Under the pieces are notes generated by a model. The model ran no database searches, was not told where the DNA came from, and saw nothing but the letters and a program-made list of their open reading frames with translations. Made by a program: the position numbers and the translations under genes. Shown piece by piece: positions 1 to 64,000 of a DNA stretch of 64,000 bases. Each line of letters begins with the position of its first letter. Positions within the stretch are counted from its first letter, which is position 1. The DNA comes from Faecalibacterium prausnitzii (GTDB lineage: Bacteria > Bacillota > Clostridia > Oscillospirales > Ruminococcaceae), in contig NZ_PRLE01000004.1 in NCBI RefSeq assembly GCF_003287495.1, forward strand, positions 1-64,000, given 5' to 3'.

Positions 1-117
1 CACCGTGCTCCTGAACTGGTGCGCGGTTTTCTGGAAAAGATTCTTGCTCCCAAGCAGGAGCGCACCATGAATGTGCCGCAGAAAAACCGCAAGCGTGGGC
101 AGGATATGGAACTTTGA
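1..117 (+). CDS. 3' end of an unrecognised protein (partial)
   Basis: The frame is open from base 1 to a TGA at 115-117 and encodes 38 residues that end in a basic stretch (QKNRKRGQDMEL). The 5' part lies outside the window. The next gene follows within 20 bases, so the two are probably co-transcribed. The basic tail would suit a DNA- or RNA-binding protein of a mobile element, but no family can be recognised from this fragment. Confidence 0.5.
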   Translation, partial: HRAPELVRGFLEKILAPKQERTMNVPQKNRKRGQDMEL

Positions 118-134
118 TTTTCGGAGGATACCAT

Positions 135-311
135 TTGAACAAAAAGAAGAAGTCAAACAAATCCGGCTACCCGGATGAAGCAATCAAGACCCTTGCACGT
201 TGCTTTTATCCCTCCATGGTTGAGTTTTTCAACAGCGAGGAAGGCCAGCGTGAATATGAGGAATGGCTGAAAGAGCAGGAAGCTCTACAAGCCTTGCCTG
301 TTGCAGCATAA
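135..311 (+). CDS. Small basic hypothetical protein, probably mobile-element associated
   Basis: A 58-residue protein. The TTG at 135 is preferred as start because GGAGGA at 123-128 sits 6 bases upstream; a TTG at 114 would overlap the preceding stop codon and has no ribosome site. The N-terminus is a run of lysines (NKKKKSNKSG), followed by an amphipathic segment and an acidic helix (SEEGQREYEEWLKEQE). No function can be assigned. It directly follows the partial gene at the window edge and is followed by a strong terminator, so it ends that transcription unit. Confidence 0.6.
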   Translation: MNKKKKSNKSGYPDEAIKTLARCFYPSMVEFFNSEEGQREYEEWLKEQEALQALPVAA

Positions 312-370
312 AAACAGCAGGACGCTCCCAGTAAAGGGAACGCCCTGCCTTATATAGATGTATCTCACCG

Positions 371-406
371 AGGTGTGTCCAGTTGGGCACACCTCTTATT
401 TTTTTG
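371..406 (+). terminator. Rho-independent terminator
   Basis: A 10-bp inverted repeat (AGGTGTGTCC / GGGCACACCT, one G-T pair) with a 4-base loop is followed by a T-rich run. It ends the plus-strand unit at 135-311 and converges with the minus-strand gene at 410-661. Confidence 0.8.
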
Positions 407-409
407 CCC

Positions 410-661
410 TCAATCTTCTAGCCCATGGCTCCCGGCTGCATTTTTCAAATATTCCTCCGGGTCACCGTTCAGAATCAAATCCGCATAGCCCAGTGGGTCG
501 TTGTAGATGAGGTAGTCCAGTTCAGTCTGCTGGGCCATGGTCACATCCAGCGCATCCTCGACCCCGGTACAGTCGATGGAGATTTTTCTCCCATCCCGGA
601 GCCGCAGCTCCACACATCCAGTGTCCATGTTGAAATGGCAGGCTCTTGCATCGTACTTCAT
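410..661 (-). CDS. DUF6061 family protein
   Basis: An 83-residue protein. It carries the features I associate with DUF6061: an FNMDTGCVELRLRDG strand segment, then a TELDYLIYNDPLGYADLIL segment and NGDPEEYLK near the end. Start at 661 is preferred because GGAGG lies 8 bases upstream; an in-frame ATG 5 codons earlier has no ribosome site. The family is common in Firmicutes and often sits near mobile elements, but its function is unknown. Confidence 0.7.
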   Translation of the reverse strand: MKYDARACHFNMDTGCVELRLRDGRKISIDCTGVEDALDVTMAQQTELDYLIYNDPLGYADLILNGDPEEYLKNAAGSHGLED

Positions 662-763
662 AATCGCATCCTCCAAATCTCGTTATTGGCTTACGGTCTA
701 TGACAAGGTATCGGAGTTTTACGCCGTCCACGGGAGCCTTCATTCTCAAACCCGAAGAAAACG

Positions 764-807
764 AAAAATCCGAACCCTTCTCCAATCGGAAATAGGTTCG
801 GATTTTT
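764..807 (-). terminator. Terminator of the tRNA-Tyr unit
   Basis: A perfect 13-bp inverted repeat (AAAAATCCGAACC / GGTTCGGATTTTT), so on the minus strand the stem runs into a T tract. It lies 6 bases downstream of tRNA-Tyr. Confidence 0.85.
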
Positions 808-813
808 CTTGTT

Positions 814-899
814 TGGTGGGCGCGGGTGGATTCGAACCACCGAAGCTGAAAAGCAGCAGATTTACAGTCTGTCCCCATTGGCCACTCGGGAACACGCCC
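814..899 (-). tRNA. tRNA-Tyr (anticodon GTA), CCA encoded
   Basis: An 86-nt class II tRNA. The acceptor stem GGGCGTG/CGCGCCC has one G-T pair, the anticodon loop is CTGTAAA within a TGTAAATCTG context, there is a long variable arm, the T-arm has GGTTCGAATCC, and A plus an encoded CCA close the 3' end. It lies downstream of tRNA-Thr on the same strand, so the two are probably one transcript. Confidence 0.95.
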
Positions 900-1013
900 A
901 TATTCTTTTCACAGTCCGTGCCGGACTGCCTGTATATCTTACCACTGCCCCGGGGATTTGTCAAGTTTTTTGCCGCAAATTATTTTACAGGAATGCGGGC
1001 AGCCTCTTCCCAA

Positions 1014-1050
1014 AAGAAAAACACCCGAACCCTCAACGGATTCAGGTGCC
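1014..1050 (-). terminator. Weak hairpin between tRNA-Thr and tRNA-Tyr
   Basis: An imperfect stem (CACCtGAAtCC / GGgTTCgGGTG on the minus strand) is followed by TTTTTCTTTT. It may partly terminate or help process the tRNA transcript. Confidence 0.55.
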
Positions 1051-1055
1051 TTAAA

Positions 1056-1130
1056 TGGAGCTGGTGACAGGAGTTGAACCTGCAACCCACTGATTACAAA
1101 TCAGTTGCGCTGCCATTGCGCCACACCAGC
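1056..1130 (-). tRNA. tRNA-Thr (anticodon TGT), CCA encoded
   Basis: A 75-nt tRNA. The acceptor stem GCTGGTG/CACCAGC is perfect, the anticodon arm reads CTGATTTGTAATCAG (anticodon TGT), the T-arm has GGTTCAACTCC, and the encoded 3' end is TCCA. Confidence 0.95.
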
Positions 1131-1210
1131 AGACATTACATGGGATATTATATCACCAGAATGCCGGTTTGGCAAGTTCAACTTTTGCAGCTGCTTCATT
1201 TTGCTTTTTC

Positions 1211-2074
1211 TTATGCGTTGGCCGCTTTCAGCGCCTGCTGGATGGCGGCAAAGTCCTCCAGGGTCAGCGCCTCGGGGCGGATACGGGCGTCGAAGCCTGC
1301 GGCCTCAATGGCGTGGATGACATTCTCTTTGGGCAGCGAGAGGCCGCTGGCGATGGCGTTGGCAGCGGTCTTTCGGCGCTGGCCAAAGGCCGCGCGGATG
1401 AGGGCAAAATAGCCCTCCTCGTCCTCTACCTGCACGGCGGGGGTGGGGCGGATGTCCATGCGGACCACCGCGCTGGTCACCTTGGGAGCCGGGTAGAAGC
1501 TGCCCGGAGCGGCGGTGAACATCATCTTCGAGGTGGCGTAGTAACTCACCGCGCAGCTGATGGCGCTGGAAGCCCGGGTGCCGGGGGTCGCGGCCAGACG
1601 GTCGGCTGCCTCTTTCTGGACCATGACGGTCAAGCTCTCGATGGGCAGGCGGTCGCCCAGCAGCTTCATGACGATGGGGCTGGTGATGTAATAGGGCAGG
1701 TTGGCGCAGAGGGCCACTGGCATCCCGGGGAATTCCTCGGCAATGAGGGCCCGGAGGTCCACTTTCAGCACGTCCTGCATGACCAGTTTAAAATTGTCCA
1801 CCCCGGCCATCGTCTCAGCCAGCAGGGGCGGCAGGCGCTCGTCCACCTCAATGGACACTACCTTGGCAGCCCGCTTGGCCAGCTCCCGGGTCAACACACC
1901 GATGCCAGGGCCGATCTCAATGACACCATAGCGCTTGTCCACGCCGCTGACGTCCACGATCTTCTGGGGGATGCCCGGGTTGATGATAAAGTTCTGCCCG
2001 AATCCCTTGGAAAGGGCAAAATCGTATTTTTCGCACAAAGCGCGGACGTAAGACAGGTCAGTCAGCTCCGGCAT
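1211..2074 (-). CDS. rsmA: 16S rRNA (adenine1518/1519-N6)-dimethyltransferase RsmA/KsgA
   Basis: A 287-residue Rossmann-fold methyltransferase that uses SAM to dimethylate two adjacent adenines in helix 45 of 16S rRNA late in 30S assembly. The SAM loop reads IEIGPGIGVLT (about residues 52-62), the acidic residue after strand 2 is in SIEVDE, and the catalytic signature is NLPYYITSP (about 125-133). The GQNF motif near residue 26 is also family-typical. ATG at 2074 is preferred because AAAGGA lies 8 bases upstream; an in-frame ATG 3 codons earlier touches that site. Length is normal. It is separated from the ctp gene upstream by a terminator. Confidence 0.95.
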   Translation of the reverse strand: MPELTDLSYVRALCEKYDFALSKGFGQNFIINPGIPQKIVDVSGVDKRYGVIEIGPGIGVLTRELAKRAAKVVSIEVDERLPPLLAETMAGVDNFKLVMQDVLKVDLRALIAEEFPGMPVALCANLPYYITSPIVMKLLGDRLPIESLTVMVQKEAADRLAATPGTRASSAISCAVSYYATSKMMFTAAPGSFYPAPKVTSAVVRMDIRPTPAVQVEDEEGYFALIRAAFGQRRKTAANAIASGLSLPKENVIHAIEAAGFDARIRPEALTLEDFAAIQQALKAANA

Positions 2075-2108
2075 AGGTTCCATCCTTTCGTGTTATCACA
2101 TTTCTGGC

Positions 2109-2142
2109 AAAAAGGCCTCCGGCACTGCGCCGGGGGCCTTTT
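2109..2142 (-). terminator. Terminator downstream of the ftsEX-ctp operon
   Basis: A GC-rich inverted repeat (GGCCTCCGGC / GCCGGGGGCC, one mismatch-tolerant position) is flanked by A and T runs, so it can work on either strand. It lies between the ctp stop and rsmA. Confidence 0.8.
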
Positions 2143-2160
2143 GTTGATTCACTTGTTGTT

Positions 2161-3552
2161 TCAGCCGTTGGAGGATGCGGCGCTTTCAGCCGCCTCACTG
2201 GATGCTTCGGAAGATGCAGCCTCGCTCTCGCTGACGGCTTCGCTCTCCGCGGCAGACTCGCTTTCAACGCTCCCTTCACTGTCGGCACCGGCATCCTCTG
2301 CAGCCGCGCTGGAAGCGGCCTCGTTGACACCGCCCACAGTGGTAGTACCGCTGAGCTGTTGAGCCGTGCTGACGGCACGCTGGATCTGCGGGTCGGTATC
2401 GAGGGTAAAGTCGTAGTAGCTGGTCTGCTCATCGGCAGTCAGGCTGCGCTCCACATCCACGGTCAGGCCCGTGCCGTCAAAACAGGAGCCGTCGCCGCAG
2501 AGCAGCTTTGCCACCGTGACCACCACAGCGCTGCCATCGGACAGACGCTGGGGGCTGGACTGGATGGTGCCCTTGCCCATGGTGGTGGTGCCCACCAGCC
2601 GGGCCCCGCTTAGGGTACGCAGGCTGGATGCAAACAGCTCCGCCGCGCTGGCCGTGTTGCCGTTGACCAGGCAGACCAGCGGCAGGGCGATGGCGCTTTC
2701 GCCGGTGCTGCTGCCCAGTAGGGTGCGGTTGCCGTACTTATCCTCGGCATAGGCCAGCGTCCCCTCCGGGGTGATGAGGTCGATGCAGCTGATGGCATCT
2801 TCGAGGATGCCGCCGCCGTTATCCCGCAGGTCAAACACCAGGCTGGTGGCCCCGCTGGCGGTCAGGCTGCGCAGGGCGTAATCCAGCTCACTGGGAGTGG
2901 TGCCATCGAACTGCCAGATTTTGATGTACCCCACCGAATCCTGCAGCAGAGCAGAATCCACGGTGGTAGCGGTATAGCCGGAATGGGTCAGGTCCGCGTT
3001 GTGCTCCGAGGCCTCACTGTCCAGCCAGGTGACTTTGACACTGGTGCCGGACTCGCCCCGCAGGCGGGTCTGGACGGCGTCCACACCCGACATGCTCTTG
3101 ACATCATCGCCGTCCACAGCGGTGATGTAATCGCCCACTTTGATCCCTGCTTCCTGGGCGGGAGAATCCGTATACACCTTGGTGACCTTGGCATAGCCGG
3201 ACTGGTCGATGGCCAGCTCCACACCAATGCCCAGCAGGGTGCCGTTCTGGACGTTGATCAGGTCGGTATAGGCGGAGGCAGTGTAGTACCGGGCGTACTT
3301 ATCGCCGGTGCCCAGCAGGTAGCCGGCGCTCAGGCGGTCGTAGAGCACCGTCTCGTCGATATCATAGTAATCGTTGCCGCGCACATAGCGGTCTACTTCG
3401 GCCAGCTTGTTGTACATGCTCTCTTTTTCTTTGACGCTGGACACGGTGCTGTCAAACAGCCGCATGGCCAGCAGCATGGTAATGGAGAACGTAACGGTCA
3501 TGGCCAGGATGACGATGGTGACCGCCATCCCCAAAGAGATCTTCCGATTCAT
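2161..3552 (-). CDS. S41 C-terminal processing peptidase (Ctp) with acidic Ser-rich tail
   Basis: A 463-residue membrane-anchored serine protease. Residues 8-30 form an N-terminal membrane anchor. Residues 95-175 are a PDZ domain (GIGVELA, SPAQEAGIKVGDYI). The S41 catalytic domain follows, with Ser302 in NGNTASAAEL and Lys327 in TTMGKGTIQ as the Ser-Lys dyad. The last 55 residues are almost only Ser, Ala, Glu and Asp and look disordered. S41 proteases trim cell-wall enzymes or regulators outside the membrane. Its place at the end of the ftsE-ftsX-M23 operon suggests it processes the M23 hydrolase or a partner. The start has GGAGG 7 bases upstream. Confidence 0.92.
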   Translation of the reverse strand: MNRKISLGMAVTIVILAMTVTFSITMLLAMRLFDSTVSSVKEKESMYNKLAEVDRYVRGNDYYDIDETVLYDRLSAGYLLGTGDKYARYYTASAYTDLINVQNGTLLGIGVELAIDQSGYAKVTKVYTDSPAQEAGIKVGDYITAVDGDDVKSMSGVDAVQTRLRGESGTSVKVTWLDSEASEHNADLTHSGYTATTVDSALLQDSVGYIKIWQFDGTTPSELDYALRSLTASGATSLVFDLRDNGGGILEDAISCIDLITPEGTLAYAEDKYGNRTLLGSSTGESAIALPLVCLVNGNTASAAELFASSLRTLSGARLVGTTTMGKGTIQSSPQRLSDGSAVVVTVAKLLCGDGSCFDGTGLTVDVERSLTADEQTSYYDFTLDTDPQIQRAVSTAQQLSGTTTVGGVNEAASSAAAEDAGADSEGSVESESAAESEAVSESEAASSEASSEAAESAASSNG

Positions 3553-3568
3553 TTCCGTTCCTCCACGC

Positions 3569-3676
3569 TCAGACCAGCAGCATCAGCACCACGCTCCCGA
3601 GGACCGAGAGCAGGAACACCCCTGCAAGCAGCAAACAGCCAACGCGCAGAAAGCGCTTGCGTTTTTCTTCGTTCAT
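3569..3676 (-). CDS. 35-residue membrane peptide
   Basis: A small frame lies between the M23 gene and ctp. It starts with MNEEKRKR and continues as one hydrophobic segment (VGCLLLAGVFLLSVLGSVV) to a TGA. AAAGGAGG lies about 13 bases before this ATG; a TTG three codons upstream would be only 4 bases from GGAGG, so the exact start is open. It is spaced 19 bases from the M23 stop and 16 bases from the ctp start, which fits an operon member. The pattern (charged N-terminus, single helix) fits a small regulatory membrane protein. No homologue is recognised. Confidence 0.5.
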   Translation of the reverse strand: MNEEKRKRFLRVGCLLLAGVFLLSVLGSVVLMLLV

Positions 3677-3695
3677 AATCGCCAAATGGCCTCCT

Positions 3696-4997
3696 TTATC
3701 TCATGGGGATATAACCGCGGGGGTTGACCGCGTTCGCCTTGGAACCGCCGCGCCACACTTCCAGGTGGAGGTGGTTGCCCGTGGAATTGCCAGTGCTGCC
3801 CACATAACCGATGACCTCACCCTGCTTGACATACTTGCCCGCCGAGGTGGCCACCGAGCGCATATGGCCGTACAGCGTACTGTAAGCCACACCGTCCGAC
3901 ATTTTGCCGTGATAGATGATGACATAGTTGCCATAGCCGCCGCTGGACCAGCCAGCCACCTGCACATAGCCGCTGGCGGCCGCGTAGATGGGCGTCCCCC
4001 CCGGGGCGGCAAAGTCGGTGCCAGCGTGGAGCTTGTTGACGCCGGAAACCGGGTTTTTGCGCCAGCCGTACTCACTGGAGATGCGGGTATAGCTCTTGAG
4101 CGGGCAGATGAAGCCGGTAAAGCTCAACTGGGGCTGCGCCGCCGCAGCCGCGGCGATCAGCTTCTGGATCTCTTTCTTGACGGCCTCGTAGTTCATCTCA
4201 TCAGACTCGATGGCCGCCTTGGCATCCTGCTGGGCTTTCTGGGCCTCAGCCGCACTCAGCTGGGCTTCCCGGACGCTGGAATTCAACTCGTTCTGCTTGG
4301 ACTGCATCTGGCTGTTCTGGGCGTCCAACTCGGCCTTTTTGCTCTGGAGCTGGGTGCGTTCCTCTTCCAGCACAGCCTTATCGTTCTGGAGCGCCTCTTT
4401 GGCGTTCTTCATGTTGTTGAGGATCTCGGTGTCTTTGATGGAGATATCCTGCATCACTTCATTGAACGTCAGCAGCTCGTACAGGTCGTTCACCGAGGCC
4501 AGCATGGCCACGCTGCCGCCGTCCCGCAGCTCCTGCATGGCGGCCATGTGCTGCTTGAAGCCGTCCCACTGGTCCGCGATCTCCGCTTCCTTGGCGGCGA
4601 TCTCCGCTTCCTTGGCGGTGATCTCCTGCTCCTTGACGCCGATGCTGTTCTGCACATCGGCGATCTGGCTCTTGAGCACGCCGATCTGCCCCTGGATGAC
4701 CGTGACCTTTTCTTTCAGGTCGGACTCCAGCTGCTTGGCGGCGGCCTCTTTCTTCTTGGCATTCGAGAGTTCTTTCTTGTGCTGCTCAATGGACTGCGAG
4801 AGCTTGTTGAGCTTGTTCTGCAGTGAGGACATGCTGGTGGCTGCAGAGGCCGGATAGACCGTGACACTCAGGGTCAGGCAGGCCGCCGCCACAAAGAGGC
4901 TGGCTGCCCGGAGGAACGTGCCGCGGCCGCCGCGGGGCTTTTCGTGGGCCGGGCGGTGGTACAGGACAAACCCTGCGGAATGTTTTGGGTGTTTCAC
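3696..4997 (-). CDS. Coiled-coil M23 peptidoglycan hydrolase (CwlO/PcsB/EnvC-like)
   Basis: A 433-residue secreted protein. A basic N-terminus is followed by a hydrophobic signal segment (about 30-50) ending ASAA. Residues 55-270 are long heptad-rich coiled coil (many K, E, Q). Residues 300-430 are an M23/LytM endopeptidase domain with the zinc motifs HAGTDF (about 324) and HLHLEV (about 409). Start is GTG at 4997 with AAGGAG 8 bases upstream. In other bacteria FtsEX drives a coiled-coil wall hydrolase of this build or its activator, so the adjacent ftsEX genes strongly suggest this is the FtsEX effector. Both metal motifs are intact, so it should be active rather than a degenerate EnvC-type activator. 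Confidence 0.92.
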   Translation of the reverse strand: MKHPKHSAGFVLYHRPAHEKPRGGRGTFLRAASLFVAAACLTLSVTVYPASAATSMSSLQNKLNKLSQSIEQHKKELSNAKKKEAAAKQLESDLKEKVTVIQGQIGVLKSQIADVQNSIGVKEQEITAKEAEIAAKEAEIADQWDGFKQHMAAMQELRDGGSVAMLASVNDLYELLTFNEVMQDISIKDTEILNNMKNAKEALQNDKAVLEEERTQLQSKKAELDAQNSQMQSKQNELNSSVREAQLSAAEAQKAQQDAKAAIESDEMNYEAVKKEIQKLIAAAAAAQPQLSFTGFICPLKSYTRISSEYGWRKNPVSGVNKLHAGTDFAAPGGTPIYAAASGYVQVAGWSSGGYGNYVIIYHGKMSDGVAYSTLYGHMRSVATSAGKYVKQGEVIGYVGSTGNSTGNHLHLEVWRGGSKANAVNPRGYIPMR

Positions 4998-5015
4998 TGA
5001 GGGTGCTCCTTTCGC

Positions 5016-5921
5016 TTACACATTGAGATGTTTGCGGATGGAGAACATACTGCCGAAGCCGCCGACGATGGCACCGCCGGCCAGGCTGTAGACCAGGATG
5101 TTGCGCCAGACATATTCCAGCGGCACCAGAGCCGTGCCCATCAGCAGCTGCCACAGGCCGCCCAGCGTGCTGGACGCCTGCACGATATACGCGTACCCGC
5201 CGATGGTAACGCCCGCTGTGAGCAGACCGGAGAGCAGGCCCATGGTCAGACCCTCAATGACGAACGGCAGGGTGACAAGGGCGTTGGTGGCGCCCACATA
5301 TTTCATGATCTCAATTTCCCGGCGGCGGGCAAAGACGCTGAGGCGGATGGTGCTGCCCACCGTGATGATGCTGACGATCATCAGCACCAGCACGATGCCG
5401 CGGCCCATCTGCGTGACGGCCTGCTGCACCTGCACAAACGTGTTGGTCATCTCAATGGGAGCCGCCACGCTGTACACGCCGGGGATCTGCTGGAACGTCT
5501 GGCTCATGGCGCTCATCTGGCTCAGGTCGCCCAGTGAGACGCGGTAGTTGGCCTTGAACGGATTGTCCGTCTCAAATTCATCCAGCAGGACGGCGTAATC
5601 CGCCATATACCCCCGGTACTGGTTGAGGACGTCCTCTTTGGACATATACTGCATCCGGCTCACACCCGGGGTGGCGGCGATCTTCTCCCCTACCGACTGG
5701 ATGGTGGCGTCGTCCGCATTGGGGTCCACATAGACCACCATCTCGTTCTGCTGGCCCAGGTAATTGACCATGCTGTCCACATTGACTTCGACCAGGGTGG
5801 CAAAAATGTTCAACGTCATGCAGACGCTGAGGGAGGCGATGCAGGCAATGGTCATGGCCCAGTGCTTGCCCAGGTTGCGCACGCCGCGCTTGGTAAGGAA
5901 CGCGAAAGTCGAGGGCTTCAT
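5016..5921 (-). CDS. ftsX: Cell division ABC transporter permease FtsX
   Basis: A 301-residue membrane protein: a first transmembrane helix (about 20-42), a large extracellular domain (about 43-170), then three C-terminal helices of FtsX/MacB type. The cytoplasmic FARRREIEIMKYVGAT segment after the second helix is characteristic. FtsX passes ATP-driven movement from FtsE across the membrane to a peptidoglycan hydrolase. Its ATG overlaps the ftsE stop (ATGA), and the M23 hydrolase gene follows after 18 bases. Confidence 0.95.
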   Translation of the reverse strand: MKPSTFAFLTKRGVRNLGKHWAMTIACIASLSVCMTLNIFATLVEVNVDSMVNYLGQQNEMVVYVDPNADDATIQSVGEKIAATPGVSRMQYMSKEDVLNQYRGYMADYAVLLDEFETDNPFKANYRVSLGDLSQMSAMSQTFQQIPGVYSVAAPIEMTNTFVQVQQAVTQMGRGIVLVLMIVSIITVGSTIRLSVFARRREIEIMKYVGATNALVTLPFVIEGLTMGLLSGLLTAGVTIGGYAYIVQASSTLGGLWQLLMGTALVPLEYVWRNILVYSLAGGAIVGGFGSMFSIRKHLNV

Positions 5922-6607
5922 ACCAGCACCTCCTTTTTATCCGCGGGAACGTCCGAGATGATGCGGCCCTCTTTCAGGGTGACGACACGCTGATGGAAGC
6001 GGTGCACGAGCTCGTGCTCATGGGTAACAACGAGGACGGTAATGCCCATTTCGCTTACCCGCTCCAGCAGCTCCATCATCTCAAGGCTCAGCTCGGGGTC
6101 GATGTTGCCAGTGGGCTCGTCTGCAATGACCAGCTTGGGGGCGTGGGCCAGGGCGCGGGCCACGGCCACACGCTGCTGCTCACCGCCGGAGAGGAACTCC
6201 GGGTAGACATTGGCCTTATCCTCCAGATGCACCAGCTCCAGCATGTAGCCCACCCGCTCTTTGATCTGTTTGCGGCCGATGTTGGTCACATGCATGGCAA
6301 AGGCGATGTTCTCATACACCGTCATACTGGGGATGAGGCGGAAATCCTGGAAGATAATGCCCATCTGGCGGCGCAGGTAGGGGATCTGGCGGCGGCGCAT
6401 CCGGGCCACATCCCGGCCGTCCACAAGCACCTTGCCCTCGCTGGGCACTTCCTCGCGGAGAATGAGCTTGAGCAGGGTGGATTTGCCCGCGCCGGAGTGG
6501 CCCAGCAGGAACACGAACTCGCCGTCGTCCACATGGAAGTTCACATCCTCCAGCGCCAGCTTGCCGCCCTTTTTATATTCTTTGGAAACGTGTTCAAAAT
6601 CTATCAT
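5918..6607 (-). CDS. ftsE: Cell division ABC transporter ATPase FtsE
   Basis: A 229-residue ABC ATPase. The Walker A motif GHSGAGKST is at about 36-44, the signature LSGGEQQR at about 138, Walker B is LVIADEPTGNID, and the switch His is in VVTHE. It begins MIDFEHVSKEY, typical of FtsE. Together with FtsX it controls a wall hydrolase at the septum or side wall. First gene of the ftsE-ftsX-M23-peptide-ctp cluster. Confidence 0.96.
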   Translation of the reverse strand: MIDFEHVSKEYKKGGKLALEDVNFHVDDGEFVFLLGHSGAGKSTLLKLILREEVPSEGKVLVDGRDVARMRRRQIPYLRRQMGIIFQDFRLIPSMTVYENIAFAMHVTNIGRKQIKERVGYMLELVHLEDKANVYPEFLSGGEQQRVAVARALAHAPKLVIADEPTGNIDPELSLEMMELLERVSEMGITVLVVTHEHELVHRFHQRVVTLKEGRIISDVPADKKEVLV

Positions 6608-6654
6608 GAGATGGATACTCCTGACTTTTGAATTTGCGGGTCAAGAATTTTTCC

Positions 6655-6698
6655 CGAAAAAAGAACCGGCCAGCATCGGGTTTCGAGCGGCCGGTTCT
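6655..6698 (-). terminator. Terminator of the PucR-type regulator gene
   Basis: On the minus strand AGAACCGGCC pairs perfectly with GGCCGGTTCT around a 17-base loop, followed by TTTTTT. It separates the regulator gene from ftsE. Confidence 0.85.
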
Positions 6699-6733
6699 GC
6701 GCCGGCGGCCCTTGCAGCCGCCTTGGCGAAACA

Positions 6734-7819
6734 TCAATATTTGGCCGGGTTGTTGGACAGGTACTTCTTGACCATCAACGCCACCTTGAAGACGATAGCG
6801 TCATCGAACTCACGCAGGTCCAGGCCGGTCAGCTTTTTGATCTTTTCCAGACGATACACCAGCGTATTGCGGTGGACAAACAGGCCGCGGCTGGTTTCAG
6901 AAACGTTCAGGTTGTTTTCAAAGAAGCGCTGGATGGTGAACAGCGTCTCCTGATCCAGGCTCTCGATGCTGCCCTGCTTGAACACCTCGCGCAGGAACAT
7001 CTCACACACGGTGGTGGGCAGCTGGTAGATCAGGCGGGCGATGCCGAGGTTATCGTAGCGGATGATCTGCTTCTCGGCATCAAACACCTTGCTCACTTCC
7101 ATGGCGATCTGGGCTTCCTTGAAGCTGGTAGCCAGATCCTTGACGTTGGCAATGGGGGTGCCAATGCCGACGACAGCCTTGATGTAATGCTCGCCGGAGA
7201 GGGTATCCACAATGCTGGCGGCCAGCTTCTCCATATCGGAGCGGTCGATGCCCTTGCGGATCTCCTTGACGAGGACGGTGTCCGTCTCGCTGATATTGAA
7301 AACGAAGTCCTTCTGCTTATCAGGGAACAGGCTGCTGACCACATCGTAAGCGGAGATATCGCCGCCGGAGGTCACGCGCACGATGAACACCACACGGGAA
7401 ACATCGGTGGCAAAGTGCAGCTCGCGGGCCTTGGCGTAGATATCGCCGGGCAGGATGTTGTCCAGCACGACGTTCTTGATAAAGTTGGACTTATCGAACT
7501 TTTCGTCATGATACTGTTTGATGCTCTGCAGGCTGATGGAGAGCACCGCGGCAAACTGGCCAGCCGTCTCGTCAGCGCCTTCCACAAACACGGCATAGTC
7601 GTTATGCTTTGCGCTGGAGAACTGCTGGTAGGTGTAACCGTCCCGCACAAAGCGGTCGCCCGCGGTCAGGCGTTCAGCCATAAAGCCCTCACGCACCTCG
7701 CCGATCAGGTTCAGCTCGGAGCAGGAGATCACCGCGCCGGTCTCATCCACCACGCCGACCACACGGTCGATCGCGTCTTTCATCTGGTAGATCACGCTCT
7801 GAAATACTCTATTGGCCAT
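6734..7819 (-). CDS. PucR/CdaR-type helix-turn-helix transcriptional regulator
   Basis: A 361-residue protein. The C-terminal 60 residues carry the PucR-type helix-turn-helix (VSETSRGLFVHRNTLVYRLEKI). The N-terminal and middle parts look like sensor/GGDEF-like dimer regions found in the sugar-diacid and purine-catabolism regulators of this class. ATG at 7819 is preferred over a longer frame because it gives the natural MANRVFQSVIYQMKDAIDRV start. It forms its own transcription unit with a promoter at 7904-7932 and a terminator at 6655-6698. The ligand and targets are unknown. Confidence 0.85.
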   Translation of the reverse strand: MANRVFQSVIYQMKDAIDRVVGVVDETGAVISCSELNLIGEVREGFMAERLTAGDRFVRDGYTYQQFSSAKHNDYAVFVEGADETAGQFAAVLSISLQSIKQYHDEKFDKSNFIKNVVLDNILPGDIYAKARELHFATDVSRVVFIVRVTSGGDISAYDVVSSLFPDKQKDFVFNISETDTVLVKEIRKGIDRSDMEKLAASIVDTLSGEHYIKAVVGIGTPIANVKDLATSFKEAQIAMEVSKVFDAEKQIIRYDNLGIARLIYQLPTTVCEMFLREVFKQGSIESLDQETLFTIQRFFENNLNVSETSRGLFVHRNTLVYRLEKIKKLTGLDLREFDDAIVFKVALMVKKYLSNNPAKY

Positions 7820-7903
7820 AAATGGATACCCCTTTTCCTCTTTTGTGCAAGCCGCTGTGGCATGGATTGTGATTTTTAACAATTTCGCCGCTTTACAATC
7901 TAT

Positions 7904-7932
7904 ATTTTACACAAAAGAATTTACTTTTGCAA
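7904..7932 (-). promoter_or_regulatory. Promoter of the PucR-type regulator
   Basis: On the minus strand TTGCAA, a 17-base spacer and TAAAAT lie about 85 bases upstream of the start codon, in an AT-rich intergenic region. Confidence 0.7.
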
Positions 7933-8080
7933 CATATTTCACCAAAAAAGTTTCTATTTTCTTGGTCAAATTATCTGCCGGAGTCGCTTTTCGGCCAAAA
8001 AGTGCCTTTTTGCGTGGTTCTTGGCCCTATTTTAACGGCTAAATGTGATGCTTTTTTGAAATCCGCGTGAAAAGCCGACC

Positions 8081-8785
8081 TCATTTCGTGGTAATTTCTG
8101 CCACTTCAGCCGCCGTCAGCTCCCGCCACTGGCCCGGAGTCAGCGTTTTGTCCAGCTCCAGCCCGCCGATGGCATCCCGGTGCAGCCCGTTGACGCCTGC
8201 GCCGTACACGCCGAACATCCGCTTGATCTGGTGGTACACCCCCTGTTTGAGCACCACCCGCACCACAAGGCCGTCCTCCGAGAGGGCGCTCACCTCTGCC
8301 GGGGAGAGGGCCGTGCCGTCCGCCAGGGTAACGCCCTCGGCAAAGCCCTGCCGCATCTCTTCGGTCAGCGGGGTGTCCAGCGTGACGGTGTAGGTCTTGG
8401 AGACATGGCGCTTGGGGGCCAGGATGTCGTGGGCAAAGCCGCCGTCGTCCGTCAGCAGCACAAAGCCGGTGCTGGTCTTGTCCAGCCGCCCGGCCGGGAA
8501 CAGCTCCCGCCGGGGGTAGGCATCCCCTATCAAGTCCACCACGGTGGTGTCCCGCTTGTCGGTGGACGCGCTCACCACCCCCTCGGGCTTGTTGAGCATG
8601 AGGTAGACGAATTGCTGGTACGCCAGCGGCTGGCCGTCCACGGCCACGGTGTCGCTGTCTTTGAGCTGGGTGTCGCCTTTTTTGCAGACGGCTCCATTGA
8701 CCGTCACCCGCCCCTTTTGCAGCAGGTTTTTTGCCTCGCTCCGGGTGCACTGGGCCGTTTCGGCCAGATATTTATCGAGACGCAT
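8081..8785 (-). CDS. rsuA: RsuA-family 16S rRNA pseudouridine synthase
   Basis: A 234-residue protein: an N-terminal S4 RNA-binding domain (MRLDKYLAE, residues 1-60) and an RsuA/RluB-type catalytic domain with GRLDKTSTGFVLLTDDG (about 99-115; catalytic Asp about 102). It isomerises a uridine in rRNA to pseudouridine. ATG at 8785 is preferred because AGGAG lies 7 bases upstream; a longer frame has no site. Family members differ in target (16S U516 or 23S sites), so the exact site is an inference from similarity to RsuA. Confidence 0.88.
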   Translation of the reverse strand: MRLDKYLAETAQCTRSEAKNLLQKGRVTVNGAVCKKGDTQLKDSDTVAVDGQPLAYQQFVYLMLNKPEGVVSASTDKRDTTVVDLIGDAYPRRELFPAGRLDKTSTGFVLLTDDGGFAHDILAPKRHVSKTYTVTLDTPLTEEMRQGFAEGVTLADGTALSPAEVSALSEDGLVVRVVLKQGVYHQIKRMFGVYGAGVNGLHRDAIGGLELDKTLTPGQWRELTAAEVAEITTK

Positions 8786-8849
8786 TGTTTTGCTCCTAAA
8801 ATCATTTTTGTCCCATTTTATCATGTATCGTGTTTTTCCGCAACAGAAA

Positions 8850-8879
8850 AGAGGCCACCGCCTTACGGCAATGGCCTCT
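8850..8879 (-). terminator. Terminator of purB
   Basis: On the minus strand AGAGGCCA pairs with TGGCCTCT around a 14-base loop, followed by TTTTC. It lies just downstream of the purB stop. Confidence 0.75.
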
Positions 8880-8891
8880 CCATTCTGATTC

Positions 8892-10337
8892 TCAGACGCT
8901 CAAACTCGCGTGCTGCTCCACAGCATCGGGGTTGGCGTCAAAAATGGGCTTGAGGATGTGAGCGATGAACTCGTCCACCTGCTGGGGTGCACGGCCCACA
9001 AAATTCTCCGGCACCAGACCGGCCACGATCTCCTCTTTGGTCAGGCCAAAGGCGGGGTCCGCCGCAACGCGGTCCACCATATCGTTGGGCAGGCCCTCTT
9101 CCTTGACCTGCTTGCCGGCGGCAATGGCGTGCTGGCGCAGGCGCTCGTGCAGCTCCTGACGGTTGCCGCCCTTTTCCACGGCCTGCATCATGATGTTCTC
9201 GCTGGCCATGAACGGCAGCTCTGCCATCAGACGGCTGCGGATGACCTTGGGGTAGACCACGATGCCGTCGGTGACGTTGAGCATGATGTTCAGGATCGCG
9301 TCGGCAGCCAGGAAGCCCTCGGCCATGGCGATGCGCTTGTTGGCGCTGTCGTCCAGGGTGCGCTCAAACCACTGGGTGCCCGTGGTGATGCTGGGGTTGA
9401 GCACGTCCACCATCAGGTAGCGGGCCAGGGCGCAGATGCGCTCGCACCGCATGGGGTTGCGCTTGTAGGGCATGGCGGAAGAACCGATCTGATTCTTCTC
9501 AAAGGGCTCCTCCATCTCCTTGAAGTTGGCCAGCAGACGCAGGTCGGTGGCAAACTTCATGCAGCTCTGGGCAATCCCGGCCAGCGCGTTGAGGATGAAT
9601 GCATCCACCTTGCGGCTGTAGGTCTGGCCCGAGACAGGGATGACGGCCTCGCGGTCAAAGCCCATCTCCTCGGCGATGGAGGCATCCACGGCGCGGATCT
9701 TGTCGGCGTCGCCCTTGAACAGCTCCATAAAGGAAGCCTGGGTGCCGGTGGTGCCCTTGACGCCGCGCAGCTGCAGGGTAGCCAGCCGGTGGTCGATCTC
9801 GTTGAGGTCCATCACCAGCTCGTTGGCCCACAGGGTGGCGCGCTTGCCCACGGTGGTGGGCTGGGCGGGCTGGCAGTGGGTGTAGGCCATGCAGGGCATG
9901 TCCTTGTACTCCTTGGCAAAGTGGGCCAGCTTGGCCAGCACGCCAATGAGCTTTTTGCGGATGAGCTCCAGGCCCTGCCGCATCACGATGATGTCGGTGT
10001 TGTCGCCCACATAGCAGCTGGTAGCACCCAGATGGATGATGCCGGCGGCCTTGGGGCACTGCTGGCCGTAGGCATAGACGTGGCTCATCACGTCGTGGCG
10101 GACCAGTTTCTCCCGGGCAATGGCGACGTCATAGTTGATATCGTCCACATGGGCTTCCAGCTCGGCCACCATTTCGGGGGTGATATTGGTCAGGCCCTGC
10201 TTCATCTCGGCCCGGGCCAGCGCCACCCACAGGCGGCGCCAGGTGCGGAACTTGTTGTCATCCGAGAAGATGTACTGCATCTCATCGGAGGAGTAGCGGG
10301 TGGAAAAAGGGCTGATATAACGGTCATGCTGAGACAT
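8892..10337 (-). CDS. purB: Adenylosuccinate lyase
   Basis: A 481-residue fumarase/aspartase-fold enzyme. It removes fumarate from SAICAR (eighth step of IMP synthesis) and from adenylosuccinate (AMP synthesis). The superfamily signature GSSAMPYKRNP is at 285-295; the THCQPAQPT segment at 153-161 carries a family His. AGGAGG lies 6 bases before the start. It is the last gene of the purine cluster, separated from purL by 139 bases that hold an intergenic repeat. Confidence 0.96.
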   Translation of the reverse strand: MSQHDRYISPFSTRYSSDEMQYIFSDDNKFRTWRRLWVALARAEMKQGLTNITPEMVAELEAHVDDINYDVAIAREKLVRHDVMSHVYAYGQQCPKAAGIIHLGATSCYVGDNTDIIVMRQGLELIRKKLIGVLAKLAHFAKEYKDMPCMAYTHCQPAQPTTVGKRATLWANELVMDLNEIDHRLATLQLRGVKGTTGTQASFMELFKGDADKIRAVDASIAEEMGFDREAVIPVSGQTYSRKVDAFILNALAGIAQSCMKFATDLRLLANFKEMEEPFEKNQIGSSAMPYKRNPMRCERICALARYLMVDVLNPSITTGTQWFERTLDDSANKRIAMAEGFLAADAILNIMLNVTDGIVVYPKVIRSRLMAELPFMASENIMMQAVEKGGNRQELHERLRQHAIAAGKQVKEEGLPNDMVDRVAADPAFGLTKEEIVAGLVPENFVGRAPQQVDEFIAHILKPIFDANPDAVEQHASLSV

Positions 10338-10359
10338 TGGTTTTCCTCCTGAAAGTAAC

Positions 10360-10457
10360 TCCCCCAGTCGCCTTCCGGCGACAGCCCCCTCAAAGAGGGG
10401 GCCTTTCAGCCTCCCTCTCCGAGGGAGGTGGCATCGCGCCAGCGATGACGGAAAGAG
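10360..10457 (-). repeat. Mosaic palindromic intergenic repeat (copy 1)
   Basis: The purL-purB gap holds two short hairpins (GCCCCCTC/GAGGGGGC and CCTCCCTC/GAGGGAGG) followed by the GGTGGCATCGCgccaGCGATGACGG core and AAGAG. The same core recurs at 14202-14365, 25491-25554 and 36180-36253. Confidence 0.7.
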
Positions 10458-10476
10458 TTTTTTCTCTATTCTACCA

Positions 10477-13400
10477 TCAAACCTTGAAATAGTCTACGCC
10501 GCCCTCAAAGATCGGCTGGTACTTGTCGCCAGTCACGTTCTTGTACAGGAACTCGCCGCTGCGCTCCGAGTGGCCCATCTTGCCAAAGACGCGGCCGTCC
10601 GGGCTGGTGATGCCCTCGATGGCCAGCACCGAGCCGTTGGGGTTGTAGCTCTGGTCCATGGTGGGCTGGCCCTCCAGATCAACGTACTGGGTGGCGACCT
10701 GGCCGTTGGCGATCAGCTTGTCCAGCACCTGCTGGGGAGCCACAAAGCGGCCCTCGCCGTGGCTGATGGCCACGGTATACTCGTCGCCCACGGCGCACTT
10801 GCTCAGCCAGGGGCTGCCCGTGGAAGCAATCCGGGTGCGCACCAGCATACTCTGGTGGCGGCCAATGGTGTTGAACGTCAGGGTCGGGTCATACTGGCTG
10901 ATCTCGCGGATATCGCCGTAGGGCACCAGACCCAGCTTGATCAGGGCCTGGAAGCCGTTGCAGATGCCCAGCATCAGGCCGTCCCGCTTCTGGAGCAGGC
11001 TGCGCACGGCCTCGGTGACGGCGGGGCTGCGGAAGAACGATGCAATGAACTTGGCGCTGCCGTCCGGCTCGTCGCCGCCGGAGAAGCCGCCGGGCAGCAT
11101 GACGATCTGGCTGTTGTCAATGGCCTTGACCAGAGCCTCGCAGCTGGCGGTGACGTCCGCCGGGGTCAGGTTGCGGATGACGAGGATCTCCGGGTCCGCA
11201 CCGGCCCGGGCAAAGGCCTTGGCGGTGTCGTACTCGCAGTTGGTGCCCGGGAAGACCGGGATGATCACTTTCGGTTTTGCCACGCCGATCTTGGGGGCGG
11301 CGGGAGCAGCCAGCTGGCCGTCGATCTTCTCCACACTGGCGCCTGCCTTGCGGTAGGGGTACACGGGCTCCAGCTTGGACTCCCAGATCTCCTGCAGCTG
11401 GGCCATATCCAGCTTCTCGCCGCAGCACTCGAACATGTAATCTTTGGTGGTCTCGCCCAGCAGCTCACCGGCCGGAGAGTCGGAGACCATTTCCAGCACG
11501 ATGGAGCCGTACATGGGCTCAAACATCTCGCCGGTGGATTTATCGGCCATCATCTTGAAACCGATGCGGTTGCCCAGGCCCATCTTGAACAGAGCCTCGG
11601 CCAGGCCGCCAAAGCCCACGGAGCAGGCAGCGGCCACCATGCCCTCTTCCATCATCTGCTCCACCATCTTGTAGTTGGCTTTCAGGGAAGAGAAGTTGGG
11701 GCAGCCCGTCTCGGGGTCGAGGATGGGGCGCACCAGCACGACGGTGCTCTCCGGCTTCTTGAACTCGGTGGAGACCACACGGCCTGCCTTGCCGATGGCG
11801 GTAGCAAACGACACCAGCGTGGGAGGCACATCCAGTTCCTCAAAGGAGCCGGACATGCTATCTTTACCGCCGATGGAGCCAATGCCCAGGCCCATCTGGG
11901 CATCCAGCGCGCCCAGCAGGGCAGCCAGCGGCTTGCCCCAGCGCTCAGGCTTATTGCCCAGACGCTCGAAGTATTCCTGGAACGTCAGATAGGCGTCCTC
12001 GAAGCGGAAGCCGGAGGCCACCAGCTTGGTAACGCTCTCCACCACGGCCATACGGGCACCAACGTACTGGTTGGCGCTCGTCAGGTAGGGGTTGTAGCCC
12101 CAGGCCATGCCGGAGCAGGTAGTCGTCTCGCCGTCCACCGGCAGCTTTGCCACCATGGCGTTCTGCGGGGTGAGCTGATAGGCACCGCCAAAGGGCATCA
12201 GGACGGTAGCGGCTCCAATGGTGGAGTCGAACCGCTCAGACAGGCCCTTTTTGCTGCACACGTTCAAATCGCCCACCATGTGCTTCATCTTCTGGCCAAA
12301 GGTGATGCCAGACCACTGGGGCTGCCAGACGGTGCCCTTTTCGATATGGACATTCTGGTGCTTCTCGGCACCATTGGAGTTGAGGAACTCGCGGCTGATG
12401 TTAACGATGGACACACCGTTCCAGACCATGTTCAGGCGTTTTTCCTCGGTGACCTTTGCCACGGGGGTCGCCTCAAGGTTTTCCTCGTTGGCCAGGGCGA
12501 TGAACTTGTCCACGTCTTCCGGGGCCAGGGCCACGGCCATGCGCTCCTGGCTCTCGCTGATGGCCAGCTCGGTACCGTCCAGACCGTCGTATTTCTTGGT
12601 GACCTTGTTCAGGTCGATGTACAGGCCATCGGCCAGCTCGCCAATGGCGACAGACACGCCGCCGGCGCCAAAGTCATTGCAGCGCTTGATCATCTTGCAG
12701 GCGTCTTCCCGGCGGAACAGGCGCTGCAGCTTGCGCTCGATGGGAGCGTTGCCTTTCTGCACCTCGGCACCGCAGTGGTCCAGGCTTTCGAGGTTGTGGG
12801 CCTTGGAGGAACCGGTGGCACCGCCGATGCCGTCGCGGCCGGTGCGGCCGCCCAGCAGAACGATGACATCCCCGGGGGCGGGGCACTCGCGGCGGACATG
12901 GGAAGCGGGGGTAGCACCCACGACCGCGCCGATCTCCATCCGCTTTGCCACATAACCGGGGTGATAGATCTCATCCACCTGACCGGTCGCCAGACCGATC
13001 TGGTTGCCGTAAGAGGAATAACCGGCGGCGGCGGTGGTCACCAGCTTGCGCTGGGGCAGTTTGCCGGGCAGCGTCTGGCTGACGGGTACCAGCGGGTCGC
13101 CCGCGCCGGTGACGCGCATGGCCTGATAGACGTAGCTGCGGCCGGACAGCGGATCGCGGATGGCACCGCCGATGCAGGTGGCAGCACCGCCGAACGGCTC
13201 GATCTCCGTCGGGTGGTTGTGCGTCTCGTTCTTGAAGAGGAACAGCCAGTCCTCCTCCTTGCCGTTGACATCGCACTTGATCTTGACGGTGCAGGCGTTG
13301 ATCTCGTCGGACTCGTCCAGATTCTTGAGGATGCCCTGCTTTTTCAATTCCTTGGCACCAATGGTGGCCAGGTCCATCATGCAGCGGGGTTTGTTCTCCC

Positions 13401-14169
13401 GGCCCAGATCCGCGCGCATGGCCATGTAGCGGTCAAAGGCTTCCTGCACCACGGCGTCGTCGATCTGCACATCGTCCAGAATGGTGCCGAACGTGGTGTG
13501 GCGGCAGTGGTCGGACCAGTAGGTGTCGATCATCTTGATCTCGGTGATGGTGGGGTCCCGCTTCTCGGAGCGGAAATATTCCTGGCAGAACTTGATGTCG
13601 CCCAGATCCATGGCGAGGCCCTGCTTGTTGATAAACTCTTTCAGGCCCTCTTCCTCCAGCTGGTTGAAGCCCTCCAGCACGGCCACGGCGGTGGGGACGG
13701 GGTACTCCATCTTGAGGGTGGCCTTTTCCTCCAGCGAAGCCTCGCGGGCCTCCACCGGGTTGATGACATATTTCTTGATCTCAGCCAGCTGCTCGTCGGT
13801 CAGAGCGCCCTGCAGCAGGTAGACCTTGGCGGAGCGGACCAGCGGGCGCTCGCCCTGGCTGATGAGCTGGATACACTCGGCGGCAGAATCGGCGCGCTGG
13901 TCGAACTGGCCGGGCAGGTACTCCACCGCAAAGGACACGCCGCCATCCTGAGGCAGGGTGTCGTAGGTGTTGTCCACCGGCGGCTCGCTGAACACGGTGG
14001 TGGCGCACTGGTGGAACAGAGCTTCATCAATGCCCTCCACGTCGTAGCGGTTGAGCAGCCGCACCCCGTTCAGGGACTGGATGCCCAGCAGCGAGACCAG
14101 CTCATTTTTCAGGCCCTCGGCTTCCACATCAAAGCCGGGCTTTTTCTCGACATAAATACGATAGACCAT
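10477..14169 (-). CDS. purL: Phosphoribosylformylglycinamidine synthase, single-chain
   Basis: A 1230-residue large-type PurL. It converts FGAR, glutamine and ATP to FGAM. The first 950 residues carry the linker and the two PurM-like synthetase halves (GIGGATGSS, GIGSIGGKDS). The last 270 are a class I glutamine amidotransferase with FPGTNCEYD, the nucleophile Cys in LGICNGFQ, and ISHGEGRF. This is the fused type, so no purQ or purS is needed and none is seen. It lies between purD and purB on one strand, with repeat elements in both gaps. Confidence 0.96.
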   Translation of the reverse strand: MVYRIYVEKKPGFDVEAEGLKNELVSLLGIQSLNGVRLLNRYDVEGIDEALFHQCATTVFSEPPVDNTYDTLPQDGGVSFAVEYLPGQFDQRADSAAECIQLISQGERPLVRSAKVYLLQGALTDEQLAEIKKYVINPVEAREASLEEKATLKMEYPVPTAVAVLEGFNQLEEEGLKEFINKQGLAMDLGDIKFCQEYFRSEKRDPTITEIKMIDTYWSDHCRHTTFGTILDDVQIDDAVVQEAFDRYMAMRADLGRENKPRCMMDLATIGAKELKKQGILKNLDESDEINACTVKIKCDVNGKEEDWLFLFKNETHNHPTEIEPFGGAATCIGGAIRDPLSGRSYVYQAMRVTGAGDPLVPVSQTLPGKLPQRKLVTTAAAGYSSYGNQIGLATGQVDEIYHPGYVAKRMEIGAVVGATPASHVRRECPAPGDVIVLLGGRTGRDGIGGATGSSKAHNLESLDHCGAEVQKGNAPIERKLQRLFRREDACKMIKRCNDFGAGGVSVAIGELADGLYIDLNKVTKKYDGLDGTELAISESQERMAVALAPEDVDKFIALANEENLEATPVAKVTEEKRLNMVWNGVSIVNISREFLNSNGAEKHQNVHIEKGTVWQPQWSGITFGQKMKHMVGDLNVCSKKGLSERFDSTIGAATVLMPFGGAYQLTPQNAMVAKLPVDGETTTCSGMAWGYNPYLTSANQYVGARMAVVESVTKLVASGFRFEDAYLTFQEYFERLGNKPERWGKPLAALLGALDAQMGLGIGSIGGKDSMSGSFEELDVPPTLVSFATAIGKAGRVVSTEFKKPESTVVLVRPILDPETGCPNFSSLKANYKMVEQMMEEGMVAAACSVGFGGLAEALFKMGLGNRIGFKMMADKSTGEMFEPMYGSIVLEMVSDSPAGELLGETTKDYMFECCGEKLDMAQLQEIWESKLEPVYPYRKAGASVEKIDGQLAAPAAPKIGVAKPKVIIPVFPGTNCEYDTAKAFARAGADPEILVIRNLTPADVTASCEALVKAIDNSQIVMLPGGFSGGDEPDGSAKFIASFFRSPAVTEAVRSLLQKRDGLMLGICNGFQALIKLGLVPYGDIREISQYDPTLTFNTIGRHQSMLVRTRIASTGSPWLSKCAVGDEYTVAISHGEGRFVAPQQVLDKLIANGQVATQYVDLEGQPTMDQSYNPNGSVLAIEGITSPDGRVFGKMGHSERSGEFLYKNVTGDKYQPIFEGGVDYFKV

Positions 14170-14201
14170 TGGGTAAAATCCCCCTTTATTTTTAGCGTCT
14201 T

Positions 14202-14365
14202 AGCCCTCTCAGGCCGCCTATCGGCGTCCAGCTCTCCCAAAGGGCGAGCCCTTGGCAAAGAGGTATCGTTTTGTAGGAACGCATGGCGTTTTTTATAAAC
14301 TTTACGGCCTGCCAAAGCCTCTCACTTCGGGAGAGGTGGCATTGCGCGGCGATGACGGAGAGGTT
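14202..14365 (-). repeat. Mosaic palindromic intergenic repeat (copy 2, long form)
   Basis: This 160-bp unit fills the purD-purL gap. It begins TAGCCCTCTCAGGCCGCC, contains the inverted pair CAGCTCTCCC / GGGCGAGCCC, and ends GAGAGGTGGCATTGCGCGG then CGATGACGGAGAGG. The copy at 59049-59260 matches it over almost the whole length in the opposite orientation. Confidence 0.75.
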
Positions 14366-14379
14366 GTACAGAGCAGCTG

Positions 14380-15684
14380 TTATTCTTTCTCCGCAATTGC
14401 TTTCAGGGCCCGGAAGCCGATGTCCGTCCGCTTGTGCAGCTTCTCGAACGAGATCTTCTCGGCGGCGGCGTAGGCCTGGGTGATGGCAGCGGTCAGGCGG
14501 TCAGCCGTGGCCGTCACGCCCAGCACACGGCCGCCGTTGGTCACCAGCGTGCCGTCCTCTTGGATGGCCGTGCCGGAGTGGTAGACCGTGATGTTCTCCT
14601 CCCCTGCCAGCTGGCCGTCCGTCAGGCCGGAGATCGGCTTGCCTTTCTCGTAGCTGACAGGGTAGCCGCCGGAGGCCAGAATGACACAGGCAGCGGCACC
14701 GTCCGAGAACTTGACTTCCGTGTCCGCCAGCGTGCCGTTGGTGCAGGCCAGCATGATCTGGAGCAGGTCGCTCTGGAGCAGGGGCAGCACCACCTGGGTC
14801 TCAGGGTCGCCGAAGCGGCAGTTGTACTCAATGACCTTGGGGCCGTCCGGGGTGAGCATGAGGCCGAAGTAGAGGCAACCCTGAAAGGGGCAGCCCTCGG
14901 CGTTCATGGCATGGATGGTGGGCAGGAAAATTTTCTCCATGCACTCGGCGGCGATCGCCGGGGTGTAGTAGGGGTTGGGAGCCACCGTGCCCATGCCGCC
15001 GGTGTTCAGGCCGGTGTCGTGGTCATTGGCACGCTTGTGGTCCATGCTGGACACCATGGGCTTTACCACCTTGCCGTCCGTGAAGCTCAGCACGCTGACC
15101 TCCGGGCCGGTGAGGAATTCTTCCACCACCACATGGTTGCCGGAAGCGCCGAACTTTTTGTCCAGCATGATCTCTTTCACGCCGTCGGCGGCCTGCTGCT
15201 CGTTCTCGCAGATCAGCACGCCCTTGCCCAGCGCCAGGCCGTCGGCCTTGATGACCACCGGGTATTTGCCCTCGGCCTTGATGTACTCCATGACCTTGGC
15301 CGGGTCATCGAATGTCTCATATTGGGCGGTGGGGATGCCGTATTTCTTCATCAGGTCCTTGGAGAAGACCTTGGAAGCCTCAATGCGGGCAGCAGCCTTG
15401 TCCGGGCCAAAGGCCGGGATGCCGACCTTTGCCAGCGCGTCCACCATGCCCAGCGCCAGGGGGTCATCCTGCGCCACCACGACATAATCAAATTTTTCTT
15501 CGGCCGCAAAGGCCACCATGGCCTCCACATCCGTGGCCTTGATGTTCTTGCACCGGGCGTCATAGCTGATGCCGCCGTTGCCCGGCGCGCACCATACCTC
15601 GCCGCAGTCCGGGCTCTTTTTCAGCGCCTTGATGATGGCGTGCTCACGCCCGCCGCCGCCGACTACTAAGATTTTCTTTTTCAT
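14380..15684 (-). CDS. purD: Phosphoribosylamine-glycine ligase
   Basis: A 434-residue ATP-grasp enzyme that joins glycine to phosphoribosylamine to make GAR. It starts MKKKILVVGGGGREHAI, the normal GARS N-terminus. ATP-grasp residues lie in the middle, and NCRFGDPETQ is the metal-binding signature near 280. ATG at 15684 is chosen over a longer in-frame start because the family N-terminus begins here and AGAAGG lies 7 bases upstream. Confidence 0.96.
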   Translation of the reverse strand: MKKKILVVGGGGREHAIIKALKKSPDCGEVWCAPGNGGISYDARCKNIKATDVEAMVAFAAEEKFDYVVVAQDDPLALGMVDALAKVGIPAFGPDKAAARIEASKVFSKDLMKKYGIPTAQYETFDDPAKVMEYIKAEGKYPVVIKADGLALGKGVLICENEQQAADGVKEIMLDKKFGASGNHVVVEEFLTGPEVSVLSFTDGKVVKPMVSSMDHKRANDHDTGLNTGGMGTVAPNPYYTPAIAAECMEKIFLPTIHAMNAEGCPFQGCLYFGLMLTPDGPKVIEYNCRFGDPETQVVLPLLQSDLLQIMLACTNGTLADTEVKFSDGAAACVILASGGYPVSYEKGKPISGLTDGQLAGEENITVYHSGTAIQEDGTLVTNGGRVLGVTATADRLTAAITQAYAAAEKISFEKLHKRTDIGFRALKAIAEKE

Positions 15685-15739
15685 ATCTGTACCTTCTTTA
15701 TGAAAGCATTGTCTGTACATCGCTTCCGTTGCTCTTTGC

Positions 15740-16921
15740 TCAGTGATGGAACAGCCGGATGCCGCAGAACGCCATGGCGATGCCGTACTTGTTGCAGGTG
15801 TCAATGACCTGCTGGTCGCGGATGGAGCCGCCGGGCTGGACGATGGCCGTCACGCCGGAGCGGCGGGCACGCTCGATGTTGTCGCCAAAGGGGAAGAACG
15901 CGTCAGAGCCCAGGCAGACGCCCGTTACATGGCTCAGGTACTCTTTCTTCTCTTCGGCGGTCAAAGGCGCGGGCTGCTCGGTAAAGGTCTCGGCCCAGAC
16001 ATCGTCGCCAATGACATCCTCCGGGGTGTCGCCGATGTAAACATCAATGGCGTTGTCCCGGTTGGGCTTTGCCACATCATCGCGGAACGGCAGGTTGAGC
16101 ACCTTGTCCATGTGGCGCAGCTGCCAGTTGTCGGCTTTCTGGCCGGCCAGACGGGTGCAGTGGATGCGGCTCTGCTGGCCGGCACCCACGCCGATGGTCT
16201 GGCCGCCGTAGGTGTAGCAGACGCTGTTGGACTGGGTGTATTTCAGGGTGATGAGGGCAATGATGAGGTCCCGCTTCTGCTCCTCGGTCACGGTCTTGTT
16301 CTCGGTGACCCAGTTGGTGAGCATGGTGTCGGCGTTGATGGCCAGCTCGTTGCGGCCCTGCTCAAAGGTGATGCCGTACACCTGCTTGTGCTCCACGGGG
16401 TTGGGCTTGTAGTCCGGGTCGATGGCGACCACGTTGTAGTTGCCCTTTTTCTTGCTGGCAAGGATCTTCAGGGCTTCCGGCTCGTAGCCCGGGGCAATGA
16501 TGCCGTCGGAGACTTCGTGCTGGATGAGCTTTGCGGTGGGGACATCACAGACCTCGGAGAGGGCGATCCAGTCGCCGAACGAAGACATGCGATCGGCACC
16601 GCGGGCGCGGGCATAGGCGCAGGCCAGCGGGGAGAGCTCAAAATCCGGGGCAATGTGGTACATCTTCCGCTCCACCTCGGTCAGGGGCAGGCCCAGGGCC
16701 GCGCCCGCCGGGGAAACATGCTTGAACGAGGCCGCCGCGGGCAGGCCGCAGGCGGTTTTCAGCTCCTTGACCAGCTGGATGGAGTTGAGGGCATCCAGAA
16801 AATTGATGTAGCCGGGCTTGCCGTTCAACACGGTCACGGGCAGGTCGGAGCCATCTTCCATATAAATGCGGCTGGGCTTCTGGTTGGGGTTGCAGCCGTA
16901 CTTCAGTGCAAGTTCATTCAT
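15740..16921 (-). CDS. purH: AICAR formyltransferase, stand-alone (PurH C-terminal type)
   Basis: A 393-residue protein that matches only the formyltransferase part of PurH: NPNQKPSRIY, SFKHVSPAGAA (about 66-76), YTQSNSVCY and SDAFFPFGDNIERA, ending GIRLFHH. It transfers a formyl group from 10-formyl-THF to AICAR to make FAICAR. The usual N-terminal MGS-like IMP cyclohydrolase domain is absent; that step is supplied by the PurO-type gene immediately upstream. AGGAGG lies 7 bases before the start. Confidence 0.92.
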   Translation of the reverse strand: MNELALKYGCNPNQKPSRIYMEDGSDLPVTVLNGKPGYINFLDALNSIQLVKELKTACGLPAAASFKHVSPAGAALGLPLTEVERKMYHIAPDFELSPLACAYARARGADRMSSFGDWIALSEVCDVPTAKLIQHEVSDGIIAPGYEPEALKILASKKKGNYNVVAIDPDYKPNPVEHKQVYGITFEQGRNELAINADTMLTNWVTENKTVTEEQKRDLIIALITLKYTQSNSVCYTYGGQTIGVGAGQQSRIHCTRLAGQKADNWQLRHMDKVLNLPFRDDVAKPNRDNAIDVYIGDTPEDVIGDDVWAETFTEQPAPLTAEEKKEYLSHVTGVCLGSDAFFPFGDNIERARRSGVTAIVQPGGSIRDQQVIDTCNKYGIAMAFCGIRLFHH

Positions 16922-16952
16922 TGGTGCATCCTCCTTAAAATCTCCGGTGCGT

Positions 16953-17753
16953 TTATTCTTCCTCAGCGTCGAGCTTCTTGAGCAGTTCCAGCTCCTCGGG
17001 CAGCAGCTCCGGCTCCTCGGGGTCGTCCAGGTCGCTGCAGACGGCGTCGTATTTGTTGAAGATCATGTCGCCGCTCTCGCCGGTCTCCAGGTCGATCACC
17101 CGGGCAAACAGGCTCACTTTGTTGTCGGCGTTCAGGCTGCTCCACAGGCCCTGGGCAAAATCGCCGATGGTGCGGGGGCAGGCAAAGCGGAGGGGCTCGC
17201 CCTCAAAGCTGGGGATGGGGCTGCCGTTGTGCTTGTAGGTGCTGATGAAGTGGCCCTCACCGGCCACAGGCTGGGGATAATCGAAGAAATAGCGCTGGAC
17301 GCTCTCGCCATTGCCGTCGGCGGATTTGAGAATGCTCATCTGATAGCTGCCGTCCTCGTACACCACGGCGGAAATGCGGGGGGTGTAGTTGGGGCCGTCC
17401 GGCTCAAAGGTGCGGGTGCGCAGACTGTCGGCAAAGCTCTTGCCGCGGCTCATGCCATCGTAGATGGTATCCGTCTGGTCGCCGTTGGTCACAATGTGGG
17501 TCTTGCCCAGGGTGAGCACGGGGTTGTAGATGATGAGGCTGGGGTCTTCCAGCTTTGCCGGGTCGGCCGCGATGGTGCAGATCCCGCCCCGCTCGGGCAC
17601 GGGGTCAAACACGCGGTTGCGGCTGTTCTCGCTGCGGCCCATGATAAAATAGCCAATGAACATCTGGCGGCCATCCGGGGCCTTTGCCACTGCAATGCCG
17701 CGGCCGGGGTACTCGTTGGAAGCCAGATATTCGTTCAGGTCGATCTTTTCCAT
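16953..17753 (-). CDS. purO: IMP cyclohydrolase, PurO type
   Basis: A 266-residue protein resembling the archaeal-type IMP cyclohydrolase (PurO, IMP_cyclohyd family), not PurH. Typical segments are YPGRGIAVAKAPDGRQ near the N-terminus, GRSENSRNR (about 39-47) and NGDQTDTIYDG (about 109). It closes FAICAR to IMP, the last pathway step. The ATG shares one base with the purN stop (TAATG). Its neighbour purH lacks this activity, which supports the call. The C-terminal 30 residues are an acidic Leu/Glu tail. Confidence 0.88.
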   Translation of the reverse strand: MEKIDLNEYLASNEYPGRGIAVAKAPDGRQMFIGYFIMGRSENSRNRVFDPVPERGGICTIAADPAKLEDPSLIIYNPVLTLGKTHIVTNGDQTDTIYDGMSRGKSFADSLRTRTFEPDGPNYTPRISAVVYEDGSYQMSILKSADGNGESVQRYFFDYPQPVAGEGHFISTYKHNGSPIPSFEGEPLRFACPRTIGDFAQGLWSSLNADNKVSLFARVIDLETGESGDMIFNKYDAVCSDLDDPEEPELLPEELELLKKLDAEEE

Positions 17754-18349
17754 TATTTTATCTCTCCATTACAAATCATGGCCACTGCCTTGGGCAGCAG
17801 CTTCCACTCGGCCTGCTCCATCACCCGCTTCTGCAGCACCTCGGGGGTATCGCCGGGCAGGATGTCCACGGCCTTTTGCAGCAGGATGGGCCCGCCGTCG
17901 CACTCCTCGTTGACAAAGTGGACGGTGGCACCCGTCACCTTGCAGCCCCGGGCCAGCGCGGCCTCGTGGGGGCGCAGGCCGTACATGCCGGGCCCGCAGA
18001 ACGACGGGATGAGGGCGGGGTGGACGTTCAGGATGCGGCGCGGATAGGCCGCGATGACGCTGGGGCCCAGCACGGACAGAAAGCCCGCCAGCACCACCAG
18101 GTCGATGTCGTGCTCCTTGAGCACGGCCAGCAGGGCGGCGTCAAAGTCTTCGCTGGCGGCATAATCCTTGCGGCGGACAACAACGCCCTCCACGCCAGCC
18201 TTGGCGGCCCGCTCCAGCGCATAGACACCGGGCTTGGAGGCCACCACCAGTTTGATCTTGCCGTTGGGGTTCTCGCCCCGGGCTTCGCTGTCCAGCAGGG
18301 CCTGCAGGTTGGTGCCGCCGCCGGAGACGAGCACTGCAATGTTCAGCAC
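17753..18349 (-). CDS. purN: Phosphoribosylglycinamide formyltransferase PurN
   Basis: A 198-residue folate-dependent GAR transformylase. The N-terminus LNIAVLVSGGGTNLQAL holds the phosphate-binding loop, and the catalytic region has NVHPALIPSF followed by G-x-H-type residues (GATVHFVNEECDGG). It uses 10-formyl-THF to make FGAR. GTG start at 18349 overlaps the end of purM by 7 bases, which indicates translational coupling. Confidence 0.95.
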   Translation of the reverse strand: MLNIAVLVSGGGTNLQALLDSEARGENPNGKIKLVVASKPGVYALERAAKAGVEGVVVRRKDYAASEDFDAALLAVLKEHDIDLVVLAGFLSVLGPSVIAAYPRRILNVHPALIPSFCGPGMYGLRPHEAALARGCKVTGATVHFVNEECDGGPILLQKAVDILPGDTPEVLQKRVMEQAEWKLLPKAVAMICNGEIK

Positions 18350-19389
18350 AGCTCCACACCCTCGCCTTCTGCAATGACGCCCAGGCGGTAAGCCTCCGGC
18401 TCGCCGTTCGCGTGGAGGATGTCCAGTGCCTTGTCTGCCTGCTCGGCCGGGACAGTGAGCACCATGCCCACACCCATGTTAAAGGTGTTGAACATATCGT
18501 GCTCGGAGATGCCGCCCTCTTTCTGCATCAGGTGGAAGAGGGCCGGGGTGCGGACATCCTCTTTCTTGATGCGGGCGCAGCAGCCTTTCTTCAGGCTGCG
18601 GGGGATGTTTTCATAGAAGCCGCCGCCGGTGATGTGGGAGATGCCCTTGACATCCACCTCTTCCAGCACTTTCAGCACGGGCTTGACGTAAATTTTGGTG
18701 GGGGCCAGCAGGGCCTCGCCCAGGGTCTTGCCGCCCAGCTCCGCGGGAGCGGTCTTCAGAATATCGGGGTTGCCGTCGATGTCAAAGATCTTGCGCACCA
18801 GCGAGAAGCCGTTGGAGTGGACGCCCGTGGAGGGCAGTGCCAGAATGACATCACCGGGCTTCATGGTGTCGTTGTTCAGGATCTTTTCTTTGTCCACAAC
18901 GCCCACGGTGAAACCGGCCAGATCGTACTCCTCCTCCGGCATCATGCCCGGGTGCTCGGCGGTCTCGCCGCCCACCAGAGAGCAATCGGCCTGCACGCAG
19001 CCCTCGGCCACGCCCTTGACGATCTCAGCGATCTTTTCCGGGATGTTGCGGCCGCAGGCGATGTAATCCAGGAAGACCAGCGGCTTTGCACCAGCGCAGA
19101 TGACATCGTTGACGCACATGGCCACGCAGTCGATGCCGATGGTGTCGTGCTTGTCCAGGATCATGGCGATCTTCAGCTTGGTGCCCACGCCGTCGGTGCC
19201 GGAGATCAGCACCGGGTGCTTGTAGCCCGTGCAGTCCAGCTCAAACAGGCCGCCAAAACCGCCCAGACCACCGATGCAGTGCTCGTTCATGGTGCGGGCA
19301 ACGTACTGTTTCATCAGCTCCACCGAGCGGTAACCAGCGGTGATATCCACACCTGCTGCTGCATAGCTTTCCGAATAGCTCTTTTCCAT
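18343..19389 (-). CDS. purM: Phosphoribosylformylglycinamidine cyclo-ligase
   Basis: A 348-residue AIR synthetase that closes the imidazole ring from FGAM using ATP. Typical segments are YAAAGVDITAGYRSVELM at the N-terminus, SGTDGVGTKLK (about 63), VGGETAEHPGMM, and LPSTGVHSNGFSLVR. AGGAGAG lies 8 bases before the ATG. It lies 4 bases from the purF stop in the operon. Confidence 0.96.
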   Translation of the reverse strand: MEKSYSESYAAAGVDITAGYRSVELMKQYVARTMNEHCIGGLGGFGGLFELDCTGYKHPVLISGTDGVGTKLKIAMILDKHDTIGIDCVAMCVNDVICAGAKPLVFLDYIACGRNIPEKIAEIVKGVAEGCVQADCSLVGGETAEHPGMMPEEEYDLAGFTVGVVDKEKILNNDTMKPGDVILALPSTGVHSNGFSLVRKIFDIDGNPDILKTAPAELGGKTLGEALLAPTKIYVKPVLKVLEEVDVKGISHITGGGFYENIPRSLKKGCCARIKKEDVRTPALFHLMQKEGGISEHDMFNTFNMGVGMVLTVPAEQADKALDILHANGEPEAYRLGVIAEGEGVELC

Positions 19390-19393
19390 CTTG

Positions 19394-20872
19394 TTACTCT
19401 CCTAACTTTTTCTCGTCCTTGGGACGGTCGTTGAGATGACGCTCGTGAATATCGGTCGAAAGCACTTCCTTCGGCTTGACGGCGTATTCCCCCGTGAAGC
19501 AGGCCGTGCAGAAACCACAGTGGGCATTGGGAGCCAGCTTGACCACATGCTCCGTGGAAAGGTAGCCCAGCGTGTCCGCCCCGATGATCTCATTGATCTG
19601 GTCCACGGTGCGGCCCGTGGCCACCAGAAGCTTCTGGTCCGGGATATCCGTGCCGAAATAGCAGGGATACTTGAACGGCGGAGCCGAGACCCGGAAATGG
19701 ACCTCCCTGGCACCCGCGTCCCGCAGCAGCTTGATGATGCGGGCGGAGGTGGTGCCGCGGACGATGGAGTCATCCACCAGCACCACCCGCTTGCCCTTGA
19801 CGGTGCTGGTCACCGCGTTGAGCTTGATGCGGACGCTGTTCTCGCGCTGTTTCTGGCTGCCCTGGATAAAGGTGCGGCCAATGTATTTATTTTTGATGAA
19901 GCCGATGCCGTAGGGGATGCCGCTCTCCTCGGAGTAGCCGAGGGCGGCGTCCAGGCCGGAGTCCGGCACGCCGATGACCACATCGGCCTCCACGGGGTGC
20001 TCCTGCGCCAGGAAGCGGCCCGCCTGCTTGCGTGCCTCGTGGACGGACTGGCCTTCAATGATGCTGTCCGGGCGGGAGAAGTAGATGTACTCAAACACGC
20101 ACATCTGGCTGTCCGGGCGGCCCACATGATCCCGGATGCTCCGCAGCTCGCCGGTCTTGGCATCGGCCACCACGATCTCACCGGGTTCCACATCCCGCAG
20201 GAGAGTGGCTCCAGCGGCGTCCAGGGCGCAGCTCTCGCTGGCGAAGACATAGCCGCCGCCCGGCAGGGTACCGATGCACAGGGGCCGGTAGCCGCGGGGG
20301 TCACGCACCGCGATGAGCTTGGTGGCGGACATGATGACGAGGCTGTAAGCACCCTCCAGCACGTCCATCGTCTTGCTGATGGCAGTCTCAATGCTGCCCA
20401 TCCGCAAGCGGTTGCGGGTAACGAGGTAGCAGATCACTTCGGTATCAGAGGAGCCATGGAAGATGGCCCCCTCATTTTCCAGCTGGCGGCGGAGCTCCAA
20501 TGCATTGGTCAGGTTGCCGTTGTGGCACAGGGCCATGGTGCCCCGGCCATGCCGGACGATCATGGGCTGAGCATTGGCCCGCACCCGGCTGCCGGAAGTG
20601 GCATACCGGACATGGCCGGTAGCCATGTGGGCGGTAGGCTTTGCCAGAGAGGCCAGCACCGCCGGGGTGAACACCTCGTTGACAAGGCCGAGATCCCGGT
20701 GGCCCTCAATGACGCCATCGTCGTTGACGGCGATGCCGCAGCTCTCCTGGCCGCGGTGCTGCAGCGCGTACAGGGCGGAGTAAGCGGCAGCGGCCACGTC
20801 CTCCGTCCCGGCGCGGTCATAGATGCCAAAAACGCCGCACTCTTCGTGAAGCGGATATGCAAAATCAGACAT
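19394..20872 (-). CDS. purF: Amidophosphoribosyltransferase
   Basis: A 492-residue enzyme that commits PRPP to purine synthesis. The N-terminal Ntn glutaminase domain starts at Cys12 (HEECGVFGIYD), so an 11-residue propeptide should be removed. The C-terminal phosphoribosyltransferase domain has the PRPP loop VVLVDDSIVRGTTS. Four Cys near the C-terminus (residues about 445-465, CGFCTACF) would suit the Fe-S cluster found in Bacillus-type PurF. Start overlaps the purE stop (TAATG). Confidence 0.96.
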   Translation of the reverse strand: MSDFAYPLHEECGVFGIYDRAGTEDVAAAAYSALYALQHRGQESCGIAVNDDGVIEGHRDLGLVNEVFTPAVLASLAKPTAHMATGHVRYATSGSRVRANAQPMIVRHGRGTMALCHNGNLTNALELRRQLENEGAIFHGSSDTEVICYLVTRNRLRMGSIETAISKTMDVLEGAYSLVIMSATKLIAVRDPRGYRPLCIGTLPGGGYVFASESCALDAAGATLLRDVEPGEIVVADAKTGELRSIRDHVGRPDSQMCVFEYIYFSRPDSIIEGQSVHEARKQAGRFLAQEHPVEADVVIGVPDSGLDAALGYSEESGIPYGIGFIKNKYIGRTFIQGSQKQRENSVRIKLNAVTSTVKGKRVVLVDDSIVRGTTSARIIKLLRDAGAREVHFRVSAPPFKYPCYFGTDIPDQKLLVATGRTVDQINEIIGADTLGYLSTEHVVKLAPNAHCGFCTACFTGEYAVKPKEVLSTDIHERHLNDRPKDEKKLGE

Positions 20873-21372
20873 TACAGTTCCTCGATCTCTTTCTGCAGTT
20901 TTTCCTCTTTGGCGGCGATCTGTTCCGCCATGGCCGCGCGCTCGGCAGCCAGCTTGGCGGCCAGAGCATCGTCGCTCAGGGCCAGGATCTCAGCGGCCAG
21001 CCAGGCGGCGTTCTTGGCACCGTTCAGGGCCACGGTCGCCACAGGGATGCCGCTGGGCATCTGCACGGTGGCCAGCAGGGCGTCCAGGCCGTCCATGGCA
21101 CCGCCTTTCATCGGGATGCCGATGACGGGCAGGGTGGTGTTGGCGGCAAAGGCACCGGCCAGATGGGCGGCCATGCCGGCAGCGCAGAGAATGACGCCAA
21201 AACCATTCTCTTTTGCGCCCTTGGCAAAGGCAGCCGCCTCCGCCGGGGTGCGGTGTGCCGACAGGATGTGTGCCTCAAACGGGATGTCCAGCGCCTTGAG
21301 CTGGGCACAGGCCCCCTTGACCACCGGCCAATCGCTGTCCGAACCCATAATGACTGCAACTTTCCGAACCAT
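20872..21372 (-). CDS. purE: N5-carboxyaminoimidazole ribonucleotide mutase PurE
   Basis: A 166-residue PurE with the phosphate site GSDSDWPV (9-16) and SAHRTP (about 39-44). It makes CAIR from N5-CAIR (class I) or directly from AIR and CO2 (class II). No purK is present in the window, so the class is open. It is the first protein gene of the purine operon, and a terminator lies 39 bases upstream of it. AGAGAGG precedes the start. Confidence 0.95.
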   Translation of the reverse strand: MVRKVAVIMGSDSDWPVVKGACAQLKALDIPFEAHILSAHRTPAEAAAFAKGAKENGFGVILCAAGMAAHLAGAFAANTTLPVIGIPMKGGAMDGLDALLATVQMPSGIPVATVALNGAKNAAWLAAEILALSDDALAAKLAAERAAMAEQIAAKEEKLQKEIEEL

Positions 21373-21410
21373 CGAAATCCAACCTCTCTTTCTCTTTTCC
21401 GATCCACGGC

Positions 21411-21450
21411 AAACAAAAAAGGCTGTGGTACACCTGCACCACGGCCTTTT
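21411..21450 (-). terminator. Terminator upstream of purE
   Basis: On the minus strand AAAAGGCCGTGGT pairs with ACCACAGCCTTTT (one mismatch pair) and is followed by TTTTTTGTTT. It ends the RNA candidate at 21451-21640 and could act as an attenuator for purE. Confidence 0.85.
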
Positions 21451-21640
21451 ATTTCTGCATTTGTTCCAGAGCGGCGCACCCCAAGCGGGTGTTCTGGCAT
21501 GAAGTTACACCGAGGCCCTGATGACCCTCACCGCACTGGCGGCCGATGGTTTTCAGCAGCATGTTTCGCATTCCGCTCGTCCTCCGCAACTTCATTGTCC
21601 CGCGCCCTGTCGCGGCGTGCTCCAGCTCCGGTTTTTGGGG
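21451..21640 (-). ncRNA. Candidate structured RNA upstream of purE (6S-like rod)
   Basis: Minus-strand sequence that pairs end to end. From the outside: CCGGAGC (21625-21631) with GCTCTGG (21466-21472), then GG/CC, GCAC/GTGC, GCGGG/CCCGC, ATGAAGTT/AACTTCAT and GAGG/CCTC, separated by internal loops. A terminator follows immediately. Size (about 180 nt), rod shape with internal bubbles and own terminator resemble 6S RNA, but I cannot confirm conserved 6S bases. An overlapping 40-codon frame (21449-21571, GGAGG 9 bases upstream) is a weaker alternative explanation. Confidence 0.5.
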
Positions 21641-21788
21641 GCTGGCGTTCGCCTTACACATACAGTTTACGGCAAAAAAACAGCTTTGCAAAGAGCGTTT
21701 CGGCAATTTCTCCCTTGTGTTCTCCTGCTGCCAAAAAACTTTCAAAAGTTTTGTGCAGTTTCGCCATTCTTTTTCTTTTTAAGTACGA

Positions 21789-21818
21789 CTTATTGGAACG
21801 ATACTTATTAGAACGATA
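21789..21818. repeat. Abutting tandem 15-bp repeat, possible operator
   Basis: Two copies of CTTATTRGAACGATA lie head to tail with one mismatch, between the ybaK stop and the RNA candidate upstream of purE. TTAACA at about 21824-21829 on the minus strand lies next to them. The period of 15 bp is not a whole number of helical turns. Confidence 0.6.
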
Positions 21819-21833
21819 AATATTGTTAAATCT

Positions 21834-22316
21834 TTAGAAAATGATGTGTGCCGTTGTGGCGCGGGCTGCCTTGATGAGGTCGGCCGGGGCGCAGCACACC
21901 TGGGTACCGATCCGCCCGCCGGAAACATAGACTTTCGGCTGGGCCAGCACGCTCTCATCAAACACGGTGGTGTACTGCTTTTTCATACCCACCGGGCTGC
22001 AGCCGCCCCGGACATAGCCGGTCACCTTGTTGATATCGGCCACATGGATCATGGCCACGCTCTTTTCACCCACGCTGCGGGCGGCGGCTTTCAGGTCCAG
22101 CTCCGCTGCCACCGGGATGACGAAGACGAAATAATTTCTGCTGGCCCCCTGGGTCACCAGTGTTTTATACACGCAGGCAGGGTCTTCCCCCATGCTGGCA
22201 GCTACCGTCACGCCGTCCACCGCCACGCCCTCCTCGTGGGCGTATTCATGGGCGGTATAGGGCACCTTGGCCCGCTCCAGAATACGCATGGCATTGGTCT
22301 TTGCTTCTTTTCCCAT
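21834..22316 (-). CDS. ybaK: Cys-tRNA(Pro)/Cys-tRNA(Cys) deacylase YbaK/EbsC
   Basis: A 160-residue YbaK-fold protein. The conserved lysine is in DPACVYKTLVTQG (about 45-57), and GGCSPVGMKKQ (about 109-119) is the family motif. It hydrolyses Cys wrongly attached to tRNA-Pro. It is transcribed alone, divergently from the DAHP synthase gene. AGGAG lies 10 bases upstream of the ATG. Confidence 0.93.
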   Translation of the reverse strand: MGKEAKTNAMRILERAKVPYTAHEYAHEEGVAVDGVTVAASMGEDPACVYKTLVTQGASRNYFVFVIPVAAELDLKAAARSVGEKSVAMIHVADINKVTGYVRGGCSPVGMKKQYTTVFDESVLAQPKVYVSGGRIGTQVCCAPADLIKAARATTAHIIF

Positions 22317-22342
22317 AGCTCTATCACTCCTATCGTGCTCCT

Positions 22343-22371
22343 ATTCTACCACGTTTGCGGAAAAATTTCAA
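22343..22371 (-). promoter_or_regulatory. Promoter of ybaK
   Basis: On the minus strand TTGAAA, 17-base spacer, TAGAAT, 27 bases before the start codon. It lies back to back with the DAHP synthase promoter, 7 bases away. Confidence 0.75.
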
Positions 22372-22378
22372 AAAAGCC

Positions 22379-22407
22379 TTGACTTCACAAAACTGAAGTG
22401 GTATGCT
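22379..22407 (+). promoter_or_regulatory. Promoter of the DAHP synthase gene
   Basis: TTGACT at 22379-22384, a 17-base spacer and TATGCT at 22402-22407. The spacer is almost wholly occupied by operator 1 (22382-22399), so a bound repressor would block RNA polymerase. Confidence 0.85.
22382..22399. promoter_or_regulatory. Palindromic operator 1
   Basis: ACTTCACAAAACTGAAGT: half-sites ACTTCA and TGAAGT with 6 bases between. It overlaps the -35 box and the spacer of the DAHP synthase promoter. Confidence 0.75.
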
Positions 22408-22424
22408 ATGCCCATGCTCAAGAT

Positions 22425-22442
22425 ACTTCACGAAACTGAAGT
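22425..22442. promoter_or_regulatory. Palindromic operator 2
   Basis: ACTTCACGAAACTGAAGT differs from operator 1 at one base. Its centre is 43 bp from the centre of operator 1, close to four helical turns, so repressors on both sites would face the same side of the DNA. Confidence 0.75.
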
Positions 22443-22513
22443 TCACGATACTGATTTGCAGCAAGGGAGCCGTTCTCCCTGCCGCTTTGGGAAACTGGTA
22501 AGGAGAAAGCGCT

Positions 22514-23527
22514 ATGATCATTGTCTTAAAACAGAATGCCCCCGACGTACAGGTGCATGAGTTCTGCCGCGAGCTGGAGGGCATGGGCCTGCAGATCAAC
22601 GACTCCAAGGGCAGCGACACCCATATCCTCGGCCTCATCGGCGATACCAAGGCCATTGCAGAGAGCTGGGTACTGGCCAACCCCGTGGTGGAGGCCTGCC
22701 GCCGCGTGTCCGAGCCCTACAAAAAAGCCAACCGCAAGTTCCACCCGGACGACAGTATCATTGATGTGAACGGCGTCAAGATCGGCGGCGGAAACTTTGC
22801 CGTCATTGCAGGCCCCTGCAGCATTGAGAGCGAGGAGCAGATCACCTACTGCGCCCAGCGGGTCAAGGCCGCCGGTGCTTCCCTGCTGCGGGGCGGCGCG
22901 TTCAAGCCCCGCACCTCTCCCTACTCGTTCCAGGGAATGCGAAGCGAGGGCCTGGATCTGCTCAAGCTGGCCCGCCGGGCCACGGGTGCTCCCATCGTGA
23001 CCGAGATCATGAACACCGAGCATCTGCCCCTGTTCGAGAACGTGGACCTCATCCAGGTGGGTGCCCGCAACATGCAGAATTTTGAACTGCTCAAGGCCGT
23101 GGGCCGCCAAAAAAAGCCCGTGCTGCTCAAGCGGGGCCTGGCCAACACGCTGGAAGAGTTCGTGATGAGCGCCGAGTACATCATGGCCGAGGGCAACGAG
23201 AACGTCATCCTCTGCGAGCGCGGCATCCGTACTTTTGAGACCAGTATGCGGAACACCCTGGACCTGGCCGGTGTGGTGATGCTGCACAAGATGACCCACC
23301 TGCCCGTGGTGGTGGACCCCAGCCACGCCTGCGGCCACGCCTGGATGGTGCCGGAGCTGGCAAAGGCTGCCGTAGCGGCCGGTGCCGACGGCCTGATGAT
23401 CGAGGTGCACAACAACCCCGCCAAGGCCAAGTGCGATGGTGCCCAGAGCCTGACCCCCGACCAGTTTGATGAGCTGATGCAGTTCATCCGCAAGGAAGTG
23501 GAGTTCTTCGGCAAAAAGCTGAACTGA
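22514..23527 (+). CDS. aroF: 3-deoxy-7-phosphoheptulonate synthase (DAHP synthase)
   Basis: A 337-residue enzyme that condenses PEP and erythrose-4-phosphate, the first step of the shikimate pathway. Residues 1-70 form a ferredoxin-like regulatory domain as in Thermotoga-type DAHPS (MIIVLKQNAPDVQV). The catalytic barrel has AGPCSIES (about 97-104), RGGAFKPRTSPYSFQG, and VVVDPSHACGH. AAGGAG lies 8 bases upstream. The promoter with twin palindromic operators points to repression by an amino-acid-sensing regulator. It stands alone; no other aro or trp genes are near. Confidence 0.94.
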   Translation: MIIVLKQNAPDVQVHEFCRELEGMGLQINDSKGSDTHILGLIGDTKAIAESWVLANPVVEACRRVSEPYKKANRKFHPDDSIIDVNGVKIGGGNFAVIAGPCSIESEEQITYCAQRVKAAGASLLRGGAFKPRTSPYSFQGMRSEGLDLLKLARRATGAPIVTEIMNTEHLPLFENVDLIQVGARNMQNFELLKAVGRQKKPVLLKRGLANTLEEFVMSAEYIMAEGNENVILCERGIRTFETSMRNTLDLAGVVMLHKMTHLPVVVDPSHACGHAWMVPELAKAAVAAGADGLMIEVHNNPAKAKCDGAQSLTPDQFDELMQFIRKEVEFFGKKLN

Positions 23528-23622
23528 TCCGAAGCAGCATCTTACCGCCTGGCTCCGCCAGCACAGCCGCGCTGCCCCAATTCGCTGTTTCCCAGCCATT
23601 CCCCGCACCTTAAAATTTTATC

Positions 23623-23651
23623 TTGATTTTACAGACAGAATCCGGTATAAT
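23623..23651 (+). promoter_or_regulatory. Promoter of tRNA-Leu
   Basis: TTGATT at 23623-23628, 17-base spacer, TATAAT at 23646-23651, 19 bases upstream of the tRNA. Confidence 0.85.
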
Positions 23652-23670
23652 AACTTTGTTATCTTATCGT

Positions 23671-23754
23671 GCCGGTGTGTCGGAATGGCAGACGAGGGGG
23701 ACTCAAAATCCCTTGTGCGAATAACACGTGTGGGTTCGACCCCCACCACCGGCA
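23671..23754 (+). tRNA. tRNA-Leu (anticodon CAA)
   Basis: An 84-nt class II tRNA. Acceptor stem GCCGGTG/CACCGGC, anticodon loop CTCAAAA, long variable arm, T-arm GGGTTCGACCCC. The discriminator A is at 23754 and no CCA is encoded. Confidence 0.95.
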
Positions 23755-23758
23755 TAAA

Positions 23759-23796
23759 AAACAGCTTCAAGCTTAGGCTTGGAGCTGTTTTTTTAT
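23759..23796 (+). terminator. Terminator of tRNA-Leu
   Basis: AACAGCTtcAAGC pairs with GCTTggAGCTGTT and is followed by TTTTTT. It may also stop the converging LysR gene at 23832. Confidence 0.85.
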
Positions 23797-23831
23797 TTTG
23801 CCGGGGTGCGGGGCCAAACAGAGCCGGTGAT

Positions 23832-24701
23832 TCACACCAGCTCAACAAACGCTTTCATCTGAGGGGTCAGCCATTTATCCCGGTGGTAAAACAACTGGCG
23901 GTGCATGGATATCTGGCACTCGGGGACGTTGAGGCGGGCCAGGCGGTGGGCCGCCAGCTCATTGCGGACGATGTATTCCGGCAGGAACGAGAGGCCCATC
24001 CCCCGCTCCACCATCTCGGCCAGCATGGCGGCGCTGCCCAGCTCAATGTAGGGCTTCAGAGCCAGGTGATGGGCGTCCATGCACTGATCCAGAGCGTCGC
24101 GGTAGCTCATTCCCCGCTCGGTGAGCAGAAACTCCTGCTTCGCAAGCTCCTCCAGCGTGACCACCTCCTGCCGGGCCAGCGGATGGTTTGGCGGAGCCAC
24201 CATGCAGATGGGCTCCAGCTCGTTGAACGCCAGCACAAGATTGGGCTGCAAAATGGGCTGATCGAGGGTGTAAGCCAGATCGACCTCGTTGGAACTCAGC
24301 CACTGGAGCATCTCGTCGGCAGTGGCGGTGCGGAGCACCAGCTCCACCTCCGGGCAGCGGGCGTGGTAGTGGAGCAGCAGGTCGGGCAGAAAGGTGCTGC
24401 ACACCGAGTCCGCCAGTGCGATGCGGAGGGTGCCCCGCACCTCCCGGGCGGGCTGCAGGGCCGCTTTGGCCTGCTGGGCCGTCGCCAGCAGGGTGCGGGC
24501 GTAATCCTGAAACGTGAGCCCCGCGTCGGTCAGGCGGACGGTCTTTCCCACCCGGTCAAACAGCGGGGTGCCCAGCTCGGCCTCCAGCTGGGCGATCTGA
24601 GAGGAGACAGCCGACTGGGAGTAGCCCAGCTCCCGCGCAGCGCGGGAAAAGCTGTGCAGCTCCGCAATGTGCAAAAAGGTGTTGATGGTTCGCAGCTCCA
24701 T
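23832..24701 (-). CDS. LysR-family transcriptional regulator
   Basis: A 289-residue regulator. Winged helix-turn-helix at residues 1-62 (FSRAARELGYSQSAVSSQIAQLE), then a periplasmic-binding-protein-like effector domain (about 90-289) beginning RIALADSV. It starts with GGAGG 9 bases upstream and follows trmO by 15 bases on the same strand, so the two are probably co-transcribed. The effector and targets are unknown; LysR proteins often control a divergent neighbour, but the divergent side here is not adjacent. Confidence 0.9.
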   Translation of the reverse strand: MELRTINTFLHIAELHSFSRAARELGYSQSAVSSQIAQLEAELGTPLFDRVGKTVRLTDAGLTFQDYARTLLATAQQAKAALQPAREVRGTLRIALADSVCSTFLPDLLLHYHARCPEVELVLRTATADEMLQWLSSNEVDLAYTLDQPILQPNLVLAFNELEPICMVAPPNHPLARQEVVTLEELAKQEFLLTERGMSYRDALDQCMDAHHLALKPYIELGSAAMLAEMVERGMGLSFLPEYIVRNELAAHRLARLNVPECQISMHRQLFYHRDKWLTPQMKAFVELV

Positions 24702-24716
24702 GAGCAGTTCCTCCGG

Positions 24717-25418
24717 TCAGCGGCGGGTGATATCCGTCACGGTCAGGGTCTCGCCGTCCACGGTGAAATGCACTTCCAGCCCGGCAAACTCCATGCCGTA
24801 CACCCGGGCAGGGTCATGCTGGTAGGAGGGGCGGGGGTCATGGGCCAGCACGCCCCGCAGGCCCTCCTGCTCTGCCTCCGGGACCCTTGCCCAGAGGGCG
24901 GGGTCACACTCCACATTCAGGTGGTTCATCCGGGTCTGGGCCGTAAAGCCCGCCGAGGCATCCGGGTGGCAGTCGGCGTACGGGATATAGGGCTTGATGT
25001 CGTAGATGGGGGTGCCGTCCATGAGGTCGGCGCCCCGCACGATGAGGACCGGGCCCACCTCGGGCCGGATCTCGATTTTTTCCAGCTGGACGCTGGACAG
25101 GCCCAGCGGATTGGGCCGGAACGGCGAGCGGGTGGCAAACACGCCCATCCGGGTGTTGCCGCCCAGGCGGGGCGGGCGGACCGTGGGCGACCAGGTATCC
25201 CGCACGGCCCCGGAGAACTGCCACACCAGCCAGATGTGGCTGAAATCTTCCAGCCCGCGCACGGCGTCCGGGTTGCGGTACTCCGGGGTAAAAATGATCT
25301 CGCCCCGCAGGCTGTCTACCAGCCCGCTCTGGCGCGGGATGCCAAACTTGGTGGGGAACGCCGTGTGGATGTGGGCGATGACGTTCAGGGTCATCGCTTC
25401 TGTGGAAGCTTTTTCCAT
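24717..25418 (-). CDS. trmO: tRNA (t6A37) N6-methyltransferase TrmO
   Basis: A 233-residue TrmO/YaeB (TsaA-like) protein. It methylates t6A37 in ACY-reading tRNAs such as tRNA-Thr using SAM. Typical segments are DFSHIWLVWQF (about 57-67), VFATRSPFRPNPLGLSSV (about 94-111) and DGTPIYDIKPYIPYAD (about 134-149). ATG at 25418 is chosen because AGGAGG lies 9 bases upstream; the longer frame starts before the ribosome site. Confidence 0.92.
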   Translation of the reverse strand: MEKASTEAMTLNVIAHIHTAFPTKFGIPRQSGLVDSLRGEIIFTPEYRNPDAVRGLEDFSHIWLVWQFSGAVRDTWSPTVRPPRLGGNTRMGVFATRSPFRPNPLGLSSVQLEKIEIRPEVGPVLIVRGADLMDGTPIYDIKPYIPYADCHPDASAGFTAQTRMNHLNVECDPALWARVPEAEQEGLRGVLAHDPRPSYQHDPARVYGMEFAGLEVHFTVDGETLTVTDITRR

Positions 25419-25490
25419 GATAATCTCCTCCTGCCGTAGGCCGCAGGGCACTGCTGTGCCGGAGCCCATCGGGCGAATTTTTGAAACAAA

Positions 25491-25554
25491 ACCGACCTGC
25501 CAAGGGCTCCCCTGGCAGAGGAGCTGGCATCGCGGAGCGATGACGGAGAGGTTT
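25491..25554. repeat. Mosaic palindromic intergenic repeat (copy 3, short form)
   Basis: CCGACCTGCCAAGGGCTCCC then CTGGCAGAGGAGCTGG, the core GGCATCGCggaGCGATGACGG and AGAGGTTT. It lies between trmO and the S24 repressor gene and shares its first part with copies 4 and 6 and its core with copies 1, 2 and 5. Confidence 0.7.
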
Positions 25555-26173
25555 ATAAACCTCTGCAGAAGCCGACCGCCCTGCCCTCGATCTGGATCTC
25601 CTCCAGCTGGGAGCCTGCATAGATCATGGGCGGGCAGACGGCGGCGTTATCGGCCAGGAGCATGACCGTGCTGCCCTGGCGGTGAAAATGTTTCAGGGTG
25701 GCTTCGTCCCCGATGCGGACCGCGGCGATCTCTCCCTGCTCCACCTCCGGCTGGCGGCGGATGCAGACGATGTCACCATCGCAGATGGTGGGAGCCATGC
25801 TGCTGCCGTGGCAGGTCAGGGCAAAATCCGCGTGCCACGCGGCGGGGACCCCGATATAGCTCTCGATGTTCTGCTCCGCCGTGATGGGCGTGCCGCAGGC
25901 AATGGAGCCCACCAGCGGCACCCGCACCATTTCCGGCAGGGGCTCAAACCCCGGAGGCGGGGCGGCGGCGGTCTCAATGCCCAGCAGCCAGGCCGGAGTG
26001 GTGTCCAGCGCGGCGGCCAGCTCTTCCAGCTTGGACTGGGGCAGGTCGTTGACCCCTTTTTCCAATTTGGTGATGGAGGATTTGGAGCGGTATCCCATCC
26101 GGTCGGCCAGTTCCTCCTGTGACAGGCCGAGAGCGGCCCGGCGCTCCCGGACGCGGCGTGCCAGTTCTGACAT
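25553..26173 (-). CDS. XRE-S24 (LexA/CI-like) self-cleaving repressor
   Basis: A 206-residue repressor. Residues 1-60 are an XRE helix-turn-helix (LGLSQEELADRMGYRSKSSITKLE). The C-terminal half is an S24 peptidase with nucleophile Ser125 in HGSSMAPTI and general base Lys161 in EATLKHF. The probable self-cleavage site is Cys93-Gly94 (SIACGTP), as in phage P22 c2. ATG at 26173 has GAGGAG upstream; the longer frame lacks a site. It faces a Cro-like gene across a shared operator region, the layout of a temperate-phage switch, though no other phage genes lie nearby. Confidence 0.9.
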   Translation of the reverse strand: MSELARRVRERRAALGLSQEELADRMGYRSKSSITKLEKGVNDLPQSKLEELAAALDTTPAWLLGIETAAAPPPGFEPLPEMVRVPLVGSIACGTPITAEQNIESYIGVPAAWHADFALTCHGSSMAPTICDGDIVCIRRQPEVEQGEIAAVRIGDEATLKHFHRQGSTVMLLADNAAVCPPMIYAGSQLEEIQIEGRAVGFCRGL

Positions 26174-26224
26174 AAAAACTCCTCGCTTTCCCTTGCGTGT
26201 GCAGAAAAACTGCTCTCTGAAGAT

Positions 26225-26253
26225 AGAATAGCAGAACATTTCCTAAAAATCAA
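26225..26253 (-). promoter_or_regulatory. Promoter of the S24 repressor
   Basis: On the minus strand TTGATT, 17-base spacer, TATTCT. The -35 box contains an ATCAAC half-site also found in the operator at 26281-26297. Confidence 0.75.
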
Positions 26254-26280
26254 CTGTTTTTGCTCTATTTTCCCAAAAGA

Positions 26281-26297
26281 GTTGACATCTAATCAAC
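26281..26297. promoter_or_regulatory. Operator palindrome in the divergent switch
   Basis: GTTGA-catctaa-TCAAC, a 5-bp inverted repeat that overlaps the -35 box of the rightward promoter. A related AATCAACTG half-site lies 31 bp to the left, over the leftward -35. Confidence 0.6.
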
Positions 26298-26310
26298 TTC
26301 TCGCTATAAT
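26282..26310 (+). promoter_or_regulatory. Promoter of the Cro-like gene
   Basis: TTGACA at 26282-26287, 17-base spacer, TATAAT at 26305-26310: a full consensus match. Confidence 0.9.
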
Positions 26311-26366
26311 ACAACCAAAGATTGTGCATCGCATCCAGAATTTGAAACTAAAAGGAGGCATTTTTT

Positions 26367-26579
26367 ATGACAGATACCATGCTGCTCCTCTCCTGCATGA
26401 AGTGCAAACGCATCACACTGGGCTATGCAGCCGAGGTGCTTGGCATCAGCAGCTCCACCCTGCGTTATAAGATCAACAACGACCGGGATTTCAAAGTCAG
26501 TGAGGTGGACAAGCTCTGCCACCTGCTGGGGCTCAACCGGGACCAGCGCGACCTGTACTTTTTCCGGCATGTCCGCTGA
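26367..26579 (+). CDS. Small helix-turn-helix protein (Cro-like)
   Basis: A 70-residue DNA-binding protein. A helix-turn-helix covers about residues 16-45 (ITLGYAAEVLGISSSTLRYKI), followed by SEVDKLCHLLGLNRDQRDLYF. AAGGAGG lies 8 bases upstream of the start. It stands where Cro stands in phage switches, but the homology is too weak to name. Co-transcribed with the next gene 14 bases downstream. Confidence 0.7.
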   Translation: MTDTMLLLSCMKCKRITLGYAAEVLGISSSTLRYKINNDRDFKVSEVDKLCHLLGLNRDQRDLYFFRHVR

Positions 26580-26593
26580 GAGGAGGCATTTTC

Positions 26594-26887
26594 ATGACAC
26601 AGCAGCAGCGCCGCGCCACCCGCAACGCCCTGGCCCGCTACGGCCAGCGGGGATACCGCCAGACGTTCGAGGGCCGCGGCTGGAGCCTGGCCATTGAGCA
26701 GGCACTGAGGTATTATGACCAGACCGACCCCATCCGTGCCCAGCTGCTCCGGATGCGCTACTTTGAGCATCGGAGCATCGAGGATGTCATGGAGCAGCTC
26801 AACCTGAGTTACAGCACTTACCAGAAAGCTCACAGCGACCTGTTGAGCACCATTGCGGTCTACGCCGCCCACAATGGGCAGCTGTAG
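26594..26887 (+). CDS. Phage-type sigma-like/ArpU-like regulatory protein
   Basis: A 97-residue protein with an N-terminal basic segment (TQQQRRATRNALARYGQRGYRQ) and a C-terminal helix-turn-helix that resembles sigma region 4 (FEHRSIEDVMEQLNLSYSTYQKAHSDLL). Such small proteins often control late genes in Firmicutes phages. AGAGGAGG lies upstream. It follows the Cro-like gene and ends at a terminator. Exact family not certain. Confidence 0.6.
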   Translation: MTQQQRRATRNALARYGQRGYRQTFEGRGWSLAIEQALRYYDQTDPIRAQLLRMRYFEHRSIEDVMEQLNLSYSTYQKAHSDLLSTIAVYAAHNGQL

Positions 26888-26930
26888 CACAAAACCCCCG
26901 GACAGCCAATGGCTGCCGGGGGCTTTTTGA
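26888..26930. terminator. Bidirectional terminator
   Basis: CCCCCGGaCAGCC / GGCTGCCGGGGG hairpin with an A run on the left and a T run on the right. It separates convergent genes. Confidence 0.85.
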
Positions 26931-26934
26931 TGCA

Positions 26935-27105
26935 TCAGGTATTCTGGTTGGATTTCGGCTGCTCACAGCCGTCGTGGTGGTGGCAGGAGGCACAGTTGCC
27001 GCCGCAGCCCTCCCCTTTCCAGCCGCCCTGCTTGGAGATCCAGACCACGACCAGCCCAAACAGGATGGCCAGGACCAGAACGGTGATAATTCCGCGAATC
27101 GTCAT
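26935..27105 (-). CDS. FeoB-associated Cys-rich membrane protein
   Basis: A 56-residue protein. One transmembrane helix (residues 4-22, IITVLVLAILFGLVVVWI) precedes a Cys/Gly-rich C-terminus (GCGGNCASCHHHDGC). This is the pattern of the FeoB-associated Cys-rich membrane protein family. feoA and feoB are not in the window. ATG at 27105 is preferred because the helix starts directly after it. Confidence 0.8.
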   Translation of the reverse strand: MTIRGIITVLVLAILFGLVVVWISKQGGWKGEGCGGNCASCHHHDGCEQPKSNQNT

Positions 27106-27180
27106 AAAAAAGACCTCTCTCTGGCGTGAAGTTGCGCTCGAGGATAGTATACACCATTTTGCCGTTTTGGGCAACTGTTC

Positions 27181-27720
27181 TCACAGCACTCCAAAACAAA
27201 CCAGCCCCAGCACCGCCGCGATGCCGATGACCTTGGGGATGGCCATTTTCTTTTTGCGGAGGAGCCAGAAGCAGAGCAGGCCAATGCCAAGGCCCGCCCA
27301 ACTGATGCCCTCTGCAAAGTAGGTACTCCCGCTCAGGGTAATGAGGACTGCAAAGATCATGCCCACGCAGATGGGCTTGACCGCCCGCATGATATAAAGC
27401 ATGACCTTGCTCTCCCGGAATTTCTGGAAGAAGAGGGCCGCCACAAGGGTCAGCGTCAGGGTGGGGGTCAGCACACCAATGACGGCTGCCGTACCGCCCA
27501 GCACTCCGGCGGTCTGGGTACCGGCAAAGGTGGCGCAGTTGACGCCCAGGGAACCGGGGGTCATCTCCGCAATGGCCACGATATTGGCCACATCGTCGGC
27601 TGTCATCCAGTTGTGAGAGAGCATTTCTTCCATGATCAGGGGGATCATCGAGGTGCCGCCAAAGCTGGTAAAACCAATTTTGGCAAAGGCGAGGAAGAGC
27701 TGGAACAATGTTTTAATCAT
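27181..27720 (-). CDS. Chromate transporter, second half
   Basis: A 179-residue CHR-family membrane protein with 5-6 helices (FGGTSMIPLIMEEML near the N-terminus, AEMTPGSLGVNCATFAG in the middle). CHR proteins are either one long fused chain or two short halves made from adjacent genes; this is the two-gene form. It overlaps its partner by 8 bases. CHR proteins export chromate in known cases, but in gut Clostridia the true substrate is often unclear. Confidence 0.88.
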   Translation of the reverse strand: MIKTLFQLFLAFAKIGFTSFGGTSMIPLIMEEMLSHNWMTADDVANIVAIAEMTPGSLGVNCATFAGTQTAGVLGGTAAVIGVLTPTLTLTLVAALFFQKFRESKVMLYIMRAVKPICVGMIFAVLITLSGSTYFAEGISWAGLGIGLLCFWLLRKKKMAIPKVIGIAAVLGLVCFGVL

Positions 27721-28303
27721 GCTCCTTCACCCCCATCCAGACAAGGCCCAGCACGGCACCGCCGATCACCAGCACCAGATTACTGATGGACGTAAACAGG
27801 CAGATGCAGAGAGCAGCGAGGCAGAGCCCGATCGCAATTTTATCCTTGAGGGCCTCTTTGCTCAGGGAGATGGCCGCACTGCCGATGATGGGCACCACGG
27901 CACACTGGACCCCCTTGAGGGCCGCAAAGACCCAGTAATTGTTCTTGATGAGGTCATAAATGGCAGTAACAACGGTCATCACAACGACAGCCGGCACGCA
28001 CAGCCCCACCGCTGAGAGGATGCCGCCCAGCGGCCCGGCCAGCTGGTAGCCGAACAGCAGCACGATGTTGGCCACCATGATCCCCGGCAGGCTCTTGCCC
28101 ACGGCGATAAGCTCCAGCAGGTCGCTCTGCTCCACCCAGTGGCGCTTGTCCACAAACTCCTGCTCCATCTGGGCAATGATGCTCCACCCGCTGCCAAAAG
28201 TAAAGGCACCGAGTTTGATGAACTCCCAGAACAGGAGCAGGGCCATTTTGATGCCCGTCGGGCGGGAAACGGTTTCGGTCAGTGGAAAGGGTTTTGTCTG
28301 CAT
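27713..28303 (-). CDS. Chromate transporter, first half
   Basis: A 196-residue CHR-family membrane protein (FWEFIKLGAFTFGSGWSIIAQME, then AVGKSLPGIMVANIVLLFG). Start at 28303 has AGGAG 6 bases upstream; an ATG 6 codons earlier lies before that site. A promoter-like TTGTCA...TATAAT (19-base spacing) lies near 28345. Forms a heteromer with the following gene product by analogy to paired CHR proteins. Confidence 0.88.
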   Translation of the reverse strand: MQTKPFPLTETVSRPTGIKMALLLFWEFIKLGAFTFGSGWSIIAQMEQEFVDKRHWVEQSDLLELIAVGKSLPGIMVANIVLLFGYQLAGPLGGILSAVGLCVPAVVVMTVVTAIYDLIKNNYWVFAALKGVQCAVVPIIGSAAISLSKEALKDKIAIGLCLAALCICLFTSISNLVLVIGGAVLGLVWMGVKEHD

Positions 28304-28424
28304 CTGCTGCTCCTTTTGCATCCGGGGTGGTAAAAATTCTTTACCTATTATATAACACGTTTTCAGAGCCTTGACAAATGGCTATTTTTCATAGAAACAC
28401 ATTCCATCGTTTCCTGAAACGACA

Positions 28425-29786
28425 TTACGCGGCGTGCTCCATCCAGTTGGCGCGCCAGGTGTACAGGACCATCAGAACAGCACCCAGCCCCCAGGAAACC
28501 GGATAGAGGACGAACACGCCCTCAATGCTGTGGAAGAACGGCAGAATAAACTGGATCCAGGCCACCCGGAACAGGCAGAGGGAGAGCAGCAACACCACCA
28601 TGGGCGGCACGCTCTTGCCCGTGCCGCGCACGGCACCTGCCAGGCTGTGCAGGATGGCCAGCAGGAAATAGAACGGGCAGAAATACTTCATGGCCGCCAC
28701 GCCAAACTCCACCACGGTATCGTCCTGGGTGAACAGGTGCAGGATGGGGTAACGGAACACCAGCAGCAGGGCACCCGTAAAGAGGGTATAGCCCACGCTC
28801 ATGGCCAGCGTGACCCACAGGCTCCGCTTGACACGGTCCAGCTTGCCCGCGCCAAAGTTCTGGCCCACAAAGGTAGTGGCCGCCATGCTGAAGCTCATGA
28901 CCGGCAGGATGTTGAAGCCATCGATCTTCATGTACGCGGCAAAGCCTGCCATGGCAACAGCGCCGTAGCCGTTGACGCTGGACTGCACCAGAACGTTGGA
29001 GAACGAGATGACCATGTTCTGGATGCCCGTGGGCAGGCCCACCCGGATGATGCGGGCGGACATTTTGGCATCGGGGCGGATCTTGCGCAGCGTGACCCGG
29101 TAGTCATCCTCCACCCGCATCAGGAAGCGGAGGGAGAGGATGCAGGACACCAGCTGGCTGATATCGGTGGCGATGGCCGCGCCCTCCACCCCCATCCGCA
29201 GCCCGGCAATGAGAACGAGGTCGAGGATGATGTTGGTGATGGAGGCGCAGCCCAGGTAGATGAGGGAACGCTGGGAGTTGCCCGCCGCGTTGAGGATGCC
29301 GGCCGCCATGTTATAAATGACGCTGAACAGCACGCCGCCAAAGTAGATCCGCATATAGGTCACGGCGTCTTCCAGCACCTCAGCCGGGGTGTTCATCCAG
29401 ACCAGCAAGCTGCGGCAGACCAGGATGCCGCCCACCGTCAGCACAACGCCCAGGATGGCTGCAATGGCCAGCGAGGTGTGCACGGCAATCTGGGCATCCT
29501 CCCGATCCTTGGCCCCCAGGTACTGGGCCACCACGACGCCGGCACCCACGGCCACGCCCTGGCTGAAGCCGATGAGCAGGAAGATGGGCGAGCCGCTGGA
29601 GCCAACGGCTGCCAGAGCGTTGCTGCCCAGGAAATTGCCCACGATGATGGAATCGGCCGTATTGTACAGCTGCTGGAGCAGGTTGCCCAAAATCAGCGGC
29701 ACAGCAAACAACAGCAGGTTTTTAAAGATACCGCCCTCGGTCATCAGCCGTGTCTTTTTGCGCGGCGCAGTGGTAGTTTGTGGCAT
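28425..29786 (-). CDS. MATE-family multidrug/cation antiporter
   Basis: A 453-residue protein with 12 predicted helices in two homologous halves. It contains MATE features: PLILGNLLQQLYNTADSIIV (about 31-50), GVEGAAIATDISQ and QNFGAGKLDRVKR. These transporters expel drugs or cationic metabolites in exchange for Na+ or H+. AAGGAG lies 8 bases upstream. It has its own consensus promoter at 29825-29853 and lies just beyond the micro-ORF transcript terminators. Confidence 0.93.
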   Translation of the reverse strand: MPQTTTAPRKKTRLMTEGGIFKNLLLFAVPLILGNLLQQLYNTADSIIVGNFLGSNALAAVGSSGSPIFLLIGFSQGVAVGAGVVVAQYLGAKDREDAQIAVHTSLAIAAILGVVLTVGGILVCRSLLVWMNTPAEVLEDAVTYMRIYFGGVLFSVIYNMAAGILNAAGNSQRSLIYLGCASITNIILDLVLIAGLRMGVEGAAIATDISQLVSCILSLRFLMRVEDDYRVTLRKIRPDAKMSARIIRVGLPTGIQNMVISFSNVLVQSSVNGYGAVAMAGFAAYMKIDGFNILPVMSFSMAATTFVGQNFGAGKLDRVKRSLWVTLAMSVGYTLFTGALLLVFRYPILHLFTQDDTVVEFGVAAMKYFCPFYFLLAILHSLAGAVRGTGKSVPPMVVLLLSLCLFRVAWIQFILPFFHSIEGVFVLYPVSWGLGAVLMVLYTWRANWMEHAA

Positions 29787-29824
29787 GATGTTCTCCTTAC
29801 CTTAAAAGATAGACAGTATTTTTA

Positions 29825-29853
29825 ACAATAACGCTTGCAGGAGAAATTGTCAA
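29825..29853 (-). promoter_or_regulatory. Promoter of the MATE gene
   Basis: On the minus strand TTGACA (29848-29853), 17-base spacer, TATTGT (29825-29830). It lies downstream of both terminators of the leader-like transcript, so the MATE gene does not depend on read-through. Confidence 0.85.
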
Positions 29854-29878
29854 GAGGCAGCGGCCGCAGTACGCAAAA

Positions 29879-29908
29879 TAAAAAAAGGGCCGGGAGCTTT
29901 CCCGGCCC
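29879..29908 (-). terminator. Second of two tandem terminators
   Basis: GGGCCGGG / CCCGGCCC hairpin with 6-base loop, followed on the minus strand by TTTTTTT. Confidence 0.85.
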
Positions 29909-29911
29909 AAA

Positions 29912-29957
29912 CAAAAAACCTGCCGGATGGTGCGGTTGCAAGCCACCATCCGGCAGG
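29912..29957 (-). terminator. First of two tandem terminators
   Basis: A 12-bp perfect stem (CCTGCCGGATGG / CCATCCGGCAGG), extended by TG and loop pairs, followed on the minus strand by TTTTTT. It begins 5 bases after the last micro-ORF stop. Confidence 0.9.
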
Positions 29958-29961
29958 ATCC

Positions 29962-30031
29962 TTACTTCTTCGGAGTCATAAGCCTCTTATCCTCGGTTTC
30001 CTCATTTTTCGGTCTGTACCGTACGTTTCAT
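29962..30031 (-). CDS. Chain of three coupled micro-ORFs (9, 9 and 5 codons)
   Basis: MKRTVQTEK (30002-30031) has AGGAG 9 bases upstream. Its TGA overlaps the ATG of MRKPRIRGL (29976-30005) as ATGA, whose TGA in turn overlaps the ATG of MTPKK (29962-29979). Each is too short to fold; the chain looks like leader peptides translated by coupled ribosomes just before the tandem terminators. Confidence 0.5.
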
Positions 30032-30088
30032 TGGAATGATCTCCTTTGGAAACGATGAAGAACTTGGAATTTTCAGGGGACACATTAC

Positions 30089-30097
30089 TTAGTACAT
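30089..30097 (-). CDS. Two-codon micro-ORF (Met-Tyr-stop), copy 2
   Basis: ATGTACTAAGTA in the context TCCAATG, identical to the micro-ORF at 30204-30212 in both codons and flanks. AAAGGG lies about 8 bases upstream. A start-Tyr-stop frame is typical of ribosome-stalling or reinitiation leaders, not of a functional peptide. Confidence 0.4.
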   Translation of the reverse strand: MY

Positions 30098-30113
30098 TGG
30101 ATTGACCCTTTTC

Positions 30114-30158
30114 TCAACTGTTGGAGTGCGGAACACGAATCATGGAGATGAATTTCAT
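30114..30158 (-). CDS. 14-codon micro-ORF
   Basis: MKFISMIRVPHSNS, between the two Met-Tyr micro-ORFs. The upstream site is weak (GTGG). It may be a leader peptide; evidence is position only. Confidence 0.35.
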   Translation of the reverse strand: MKFISMIRVPHSNS

Positions 30159-30203
30159 ATTACCACATTCTTTCGAGTTAGATTTTCCAAGGGGTTCCAC
30201 TAC

Positions 30204-30212
30204 TTAGTACAT
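30204..30212 (-). CDS. Two-codon micro-ORF (Met-Tyr-stop), copy 1
   Basis: ATGTACTAA with a near-perfect AAAAGGAG 8 bases upstream. The strong ribosome site on a two-codon frame is hard to explain by chance. Confidence 0.5.
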   Translation of the reverse strand: MY

Positions 30213-30231
30213 TGGAGGTTCTCCTTTTCGG

Positions 30232-30264
30232 TTATTCAAATACAGGTCTCCGTAAAGTTTTCAT
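30232..30264 (-). CDS. 10-codon micro-ORF
   Basis: MKTLRRPVFE with GGAG 10 bases upstream, ending 20 bases before the Met-Tyr micro-ORF. An overlapping frame starting at 30302 (21 codons) is an alternative. Confidence 0.4.
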   Translation of the reverse strand: MKTLRRPVFE

Positions 30265-30423
30265 AAGGATCACTCTCCGGCGGATCTATTTGAATTGCCA
30301 TGGGATTTTATACTCGACAGACTGTTCTGTTGTTCGCATTATTTGATGCTCAAGACCGGCTCTCGTTTTTGTGTTTTTATACGGGGGAAACATCCCGTTT
30401 GTGGTGAGCCTCTGTTTTGCTTC

Positions 30424-30474
30424 TCAGCGATCCCCGACAGTCTGTCCACACTGTGCGGGTTCCATATCAACCAT
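30424..30474 (-). CDS. 16-codon micro-ORF
   Basis: MVDMEPAQCGQTVGDR, with AAAGGAG 9 bases upstream. It is the first micro-ORF after the promoter at 30557-30585. Confidence 0.45.
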   Translation of the reverse strand: MVDMEPAQCGQTVGDR

Positions 30475-30556
30475 CGGTCTTCGCTCCTTTCTGCTTCAAG
30501 TCAGCGGGGTTAGCTCTCGTTTGAGCTTCTGCTGTACTTCTCTGGTTTCTGGCTTT

Positions 30557-30585
30557 ATTATACCCAAAGGTCAGCAGTTTGTCTA
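30557..30585 (-). promoter_or_regulatory. Promoter of the micro-ORF transcript
   Basis: On the minus strand TAGACA, 17-base spacer, TATAAT. The transcript would run about 670 nt to the tandem terminators and contains no frame longer than about 21 codons with a good ribosome site. Confidence 0.75.
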
Positions 30586-30795
30586 TTCGCAGAGTGCACA
30601 ATAATATACACATTATTTTTCCATATTCAACAGATAAATTAGATAGATTTTACAACATATTCAAATCAATCCAGTTCATCTTTGTCCGGCAGAGCTTTTT
30701 TCAGTCGAGCTTCTCCCCCCTTACAGCTTTCCACAAAACTTATTGTCTTCAAGGGGATCGTTTTCGGCAAAATAGGAGAACCCTTTCTCCGCCTC
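30586..30795. other. Intergenic AT-rich region, no gene seen
   Basis: About 210 bases between the divergent promoters of the micro-ORF unit and the DUF2798 gene. AT-rich compared with its neighbours. No frame with a ribosome site, no strong hairpin. Confidence 0.6.
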
Positions 30796-30824
30796 TTACA
30801 CGACGCCTGAAATTGTGCTATGAT
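30796..30824 (+). promoter_or_regulatory. Promoter of the DUF2798 gene
   Basis: TTACAC, 17-base spacer, TATGAT in a GTGCTATGATA context that is shared with the ATP synthase promoter at 31719-31747. Confidence 0.7.
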
Positions 30825-30849
30825 AAGCGGCAATGAATGGTAGTCGCGC

Positions 30850-30888
30850 AAAGACAGACGAAGGTTCCGCCCTCGTCTGTCTTTTTTT
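30850..30888 (+). terminator. Short-leader terminator/attenuator before the DUF2798 gene
   Basis: AGACAGACGA / TCGTCTGTCT, a perfect 10-bp stem with 13-base loop, then TTTTTTT. It lies only about 25 bases after the -10 box and 60 bases before the start codon, so it would stop most transcripts unless antiterminated. Confidence 0.8.
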
Positions 30889-30948
30889 GTTTGTGCGGCG
30901 ATGGTTCGCCTGAATTTTCCCCCATCAACCAAAAAGGAGTTACAAACT

Positions 30949-31419
30949 ATGCCGAAAACCCTGCTGGAAAAAGTCGTCTTCACCATTGTCATGGCCACCA
31001 TTATGGTCTATGGCATGATCGTTTACAATGTTGCCCTGAACACGGGCGGCGTGACCAACGCCACCTTTCTCATGGCGCTGCATGAAATGCCCATCATGGT
31101 CCCGGTTGCCTGCATCCTGGATTTCTTTGTCGTGGAGAAACTGGCCACCGCGCTGGCCTTTACCTTTATGCGCCCCACAGACCGGCCTCAGTTCATCACC
31201 TATGCCATCTCCCTGATGATCGTCGCCATCATGTGCCCGGTCATGAGCCTGGTGGCAACCGTCCTGTTTAAAGAGCCCAGCTTTGGCATGTGGGTGCACA
31301 CCTGGGGCTGCAATATGCCCATGGCCCTGTGCTGGCAGATGCTCTACTGCGGCCCGCTCTCCCGGTTCATCTTCCGGCTGGTGTTCCGCCGCGGCAAGGC
31401 TGAGAACCCCGCCACCTGA
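30949..31419 (+). CDS. DUF2798 family membrane protein
   Basis: A 156-residue protein with four predicted helices in two similar halves; the first helix is VVFTIVMATIMVYGMIVYN. The two-helix DUF2798 unit appears twice. Function unknown. ATG at 30949 has AAGGAG 9 bases upstream, and a longer in-frame start lies before it. Single-gene unit behind an attenuator. Confidence 0.8.
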   Translation: MPKTLLEKVVFTIVMATIMVYGMIVYNVALNTGGVTNATFLMALHEMPIMVPVACILDFFVVEKLATALAFTFMRPTDRPQFITYAISLMIVAIMCPVMSLVATVLFKEPSFGMWVHTWGCNMPMALCWQMLYCGPLSRFIFRLVFRRGKAENPAT

Positions 31420-31718
31420 GCTTTTCACTCTATTAGATAGGTATCGCGGCCATACAGGGTGGACATCTCTGAAGAAAAATCAAGCCGCTTGCGCGCCGGA
31501 TAAGTCATATAAATTTTATATATCAGATATACCAGCGATATATACTGTATGGATTTTTTCGACAATTTGCCTGGTCATCTCCCTTAAACAGTTAAAATTT
31601 AGTTAAGATTTTGTGCACTTATCACATGTTACAAGCTACTTTCTTGTGCAAATCAGCAACAAATATTCATCCATTCTGGTACGGAATATAACAAAAAGTA
31701 GAAACTTTGCAAGAGGGC
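31420..31718. other. Intergenic region before the ATP synthase promoter, no gene seen
   Basis: About 300 AT-rich bases with no frame that has a ribosome site. A short inverted TATA-rich stretch (near 31515-31550) is the only structure seen. Confidence 0.6.
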
Positions 31719-31747
31719 TTATCAATCCGCGCCTTTCGTGCTATGAT
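31719..31747 (+). promoter_or_regulatory. Promoter of the ATP synthase operon
   Basis: TTATCA, 17-base spacer, TATGAT. The -10 region GTGCTATGATA is the same as at the DUF2798 gene. Confidence 0.65.
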
Positions 31748-31781
31748 ACCAGACGAAAAAAGCAGGCAAAGAGAATACAGC

Positions 31782-31826
31782 AAAGGAGGGCGTGCAGCGG
31801 AGTTTCCGGCCGCCTCCTTTCTTTTT
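31782..31826 (+). terminator. Leader terminator/attenuator of the ATP synthase operon
   Basis: AAAGGAGG.CG / CG.CCTCCTTT stem, with an inner GCGG/CCGG-type pairing, followed by CTTTTTCT. It lies 35 bases after the -10 box and ahead of all atp genes. Confidence 0.75.
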
Positions 31827-31878
31827 CTCGTAGAGCAGTGCTTTTCTCAATTTCAAAATGTTACGGAAAGGAGATCGA

Positions 31879-31947
31879 GTGAAAACGGTATCGGATTCAA
31901 TCTCTCAACCTCTGACCTCGACCCGGAGGAAGGAGGCAGCACGATGA
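31879..31947 (+). CDS. 22-codon leader ORF coupled to atpB
   Basis: GTG start with AAAGGAG 5 bases upstream; the product begins MKTVSDSISQPLTS and ends RRKEAAR. Its TGA overlaps the atpB ATG (ATGA). It stands where atpI often stands, but it is too short and polar to be AtpI. It probably feeds ribosomes to atpB or senses translation. Confidence 0.5.
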   Translation: MKTVSDSISQPLTSTRRKEAAR

Positions 31948-32627
31948 ACGCATTGACGGCAGCTCTGAAAGAAGAGCTGAACGTGGAAATGATCTCCATC
32001 GGCGGCCTGCAGATCCCGGAGTCGGTGGTAGTCAGCTGGGGCATCATGGCGTTCCTCGTCATCGGCTCCATTCTCCTCACCCGGAACCTCCGGGTAGACC
32101 ACATCACCAAGCGGCAGGCCATCCTGGAGACCGTCGTGACGTTCATCAACGACTTCTTCGTGGGCTTGCTGGGTGAAAAAGGCAAGCGGTATGTGCCCTA
32201 CCTCATCTCGGTAGCGCTCTACATCGCCTGCTCCAACCTCATTGGCGTGTTTGGCATCAAGCCCCCCACAAAGGATCTGAATGTCACCGCCGCCCTGGCC
32301 TTAATGAGCATCTGTCTCATCGAGTATGCCGGGATCCACGCGCGCGGCGGGGTCGGCTTCCTCAAGAGCCTGACGGCTCCTACCGCCATCATGACCCCCA
32401 TGAACATTCTGGAGATCGCCATTCGGCCCACCAGCCTGTGTATGCGACTGTTCGGCAACGTGCTGGGCGCGTTCGTCATCATGGAGCTCATCAAGCAGGT
32501 GGTGCCTGTCTTTGTGCCGGCTGTGTTCAGCCTGTACTTTGACCTGTTCGACGGCCTGATCCAGACCTATGTGTTCGTCTTCCTGACTTCCCTGTTTATG
32601 AAAGAGAATATCGGAGACGAAGAATGA
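31944..32627 (+). CDS. atpB: ATP synthase Fo subunit a
   Basis: A 227-residue membrane protein with five predicted helices. The essential arginine is in [13 protein letters not shown] (about residues 164-176), which faces the c-ring carboxylate. NILEIAIRP precedes it. AAGGAGG lies 8 bases upstream of the ATG, and the start overlaps a 22-codon leader ORF. First structural gene of the operon; a 200-bp gap with a repeat separates it from atpE. Confidence 0.94.
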
Positions 32628-32695
32628 TTTCACCCGAGAGCGCAGGGCCCACGCCCTGCCGGAAAATCGGGCCCGTTTCCTCCGGCAGGAGCTGA

Positions 32696-32801
32696 ACCGG
32701 CCTGCCAAGGGCTCCCCTGTTAGGAAAGACTCCCCCGGCCGGGGGAGGTGGCACGAAAGTGCCGAAAGGGGGCGGCTGGACGCGAAGCGGACTGAGAGGT
32801 T
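32696..32801 (+). repeat. Mosaic palindromic intergenic repeat (copy 4)
   Basis: Lies between atpB and atpE. It contains CCTGCCAAGGGCTCCCCTG, the perfect palindrome CTCCCCCGGCCGGGGGAG and GGTGGCAC-gaaa-GTGCCGAAAGG. Its 51-bp central part matches copy 6 (in the phage cassette) with one difference. Confidence 0.8.
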
Positions 32802-32829
32802 TTACGCATTTACAAAGGAGATATTTATT

Positions 32830-33054
32830 ATGAACGGATTGGTAGCTCTGGGCGCTGGCATTGCAGCGCTGACTGGTATTGGCGGCGGCATTGGCATCGG
32901 CATTGCAACCGGTAAGGCAACGGAGGCCATCTCCCGCCAGCCGGAGGCCTCTAGTAAAATTCAGACCAACCTGCTGCTGGGCGCCGCTCTGGCAGAAGGT
33001 ACTGCAATTTTCGGCTTCGTCGTTGCTCTGATCATCATCCTGTTCCTGGGTTGA
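32830..33054 (+). CDS. atpE: ATP synthase Fo subunit c
   Basis: A 74-residue hairpin of two helices joined by the polar RQPEA loop (36-40). The ion-binding carboxylate is Glu56 in LAEGTA. The positions that coordinate Na+ in Na+-type rings (Gln in helix 1, Ser/Thr after the Glu) are Ile23 and Gly57 here, so H+ coupling is predicted. AAAGGAG lies 9 bases upstream. Confidence 0.95.
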
Positions 33055-33071
33055 TCACGGAGGCATGACGA

Positions 33072-33563
33072 ATGCTGACACTGAATCTGAACCTTTTGTA
33101 TACAGTCGTCAACGTTCTGGTGCTGTTTTTGCTGCTCCGCAAGTTCCTGTACAAGCCTGTCATGAACATCATTGCGCAGCGCCAGAAGCAGGTAGACGAC
33201 GCTCTGGCTGCCGCTGAGACCTCTAAAAAAGAGGCGGCGACAGCTCTGAACACCGCGCAGGACAAGCTGCGCAATGTGGACGCGGAGGCGGCTGCCCGCC
33301 GCACGGCCTATGAAGAGCAGGCCGAAAAAGAGAAGCAGCAGCTCCTGGCGGATGCCCAGAAGCAGGCCGACGCCATTGTGGCCGAGGGCAAGCGGAACGC
33401 CGAGGCCGAGCGCCAGCACAAGCTGCGTGAGGCCGACGCCCAGACCACGGCTCTGGCTCGTGAGATGTGCGAGAAGCTGCTGGCCCGCAACCTGACCCAG
33501 CAGGACGACGCGCGGTTGCTGGACGATCTGTTACAGAAAGCAGGTGTGGACGATGGCAACTGA
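33072..33563 (+). CDS. atpF: ATP synthase Fo subunit b
   Basis: A 163-residue peripheral-stalk protein: one N-terminal membrane helix (about 8-25), then a long charged right-handed coiled-coil region rich in Ala, Glu, Lys and Gln. GGAGG lies 8 bases upstream. It overlaps the next gene by 11 bases. It normally binds subunit delta at its C-terminus; here that partner is the N-terminus of the fused alpha. Confidence 0.93.
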   Translation: MLTLNLNLLYTVVNVLVLFLLLRKFLYKPVMNIIAQRQKQVDDALAAAETSKKEAATALNTAQDKLRNVDAEAAARRTAYEEQAEKEKQQLLADAQKQADAIVAEGKRNAEAERQHKLREADAQTTALAREMCEKLLARNLTQQDDARLLDDLLQKAGVDDGN

Positions 33564-35307
33564 GTTCAGCCGCGAGTTCTTCTCCACCAACCGGATCGTC
33601 AAGGCCGACCTGCGGGCTGCCCGCCAGCCCCGCGAGGACGACATCACCCGCATCAAAGCCGAGGTCAAAAAGCTCTATGACGCCACCGAGGTGCTGCTGA
33701 ATATCACCGTGGACGAGAGCCTGCTCTCCGGCTATGTCCTGCAGATCGGCGACCGGGTGTTCGACAACTCCGGCCGCCACGCCCTCGACCAGATGATGGA
33801 GGGCAAGCCCTCGCTGGCTACCCTCAAGACTCGTGTGGAGGACTACAAGCCCGCTGCCACCAGTGCAGAGGGCGGCGTGGTCATCGCCTCCGCCGACGGC
33901 ATCGTCCAGGTGGATGGCATGGACCGCGCGGTCTACGGCGAGATCGTCACCTTTGAGAACGGCGCCAAGGGCATGGTGGAGAGCGTGGACCCCGGCAAGC
34001 TGGGCGTCATGCTCTTCGATGGTGCGGAGAGCGTCGGCGTGGGCACCCTCGTCACCCGCAGCGGCAAGCGCGCGGGCATCCCGGTGGGCGACGCGTTCCT
34101 GGGCCGTGTCATCGACCCGCTGGGCGAGCCCATCGACGGCAAGGGCCCCATCGAATCCGTGGGCTACAACCCCATTGAGAAGCAGGCCCCCGGCATTCTG
34201 GAACGCCAGAGCGTGGATACCCCGCTCCACACCGGCATCCTGGCCATTGACTCCATGTTCCCCATTGGCCGCGGTCAGCGTGAGCTGATCATCGGCGACC
34301 GCCAGACCGGCAAGACTTCCATTGCCACCGATGCCATCCTGAACCAGAAAGACACCGGCGTGCTCTGCATTTACGTCGCCATCGGCCAGAAAGCTTCTTC
34401 CATTGCCCGCGTGGCAGGGGATCTGAAGAAGCACGGTGCCATGGATTACACCACCATCGTGGCGGCCACCGCTTCCGACAGCGCCCCGCTGCAGTACATT
34501 GCCCCCTATGCCGGCACGGCTCTGGCCGAGTATTTTATGGCACAGGGCAAGAGCGTCCTCATCGTTTACGATGACCTTTCCAAGCACGCGGTGGCCTACC
34601 GTGCCATCTCCCTGCTGCTGCGGCGCTCCCCCGGCCGTGAGGCTTACCCCGGCGATGTCTTCTATCTGCACTCCCGTCTGCTGGAGCGCTCCTGCCGGAT
34701 GCGGGATGACCTGGGCGGCGGTTCCATCACCGCCCTGCCCATCGTCGAGACCCAGGCAGGCGATGTCTCCGCTTACATCCCCACCAACGTCATCTCCATC
34801 ACCGATGGCCAGATCTTCCTCGAGAGCGCCCTGTTCAACGCAGGCAACCGCCCGGCTGTCAATGTCGGCCTGTCCGTCTCCCGTGTGGGCGGCGCGGCAC
34901 AGACCAAGGCCATGAAGAAAGCCAACGCCAACCTCCGCATCGAGCTGGCCCAGTACAAGGATATGGAGTCTTTCGCCCAGTTCAGCTCTGATCTGGACGC
35001 CGAGACCCGCCGCCAGCTGGAGCACGGCAAGGCCCTGATGGAAATGCTCAAGCAGCCGCTGTACCAGCCCAAGTCCGACGCCGAGCAGGTCGTCACCCTG
35101 ACGCTGGCTTCCCACGGAATGCTGGATTCTCTCCCCACCACCGAACAGCGCGCCAAGACCACCGCTTTTGTGCGGCAGTTCCGCGCCGACGTCTCGGGCA
35201 CCATGGACGCTATCACCGCCACGGGCAAGATCACCCCGGAGCAGGTAGATGCCATCCTGAACGCCTGGAACGCATTCGTGGGAGGCGACAGCCATGCCGT
35301 CCACTAA
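33553..35307 (+). CDS. atpA: ATP synthase delta(C-terminal domain)-alpha fusion
   Basis: A 584-residue protein, about 70 longer than usual alpha. Residues 28-82 match the C-terminal domain of subunit delta (ITRIKAEVKKLYDATEV, then VDESLLSGYVLQIGDRVFD). From about 88 on it is normal alpha: beta-barrel, P-loop GDRQTGKTS (about 248), DDLSKHAVAYR, LLRRSPGREAYPGDVFYLHS and SVSRVGGAAQT. The usual alpha N-terminal delta-binding helix is missing and no separate atpH exists in the operon. ATG at 33553 overlaps atpF; a GTG 3 codons upstream is possible. The reading frame is unbroken, so this is a true fusion. Confidence 0.93.
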   Translation: MATEFSREFFSTNRIVKADLRAARQPREDDITRIKAEVKKLYDATEVLLNITVDESLLSGYVLQIGDRVFDNSGRHALDQMMEGKPSLATLKTRVEDYKPAATSAEGGVVIASADGIVQVDGMDRAVYGEIVTFENGAKGMVESVDPGKLGVMLFDGAESVGVGTLVTRSGKRAGIPVGDAFLGRVIDPLGEPIDGKGPIESVGYNPIEKQAPGILERQSVDTPLHTGILAIDSMFPIGRGQRELIIGDRQTGKTSIATDAILNQKDTGVLCIYVAIGQKASSIARVAGDLKKHGAMDYTTIVAATASDSAPLQYIAPYAGTALAEYFMAQGKSVLIVYDDLSKHAVAYRAISLLLRRSPGREAYPGDVFYLHSRLLERSCRMRDDLGGGSITALPIVETQAGDVSAYIPTNVISITDGQIFLESALFNAGNRPAVNVGLSVSRVGGAAQTKAMKKANANLRIELAQYKDMESFAQFSSDLDAETRRQLEHGKALMEMLKQPLYQPKSDAEQVVTLTLASHGMLDSLPTTEQRAKTTAFVRQFRADVSGTMDAITATGKITPEQVDAILNAWNAFVGGDSHAVH

Positions 35308-36178
35308 GCTGCTGAAAGAGCGCATCGAGAGCATCCAGGACACCATGAAGATCACCAACGCGATGTATCTCATCTCGTCCTCCAAGCTCCGCAAGGCGCG
35401 CAAGAATTACCAGAACGTGCTGCCCTACTTCACCCGGATGCGGGACACCATCTCCCGTGTGGTTCCCCACCTGCCGGAGGAGCCGGTGCACCCGTTCTTC
35501 CATGTCCGCGATGTTCCTGCTCCCAAGCGCGCTTATGTTGTGCTGACGGCAGATAAAGGCATGGCGGGCGCATTCAATCAGAACACGCTCAAATTCCTCA
35601 AGGCGCAGGCAGGCGATGACCCCAACGCCAAGTTCTACGTCATCGGCCAGGTCGGTTATCGTGCCCTGCTGCACAAAGACCCCCGCCTTGTGGAAGAGTT
35701 CCAGTACAGTGCCACCGCCCCCTCTCTGCAGCGGGCCCGTGACATCACCGTGGATGCCATCGACGATTTCAAGGCAGGCAATCTGGATGAGATCTACCTG
35801 ATCTACACCAAGATCCAGAATGCCCTGACCAGTGAGCCCGTCATGGTGCGGCTGCTGCCGCTGGATCGAGACCATCTTCAGCCCGCCCCCAAGGGTCTGG
35901 GCGACCCCAAAGGCGATGTGGAGATGTTTCCTGACGCCTGGACGGTGTTCGAGCAGACGGCCCCCATCTACATGCACGGCATGATCTTTGGTGCCATGAC
36001 CGAGAGCTTCTGCGCCGAGCAGAGCGCCCGCATGACCGCCATGGATTCCGCCACCAAGAGCGCCACCGAGATGATCCACGACCTGCAATTGGAGTACAAC
36101 CGCACCCGGCAGGGCTCCATCACCCAGGAGATCACCGAGATCATCGGCGGCGCGGCAGCAGTACAGAGTTCAGAATAA
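35294..36178 (+). CDS. atpG: ATP synthase F1 subunit gamma
   Basis: A 294-residue rotor protein. The N-terminal coiled-coil helix reads LLKERIESIQDTMKITNAMYLISSSKLRKAR, the centre has ADKGMAGAFN, and the C-terminal helix has MDSATKSATEMI...QLEYNRTRQGSITQEITEI. The start overlaps the end of the alpha fusion by 14 bases. Confidence 0.94.
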   Translation: MPSTKLLKERIESIQDTMKITNAMYLISSSKLRKARKNYQNVLPYFTRMRDTISRVVPHLPEEPVHPFFHVRDVPAPKRAYVVLTADKGMAGAFNQNTLKFLKAQAGDDPNAKFYVIGQVGYRALLHKDPRLVEEFQYSATAPSLQRARDITVDAIDDFKAGNLDEIYLIYTKIQNALTSEPVMVRLLPLDRDHLQPAPKGLGDPKGDVEMFPDAWTVFEQTAPIYMHGMIFGAMTESFCAEQSARMTAMDSATKSATEMIHDLQLEYNRTRQGSITQEITEIIGGAAAVQSSE

Positions 36179-36179
36179 C

Positions 36180-36253
36180 CTTTCCGTCATCGCTAACGCG
36201 ATGCCACCTCCCCTAGCAGGGGAGCTGTCGAGCGAATGCGAGACTGAGAGGTT
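36180..36253 (+). repeat. Mosaic palindromic intergenic repeat (copy 5)
   Basis: Lies between atpG and atpD. TTTCCGTCATCGCtaacGCGATGCCACC, then TCCCCTagcaGGGGAGCTG and CGAGCGAATGCGAGACTGAG with AGGTTT. The same core as copies 1-3 in inverse orientation, plus the tail of copy 6. Confidence 0.75.
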
Positions 36254-36264
36254 TCACACAATGA

Positions 36265-37694
<1,430 letters not shown>

Positions 37695-37695
<1 letters not shown>

Positions 37696-38102
37696 TGGAC
37701 AAGTTCATCCTGAACATCACGGCTTCCAGCGGCGAGTTCTATCAGGGCGACTGCGAGAGCCTGACCCTGCCCACCAGTGATGGCGTGTACGGCGTGCAGG
37801 CCGGGCACAACCCGGTGCTGGTGGCCCTCCACATGGGGCTGATGCACTTCACCGTCAACGGCGAGGAGCATGAGGTGCTGGTGGGCGACGGCATTGCCGA
37901 AGTGACCCCCACGTTCGTGCTGCTCCTGGTGGACAGCGCCGAGCGCCCCGAGGACATCGACCGCAACCGTGCCGAGGCGGCCCGCATCCGCGCCGCCGAG
38001 CGCCTGCAGCATAAGCAGAGCATGCACGAGTATTACCAGACCAAGATCGCCCTTGACCGCGCCATGCAGCGTTTGCAGACCGCGGCCAAATATAAACGCT
38101 GA
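37695..38102 (+). CDS. atpC: ATP synthase F1 subunit epsilon
   Basis: A 135-residue protein: N-terminal beta-sandwich (FILNITASSGEFYQGDCESLTLPTSDG without gaps, residues 4-30) and C-terminal helical hairpin. The GxxGxxxxHxP-type segment reads GVYGVQAGHNPVL. The ATG shares one base with the atpD stop. Last gene of the operon. Confidence 0.93.
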
Positions 38103-38153
38103 CGCTCCTTTCCCGTTTTATCCGGCGGCGTTTCCACATTTTCCAGACAAGAG

Positions 38154-38196
38154 GGCCTGCCCTTGCCGCACCTGCGGCGGGGCGGGCTCTTTTTTT
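38154..38196 (+). terminator. Terminator of the ATP synthase operon
   Basis: GCCctTGCCGC / GCGGCggGGC stem (GC-rich, 4-base loop) followed by TCTTTTTTT. Confidence 0.85.
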
Positions 38197-38207
38197 GCGT
38201 CCCTCTC

Positions 38208-38247
38208 TTGACAGCGGTGCGGCAAAGTGATATGATTTTGATATCAC
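38208..38247 (+). promoter_or_regulatory. Promoter of the SPFH operon with overlapping palindrome
   Basis: TTGACA (38208-38213), 17-base spacer, TATGAT (38231-38236). A perfect inverted repeat GTGATAT-n7-ATATCAC (38227-38247) covers the -10 box and would suit an operator for the ribbon-helix-helix protein of the same operon. Confidence 0.8.
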
Positions 38248-38284
38248 AAAGAAACGTTTCCGATCCCATAAGGAGGGAACTGTT

Positions 38285-39322
38285 ATGGAAGAGAAAATTT
38301 TGAACGCCCGCAAAAACGGCATGGCGGCACTGCTGCTCACCCTGCTGGGCTATGTGGCATCCATTGCCCTGTTCGTTTACAGCGTCCTGCTGCTGGAGGA
38401 CGACCGGCTGCTTCTTGGCATCCCGCTGCTGATTTTGTCCATTGGCTATTGGATCGCAGGCATTTTTCTGTTCTGCGGCCTGAAGGTACTCAAGCCCCAG
38501 GAGGCGCTGGTACTTACCCTCTTTGGCGATTATGTGGGCACCCTGAAAGGCCAGGGCTTTTACTGGGTAAACCCCTTCTGCGCCGCCGTCAACCCTGCCG
38601 CAGGCACCCGGCTGAGCCAGAGCGGGGACGTGACCAGCAAGGAGAGCGGCGCAGCCGCCCTGCTGAGCGTCAGCGGCCAGAACAGCCAGCTCGCCTCAAG
38701 CAGCGTAAGCAAAAAGATCTCCCTGAAGATGATGACCCTGAACAACTCCCGGCAGAAGATCAACGACTGTCTGGGCAACCCGGTGGAGATCGGCATCGCC
38801 GTGATCTGGCGGGTCACCGACACTGCCAAGGCGGTGTTCAATGTGGACAACTACAAGGAGTACCTCTCCCTCCAGTGTGACAGCGCCCTGCGGAACGTGG
38901 TGCGGGTGTACCCCTACGATGTGGCCCCCAACGTGGACACCACCGGAGACGGCGTGGCCGACGAGGGCAGCCTGCGGGGCTCCTCGGAGGTGGTGGCGGC
39001 CCGCATCCGGGACGAGATCCAGAAAAACGTGGCTGAGGCAGGCATCGAAGTGGTGGAGGCCCGGATCACCTATCTGGCCTATGCGCCGGAGATCGCCGCA
39101 GTGATGCTCCAGCGCCAGCAGGCCAGCGCCATCATCGACGCCCGCAAGATGATCGTGGACGGCGCCGTGGGCATGGTGGAGATGGCACTGGACCGGCTGA
39201 GCGAAAACAAAGTGGTGGAGTTGGATGACGAACGTAAAGCGGCCATGGTCTCCAACCTGCTGGTGGTGCTCTGCGGCAACCGGGACGCACAGCCCATCGT
39301 GAACAGCGGCAGCCTGTACTGA
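38285..39322 (+). CDS. SPFH (stomatin/prohibitin-like) membrane protein
   Basis: A 345-residue protein. Two helices near the N-terminus (about 14-35 and 43-62) anchor it, followed by the SPFH domain beginning [20 protein letters not shown], then a charged helical C-terminus. SPFH proteins form oligomers that organise membrane microdomains. AAGGAGG lies 8 bases upstream. Co-transcribed with the ribbon-helix-helix gene (TGATGG junction). Confidence 0.9.
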
Positions 39323-39522
39323 TGGCAGAGCCCAAAAAGCAGATCCCCCTGCGCCTGAACGCAAAGCTCTACGAGGCCCTTGCCGCATGGGCTGAGGACG
39401 ATTTCCGCTCGGTGAACGGGCAGATCGAGTATCTCCTCACCGAGTGTGTGCGTCAGCGCAAAAAGAACGGCCGGTACGTCTCCGATCAGATCGACCTGCC
39501 GCCGGAGCTGGATATTGAATGA
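39322..39522 (+). CDS. Ribbon-helix-helix (Arc-like) protein
   Basis: A 66-residue protein with the beta strand [20 protein letters not shown] and helix [17 protein letters not shown], as in Arc/MetJ-like DNA-binding proteins. Start overlaps the SPFH stop by one base. It often accompanies SPFH genes in Clostridia; a self-regulatory role at the palindrome 38227-38247 is inferred. Confidence 0.75.
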
Positions 39523-39587
39523 CCCTGCTCCCCTCCGGGGGCAGGCCTTGCAAAAGCGCCGATGGTATATCGGCAGGGAGGATAACT

Positions 39588-40364
39588 ATGACAGTAGGTA
39601 TGGTACCCGGGGCAAGCATCGCAGGCATGGTGTTTTCCCTTGTCGTCTCCTTCGCACTTCCCATAGGCCTCTTTGTTTACGCAAAGAAGAAGCTGGGTGC
39701 GAAGGCTGCACCGTTCTTTATCGGGTGCGGCGTTTTCTTCGTGATGGTGCTGATGCTGGAAGCTGCCATCCATCGCATCGTGTTCCAGCTGGCCGGAGAA
39801 GCGCTGACTGGAAGCGTGATCCTATACGCAGTCTATGGCGGCCTGATGGCAGCTCTTTTTGAAGAGACCGGTCGTTACATCGCCATGAGGTTTCTGGTGA
39901 AGCCGATGGATTTTCCGAATGCCTTTATGTATGGTGCCGGACACGGCGGCATGGAGGCAATGCTTCTGTGCGGCGTGGCATCTATCAGCAACATCGCAGG
40001 TGCCGTGATGATAAATTCCGGCACCATGTCTGCACAGCTGGCGACTCTTAACGCAGAGAAGGCGGCAGACACGGCAGCGGCTCTTTCGGCGCTGTGGACG
40101 ACATCGAGCTTGACGTTTTTTGCAGGCGGCGTAGAGCGGATCATTGCGGTGGTGCTCCATCTGAGCCTGTCGATTCTGGTGTTCCAGTCCATCCGCAAAA
40201 AGGCCCCCATGGAGCTGGTGCGGGCCTACCTGTTCCACTTTGTCATCGACTCGCTGTCCGTTCTGCTCAGTGCAGTGGCATCTGTCTGGGTGGTGGAGCT
40301 TGTCGCCGCACTCGTGACCGGCGGGGCTGTCCTAATGGCAAGGTATGCCTGCATGGAAGAGTGA
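39588..40364 (+). CDS. YhfC-family intramembrane metalloprotease-like protein
   Basis: A 258-residue membrane protein with about seven helices. Conserved motifs of the YhfC (CPBP-like) group are LFEETGRYIAMRF (about 91-103), YGAGHGGMEAML (about 115-126) and a late His in HFVIDSL. These would bind a metal in the membrane. ATG at 39588 has GGGAGG 7 bases upstream; a longer in-frame start overlaps the previous gene. Substrate unknown. Confidence 0.8.
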   Translation: MTVGMVPGASIAGMVFSLVVSFALPIGLFVYAKKKLGAKAAPFFIGCGVFFVMVLMLEAAIHRIVFQLAGEALTGSVILYAVYGGLMAALFEETGRYIAMRFLVKPMDFPNAFMYGAGHGGMEAMLLCGVASISNIAGAVMINSGTMSAQLATLNAEKAADTAAALSALWTTSSLTFFAGGVERIIAVVLHLSLSILVFQSIRKKAPMELVRAYLFHFVIDSLSVLLSAVASVWVVELVAALVTGGAVLMARYACMEE

Positions 40365-40397
40365 ACGCGCGGAAATATTCTTGATATGTAATATACA

Positions 40398-40447
40398 AAA
40401 GTCCCCTCTTCGTCATTGGAGCAAGAACCGTGACGAAGAGGGGACTT
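40398..40447. terminator. Bidirectional terminator, long perfect stem
   Basis: An 18-bp perfect inverted repeat (AAAGTCCCCTCTTCGTCA and its complement) around a 14-base loop, between convergent genes. Confidence 0.85.
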
Positions 40448-40457
40448 TCGCTTTCTG

Positions 40458-41588
40458 TTACTTTTTCTCGTGGCTGCTCCACCCGCTGGACGTCACAAGC
40501 TGTCCATCGGTGGTGCACCAGAGGGCTTCCACGCCGTCGAGGCTTTCCACGATCTTCTGGCCCTCTTCCAGCGGCATACAGAACAGGCCGGTGGTCAGGC
40601 AGTCGGCCACGCCGGAGTCCGGGGCCAGCACGCTGACGCCGTTGAAGTAAGCGGCGGGCCAGAGGGTGGCCGGGTCGATCAGATGGTGGTAGCGCACACC
40701 GTCCACGACGTAATACCGCTGGTAGTCGCCGCTGGTCACAAGCGCCATATCGCTCATGTTCACCGCCGCCACATAGGAGGAATCGGAGGTATAAAACTCC
40801 GAGGCGTTCCACGGGTTCTCCACGCCGCCGGACCACTGGGAGCCGTCGGGCTTCGTGCCGATGGCCCGCAGGTTGCCCCCCACGCTGATGAGGGCGCTGG
40901 TCAGGCCCCGGGCCTCAGCGGCCTGGGCCACCATTTCCACGGCGTAGCCCTTGCCCACGCTGCCCACATCCAGCGACATTTCCGGGTCCGCCAGATAAAC
41001 GGTTTTGGCTTCTTCATCCATGACAAGGTTGTTGATGTCGCAGTGCCGGGCGGCGGCGTCCAGCTCTTCCTGGCTGGGCAGCTTGTTGTCCGCGTCCGTC
41101 TCGGTCTGCCCGGCGGCCTCCCGGTAATCGTGCCAGATGCGGAGCACGCTGCCCATGGCAATGTTCAGCTTGCCGTCAGTGGTATTGTACATCTGCCGGG
41201 CCAGCTCCAGCATCCCCAGGATTTTATCGTCCACCTGCACCGGGGCAGTGCCCGCGTTGTCGTTGATGGTCTTGATATTGGTCACGCCGTCGTAGTCGTT
41301 GTAGATATCATAGAGCTGGTGATACTCCAGCAGGTCGGCGTGGAGGGCGTCCATCTGCCGGGTAAACTCTTCCTCGCTGTCGCAGTAGGCAATGACCTGG
41401 GTCACCGTGTCAAAGGCATCATAAAAGATGGTGGAGTAGCGCTGAGGCCCCTCCTGCGCCGCTGTGCCATCCGAAGAGCCTGCCGGGTTCTTTCCCGTGC
41501 AGCCTGCCAGAAGCCCTGCACAGAGCACCGCAGCCGTCGCTCCGGCGGCAAGGCGCTTCCATTGTTTCAGTTTCTCGCGGATGCTCAT
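40458..41588 (-). CDS. apbE: FAD:protein FMN transferase, lipoprotein (ApbE)
   Basis: A 376-residue lipoprotein. Signal peptide with lipobox LLAGC (Cys29), then the ApbE domain: FDTVTQVIAY, DVGSVGKGYAVEMV (about 175-188), SVGGNLRAIGTKP and YYVVDGVRYHHLIDP. It attaches FMN to Thr/Ser of flavoproteins such as RnfG or NqrC; no such partner is in the window. Co-transcribed with the DUF3783 gene (ATGA overlap). Confidence 0.93.
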   Translation of the reverse strand: MSIREKLKQWKRLAAGATAAVLCAGLLAGCTGKNPAGSSDGTAAQEGPQRYSTIFYDAFDTVTQVIAYCDSEEEFTRQMDALHADLLEYHQLYDIYNDYDGVTNIKTINDNAGTAPVQVDDKILGMLELARQMYNTTDGKLNIAMGSVLRIWHDYREAAGQTETDADNKLPSQEELDAAARHCDINNLVMDEEAKTVYLADPEMSLDVGSVGKGYAVEMVAQAAEARGLTSALISVGGNLRAIGTKPDGSQWSGGVENPWNASEFYTSDSSYVAAVNMSDMALVTSGDYQRYYVVDGVRYHHLIDPATLWPAAYFNGVSVLAPDSGVADCLTTGLFCMPLEEGQKIVESLDGVEALWCTTDGQLVTSSGWSSHEKK

Positions 41589-42004
41589 GCCTGCTCCTTT
41601 GCCGCCGCGGTAAAGGCTGCGTGCTCTTCCTGCAGGTGGGCCAACAGGTCGCCGAAGACCCAGTTTTTATTGCTGGGCGTCACGATGGCCTTGAGCGGGA
41701 TATTCACCTTGGCCTGCTTCATCAGGTCCAGCAGGGTGTCCACATCTTTTTCCCTGAAGTTTGCCAGCACCAGCGCGGGCGGGTACGCACCCGGCTCCAG
41801 CACCAGCGTGCGGGCCGCTTTCGTCTCCACCTCGCCCAGCAGCTGGGCCACGGTCTTGCCCGCGTCGGCAGGCGAGACGAGCAGCAGTTTCATTCCAAAG
41901 GCCGGTGCCATTCCCTCCAGAATGCCCCGATCTGCCGCCGAGAGATTCCACCCCAGCGCCAGCGGCACCCCGGCGTTCTGGTTGCGTGCAATGTGTGCTT
42001 TCAT
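41585..42004 (-). CDS. DUF3783 domain protein
   Basis: A 139-residue cytoplasmic protein. The C-terminal half (LANFREKDVDTLLDLMKQA then KAIVTPSNKNWVFGDLLAHL) is the DUF3783 pattern. The stop overlaps the apbE start. GAGGTAGGA precedes the ATG. Function unknown; the overlap with apbE suggests a link with flavin-dependent redox enzymes. Confidence 0.8.
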   Translation of the reverse strand: MKAHIARNQNAGVPLALGWNLSAADRGILEGMAPAFGMKLLLVSPADAGKTVAQLLGEVETKAARTLVLEPGAYPPALVLANFREKDVDTLLDLMKQAKVNIPLKAIVTPSNKNWVFGDLLAHLQEEHAAFTAAAKEQA

Positions 42005-42146
42005 ATCCTACCTCTTTCACGGCAGGGAATTTCCCCTGCACGAATTTTTCCGATAACAGAGTATACCACATTTTTGCGCAAAAGGAAACGAGAGAGTGTC
42101 TCGTATCCCATCCAAGAAAAGGATTTCCCTTTTCTTTTGTTCTCTC

Positions 42147-42175
42147 TTGTTTCTGCTTCGCAAAAAAGCTACAAT
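42147..42175 (+). promoter_or_regulatory. Promoter of the HipA-like gene
   Basis: TTGTTT, 17-base spacer, TACAAT, 46 bases before the start codon. Confidence 0.65.
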
Positions 42176-42220
42176 AGATTCAGAAACATTCATCACCGTA
42201 CAGATTGGAGAACAGCGATT

Positions 42221-43342
42221 ATGGAATTTGTATTGAAGCTGTTTGATGATATCCTGCTCTCTTTTACAGCTCATCGGACGTTAAACGGCACAGAGGTCCA
42301 TATCACCTCTTTTGATCCATCCAAAAGAGCCAGGCTTCCTCTTGGCACGGAAGCCACCGATTCCTCTTTAGAGCGTTGGCTCCGGCATCGCACCATTCCT
42401 GCCAATCGGGCTTATGTTCAAAATTTTCTCTCCAAAAACGGTCTGAGCGAGAATGATTTCATCGGAATTTTGTCAGTCTGCAAAGGTCTTTCTCTGATCG
42501 ACTGCTATTGGGTCACGACCCCCGATGATAAAAAAACTTTTCAGCAGGTCAACCTGTTTGACAATCGTTTCAGCCAGGTTTTATCGCAAATTGCTTTTAC
42601 CGGCTATGGCAGTTCCCCGCTTTCAAAGTTTCGTTCTTCTCCTGAGTTTACAACAAACGGGATGCTTCCAAAAGCCTGGCGCAGGGTGAAAGGTGAAATT
42701 TACCTTTATAAGGGCGGTACAAGCGGTTTTGCCAATACCGGGAAAGAGCCTTTTTCCGAATTCTATTCCGCTCAGGTTGCAGCCGCCATGGGGCTCGACC
42801 ATATCTATTACAGTCTTTCCATGTGGAAAGGCCAGCTTTGCTCCACCTGTAAACTCTTTACCAGCAAAGAGATTTCTTTTATCCCCGCTTCCACTTTAAT
42901 GGATACTTCCCGTATTACAGAGATCATCGCCTGGTATGACCGCCATGGCTGGAAAGAAAGCCTTTCTGACATGCTGGTATTTGATGCCGTGATCCGCAAT
43001 ACAGACAGACATCTTGGAAATTTCGGTTTTCTGGTAGATAGTCACACGAACAAACTTCTTCAGCCTGCCCCCATCTTTGACAATGGCTTATCTTTGTATT
43101 GCTATGCATTGGATTCCGACCTTGCAAACATTCCCCAGCAGGAAAAGACATTATCTCCTGCGCTTTATGCTGATTTTGATGAAGTTGCCCGCCATGTCAT
43201 GGAAGCAAAGCAACGAGAGGCTCTTCGGCATCTGCTGAATTTCCACTTTAAAAAGCATCCCCGATATAACCTGAGTTCTCAGCGCCTGCATCTTCTGGAA
43301 GCAGCGATCCAATCCAAAGCCCGCGCTTTATTGGACTGCTGA
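42221..43342 (+). CDS. HipA-like kinase-fold protein, orphan
   Basis: A 373-residue protein. The C-terminal part carries the HipA kinase signatures NTDRHLGNFGF (about residues 257-267, catalytic Asp and Mg-binding Asn) and PIFDNGLSL. The N-terminal part has no recognised match. No HipB-type antitoxin gene is adjacent. Its base composition is clearly more AT-rich than its neighbours, a sign of transfer. The start has TTGGAG about 10 bases upstream. It may be a phage-defence or toxin kinase, but this is inference. Confidence 0.75.
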   Translation: MEFVLKLFDDILLSFTAHRTLNGTEVHITSFDPSKRARLPLGTEATDSSLERWLRHRTIPANRAYVQNFLSKNGLSENDFIGILSVCKGLSLIDCYWVTTPDDKKTFQQVNLFDNRFSQVLSQIAFTGYGSSPLSKFRSSPEFTTNGMLPKAWRRVKGEIYLYKGGTSGFANTGKEPFSEFYSAQVAAAMGLDHIYYSLSMWKGQLCSTCKLFTSKEISFIPASTLMDTSRITEIIAWYDRHGWKESLSDMLVFDAVIRNTDRHLGNFGFLVDSHTNKLLQPAPIFDNGLSLYCYALDSDLANIPQQEKTLSPALYADFDEVARHVMEAKQREALRHLLNFHFKKHPRYNLSSQRLHLLEAAIQSKARALLDC

Positions 43343-43398
43343 GTTTTCATCGATTCGGTCTGCATAACCCAAACGATCCATTCAAAAGGAGAAACACT

Positions 43399-43878
43399 AT
43401 GGAACCCATTCTTTCTGCCCCTTGCACCCCGGCACAGCGTCAGCGGGATGTGCTGCTGGGGGCCCTTGTGGGGCTTGCCCGCTCCACGGTCAACGAGCCC
43501 AAGACCGAAGACACTGACCGCATCCTTGCCGCCGGGCTGCGGCAGGCGGCGAACGCCGACGCTGCCGAGGAAGCATTGGCCCGGATGACCCGGATCGTGG
43601 AGACCGAAAAGCACCGCGTGGCCCCCAACTGCGCCACCTGCACGATGCGCTGCGGCAACACCGATAATTACGATTTGGCCCGGTTGTGGACGGCCCCGGA
43701 AAACATCCGCGCCCTCAAGCTGCGGATGCTGCGTTGTGTGTTCCAGCTGGCGCAGGGCCGCCCGGATGCCGCCGCCCAGGAAGTGATCGACCAGGACCTG
43801 TTTGTGCTGGCCGAGGACTGGGACGAAGACCTGCTCCTGCCCGTGGTCCAGCGGGCGGAGGCACTCTGCGGCCGATAA
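43399..43878 (+). CDS. Hypothetical protein with CxxC motifs
   Basis: A 159-residue cytoplasmic, Ala-rich helical protein. The centre has NCATCTMRCGNTDNYDL (about 76-92), three Cys that could bind a metal or Fe-S cluster. The C-terminal half is helical. AAAGGAG lies 8 bases upstream. Not recognised. Followed by a terminator. Confidence 0.65.
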   Translation: MEPILSAPCTPAQRQRDVLLGALVGLARSTVNEPKTEDTDRILAAGLRQAANADAAEEALARMTRIVETEKHRVAPNCATCTMRCGNTDNYDLARLWTAPENIRALKLRMLRCVFQLAQGRPDAAAQEVIDQDLFVLAEDWDEDLLLPVVQRAEALCGR

Positions 43879-43890
43879 ACTTTCCTGTAA

Positions 43891-43940
43891 CCGCCCCGGT
43901 GTTTTGCTGCCGCGATCCGCCGGGGCGGTACTGTTTTTTT
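43891..43940 (+). terminator. Terminator of the CxxC protein gene
   Basis: CCGCCCCGG / CCGGGGCGG perfect 9-bp stem with a 20-base loop, then TACTGTTTTTTT. Confidence 0.85.
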
Positions 43941-44045
43941 CGCCCGTTTCAGCCCTTATTTTCAGCCGTAAGGGCGTAATTTCTGCAAAAATGAGTTTGC
44001 CGGGCCGTTTCTTTGCGAAATTGGACCGGATTTTTGAAAAAACGC

Positions 44046-44074
44046 TTTACAAATGACGCACAAAATTTTATTAT
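44046..44074 (+). promoter_or_regulatory. Promoter of the DUF6465 gene
   Basis: TTTACA, 17-base spacer, TATTAT. The 300-base gap 43879-44179 holds this promoter and the terminator at 43891-43940 only. Confidence 0.7.
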
Positions 44075-44179
44075 ATAAGCAAGTGTTTCCAAAAAAGATT
44101 GGAACATCGCACCTAAGTTTTCCGGAGTCATCCAAACCGTTCCCACGAACATGCATTTTTACGAAAGAAGGTAGAAGAT

Positions 44180-44479
44180 ATGTCCGAGAAAAAGACTGCT
44201 GTCCCTGCAGCACCGGCTGCTGAAGTGCCCGCCTCGGAACCGAAGACCCGCAAAGCTTCCGGCACCCCTGCGCGCCGCGGCCGTCCTCCCCTTACTCCTG
44301 AGGTCTATGTGGAGTACGGCGGAAACCAGTACAACATCACCGATGTGGTCGAGCGCGCCAAGGCCGATTACCGCACCACCCACAAAGTGGGCGTCCAGTC
44401 CTGCAAGGTTTACGTCAAACCCGAAGAGGGCGCTGCTTACTACGTCATCAACAAAGTTTCCGGCAAACTGGAGCTGTAA
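44180..44479 (+). CDS. DUF6465 family protein with AT-hook-like N-terminus
   Basis: A 99-residue protein. The disordered Ala/Pro/Lys N-terminus contains an AT-hook-like PARRGRPPLTP (about 31-41). The C-terminal 60 residues (VYVEYGGNQYNITDVVERAK, VQSCKVYVKPEEGAAYYVIN) fit DUF6465. It may be a nucleoid-associated protein. AAGAAGG lies upstream; a separate promoter and terminator make it a single-gene unit. Confidence 0.8.
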   Translation: MSEKKTAVPAAPAAEVPASEPKTRKASGTPARRGRPPLTPEVYVEYGGNQYNITDVVERAKADYRTTHKVGVQSCKVYVKPEEGAAYYVINKVSGKLEL

Positions 44480-44534
44480 TTTTCCCTGCGATGACTCCTC
44501 TCATACTCCCCCAGCCCCAAGAAAACAGGAAACA

Positions 44535-44583
44535 AAAAAGACTGCCGCAGAAAGGTCATTCCCTCTGCCGCAGTCTTTTTTGT
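44535..44583. terminator. Bidirectional terminator
   Basis: AAAAAAGACTGCCGCAGA pairs perfectly with its complement around a 14-base loop; T runs on both strands. It separates the DUF6465 gene from the convergent carboxypeptidase. Confidence 0.9.
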
Positions 44584-44595
44584 TATTTCCGGGTG

Positions 44596-46092
44596 TTACA
44601 GGCCGTACAGCTCACTGAATTTCCGGGTCAGGTAGTCGGTGTAGTAGTGCGGGTCAAAGGTGCCGCAGGCGTTCTTGACCACATCCGCCGGGACATACAG
44701 CCCGCCGTACTGGTGCACTTTCTCGTGCAGCCAGGCTGTGATGGGGGCCAGCTCGCCCTTTGCGATGCTGTCCTCCACATCCACGTCCTGCTCCATGTTG
44801 TGGAGCATCTGGGCACCGTAGGCGTTGCCCAGCGCGTAGGAGGGAAAGTAGCCGAACGCGCCGCCGGACCAGTGGCTGTCCTGCAGGCAGCCGTCCCGGT
44901 CGTTGGGGACGTCGATGCCGAGATATTCTTTGTAGAGCTTCGCCCATTCCGCCGGGACATCCGTGGCTTCCAGCGTGCCGCCGATGAGCTGCTTTTCGAT
45001 CTCATACCGCACCATGACGTGCAGGCAGTAGGTCAGCTCGTCGGACTCGGTGCGGACGAGGCTGGGCTGGGCCTTGTTGACCGCCCGGTAGAACTGCTCG
45101 GCGCTCACGCCGCCCAGCTGCTCCGGGAAGAATTGCTGCACCGTGGGGTAGATGGCCTCGATGAAGCCCCGGGAGCGGCCCACCAGATTTTCATAGAAGC
45201 GGGACTGGCTCTCGTGCACGCCCATGGAGACGCCGCCTGCCAGGCAGGTATACTGCAAGTCGTCCCGGATGCCCAGTTCATACAGAGCATGGCCGCCCTC
45301 GTGCAGGACAGAGTACATGGAGGACGCCACATTGCGGGTGTCGTAGTTCGTGGTAATGCGGACGTCCTTGTTGTTGAATTCCAGCGTGAACGGATGCTCC
45401 GTCTCGCCCAGGCCGCAGTGGCCCCGGTCCAGCCCCATGACCTGCATCAGATCATCCGCAAAGGCTTTCTGCTTGTCCACCGGATAATAGTTGTGCAGGA
45501 AGCTGTCGTCGATCTGGGGCTTCCGGGCAATCTTCTGCAGCAGCGGCACAATGGTCTGGCGCAGAGTGGCAAAAAATTCGTCCAGCATTTTGGTATCCAC
45601 GCCCCGCTCGTACTCGTTCAGGAGGGCATCATAGGGGGCTCTGGTGCTGTCGTAATAGGCGGCAAATTTGCGGTTATACTCTACCAGCTCCTGCAGCAGG
45701 GGGCAGAACATTGCAAAGTCATCTTTTTCTTTTGCCTTGTGCCAGACATCTCCCGCTTTGTTCACCAGCTCACTGTAGGCGATATACTCTTCGGCAGGGA
45801 TGCGGGTCAGCTGGTCACAGCGGCGGCGCAGCTCCTCCACCTCGCGGCGGTGGAGAAGATCCAGCTCGTCCTTTTGGCGGTCCAGCTCATCCAGCAGGGC
45901 TCGGGTCTCGGGGCAGATCATGAGCTGCTGCTCCTCGCCTGCCAGCACACCCAGCGCCACACCCCGGCCCTCTGAGGTGTTCTTCGGGGCCACGGTGTCG
46001 GCATCCAGGTTCATGGCCGAACAGGCGTAGTGGATGGCGTAGAGCTTTTTCTGCAGCTGTTCCAGCTGCTGCAACGCATGTTGTTTTTCCAT
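44596..46092 (-). CDS. M32 family carboxypeptidase (Taq type)
   Basis: A 498-residue zinc metallopeptidase that removes C-terminal residues from peptides. The zinc site HEGGHALYELG is at about 262-272, the M32 motif HESQSRFYENLVGRS follows, and the DTR-like region lies near IRDDLQYTCL. ATG at 46092 is chosen because GAGG lies 10 bases upstream; an ATG 3 codons earlier touches that site. Cytoplasmic, no signal peptide. Lies downstream of the metallophosphoesterase. Confidence 0.93.
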   Translation of the reverse strand: MEKQHALQQLEQLQKKLYAIHYACSAMNLDADTVAPKNTSEGRGVALGVLAGEEQQLMICPETRALLDELDRQKDELDLLHRREVEELRRRCDQLTRIPAEEYIAYSELVNKAGDVWHKAKEKDDFAMFCPLLQELVEYNRKFAAYYDSTRAPYDALLNEYERGVDTKMLDEFFATLRQTIVPLLQKIARKPQIDDSFLHNYYPVDKQKAFADDLMQVMGLDRGHCGLGETEHPFTLEFNNKDVRITTNYDTRNVASSMYSVLHEGGHALYELGIRDDLQYTCLAGGVSMGVHESQSRFYENLVGRSRGFIEAIYPTVQQFFPEQLGGVSAEQFYRAVNKAQPSLVRTESDELTYCLHVMVRYEIEKQLIGGTLEATDVPAEWAKLYKEYLGIDVPNDRDGCLQDSHWSGGAFGYFPSYALGNAYGAQMLHNMEQDVDVEDSIAKGELAPITAWLHEKVHQYGGLYVPADVVKNACGTFDPHYYTDYLTRKFSELYGL

Positions 46093-46104
46093 GGGATTCA
46101 TACC

Positions 46105-46764
46105 TCAATTCTCGGTCGTAAAGGCCGGATTTTTCCAAAAGAATTTTTGCCGGGCGGTCGGGTCCGGATCGGGGATCTCAAACAGGTACCGCTCTGTGGC
46201 GTTGATGACCGTCGTCCGGCCATGGGTGCAGACGCGGGGGAGTTTGGCGTCGTAGCTCAGGTGCACATGCCCGTGCACGAACCACTTGGGCTGGTAATCT
46301 TCCAGCAGGCCGTTGAACGTCTCAAACCCCATGTGGGCCTTGTCGCCGCCGTCGTTCAGGCCTTTGGCCGGGGCGTGGGTCAGCAGCAGGTCGATGCCGC
46401 CCGCCCGGTGGGCCTTGAACCAGAGTTTTCGGGCACGGCGCCGCATCTCTTTTTCGGTGTACTGGTAGGTGTCCTCCCGGTTATACCGGATGCACCCGCC
46501 CAGCCCCATGATGCGGAGCCCTTTCCAGATATAAACTTCATCGTCCACGCAGATGCAGCCGCCGGGCTCATCGCCCTTATAGCTGCCATCGTGGTTGCCG
46601 TGAACATACAAAATGGGGGCTGCGGTAAAGTTGGTCAGATACTCCAAATATTTCTTGGGCAGATCCCCGCAGGAGAGGATGATGTCCACGCCTGCCAGCT
46701 TCTCCCGGGTGCAGTAATCCCACAACGCTTTGGAGGGGACATCGGAAATTGCAAGTATTTTCAC
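46105..46764 (-). CDS. Metallophosphoesterase (calcineurin-like)
   Basis: A 219-residue two-metal phosphoesterase. Motifs in order: ISDVPS (about 6), SCGDLPKKYLEYL (about 34), VHGNHDGSY (about 60), LLTHAPAKGLND and WFVHGHVHLSY. GTG at 46764 is the likely start (MKILAISDV); a GTG 3 codons earlier is closer to the GGAG site. The substrate is not predictable. It lies directly after the BMP-type gene. Confidence 0.88.
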   Translation of the reverse strand: MKILAISDVPSKALWDYCTREKLAGVDIILSCGDLPKKYLEYLTNFTAAPILYVHGNHDGSYKGDEPGGCICVDDEVYIWKGLRIMGLGGCIRYNREDTYQYTEKEMRRRARKLWFKAHRAGGIDLLLTHAPAKGLNDGGDKAHMGFETFNGLLEDYQPKWFVHGHVHLSYDAKLPRVCTHGRTTVINATERYLFEIPDPDPTARQKFFWKNPAFTTEN

Positions 46765-46796
46765 GTTTCGCACTGCTCCATTCCGTTCTTCTTTTT

Positions 46797-48722
46797 TTAC
46801 CGCGGCATGTCCTTGTAGCGGTCCAGCCCGTTGACTTCCAGCAGGAACCGGCTCTTGACATTCAGCTCTTCGTACCGGGGCATCTCGCCCTCCACGCACT
46901 CGTCCAGCCAGTCCATCTTCATCAGCTCCTGAGGAGTGTAAATGCCGGTGGCAGCGCCCTGCTTGCGGTGGCCCTGGGCGTACTCCTCGCTGGGGAACAC
47001 CTGCACATCGTCCTTTGCGATCTGCTTTTCCACCAGCCGCAGCAGCTGCATGGTGCCGCTGTTCTGCCCGGCGCTGTAGCTGATCTGCTCCGCGCCGCTC
47101 CTCATGCCCCACCAGTAGTTGATGGCGCGGCCGTTGGCGCTGTTCCAGGTGCCGTCGAACACCGAGCGGACGATCTCGATGAAGAACGTGTCCCACCGCC
47201 ATTCCGGCAGGCCGATGGGCTGCAAAATGCCGTCCGGCAGACGGCGGCAGAGGCCGTAGTCCCGGTGGGTGCCCTCCGGCTCCCGGTCATCCCGGGCATA
47301 GAAGACTTCAATGTCTTTCCGGTCCGAGAAATCCAGCGGATGGGCCGGGTCCGGCAGGCAGGCCCAGCGGAGGACCACTCTGCCCTCTGGCCGGACGCTC
47401 CTGAGCCCCTGTACAAAGGCATTGATGGCCGCCGGCACGCCGTAGACCGGGTTTGCCGCCACATAGCCCACATGGTCGGAGCGGGAGGTGATGCCCGCCA
47501 GCATTCCCAGCAGATACGTTACCTCATAGGTGCGGGGGTAATAGGTGCGCACCAGCGGGTGGGGCGCGTTGAGGGAACAGTTCAAAAACCGGGTGCCGGG
47601 GTGCTGCGCCGCCACTTTCAGGCAGGCGGGGTGCATCCGGGCGCTGGTGGTAAACACGATGTCGGCATTGTCATGGGCCACATCTTCCAGCACCTGCTCC
47701 GCATCCACCTCCGGGTTGACGTTTTCCCGGCAGCTGACACGCACCCGGCCCGGGAACGCCTTGAGCAGCGCGTCCCGGCCCTTATCCTGACCCCGCACCC
47801 AGGCACTGGTCTGGGCGTTGTGCTCGTGCAGGAGCACCACCCGCAGCTCACTGGGCCGCGGGCTGAAAATATTCAGCTTGCTGAGCAGCGGTTCCGCGCC
47901 CTGCTTGGTGGCGGGCTCCAGCTGCAGCTCCACCGCCTGCGGCCGGGTCAGGATCTTGATCTCATCCCAGAGCTTGGAGAGGTTCTCCCGCACCTGGGCA
48001 GGGGTGGATTCAATGGCGTCGGAGTAGCGGTAAACCGCCAGGTACACCAGCAGCGCATCGCCGGGCGTCAGCCCAAGGGCCGAGCCGCCCAGTGCATAGA
48101 ACTGCTGGCTGAACATGGTGTAAAGGGAAGCGAAATTCAGCCGGTCGTCGTCTGTCCAGCTCTCGCCCGTAGCCTTGCAGGCCAGCGTCTGCAATTTGGC
48201 ATAGCCGCCCAGCCGGGAGAAATGGACATAGTTGATCTTGGAGAGCTTGTAAAAATCCAGGAACTCATAGTAGATCTTGTTTTCCAGCGTCTCGTTCCGC
48301 TCCGGCACCAGCCGGGTCACGGTGCCGGGGATCTTGACCGCCTCATAGTACTTGAGCACCGAGACCCGCTTGTTGCCCTCTTCCACATAGAATTTGTTCA
48401 GGTATTCGTAGGCCGTAACGGGATACCGGATGCCTTCTTCCAGATGGGCGTCGCAGAGGTTGGACCACTTGCGGGCAAACTCGCTGTCGGCTTCCAGGAT
48501 CGGCATGAAATTGGGGGCAAAGGCCGTGTGGCGGCCCGCCGTTTTGGTGCCCACAATGCTCTCGGCCGGGATGTCCACCAGCCCCAGCGGCTCCTGTGCC
48601 ACAATGTTGACACCTCTTAAAATATCGTCCAGTACCGCCAGGTAGGGCGACTGACCGCGTGCCTGCGCGGCACGGGTAGCGCGCTGACCCGCGCGCAGGG
48701 CGTTTCTGTAATCTTCCAGCAT
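46797..48722 (-). CDS. BMP/PnrA-type binding protein without signal peptide, with ParB-like N-terminal domain
   Basis: A 641-residue protein. The C-terminal half (about 295-560: VVLLHEHNAQTSAW, DIVFTTSARMHPACL, LGMLAGITSRSDHVGYVAA, PAAINAFVQG) matches BMP/PnrA-type nucleoside-binding proteins of ABC importers. Residues about 90-140 resemble a ParB/sulfiredoxin-like fold (YPVTAYEYLNKFYVEEGNKR). There is no signal peptide or lipobox, so it is predicted to be cytoplasmic and no permease genes are near. It may sense nucleosides inside the cell. Confidence 0.8.
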   Translation of the reverse strand: MLEDYRNALRAGQRATRAAQARGQSPYLAVLDDILRGVNIVAQEPLGLVDIPAESIVGTKTAGRHTAFAPNFMPILEADSEFARKWSNLCDAHLEEGIRYPVTAYEYLNKFYVEEGNKRVSVLKYYEAVKIPGTVTRLVPERNETLENKIYYEFLDFYKLSKINYVHFSRLGGYAKLQTLACKATGESWTDDDRLNFASLYTMFSQQFYALGGSALGLTPGDALLVYLAVYRYSDAIESTPAQVRENLSKLWDEIKILTRPQAVELQLEPATKQGAEPLLSKLNIFSPRPSELRVVLLHEHNAQTSAWVRGQDKGRDALLKAFPGRVRVSCRENVNPEVDAEQVLEDVAHDNADIVFTTSARMHPACLKVAAQHPGTRFLNCSLNAPHPLVRTYYPRTYEVTYLLGMLAGITSRSDHVGYVAANPVYGVPAAINAFVQGLRSVRPEGRVVLRWACLPDPAHPLDFSDRKDIEVFYARDDREPEGTHRDYGLCRRLPDGILQPIGLPEWRWDTFFIEIVRSVFDGTWNSANGRAINYWWGMRSGAEQISYSAGQNSGTMQLLRLVEKQIAKDDVQVFPSEEYAQGHRKQGAATGIYTPQELMKMDWLDECVEGEMPRYEELNVKSRFLLEVNGLDRYKDMPR

Positions 48723-48918
48723 CGGCAGGACTCCTTTTCAAAAACGAGTTCCAATTATTTCTTCTGAGAAACGGGGCGCTGCAGTCTGCCCGCGCTGCCC
48801 CGGGTACAGTATACCATGAAATTCCGCTTTGTGGAACTTTTCTCCGGCAAAGGTGTTGAATTCTTGCAAAATTTCAGGTACGATAGGAGAAACGATCGAA
48901 GTAAAGAGGTACCAGTAT

Positions 48919-49482
48919 ATGAATACACAGCAGCTGCCCAGACTGGAAGCAGGCGAATATCCCGGCGGGGTCTGGTATTACGAGCCCCATACTTACCAGC
49001 CCTACCGTTTTGTGCTGGGCCGGGTGGGCCGCCACCCGCTGGTCTGCATCGGCATCAACCCCAGCACCGCCCAGCCCGGCGCGCTGGACCCCACCCTGAA
49101 AAGCGTGGAGCGGCTGGCCGCCGCCAACGGGTTCGACAGCTGGATCATGTTCAACGTTTACCCCCAGCGTGCCACCGACCCCAACGATATGGACAAGACC
49201 CCGGACCGCGCCCTCTGTGACGAAAATCTGCTCTGGCTGCGGGCGGTACTGGCCGAGACGGAACCCACCATGTGGGCCGCCTGGGGCACCCTGATCGAAA
49301 AGCGGGATTACCTGCCCGGCCTGATGCGGGAGATGGTGGCCCTGACCCGGGAGCGGGACATTCCGTGGGTCACGTTCGGCAAGCGGAGCAAAAAGGGCCA
49401 CCCGCACCACCCGCTCTACCTGCGCAAGGATTCCACACCCGAGCCTTTTGATGTGGAAAACTATCTGGATACCTGTTTCTGA
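48919..49482 (+). CDS. DUF1643 domain protein
   Basis: A 187-residue protein with the DUF1643 pattern: VCIGINPSTAQPGALDPTL (about 37-55), NVYPQRATDP, AAWGTLI and HPLYL. ATG at 48919 has AAAGAGG 8 bases upstream and gives the natural MNTQQLPRLEAG start. Function unknown. Confidence 0.85.
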   Translation: MNTQQLPRLEAGEYPGGVWYYEPHTYQPYRFVLGRVGRHPLVCIGINPSTAQPGALDPTLKSVERLAAANGFDSWIMFNVYPQRATDPNDMDKTPDRALCDENLLWLRAVLAETEPTMWAAWGTLIEKRDYLPGLMREMVALTRERDIPWVTFGKRSKKGHPHHPLYLRKDSTPEPFDVENYLDTCF

Positions 49483-49506
49483 TTTCTTTTTCGGGAGGGA
49501 TGTTCC

Positions 49507-50043
49507 ATGACCCCGGAACAATACCGTAAAATACGCGATGGGCTGGATGCCCGGCCCACCCTGCGCCAGCTGGTCCTCTTCTGCAACCATTGGCTTCCGG
49601 CCGTGCCGTTCGTCTGCTACCCGGTGCTGCTGGTCATCTTGAATGTGCAGTGGTTCGCCCTGCTGCGGGTGGGCTCTGCCGCCGCCCTTGATTTTATGCA
49701 GCAGATTGCCCGGGCCATTCTCGTGCCGGGCATCACGTTCTGGTTCGGCACGGCCCTGCGGGCCCGGCTGAACCGCCCCCGCCCCTATGAGCAGCCCGGA
49801 TTTGTGCCGCTGGTGGCCAAGGAGACCAAAGGCCACTCGTTCCCCTCCCGCCACGCGCTGAGTGCCGCCGTGCTGGCCATGACCTGGCTCCGCTTTTTCC
49901 CGGCCGTGGGCGTCGCTATGGTCATCATCACCCTGCTCATCTGTGCACTGCGGGTACTGGTAGGAGTGCACTCGGTGCCGGACGTTCTCTTTGGCGCTGC
50001 CCTGGGCTTCGGGCTGGGGGCTGTGGGCATGTGGCTGTTGTAA
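49507..50043 (+). CDS. PAP2-family membrane phosphatase
   Basis: A 178-residue membrane protein with five to six helices. Active-site motifs are RPRPYE (about 95), GHSFPSRHA (about 109-117; His nucleophile region) and RVLVGVHSVPDVLFG (about 143-157). It removes phosphate from lipid substrates such as undecaprenyl or phosphatidylglycerol phosphates. GGGAGGG lies 9 bases upstream. Confidence 0.92.
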   Translation: MTPEQYRKIRDGLDARPTLRQLVLFCNHWLPAVPFVCYPVLLVILNVQWFALLRVGSAAALDFMQQIARAILVPGITFWFGTALRARLNRPRPYEQPGFVPLVAKETKGHSFPSRHALSAAVLAMTWLRFFPAVGVAMVIITLLICALRVLVGVHSVPDVLFGAALGFGLGAVGMWLL

Positions 50044-50099
50044 GTTCCCGGCCCTGCGAAACGCGGAAAAAGAAAAAACGGGAATTTTCAAATTTGTTC

Positions 50100-50127
50100 T
50101 TGACAGGGTCCCCCGAGTATGGTATTA
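50100..50127 (+). promoter_or_regulatory. Promoter of the tRNA-Arg/tRNA-His unit
   Basis: TTGACA, 16-base spacer, TATTAT, 65 bases before tRNA-Arg. Confidence 0.8.
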
Positions 50128-50191
50128 TACTTCTCGCAGCGTGTGCCGACACACACTGCCGCCATACAGGAACCCAATGGGATAACAACGT

Positions 50192-50265
<74 letters not shown>

Positions 50266-50272
50266 TTGATAT

Positions 50273-50350
50273 GGTGCCCATAGCGTAGTCGGTTAACGCG
50301 CCAGATTGTGGATCTGGAGACCGTGGGTTCGAGTCCCACTGGGCACCCCA
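50273..50350 (+). tRNA. tRNA-His (anticodon GTG), CCA encoded
   Basis: A 78-nt tRNA including the extra G at -1 that pairs with C73. Acceptor stem GTGCCCA/TGGGCAC, anticodon arm CCAGATTGTGGATCTGG, encoded CCA. Parts of its 3' end are repeated in inverse orientation at 50400-50415 and 50627-50644. Confidence 0.95.
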
Positions 50351-50353
50351 CCA

Positions 50354-50394
50354 AAAAATCCGCTGTTGCTTTTGCAACGGCGGATTTTTTCTTT
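50354..50394 (+). terminator. Terminator of the tRNA unit
   Basis: AAAAAATCCGC-tGTTGC / GCAAC-gGCGGATTTTTT with a 4-base loop. Confidence 0.9.
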
Positions 50395-50399
50395 CAGTC

Positions 50400-50415
50400 C
50401 AGTGGGACTCGAACA
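50400..50415 (-). repeat. Inverse partial copy of tRNA-His 3' end (a)
   Basis: CCAGTGGGACTCGAAC is the complement of the T-loop and acceptor part of tRNA-His (GTTCGAGTCCCACTGG). Confidence 0.7.
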
Positions 50416-50626
50416 GGGCGGCGGCTGCAAGCCGCAACTAACAGCCCAGTGCAACGACGACGACCACTGCCTGCGGCAGAAACAGGGAGGAGTTGTTGGG
50501 GCCGCGTTCTGATTTTTCAAAGCCTCGCCAAGAGGCTGTGGAAAAATCAGCAAACGCAACCCGTCGCTGTTGGTTAGTCCGCGGGTCCTAGACCCGTAGG
50601 AATGTCTACCGTGGCAGTACCAGGTG
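50416..50626. other. Non-coding segment bounded by tRNA-His-like repeats
   Basis: About 210 bases with no credible gene. It holds a hairpin (GATTTTTCaaAGCCTC / GAGGCTgtGGAAAAATC region, 50511-50549) and a short GGGTCctaGACCC palindrome. It could be a remnant of an integrated element. Confidence 0.5.
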
Positions 50627-50644
50627 CCCAGTGGGACTCGAGAT
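50627..50644 (-). repeat. Inverse partial copy of tRNA-His 3' end (b)
   Basis: GTGCCCAGTGGGACTCGA is the exact complement of the last 18 bases of the tRNA-His body before CCA. With copy (a) it forms a direct repeat around a segment of about 210 bp. Confidence 0.75.
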
Positions 50645-50681
50645 AAAATGCATCTAAAATCTGCGGCAGCGCCGCAAATCG

Positions 50682-50746
50682 AAAAATCCCCAAAATCGGA
50701 ATAGCGTCTGTGCGCAGGCACACCGCCCGATTCTGGGGATTTTTCT
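50682..50746 (-). terminator. Long hairpin at the end of the phage cassette
   Basis: AAAAATCCCC / GGGGATTTTT with an inner AATCGG / CCGATT pair around a 30-base loop. It lies about 105 bases downstream of the last phage gene on the minus strand and probably ends that operon. Confidence 0.75.
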
Positions 50747-50851
50747 ACTTCATTGGGGTTATTAGGGGCGAGCAGCCCCTGATTCGTGCCCGCGCCTCGA
50801 AAAAGCGGTGCTTTTCTGGTACTCTTTTGGCACGCAAAAGAGTACAAACAT

Positions 50852-52177
50852 TCAGCTGTTCAACTGCTTCATGATACTCTTCACTTCCTCACTCGAGTAC
50901 CCCTCTTTCAGCAGCTCGTTCCGGATCGCACTGTCGCTCCGCCCCTGGCTGCGCAGGCGCGCCGCGCTGTAAGGCACCAGCGTCCCGCTGGAAACACCGC
51001 TCTTCCCGGCCGTCAGCCCGCTGCCGGAAAGACCGCTCTCCGCCTTGGCGCTGGCATTCGTACTAGCCTGCCGGGCACTCTGGGCCGCTTTCGACTGCTT
51101 GAGCGCCCACTCGCCCTTGGCAATGTTCAGCTTCTCCGAGGCAAGATCGTTGCGGAACTGCTGCTGGCGCATCGTATCCTGATACTCCCGTTCGGCCAGC
51201 TCGTTTTTATATTGCTGCTGGGTCAGGCTGTCCTGCCGCTGCAGCTCCTTCATCTGCTGCTCCCAGGCGGTATCGGCCCGGCTGTCCGCATAGGCCCGCT
51301 CACTGGCCGCCCGGTTATAGCGGCTGTTGGCCAGATTGCCCGCCAGCGTGCCCAGGCCCGTGGTGCCCGTGATGGCCAGCTGGACCACATCGCCCAGGAA
51401 GCCCAGCACTTTCATGGTGCGGTTGAATTTTTCCTGCTTCCGGCTGGCGGCCTGCTGCTCCTGCGCCGCATAGTAGCCATACAGGGTGTCCAGCCGATTC
51501 AGGTAATCCTGATACTGCCCGTAGTCCTGCGCATAGGCCGCGTTGTAGGCGTCGCCTTTCTGCTGCAATTGGGTGTAATAATCGGCCAGCTCATTGTTGT
51601 AGAGGTTCTGGTCGTTCTGTTCCCGGGCACCCAGCTGGTCCAGCTTGGTCACCAGCTCCTCGCCGCCGCCCGTGTAGGTATCCAGCGCCAGCCGATATAA
51701 TGTTGGGATGGCCTCACTCAGGGCCCCGATCTGCTGCTGGTAGGCCTGCTGTGCCACGCTGGCCGCATAGCTGGAGCCATAGCCGCCCGTCAGGGCTGCC
51801 GCCTGCGCGGCGGCATCGGCGCTGGCGTTGGCTGCGTTCTGGGTGTACAGCTGGGCGTACTGGCGGTAGAGCGGGTCCTGTGCGTAACTGTACCGGAAAC
51901 TGTCCCGCCCCAGCAGGGCATCCATCAGCTCGTCCATCTTGTCCTGATAAGCGCTCTGGTACTGCCCCGGGCGGTTCTGCTGCCACTGCTTCAGGTCATT
52001 GGCCGCGTCCGTCACGTTCTGGGAGGGCCGGTACTCCGCCCCGGCCAGGGCGTTCTGCACGTCGGAGCGGCTGTTCAGGTCTGCCGTGCTGTAACCGCTC
52101 TGCGGGGCAGCCGCCTGCCGCGCCGCCTCGGCCGTTTTTTGCGCCTGTGCAAGCTGCTCTTCTTTCTTTTTGCTCAT
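50852..52177 (-). CDS. Phage structural protein, probable internal/ejection protein
   Basis: A 441-residue protein rich in Ala, Gln, Tyr and Ser with long helical, coiled-coil-like stretches and a GYGSSYAASVAQQAYQQQ segment. One short hydrophobic stretch (VLGFLGDVVQLAITGTTGLG, about 255-275) could cross a membrane. Position at the end of a P22-like head gene order and this composition suit a DNA-ejection (inner core) protein. AAAGGA precedes the start. No direct homologue is recognised. Confidence 0.65.
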   Translation of the reverse strand: MSKKKEEQLAQAQKTAEAARQAAAPQSGYSTADLNSRSDVQNALAGAEYRPSQNVTDAANDLKQWQQNRPGQYQSAYQDKMDELMDALLGRDSFRYSYAQDPLYRQYAQLYTQNAANASADAAAQAAALTGGYGSSYAASVAQQAYQQQIGALSEAIPTLYRLALDTYTGGGEELVTKLDQLGAREQNDQNLYNNELADYYTQLQQKGDAYNAAYAQDYGQYQDYLNRLDTLYGYYAAQEQQAASRKQEKFNRTMKVLGFLGDVVQLAITGTTGLGTLAGNLANSRYNRAASERAYADSRADTAWEQQMKELQRQDSLTQQQYKNELAEREYQDTMRQQQFRNDLASEKLNIAKGEWALKQSKAAQSARQASTNASAKAESGLSGSGLTAGKSGVSSGTLVPYSAARLRSQGRSDSAIRNELLKEGYSSEEVKSIMKQLNS

Positions 52178-52193
52178 CTGTTCTGATCCTTTC

Positions 52194-52382
52194 TTAGGGG
52201 AGCTTCTGCAGCCGGGTGCGCAGCTCTTCGGAGAGATTCTCCGTATCCAGGTTGCTCAGCACATACTGCAATTGCTCCTGCATCTGGTACAGGTAATTCC
52301 GCAGGGCCCGGGCGTCGTCCGGGTCCATGTTCTCGCTCAATCTGGGCAGGCCGATCTTTCCCAGCCCCGTGATGCTTGCCAT
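52194..52382 (-). CDS. Small phage protein
   Basis: A 62-residue protein, helical in its second half (DDARALRNYLYQMQEQLQYVL). Start ATG is 4 bases after the preceding gene's stop. Not recognised; position suggests a small head-completion or tail-needle component. Confidence 0.6.
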   Translation of the reverse strand: MASITGLGKIGLPRLSENMDPDDARALRNYLYQMQEQLQYVLSNLDTENLSEELRTRLQKLP

Positions 52383-52385
52383 CGT

Positions 52386-54269
52386 TCAGCCCTCCTTTCT
52401 GGCGGCAAAGATGCCGCCCTGTGCTTTTGCCATCGTCTTTGCCAGGCCGCGCAGGGTGATCTGCCCCGCTCCTTCCAGACGCAGCCGGAGCGTGCCGCAC
52501 CGCCGGGGCACAAAGGGCAGGTCGATGCTCTGCTGCTTCGCCTCCACGGTCTTTTCCGCCAGCTTCTCCCAGGGGCCGCCGTCGTAGCTGACGCTCACTT
52601 CCAGTCGGCTGGGCACTTCGGCGTCCAGCCGCAGGGTCAGCCGGGAGAGATACTGCTCCTCCGGCGCGTCCATCCCGATGTCCCCGGTGGTCAGCGCAAA
52701 GGGGATGCTCTCCTCCACGCCGTCCGTGTTCTGTCCGTCCGGCTCCCGGCTTGGGTCGGCGGCCCAGAGGGCCTGCCCGTCCCACAGGTAGAGCTGCCCG
52801 CCCGTACCGGCCATCTCCTCCGCGCGGAGGTCTTCCTCCTGCCACAGCCCCCGCTCCGTGTCATACACCAGCAGCCGGGCCGTGTTTTCTTCCCCGCTGC
52901 CGCGGGAGAGACAGAGGTAATACCGCCCGTCCAGCGCTCCGCCCAGCGCCCGCTGCACGTTGGAGAGCCGGGCGGCATCCAGCGCCGTGGACACCTTGGT
53001 GGGCAGGCTGCCATCCCAGGCCATCACCCCGTCTGCCGAGAGATAATAAAGCGTCTCGTTCAGCACACAGAGGCTGCGGCCCGCATTCCGGGCCACGCCC
53101 CGGCAGCGCAGAGAGCTGAGCTGAAAATCCGAGGGCTTGGAGCCATAGAGCTTGTGGAGGGCATTTTCCTTGAAGAACAGTGCGTACCCCATGCAGGTGG
53201 CCGCCCCGGTAAAGGGGCCGTCGCTGCCCACGGTCACGGCATAGCTGTCCGCCGCAATGCCACGGTAGGAGAACCAGTTGGTCGGGTCGCCCAGCTTGCA
53301 GGCGTAGATGACGTTTTCTTTGCTGGAGCAGCCCCACACCCGGTTGTCGCACTCGGTCACAAAATCAAGGTCGGGGATTTTCCGCTCCACCTGCACCGGG
53401 CCCTCCACGGTGTACACGGCCACCTCGCTGCCATCAATGCTGGTCCATTTGGCGGTGGTGCCGTTCTGGGCAAATTTCCCGTAGAAATGCGCCCCGCCCG
53501 GCGTTGCTTTCACCCGCAGCCAGCCCTCCTGCACCTCGTAGACGATGCGGTCCCCGTCCAGTTCCTCAAACTGGCCGCCCTGCTTTGCGGCGGTGCCCTG
53601 CACCGTCACGGTATCCCAGGCCCGGAACCCTTTCCCGATGCCCCCCGCCGTGACGCGGCAGTAGTCCAGCGGGATGGCCGACCAGTTGCCAGACACCGCG
53701 CTGTAAATTTCCAGCGTGCTGTCGCTGCTCCACGGGCGGCGGATGTCCTCCACTTTCAGGAACAGTGCTCCGTCCGCCGGGTGTTCCGGCTCGGTCCGGC
53801 CATATTCCTCCGCTTCGTAGGTCCTGCCCTCGGCGTCGCAGGGGGCAAACTCCACCTGTTCCCCGCTCCACGCGGCCCCCAGCGGCTGGAGGGTCCGCTC
53901 TGCCGTGTCAAAGGCTGCTTTGTCCGGGAAGATCAGAATTTTTGTCCCGATGCCCACCAGCGTTTTTTTGCTGTCCGCCACGGCGTTTTCCAGCGTCACC
54001 GCCGCAGCACCCGCTTCGTCGGGCGTGTAGATCAGATCTTTTCCGCAGACGGTCAGCAGCCCGTTGAGGTGATACATCCCGTTCAGGTTTTCCACCTCTC
54101 GCAGCTTCCTGCGGGGCGTCCGGGTGCTCAGGGCCGGGAAATTCCGGGCCGAAAAATTGATGCCCGCGCTGTACTCCGCCTCCGAGCAGGCGTAGGTCTC
54201 GTTCAGCCCGCCAAAGGCCCGCAGGAGGGTACGGCTGTTCTGGATGCCGCTTCGGTTTGCCAATGTCAC
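52386..54269 (-). CDS. Phage tail/head-completion protein (P22 gp10-like by position)
   Basis: A 627-residue beta-rich protein. It starts TLANRSGIQNSRTLLRAFGGLNE and has repeated short strands and WxxD/W-type motifs in the middle (WGCSSKENVIYACKLGDP, about 305-322), like a beta-propeller. GTG at 54269 is chosen because AGGAGG lies 10 bases upstream and avoids a long overlap with the previous gene. Gene order portal-scaffold-capsid-connector-this suits a podovirus tail-hub stabilisation protein. Confidence 0.6.
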   Translation of the reverse strand: MTLANRSGIQNSRTLLRAFGGLNETYACSEAEYSAGINFSARNFPALSTRTPRRKLREVENLNGMYHLNGLLTVCGKDLIYTPDEAGAAAVTLENAVADSKKTLVGIGTKILIFPDKAAFDTAERTLQPLGAAWSGEQVEFAPCDAEGRTYEAEEYGRTEPEHPADGALFLKVEDIRRPWSSDSTLEIYSAVSGNWSAIPLDYCRVTAGGIGKGFRAWDTVTVQGTAAKQGGQFEELDGDRIVYEVQEGWLRVKATPGGAHFYGKFAQNGTTAKWTSIDGSEVAVYTVEGPVQVERKIPDLDFVTECDNRVWGCSSKENVIYACKLGDPTNWFSYRGIAADSYAVTVGSDGPFTGAATCMGYALFFKENALHKLYGSKPSDFQLSSLRCRGVARNAGRSLCVLNETLYYLSADGVMAWDGSLPTKVSTALDAARLSNVQRALGGALDGRYYLCLSRGSGEENTARLLVYDTERGLWQEEDLRAEEMAGTGGQLYLWDGQALWAADPSREPDGQNTDGVEESIPFALTTGDIGMDAPEEQYLSRLTLRLDAEVPSRLEVSVSYDGGPWEKLAEKTVEAKQQSIDLPFVPRRCGTLRLRLEGAGQITLRGLAKTMAKAQGGIFAARKEG

Positions 54270-54286
54270 AGGTACTGTCCCTCCTT

Positions 54287-54670
54287 TCACCAGCGCCACC
54301 GCGCCCCGGCCCGGGGCGGGTACCGCTGCCTCAGCCAGACGGCCAGCTCTGCGGCCAGCGCGTTATATTGGGACTGCTCCCCGGCATAGCGGGCCGTCTC
54401 GCCCAGAGCGGCGTCGATCCTGGCACAGAGGTAGTGCGGGTAGAGGGCATCAAAAGGGGCCGGGGCCAGCAGTTCAGCGTCCTCCGCCAATTGATCGTTC
54501 CCTGCCCGGTCCGCGCCCACGGCATCGTAACTGCCTGCCGGGCAGTTTTTAAAAAATTTCTCCCGCAGCATCCCGTCCAGCTCCACCAGCCAGCGCTGCC
54601 GGGTGCGGGCGGTGATCCGGCACCCCGGGCGGAGCTCCTCGGCCCGGGCCAGTGCTTCTCCAACGGTCAT
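54287..54670 (-). CDS. Phage head-tail connector-like protein
   Basis: A 127-residue protein (MTVGEALARAEELRPG at the start, then YPHYLCARIDAALGE and YNALAAELAVWLRQRYPP). The pattern of short helices and the place two genes after the capsid gene match P22 gp4-type head-completion adaptors. ATG at 54670 has AGGAGG 5 bases upstream; an in-frame start 7 codons earlier overlaps the previous gene. Confidence 0.6.
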   Translation of the reverse strand: MTVGEALARAEELRPGCRITARTRQRWLVELDGMLREKFFKNCPAGSYDAVGADRAGNDQLAEDAELLAPAPFDALYPHYLCARIDAALGETARYAGEQSQYNALAAELAVWLRQRYPPRAGARWRW

Positions 54671-54680
54671 GGCTCCCTCC

Positions 54681-54887
54681 TCAAGTGTCACTCATCTCCG
54701 CCGCTGCAATGCGGGCGGCGGTGCGCTCGTCCTGCTGCTGGCTGTGCTCCAGCACCTCGGCCACCTCCGGCGGCACCTCCACTTCCACGCCCCGGCGGAT
54801 CTTATAGTTCACGCCGTTGACGCTCACAAACAGGTCTCCCTTGTAACGGCTGTTGTCCTTGAACAGCCGGATCCGAACATTTTCCAT
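54681..54887 (-). CDS. Small phage protein
   Basis: A 68-residue protein (ENVRIRLFKDNSRYKGDLFV, NGVNYKIRRGVEVEVPPEVAEVLEH). The central beta-type segment VNGVNYKIRRG is often seen in small proteins encoded next to phage capsid genes. Start at 54887 has AAGGATGG upstream; the longer frame runs into a repeat. Function unknown. Confidence 0.65.
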   Translation of the reverse strand: MENVRIRLFKDNSRYKGDLFVSVNGVNYKIRRGVEVEVPPEVAEVLEHSQQQDERTAARIAAAEMSDT

Positions 54888-54963
54888 CTTCCATCCTTTC
54901 TGCCCTCTGTCACAGGGCCCGCACTTTTGTGCATTTTCAAAACTTTCGCGGTCTGGTGCCGTG

Positions 54964-55123
54964 GCCCGGCCTGCCAAGGGCCATCCTCCCTCTGTCGCTT
55001 GCAGCGCCATCTCCCTCCGGCCGGAGGGAGTCTTTCCTGCTAGGAAAGACTCCCCCGGCCGGGGGAGGTGGCACGCAAGTGCCGAAAGGGGAACGGCTGT
55101 CGAGCGATCGCGAGACTGAGAGG
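54964..55123 (-). repeat. Mosaic palindromic intergenic repeat (copy 6)
   Basis: Fills the gap between the capsid gene and the next phage gene. Contains GGCCTGCCAAGGGCCATCC, two nested palindromes (CTCCCTCCGGCCGGAGGGAG and CTCCCCCGGCCGGGGGAG), and CGAGCGATCGCGAGACTGAG. Shares 51 bp with copy 4 with one difference. Confidence 0.8.
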
Positions 55124-55143
55124 TCCTGCCGGGCCAGCACTCT

Positions 55144-56163
55144 TTAGTTCGCCGTCACCATGCCGGAGTAGCTGGACACACTCTCAATGCGCACCATGTA
55201 CTGCTCCACCAGACGCTCCGCCGCGCGCATTCCTTTCCAGCCCACGGAGGCGCGCTGGTTCAGCGGGTCGTCGCCGTAGCCCAGCTGCTTGACGATGTGC
55301 TCCAGGCCGCCGCCCTCCAGCTCGGTCACGCCGTAGGCGTGGGCACCCAGCACCAGCGTGCCAAAGACAGCCAGACCCGCGGGGCAGGTCTCATCCCGCC
55401 AGATCTTGGCCTCGCTGGTCTCCACGAAGCGGATGTTGCCCAGCTTGCCGATCTCGCCGCGGTACATGGTATCCGGGTCGGCGTACTTGTGCACCTCCAC
55501 AAACTCCTTGCTGGTCTTCAGGTCGTAGGCCGCATAGGGGTGGATGATGGCAATGTAGCTGTCACCGATGGGGTCCGCGTTCATGGCCCCCAGCTGTGCC
55601 GCGGCCCGGAAGAAGATCTTCGGGGTCAGGGTGCAGGTCTTGTCCAGCGCCTTGCGGCTGTTCACGGCCGTCTCGGTACCGTCCTCCGCCACCTTGGGCA
55701 CATAGAGGACATTGGTGCCGCCTGCCAGCACGTCGCGGGTGATGCTGTCCATGGTGCGGCCCGCCTGGCTGGCCAGCACGCGGGTGGCCTGCACCACATT
55801 GTTGTCAATGGCCGTCATCTGGAGCACATCGGTCAGCGGGGTCCAGCCGCCATACTGGTGCAGGTCGCTGGTGATCGTGGTCACGTTCAGGGTCTGGCCA
55901 TTGGGGGTCACGCCCTCCGTCAGAGGCGTGGAGGCCTTGGGCAGGCTGTCGTACTTGCGGAATTCAATGGTCTTACCGCCGTTCTGGGGCACGGGATAGT
56001 AGTCCGCAAACTGGTCATGCACAAGGCGGGGCTCTGCCTGGTCGATGAGGCGCTTCTCGTAAAAGGTCTTCATCTCCTTGGTCATGGTGGCCGTGGTGTT
56101 GTTCAGGCTGGCCGACGCATCCGCAAACCGCTGGAGATCGATCTTCATTTCGTAGTTTTTCAT
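55144..56163 (-). CDS. Phage major capsid protein, N4-gp56 type
   Basis: A 339-residue protein of the N4-gp56 capsid family: NNGGKTIEFRKY-like segment (about 61-70), YGGWTPLTDVLQMTA (about 104-118) and GRTMDSITRDVLAGGTN (about 135-151). The N-terminus contains IDLQRFA (residues 8-14), which matches the DLQxFA cleavage motif of Prp proteases, so the first 14 residues are probably removed by the neighbouring Prp fusion. AAAGGA lies 8 bases upstream. Confidence 0.85.
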   Translation of the reverse strand: MKNYEMKIDLQRFADASASLNNTTATMTKEMKTFYEKRLIDQAEPRLVHDQFADYYPVPQNGGKTIEFRKYDSLPKASTPLTEGVTPNGQTLNVTTITSDLHQYGGWTPLTDVLQMTAIDNNVVQATRVLASQAGRTMDSITRDVLAGGTNVLYVPKVAEDGTETAVNSRKALDKTCTLTPKIFFRAAAQLGAMNADPIGDSYIAIIHPYAAYDLKTSKEFVEVHKYADPDTMYRGEIGKLGNIRFVETSEAKIWRDETCPAGLAVFGTLVLGAHAYGVTELEGGGLEHIVKQLGYGDDPLNQRASVGWKGMRAAERLVEQYMVRIESVSSYSGMVTAN

Positions 56164-56229
56164 GCTGTTTGTCCTTTCTGTATCCGTAAAATGCTTTTTA
56201 AAAGAGGAAATTTCCTCTTACATTGATTC

Positions 56230-56294
56230 TTGGCTCCCCTAATCGGGGAGCTCCGCAAGGCGCTGGCGAAGCCAGACCGCAGCGGTGAGAGGTT
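56230..56294 (-). repeat. Mosaic palindromic intergenic repeat (copy 7, short form)
   Basis: GGCTCCCCTaatcGGGGAGCtCC, then GCTGGCGAAGCCAG and GCAGCGGTGAGAGGTT. Lies between the Prp-scaffold gene and the capsid gene. Confidence 0.65.
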
Positions 56295-57270
56295 AAAACT
56301 TGATTTGCACCCCGTGCAGCGCCTGCCGCTCCAGCGCTTCCCGCTGGGCCCGGGTCATGCTGGCCACGTCCGCTCTGGTCACCGCCGCGCTGCCGGGGCG
56401 GGTGCCGTTTTCCGCCGGGCGGGAGGCCCGCTGCCGGATCCGCTCCACCACCCCCTGCTCCACGGTCCGGGCCGTCTGGCGCAGGGCATCGCTGTAATGG
56501 GCAAGACGGTAGGCATCCCCCAGCCGCATCCCGGGCAGCTGCATCAGGCGGCGCATCTCCGGGTCCCGCAGCTCTGCTTTCAGGGAGAAGCCCGGCACGT
56601 CCCGGCGCAGCAGGGCTTCCTCCGCCGCCCACTGGGCGTGCAGCTGCTCCACAAAACCACGGCCCGGTGCGGGCAGACGGGGCGGCAGGCGTGTTTCCGG
56701 CACTTCCGGTGCTGTGGGCTCTGCCGCCGGTTCCGGCTGCTCTGTTTCCCCGGCTTCTTCTGCCACTGCTTCCCGCGGCGGCTGCGCCGGGGCCTCTGCC
56801 TCCGCTGCTTTCATCGTGCCCGACGCAATGGCCTGCTGCTGTTGGGCGCGGCTCAGCGCCGGAGCAGAAGCAGGCGGTGGGGCGGCACCGCCCTCCCCCT
56901 CCGCAAACAGCTGCAGGTCCACCATGCACTGCTCCCCGCGGCCGCTCAGGTCCGCAAAGCGCACGTTGTCCGGGTAGCGCTCTGCCAGCAGGGCAAAACC
57001 TGCCTTGGCAAATTCAAACGCTCCCTCCACCCAGGGCTTCCGCGGGGCAGCCGCTGTCACGGCCAGGCGCGGGCCCTCCGGCTCGTCCCAGGCATCGCTT
57101 TTGGCACTTTCCTCCCCGGCCAGCAGATAGACCAGCGTCTGCATCAGGGTGCTTGCCCCGGCGCACACGATGTCCTGCCCGGCCGGGGCATAGCCCGCAT
57201 GGCCCGCCGCTTCCAGCCGGAGGGTCGGGCCGCTGGGGCCGTCCAGTTCGGTATAGGTCACTTTGATCAT
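56293..57270 (-). CDS. Prp-like cysteine protease fused to a phage scaffold-like domain
   Basis: A 325-residue protein. Residues 1-110 match the Prp (YsxB) family: His24 in AGHAGYAPAG and Cys36 in DIVCAGAS, 12 residues apart as in the known Prp dyad. Residues 117-123 (VDLQLFA) match the Prp cleavage motif, so the protein can probably cut itself. The rest is Ala/Glu/Pro-rich with a helical C-terminus (RREALERQALHGVQ), like a scaffold. It lies between portal and capsid genes. The start overlaps the portal stop (ATGA). Confidence 0.85.
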   Translation of the reverse strand: MIKVTYTELDGPSGPTLRLEAAGHAGYAPAGQDIVCAGASTLMQTLVYLLAGEESAKSDAWDEPEGPRLAVTAAAPRKPWVEGAFEFAKAGFALLAERYPDNVRFADLSGRGEQCMVDLQLFAEGEGGAAPPPASAPALSRAQQQQAIASGTMKAAEAEAPAQPPREAVAEEAGETEQPEPAAEPTAPEVPETRLPPRLPAPGRGFVEQLHAQWAAEEALLRRDVPGFSLKAELRDPEMRRLMQLPGMRLGDAYRLAHYSDALRQTARTVEQGVVERIRQRASRPAENGTRPGSAAVTRADVASMTRAQREALERQALHGVQIKF

Positions 57271-59006
57271 GAAACCGCTCCTTTCATCGCTCTTGCCTCT
57301 GCCGCCGTGCTCAGGTTCTCTCCCGGGCCGCTCAGGGGCCCTTGTTTCAACTGCACCAGCTGGCTCTGCAGCTGCTCCAGCCGCTGGGCCAGCGTGCCGT
57401 TCTGGCGCACCCGCTGGCGGACTTTTTCAATGCCCTCAAAATCCATCATTTCCAGCGCCGCCAATGCAGCGTCCGCGTTCCGCGGGGCAAAGAACCCCAG
57501 CTGGTAGCACTCTTTTGCCGTCTCATTCTGGGAGAGGCGGCTGAACGTTGATTTCTTCTCCGCGCTGACCACGATATCAAAAATGGGCTCCCGGCTGCCC
57601 AGCTCCACACCGCCCACACCGGGCAGGGCCTGTGCCCGGAGCGCCACGCCGGAAAAGTGCACGAACTCGCTCCTGCCCGTCTCCCCGATGATCCGGAAAA
57701 CGCGCTCCTCGTCGTAGAACTGCCGCATCAGGTCCATGATGAGGTAGCATTCTTTGGCAAAGGCCCGGTAAGCGCTCTTGAGCATATCACGGGAGAGCTT
57801 GCTGCCCGCCTCCTGCAGCGCCGCAATGGCCGAAGCCGCCGTCACGCCGCCCGCGGTGCCGCCCTGGGTCATGTCCCGGTTGCCGCTGATCTCTTTCAGC
57901 TCCTCAATGCGGCTGTTGCGGTAGCTCAGGCTGTTGCCCTGCAGGCCGGTGGTCTGTAAGGGCCGGAAACTGTCGTCTCCCAGCCGCCCCACCACATGCA
58001 CGATGTCCCGGGAGAAGTCCGCCAGCTCTTCCTCGTTCACCCCCGCCGCGTCGCTCAGCACATACCGCTGTTTGGAGGAGAGCAGGACGTTCTCGTCCAT
58101 GGCGTGGTTCATCCGGTCAATGGCGGTCTGGCACTCTTTCATCACGTCGATGTACCCAAAACCCGCCGGGCTGTCCTCCTCCACAAACAGCGGGTCAAAC
58201 ACAAACGGATACTGGCCGTGGTCGTAAAAACCGCGTCCGGCGTATTCCGGGTCGTTCTCGCTGGCGTAGAGCACCACCCCGTTGCAGAACTTGCAGTAGT
58301 GGAGCACCCGGCGGCCCTCCGCGTTCCGCTTTTTGTAGTACCAGTCCACCACCACGCTCTTGCCGTTGGTGTCCAGCCCGCCGTCGTGGAGGTAGTGGGG
58401 CACCTCCAGCGCGCTGGTGCTGTGGCCCTCCAACTGAGGCCAGCGCTCGGTCAGCTGGTCCGTATCTTCCAGGCTCAGGGAGAAAAAGTTGGGTGACGCC
58501 TGGATATCGTCCACGCCCGGCTCCCAGTAGAGCATCAGCAGGTTCATGGGCCGCACCGTGATCTCGCCCACACCGCCCCGCTGTTCCGGGTCCCAGAACA
58601 CCCCCTTGACGCCGGTGCCCTGCTTGAGCTTGCGCCACCAGGTGTCGCTGTACACCTGCTCATAGTCCGCCTGTTCCAGCACCACAGGCAGCACGCTGGA
58701 AAGCACCCGCGCGGTCTGCTCATCGTCCGGGGCCCGGGGCAGTACATTGGGGGCCGGGTAGTTGTCCATGGCGTCGGCATGCTTGTTGGCAATGGAGTTG
58801 AACAACCACCCGCTGGACGGCTGAGGCTTGCCCTCCATCATGGGGTTCTGGTAATTTTTCCAGTGCCCCATCCGAAACCACAGCTCGTTGTCCACCAGCC
58901 GTTGGTCCAGCGCCGCCTTGCCGACCTTGTACTTCTGCAAGATCTGCTCTGCCCGCGCCACCTCCTCCGCCCCGATGGGCGGCTTGTCGGTCCATAGCTC
59001 TGTCAT
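57267..59006 (-). CDS. Phage portal protein (P22-type)
   Basis: A 579-residue portal subunit. N-terminal WFRMGHWKNYQNPM, central KGVFWDPEQRGGVGEI and VVVDWYYKKRNAEG, C-terminal AKECYLIMDLMRQFYDEERVF; the last 60 residues are coiled coil (RLEQLQSQLVQLKQ). Twelve copies form the DNA entry ring. GGAGG lies 7 bases upstream. It sits between terL and the Prp fusion, the standard order. Confidence 0.85.
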   Translation of the reverse strand: MTELWTDKPPIGAEEVARAEQILQKYKVGKAALDQRLVDNELWFRMGHWKNYQNPMMEGKPQPSSGWLFNSIANKHADAMDNYPAPNVLPRAPDDEQTARVLSSVLPVVLEQADYEQVYSDTWWRKLKQGTGVKGVFWDPEQRGGVGEITVRPMNLLMLYWEPGVDDIQASPNFFSLSLEDTDQLTERWPQLEGHSTSALEVPHYLHDGGLDTNGKSVVVDWYYKKRNAEGRRVLHYCKFCNGVVLYASENDPEYAGRGFYDHGQYPFVFDPLFVEEDSPAGFGYIDVMKECQTAIDRMNHAMDENVLLSSKQRYVLSDAAGVNEEELADFSRDIVHVVGRLGDDSFRPLQTTGLQGNSLSYRNSRIEELKEISGNRDMTQGGTAGGVTAASAIAALQEAGSKLSRDMLKSAYRAFAKECYLIMDLMRQFYDEERVFRIIGETGRSEFVHFSGVALRAQALPGVGGVELGSREPIFDIVVSAEKKSTFSRLSQNETAKECYQLGFFAPRNADAALAALEMMDFEGIEKVRQRVRQNGTLAQRLEQLQSQLVQLKQGPLSGPGENLSTAAEARAMKGAVS

Positions 59007-59048
59007 TTGTACCTCCGTTTCTAAAATTGTTTTTCTTTGTTACCATCC

Positions 59049-59260
59049 TTGCCCTCTCCGTCATTGCTTCGCAATGCCACCTTGCCCCCTTCTGGCACTT
59101 TCGTGCCACCTCCCCCGGCCGGGGGAGTCTTTCAAAGTGAGAGGCTTTGGCAGTTCGTAAAGTTCCCTCAAAACGCTATGCGTCTATATAAAACGAAACC
59201 TCTTTGCCAAGGGCTCTCCCTTTGGGAGAGCTGGATGACGTCAGGCGGCCTGAGAGGGCT
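59049..59260 (-). repeat. Mosaic palindromic intergenic repeat (copy 8, composite)
   Basis: Lies between terL and the portal gene. The left part (59049-59135) is an inverse copy of the copy 4/6 core (CCACCTCCCCCGGCCGGGGG); the right part (59128-59260) is an inverse copy of nearly all of copy 2 (GAGAGGCTTTGGCAG to TGAGAGGGCTA). Confidence 0.8.
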
Positions 59261-59273
59261 AGCCCGCTGCCCT

Positions 59274-60719
59274 TTATACCCTATAAACCCTCGCCCTTTT
59301 GTGCAGCTCCAGCGGGTCATCCCGGAGGGGCGGCACCGTCTTCTGCCGGGGCGGCGCGATGGGATGTTCCATCAGCACATAGCGGCACTCGTCGTAAATG
59401 TGGTCTTCCTGCCGGGTGTCGATGTCCTCCACATTGCTCTCGTCGTACACCAGGTTCGGGATGGTCCGGATGAAATGCCGACAGGTGCTGAACACCTGAA
59501 ACATCGGCCTGCCCTCCCCGTCAAAGGCCAGCCGGTAGTGGAACTGCATCTTGCCCGCCAGCCGGGTGTGGTCGCCGGGCCGCCAGTGCAGGAAATTGGG
59601 CGCCCGCTCCATCATCGCCGCGATGCTCTCGCCCCGGCTCTCGTCAAAGATGGCAGGATCCGCGATGCCCTGAATGACCCGCCCCCGGAGCAGCGGGTCG
59701 TTCTGCTCCACTTCCCGGATTTGTCTTGCCTGCTCCACCGGGTCGATGCGCAGGCCCTCGTTGGGGCGTCCGGTGCAGCCGTACAGCTCCTTGACGCGGT
59801 AGAGCCGCCCCTCTTCGTCCGCCGCGTACCATCCCACCGAGAACGGCTTGGAGAAACCGAAATCGTAACCCCGGTAAATTTTCCAGTGCTTCGGGATGGC
59901 AAACGGCGCAATGACATGGGTCCAGCGCTGGTCGTCGTAGTGGGCCGGGTCGTTCCGCCACTCGGTGAACACCTGCCCCTGAAAGCTGTCCCAGCTGCCG
60001 TAGAGCAGGGCCTGCTTTTCCGCTTCCGGCAGGCTGGCCAGAGCCGCCAGATAATCCGGGTCGTTTTCCAGCAGGGCCGGGTTATCGAACACGCTGGACG
60101 GGATGAACACCCGCGCCCGTTTCAGTTTTTTCTCCGTGCCATCCGGCATCCGCACCGGGTATTCTTCCACGATGGGCGTACCGGGCGGGGCCGGTGTGAT
60201 AAACCGGGCCTTGACCCAGCCGTGCCCCACCCCGCCGGGGTTGGTGGTGGCCCGGAGATACACCCGGGTGCCCGGGCCGGTAGGGCGGTTGCGGCTCATC
60301 AGGTAGCTGTACTCTTCCCATTCAAAGTGGGTAAGCTCATCAAAGCCGATAAAATCAAAGGCCTTGCCCTGATAGTTCGTCCGGTCTTTGGTGTATTGCA
60401 GGGAGCCAAAATAAATCTTCGCCCCGCTGGGGAACACCCACACATGGCTGGTGGCGTTGTACTGCGCCCCGGGGAATGCCCGGCGGTAGTACAGCTGGCT
60501 TTTGTCCACAAGGTCGGTCAATTGCGGGTAAGTCTTGCGGAGGATGAGGGCCCGGTAGTGCGGGATGTGCACCTGCCGCAGCGCCTCGATCACCAGCGCG
60601 TCGCTCTTGCCGCCGCCTGCCGCCCCGCCGTAGAGGGCTTCCGGCTCCGGCCGCCGCATAAATTCCAGCTGCCTCGGCTGGGGCCGCCAGACCACGGCGG
60701 CTCTTTTTGGTTCACTCAT
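59274..60719 (-). CDS. terL: Phage terminase large subunit
   Basis: A 481-residue packaging ATPase/nuclease. Walker A GGAAGGGKS (31-39), Walker B with FIGFDELTHFEW (about 117-128), coupling motif in RATTNPGG, and a C-terminal RNase H-like nuclease region (RGYDFGFSKPFS, IADPAIFD). AGGAGG-like GGAGGAAGC precedes the ATG, which overlaps the stop of the small gene upstream (ATGA). Confidence 0.92.
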   Translation of the reverse strand: MSEPKRAAVVWRPQPRQLEFMRRPEPEALYGGAAGGGKSDALVIEALRQVHIPHYRALILRKTYPQLTDLVDKSQLYYRRAFPGAQYNATSHVWVFPSGAKIYFGSLQYTKDRTNYQGKAFDFIGFDELTHFEWEEYSYLMSRNRPTGPGTRVYLRATTNPGGVGHGWVKARFITPAPPGTPIVEEYPVRMPDGTEKKLKRARVFIPSSVFDNPALLENDPDYLAALASLPEAEKQALLYGSWDSFQGQVFTEWRNDPAHYDDQRWTHVIAPFAIPKHWKIYRGYDFGFSKPFSVGWYAADEEGRLYRVKELYGCTGRPNEGLRIDPVEQARQIREVEQNDPLLRGRVIQGIADPAIFDESRGESIAAMMERAPNFLHWRPGDHTRLAGKMQFHYRLAFDGEGRPMFQVFSTCRHFIRTIPNLVYDESNVEDIDTRQEDHIYDECRYVLMEHPIAPPRQKTVPPLRDDPLELHKRARVYRV

Positions 60720-61012
60720 GCTTCCTCCACCGACGGCAGCAGCACCACGCCGCAGACCGTGCCCTCAGCCTCTACGCCCTGCTCGTTCAGCGCCCTCGCC
60801 ACCGCGGCCAGGTCTTTTAAAACAGCGGTGGCTTCTTTCAGTCCCTTGAAGCTGCCGGGGTCTGCCGGGCCGTCTTTGTCCGCTGCCTTTCTGGCCGTTT
60901 TCTGCCGGGCGTTCAGCTCCCGGACTTCCTGCGCCAGCAAGGTACTCAGGGTGTCGGTGGCCCGCTGTAAGCTTTCCATGCTCTTACTGGCGGGCTGTTT
61001 TGTCTGCCCCAT
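60716..61012 (-). CDS. Probable small terminase subunit or head protein
   Basis: A 98-residue helical protein (SMESLQRATDTLSTLLAQEV, KEATAVLKDLAAVARALNEQ). It directly precedes and overlaps terL, the usual place of terS. Sequence alone does not show a DNA-binding domain. ATG at 61012 is a choice among several; the frame is open to 61147. Confidence 0.55.
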   Translation of the reverse strand: MGQTKQPASKSMESLQRATDTLSTLLAQEVRELNARQKTARKAADKDGPADPGSFKGLKEATAVLKDLAAVARALNEQGVEAEGTVCGVVLLPSVEEA

Positions 61013-61151
61013 CCTGGATTCTTCACTTCCTTTCCTGTTTGGCTTGGCAACAGGATACCATAGCGTTCCGCCCCCCAACAGTGCACATTTTTCAGATACT
61101 TTTTGCTTATTTTTGATTCGATTATCCAAATTGTATAATAAAGGCATATAA

Positions 61152-61195
61152 AAATCTCCCTGCCTGTGTTCTTTTTCACAAGCAGGGAGGTTTCA
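61152..61195 (-). terminator. Terminator of the M16C peptidase gene
   Basis: CTCCCTGC-CTGTG / CACA-GCAGGGAG hairpin followed on the minus strand by ATTTTTAT. It separates the peptidase gene from the phage cassette. Confidence 0.8.
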
Positions 61196-61252
61196 TGCTG
61201 TAATTCTTTTACAAAAGCCGCTTAAAAATCGCGCATTCTTTCCGAGGTGCTC

Positions 61253-64000
61253 TTACAGCGTCTCCACCCGGTCAAACAGGCCCTTGGCGGCTTCCACAGC
61301 GTCCTTGCTGCCAAACGCCACCCGGACGCTCTTTGCCATCTGCCGGGGCAGAGCGGCGGCCTGGGCTTTCAGGGTGTCGGCGTCCACGGCGCAGAGGGCG
61401 GCACGGTCGGCCGCTGCCATCCCGTCCGTGATGCCGCAGAAATACCGGCGGTCCAGCTCCTTGGCCTGGGCGTAAGGCTTGCGGGGCGTGTCGAGCTTTG
61501 CCACCGTGCCCACGATGAACTCGTTCATGTCCTTTTCGGTGTAGTCCCGTGCGGCCAGGTCTGCCGGGCCCTTGGCAAAGGTGTCATAGCTCTCGGTCAG
61601 GTGCGGGTCACGGTAGGTGTAGAGGTACTCCACGCCATCCTGGGTCAGCATCCCGGTGCCGTACGCGCCGCCCACCTCGCGGATCTGGTGCCACAGATAC
61701 TCGTAGCTCATCACCCGGGCCAGCACCTTGCGGGCAGCGCACCGCTCCATGGGCCAGACCAGCAGGTCGTAGTTCACGCCGCCGTCAATGATGAACGCCT
61801 CGTTCACCGGGGCCGTCAGCTCCTCGGTGTAGGCACAGGCCGTGCCCCGCTCCGCCTCTGCAAAGGCGCTGCCCGGCAGCAGCTTCCGCAGGGTGTCCAG
61901 CCCGGCCTCACTGCCATGGAAGCTCACGGTCAGCTGGGCGTGGTGCAGGAGCTTCTCCCGCAGGGCCTCAAATTTGGCCCCCACAGCGGCCCAGTCGGCC
62001 TTTTCCAGCAGCTCGCACAGGAAATGATACGCCGTCACGCCGCTCACCCGCTCGGTCAGGGCGTTCTCCACGGTAAAGTGTGCCCCGGCGCGGACGGCCG
62101 CATAGCTGTTGCCCTGCTGGATGAACTGCTGTTCCATGTTCAGCTTCTGCTGGCTCAGCACCCGGGCATAAGCGGCCTCGGCGCCTGGCCCGGTCAGCCG
62201 GGTCTCGTACAGCCACTCGCCGCCCAGCTCCACGGCCTTTTCCAGGCTCCGCTCCAGCAGGCTCATGCTCAGGGTCAGCTTGGTGTGGCAGGGGCTGCCC
62301 GCCTGCCGTCCGGTCCAGATGCTCAGGGCCACGCTGCTGTTGCCCAGCCAGGTGCCGCGCAGGGTGTTCAGCTCCCGGGCCGTGTGGCGCGGGGTGTCCA
62401 GCTCGTCCAGCACGTCGGTCAGCAGATCGAGATACTGCATTTCTTCCGGTGTCAGGCTGCCCAGGTCGTAGTAGAAATTCAGGTAGGTGCTGCCCGCCGA
62501 GGGGTGGTGCAGCAGGGTAGCTCCGGCCAGCTGCTCTTCCCCGCCCGCGGCGCTCTTTTCCCCGCTGCCAAGATCGGCCACGGTCAGCGGGTGCTCCAGC
62601 ACCAGCTTGCCGTCCACACGGGCGGCCTGTGCCTCTTCCTCTTTCTTGGGCAGGGTCGGCACCTGGGTCACCTGCACCGGCTCTGCCGCAAACAGGTCTT
62701 TCAGCAAAGCATCGAACCAGCCCTCGGCCAGTTTCTCCCGCAGGGAGGCAAACAGGCTGTTGGTGTGCAGCAGCATGGCCGGGTCGCCGGTGTGCAGCCA
62801 GCCCGTGGCCGCGTTGATGGCGTCCAGCACACCGTCCGGGATGCTGCCCGGCCGCTCCAGCGAAGCAAACTCCGCCGCGTTCAGAGCGGCCAGCAGCAGG
62901 TCTTCCGGGATGCCCTCAGCCAGGATGTCGTCCACGGCTTTCCGCACGCCCGCGGCAAACCGGGCCGCCGTATCCTCGGTGGCACCGCGCAGCACCAGCT
63001 CCAGCGTGGGCTGTAACGTGCTGTCGTCAAACCCGATGTCGATGTCCGCGCCCAGCTTCTCGTTCAGCAGGGCCGCTTTCAGCGGGGCCTGATTGGAGCC
63101 CAGCAGCGCGTCCAGCAGGATCTCCACGCCCAGCTGCCGCTCCCGGTCTGCAAAGGCTCCGGTATACCAGGCCAGAGCGCACTGCACCTCGTCGGCCTCC
63201 GGCTTCTCGGTGTAGTAGGGGATCTTCACCTGCACGCCCGGCTGCTCGTCCTGCATCGTCAGGCGGGGGCGGCTGGTGCCCTTGGGCATCCTGCTCAGGT
63301 AGGCCTCGTCGAGGAATGCCAGCGCCTCCCCCATGTTCAGGTTTCCGTACAGGGTGATGCAGCAGTTGTCCGCGCTGTAGTGGCGGTGGTACACCCGCTT
63401 GTACTTCTCATAGGTCAGCGCCGGGATGGAAGCCGGGTCGCCGCCCGAGACAAAGCCGTAGGCCGTATCCGGGAACATGGCCCGCTCCAGCGCGTTCTGC
63501 AGCTGGGCGTCCGGGGAAGCCAGAGCGCCCTGCATCTCGTTGTAGACCACGCCGCTCACGGTGCCGTCCTCGCCCCGGTGCCAGCCCTCCTGCTCAAACA
63601 CGGCCTTGTCCACCATGGCCAGCGGGCAGAACACCGCGTTGAGGTACACGTCCATCAGGTTCTTGAAATCCGTCTCGTTGGGCGTCGCAAAGGGGTAAAC
63701 GGTCTTGTCCGGGAACGTCATCGCATTGAGGAACGACGCCATGCTGCTCTTGAGCAGCTGCAAAAACGGCGATTTGACCGGGTACTTCTCACTGCCCGCC
63801 AGCACCGAGTGTTCCAGGATATGGAACACTCCCGTGTCATCGGACGGGAATGTCCCGAACCCGATGCCAAAGCCCTTGTTATGATCGTCATTTTCCACCA
63901 GCAGCACCGACGCCCCGCTGACATCATGGGTCAGCACCGTCAGGGTGCCGTGCTGCTCCGGGCAGTCTTCCTGCTTTACCAGAGTGTAACCGGGATATTG
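61253..64000 (-). CDS. M16C insulinase-family peptidase (PreP-like), 5' end outside window
   Basis: At least 916 residues; the frame is open past base 64000, and the upstream codons (YTLVKQEDCPEQHGTL) match the normal family N-terminus, so only a few residues are missing. The inverted zinc motif HILEH lies about 40 residues after VENDDHNKGF, with the distal Glu in the region YLNAVFCPL and following. Residues after about 450 are the second, inactive-type half. It degrades peptides of moderate size. Cytoplasmic, no signal peptide visible. Confidence 0.92.
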   Translation of the reverse strand, partial: QYPGYTLVKQEDCPEQHGTLTVLTHDVSGASVLLVENDDHNKGFGIGFGTFPSDDTGVFHILEHSVLAGSEKYPVKSPFLQLLKSSMASFLNAMTFPDKTVYPFATPNETDFKNLMDVYLNAVFCPLAMVDKAVFEQEGWHRGEDGTVSGVVYNEMQGALASPDAQLQNALERAMFPDTAYGFVSGGDPASIPALTYEKYKRVYHRHYSADNCCITLYGNLNMGEALAFLDEAYLSRMPKGTSRPRLTMQDEQPGVQVKIPYYTEKPEADEVQCALAWYTGAFADRERQLGVEILLDALLGSNQAPLKAALLNEKLGADIDIGFDDSTLQPTLELVLRGATEDTAARFAAGVRKAVDDILAEGIPEDLLLAALNAAEFASLERPGSIPDGVLDAINAATGWLHTGDPAMLLHTNSLFASLREKLAEGWFDALLKDLFAAEPVQVTQVPTLPKKEEEAQAARVDGKLVLEHPLTVADLGSGEKSAAGGEEQLAGATLLHHPSAGSTYLNFYYDLGSLTPEEMQYLDLLTDVLDELDTPRHTARELNTLRGTWLGNSSVALSIWTGRQAGSPCHTKLTLSMSLLERSLEKAVELGGEWLYETRLTGPGAEAAYARVLSQQKLNMEQQFIQQGNSYAAVRAGAHFTVENALTERVSGVTAYHFLCELLEKADWAAVGAKFEALREKLLHHAQLTVSFHGSEAGLDTLRKLLPGSAFAEAERGTACAYTEELTAPVNEAFIIDGGVNYDLLVWPMERCAARKVLARVMSYEYLWHQIREVGGAYGTGMLTQDGVEYLYTYRDPHLTESYDTFAKGPADLAARDYTEKDMNEFIVGTVAKLDTPRKPYAQAKELDRRYFCGITDGMAAADRAALCAVDADTLKAQAAALPRQMAKSVRVAFGSKDAVEAAKGLFDRVETL

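Follow-up and report, generated by a model that had tools for sequence, protein, structure and literature searches.

A Prp cysteine protease fused to a scaffold-like domain in a Faecalibacterium gene cluster matching the gene transfer agent FpGTA I

In the window, the 64 kb stretch of Faecalibacterium prausnitzii DNA analysed here, a single gene joins a Prp-type cysteine protease to a scaffold-like C-terminal domain and precedes a capsid gene that carries the same type of cleavage motif. We consider it likely, from gene content and sequence comparison, that this locus represents the head-gene cluster of FpGTA I, a gene transfer agent of Faecalibacterium described by Borodovich et al. (January 2026, PMC12946183), and that the Prp domain fused to the scaffold N terminus is its assembly and maturation protease.

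Results

Architecture of the Prp-scaffold fusion

The fusion and capsid genes belong to a ten-gene, ~10.3 kb cluster that runs from 61147 down to 50852. The features of the cluster and its flanks are listed below, with a slash marking each putative cut.

50191..50350 (+), tRNA-Arg and tRNA-His, conserved cluster flank
50852..52177 (-), 441-aa conserved cluster gene, weak virion-protein match
52194..52382 (-), 62-aa gene, conserved across loci
52386..54299 (-), 637-aa internal-virion/tail-type protein (phrog_511)
54287..54691 (-), 134-aa conserved cluster gene (phrog_12105)
54681..55010 (-), 109-aa conserved cluster gene (phrog_15239)
55144..56163 (-), major capsid protein (phrog_1357 major head protein, E 3e-83; alignment)
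56122..56142 (-), putative capsid N-terminal cleavage site IDLQRF/A (sequence motif)
56293..57270 (-), Prp-scaffold fusion gene, 325 aa (profile matches, alignment, AlphaFold model)
56296..56661 (-), helical C-terminal scaffold-like domain, aa 204-325 (phrog_13908, model)
56902..56922 (-), putative junction cleavage site VDLQLF/A, aa 117-123 (sequence motif)
56923..56937 (-), possible internal start of a nested scaffold, suggestive: ATG 56923-56925, Shine-Dalgarno (SD)-like GGGGAG 56932-56937
56941..57270 (-), Prp cysteine protease domain, aa 1-110 (Pfam, alignment, model)
57163-57165, 57172-57174 and 57199-57201 (-), Prp residues Cys36, Asp33 and His24, respectively
57267..59006 (-), P22-like portal (profile matches)
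59274..60719 (-), large terminase, TerL (profile matches)
60716..61147 (-), small ORF at the TerS position, 143 aa
61253..63937 (-), host M16/PreP peptidase, opposite flank

The Pfam family Peptidase_Prp (PF04327) covers residues 1-103 of the fusion (E 5e-13, 49.5 bits against a curated cut-off of 27). His24 and Cys36 have the same spacing as in SaPrp, the structural Asp33 is also present, and all three residues are invariant in an alignment of 20 fusions. In the AlphaFold model (mean pLDDT 73), a confident Prp domain is followed by a disordered linker and C-terminal helices; because the pTM is only 0.39, the placement of the protease relative to the motif is not fixed by the model. PDB matches of the model with E <= 0.001 comprise 14 chains, all of them Prp, among them 7jvs and 7kld, which are complexes from S. 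aureus. The C terminus of the fusion matches a phage family of unknown function, phrog_13908 (E 6e-19), and we name it scaffold-like because of this match and its place between the portal and capsid genes; gene position and the helical prediction point to a scaffold role. Pfam, alignment and structure matches agree on the architecture given in a preliminary description of this DNA, an intact Prp (His24, Cys36) joined through VDLQLFA to a scaffold-like C terminus. The search for further fusions proposed there found them in 18 Faecalibacterium records and in virome contigs, a recurrence that rules out an assembly artefact joining two genes. Among named species genomes, full-length matches are confined to Faecalibacterium (18 loci, L057-L074).

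The next gene encodes, as had been proposed, a capsid protein with an N-terminal IDLQRFA, identified by its phrog_1357 match; the protein (ORF 55144-56163(-)) begins MKNYEMKIDLQRFAD. A six-frame search of the window for LQxF[AG] gives only two sites, one where the two parts of the fusion join and one at the capsid N terminus, and the Prp domain would be expected to cleave such LQxF/A sites.

Met116 (ATG) lies immediately before the junction motif and itself follows GGGGAG at a distance of six bases. It is invariant in the 20 aligned fusions, where neighbouring residues vary, although the methionine is missing before the motif in some other fusions, among them L113, L114 and L150. The SD-like pairing upstream of Met116 averages -6.1 kcal/mol, compared with a background of -3.9 kcal/mol in the same ORFs and -11.4 kcal/mol at the Prp starts. 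These features are at most suggestive of an internal start that yields free scaffold.

A fixed, vertically inherited cluster

TerL is found in all 31 Faecalibacterium species genomes, four of which (G081, G312, G313 and G319) hold only a divergent (~76-78%) copy. In most sampled species the cluster occupies one fixed locus and has co-diverged with rpoB. Across 18 species, distances follow those of rpoB (Mantel r 0.87 for TerL, 0.89 for portal and 0.77 for capsid; 0/5000 permutations each), and 11 of 15 splits are common to the cluster genes and rpoB. dN/dS over the cluster genes is 0.03-0.21, indicating purifying selection; for the Prp and scaffold parts it was measurable in two pairs only, which give 0.03 and 0.12 for the Prp domain. 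Gene order does not vary among the Faecalibacterium clusters that were examined. Beside the cluster, in the window and 12 other loci, lie tRNA-Arg/tRNA-His, PAP2, DUF1643 and a Bmp gene; these flanks were not seen within the stretch read in a few more distant species, and the flank with PreP varies more. The window cluster has no adjacent integrase, lysis or replication genes.

As described in the main text of its report, FpGTA I is a near-ubiquitous element of the genus, ~10 kb long, with ten ORFs that include TerS, TerL, portal, scaffold and capsid and without replication genes, and its particles carry random ~8.5 kb host DNA in F. prausnitzii ATCC 27766 (PMC12946183). Judged from this published gene content, the window cluster agrees with FpGTA I in genes, number of ORFs (ten) and length (~10 kb), as it does in vertical inheritance and near-universal presence in Faecalibacterium. 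The 143-aa ORF has no convincing family match in Pfam and phrog profile searches, and its conserved position matches the place of TerS in FpGTA I (PMC12946183). The main text of the FpGTA report annotates 'head scaffolding' only, and the words 'protease', 'Prp' and 'cysteine' are absent from it (PMC12946183); our analysis adds the Prp domain and the cleavage motifs. What had been taken for a phage is instead a cluster at a fixed chromosomal position, inherited vertically and matching FpGTA I.

Prp and the cleavage motif occur together

Among family loci with a capsid of the window type, 12 combine Prp with an LxxF-type motif at the N terminus and another 12 lack both; the motif stands without Prp in one (L084), and Prp without the motif in none. 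The divergent Prp at L091 was spotted by eye and then recovered with an iterated profile. We scored capsid N termini with a matrix built from 13 distinct host L27 cleavage sites, using 76 loci that include virome loci and were dereplicated at 90% capsid identity. The median score is 13.3 in the 61 loci with Prp and -6.8 in the 15 without (p 2e-6), and scaffold and capsid motifs from one locus match each other at 3.0 of 4 positions, compared with 2.43 after shuffling (0/20000 shuffles as high), p-values that overstate the support because related loci share ancestry and are not independent. Low-scoring loci with Prp have variant capsid motifs (for example LNLF/D, LRLF/D and LHLF/E), and variant motifs are common to the scaffold and capsid of one locus. 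The motif is also conserved in relatives, with LQ[LMF]F[AG] kept in 39 of 42 distinct long (fused-type) Prp ORFs and the H..D.xC pattern in 41 of 42. In the isolated phages phiFL3A, BL3, PLgT-1 and DO134P1, which have other capsid types, a separate Prp accompanies tagged scaffold and capsid proteins. The proposal that a Prp homologue serves as the prohead protease has thus gained comparative rather than experimental support, from covariation and motif retention, and cleavage is the step that we infer.

Several loci depart from the common arrangement. L084 and L170 have capsids with a canonical motif and no Prp found adjacent; it is possible that these capsids rely on a host Prp as in 80alpha, and the host of L084 (G162) has one, with an additional Prp-like match ~19 kb off (C1:741806). 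In two Faecalibacterium genomes (G081 and G313), the sole copy (L222 and L229) appears with Prp and scaffold as separate genes, which may be a pre-fusion state or a different element; since some Faecalibacterium keep the two apart (L222), the fusion is not essential. Some fusions contain two LQxFA motifs 141 nt apart (L001:3958-4110 and L006:3355-3507), and the 47-aa insert between them resembles an out-of-frame duplication. At L215 the frame is broken, splitting Prp from scaffold.

Proposed maturation pathway and alternatives

In the proposed pathway, the scaffold part would bring the fused protease inside the procapsid. Cleavage by Prp would follow, on the C-terminal side of Phe in LQxF/A: at the fusion junction, freeing the scaffold from the protease, and at the capsid N terminus, where the window protein would lose its first 13 residues, MKNYEMKIDLQRF. 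The cuts and their timing are predictions, as is the nested product: the internal ATG may also give free scaffold, leaving the fusion as a minor, enzyme-carrying form. The Prp of the cluster would act on particle proteins only, because the host has no chromosomal Prp and no cleavable L27.

The preliminary description had also tied particle assembly to ribosome assembly, with the element's Prp trimming host L27 or a host Prp trimming the capsid. Such a link is possible in principle in hosts with a long L27, since Prp is present in 133/133 long-L27 genomes among those listed in a survey of 298 family genomes, and phage 80alpha does employ the host Prp (PMC5744158). In this host, however, L27 begins MAHKKGVGSTKNGRD, is short and has neither an N-terminal extension nor the LQxFA motif looked for there; rplU and rpmA are adjacent with no prp between them, and the only two PF04327 genes of the genome are those of the window cluster and one prophage. 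The element's Prp consequently has no target in L27, and no host Prp is available for capsid cleavage. The genus follows the same pattern: PF04327 matches occur in 30/31 Faecalibacterium genomes, nearly always singly and mostly in a fused-length frame of 310-490 aa, and L27 matches begin past the extension in most of the 31 genomes, the exceptions starting at query position 5 in three draft genomes and 16 in one. Sequence therefore refutes the ribosome link for this host, and we regard it as barely conceivable. Among the genomes listed, 16 have a short L27, of which five, all Faecalibacterium, have cluster or prophage Prp only and 11 have no Prp. These 11 lie outside Faecalibacterium and have no PF04327 match (G018, G020, G024, G025, G052, G134, G137, G206, G208, G260 and G262), so the Prp/long-L27 pair is missing beyond this genus too.

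Rather than a domesticated element, the cluster could be an ordinary prophage in which Prp is the phage's own prohead protease. A related true prophage does reside in the same genome (on C8), with an integrase, a 472-aa Prp-scaffold fusion and a giant 3620-aa protein with MuF_C and PBECR5 (L225; L260:1925-12787; L261:6992-8125), and the Prp-scaffold module therefore occurs in phages as well. The window cluster differs in having no integrase, lysis or replication gene beside it, in its near-universal presence and in its match to FpGTA I; its fixed locus and congruence with rpoB led us to reject the prophage reading, which we hold to be very improbable. The fusion might also act mainly as a chaperone or scaffold, with vestigial Prp catalysis and particles forming without cleavage. 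Phage 80alpha assembles and matures whether or not CP is cleaved, and its viable capsids do not require SP cleavage (PMC5744158), so Prp processing may be dispensable here too; for SaPrp, a role resembling that of a chaperone has been suggested (PMC9405229). Vestigial catalysis nevertheless seems unlikely given the invariance of H24, D33 and C36, the low dN/dS of the Prp domain in both measurable pairs, and the retention of an LQxFA-type motif that covaries between scaffold and capsid.

Discussion

It is established that host Prp cleaves the scaffold and capsid proteins of S. aureus phage 80alpha between F and A (PMC5744158). The N-terminal motifs of both 80alpha proteins are related to those of the window cluster, but the 80alpha protease is the host ribosomal Prp, whereas that of the cluster is element-encoded, fused to a scaffold-like domain and found in a host without ribosomal Prp. 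Compared with cellular Prp/YsxB (MEROPS C108, PF04327), the cluster Prp is alike in fold, catalytic residues and target motif; it differs in lying away from rpmA, in having no L27 substrate in its host and in its scaffold tail. By its description in PMC9405229, the clan CR cysteine protease of phage Cp-1, of the same clan as Prp, likewise trims the capsid N terminus, removing about 40 residues. The putative Prp of phiFL3A, BL3 and PLgT-1 (annotated 'peptidase', DUF464) and of DO134P1 (an unannotated ORF) lies downstream of the portal, as in the cluster, and LQxFA-type motifs again mark scaffold and capsid (LQVFT in the DO134P1 capsid), but here Prp is a separate gene rather than a fused one. 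Protease and scaffold also share one chain, sometimes with a nested scaffold, in lambda C/Nu3, P2 gpO and herpesvirus UL26/UL26.5; these proteases are serine-type, whereas the cluster has a Prp cysteine protease. Our literature search, which was thin on subscription journals, found no earlier report of a Prp-scaffold fusion or of such a GTA protease. What appears to be new, then, is that Prp and scaffold are fused, that the fusion sits in a GTA and that it is uncoupled from ribosome maturation; cleavage is its predicted activity.

The built-in Prp probably supplies the maturation step of FpGTA I, which would name a likely maturation protease for the first described gut GTA. FpGTA function also becomes testable through one catalytic residue, Cys36, since its substitution should prevent particle formation or change it. 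The cluster is also an example of Prp decoupled from ribosome assembly. Phages that differ in capsid type share the Prp and LQxFA-tag module, and this suggests that the role of Prp in head processing is not an accident of 80alpha. A broader picture, which we offer tentatively and with some doubt, is that Faecalibacterium has no ribosomal Prp/long-L27 pair, that its fixed GTA brings a Prp-scaffold fusion, and that one Prp serves solely for maturation in a two-form protease-scaffold/scaffold arrangement. For the host, having no Prp of its own may give protection against Prp-reliant phages and favour phages that carry their own Prp.
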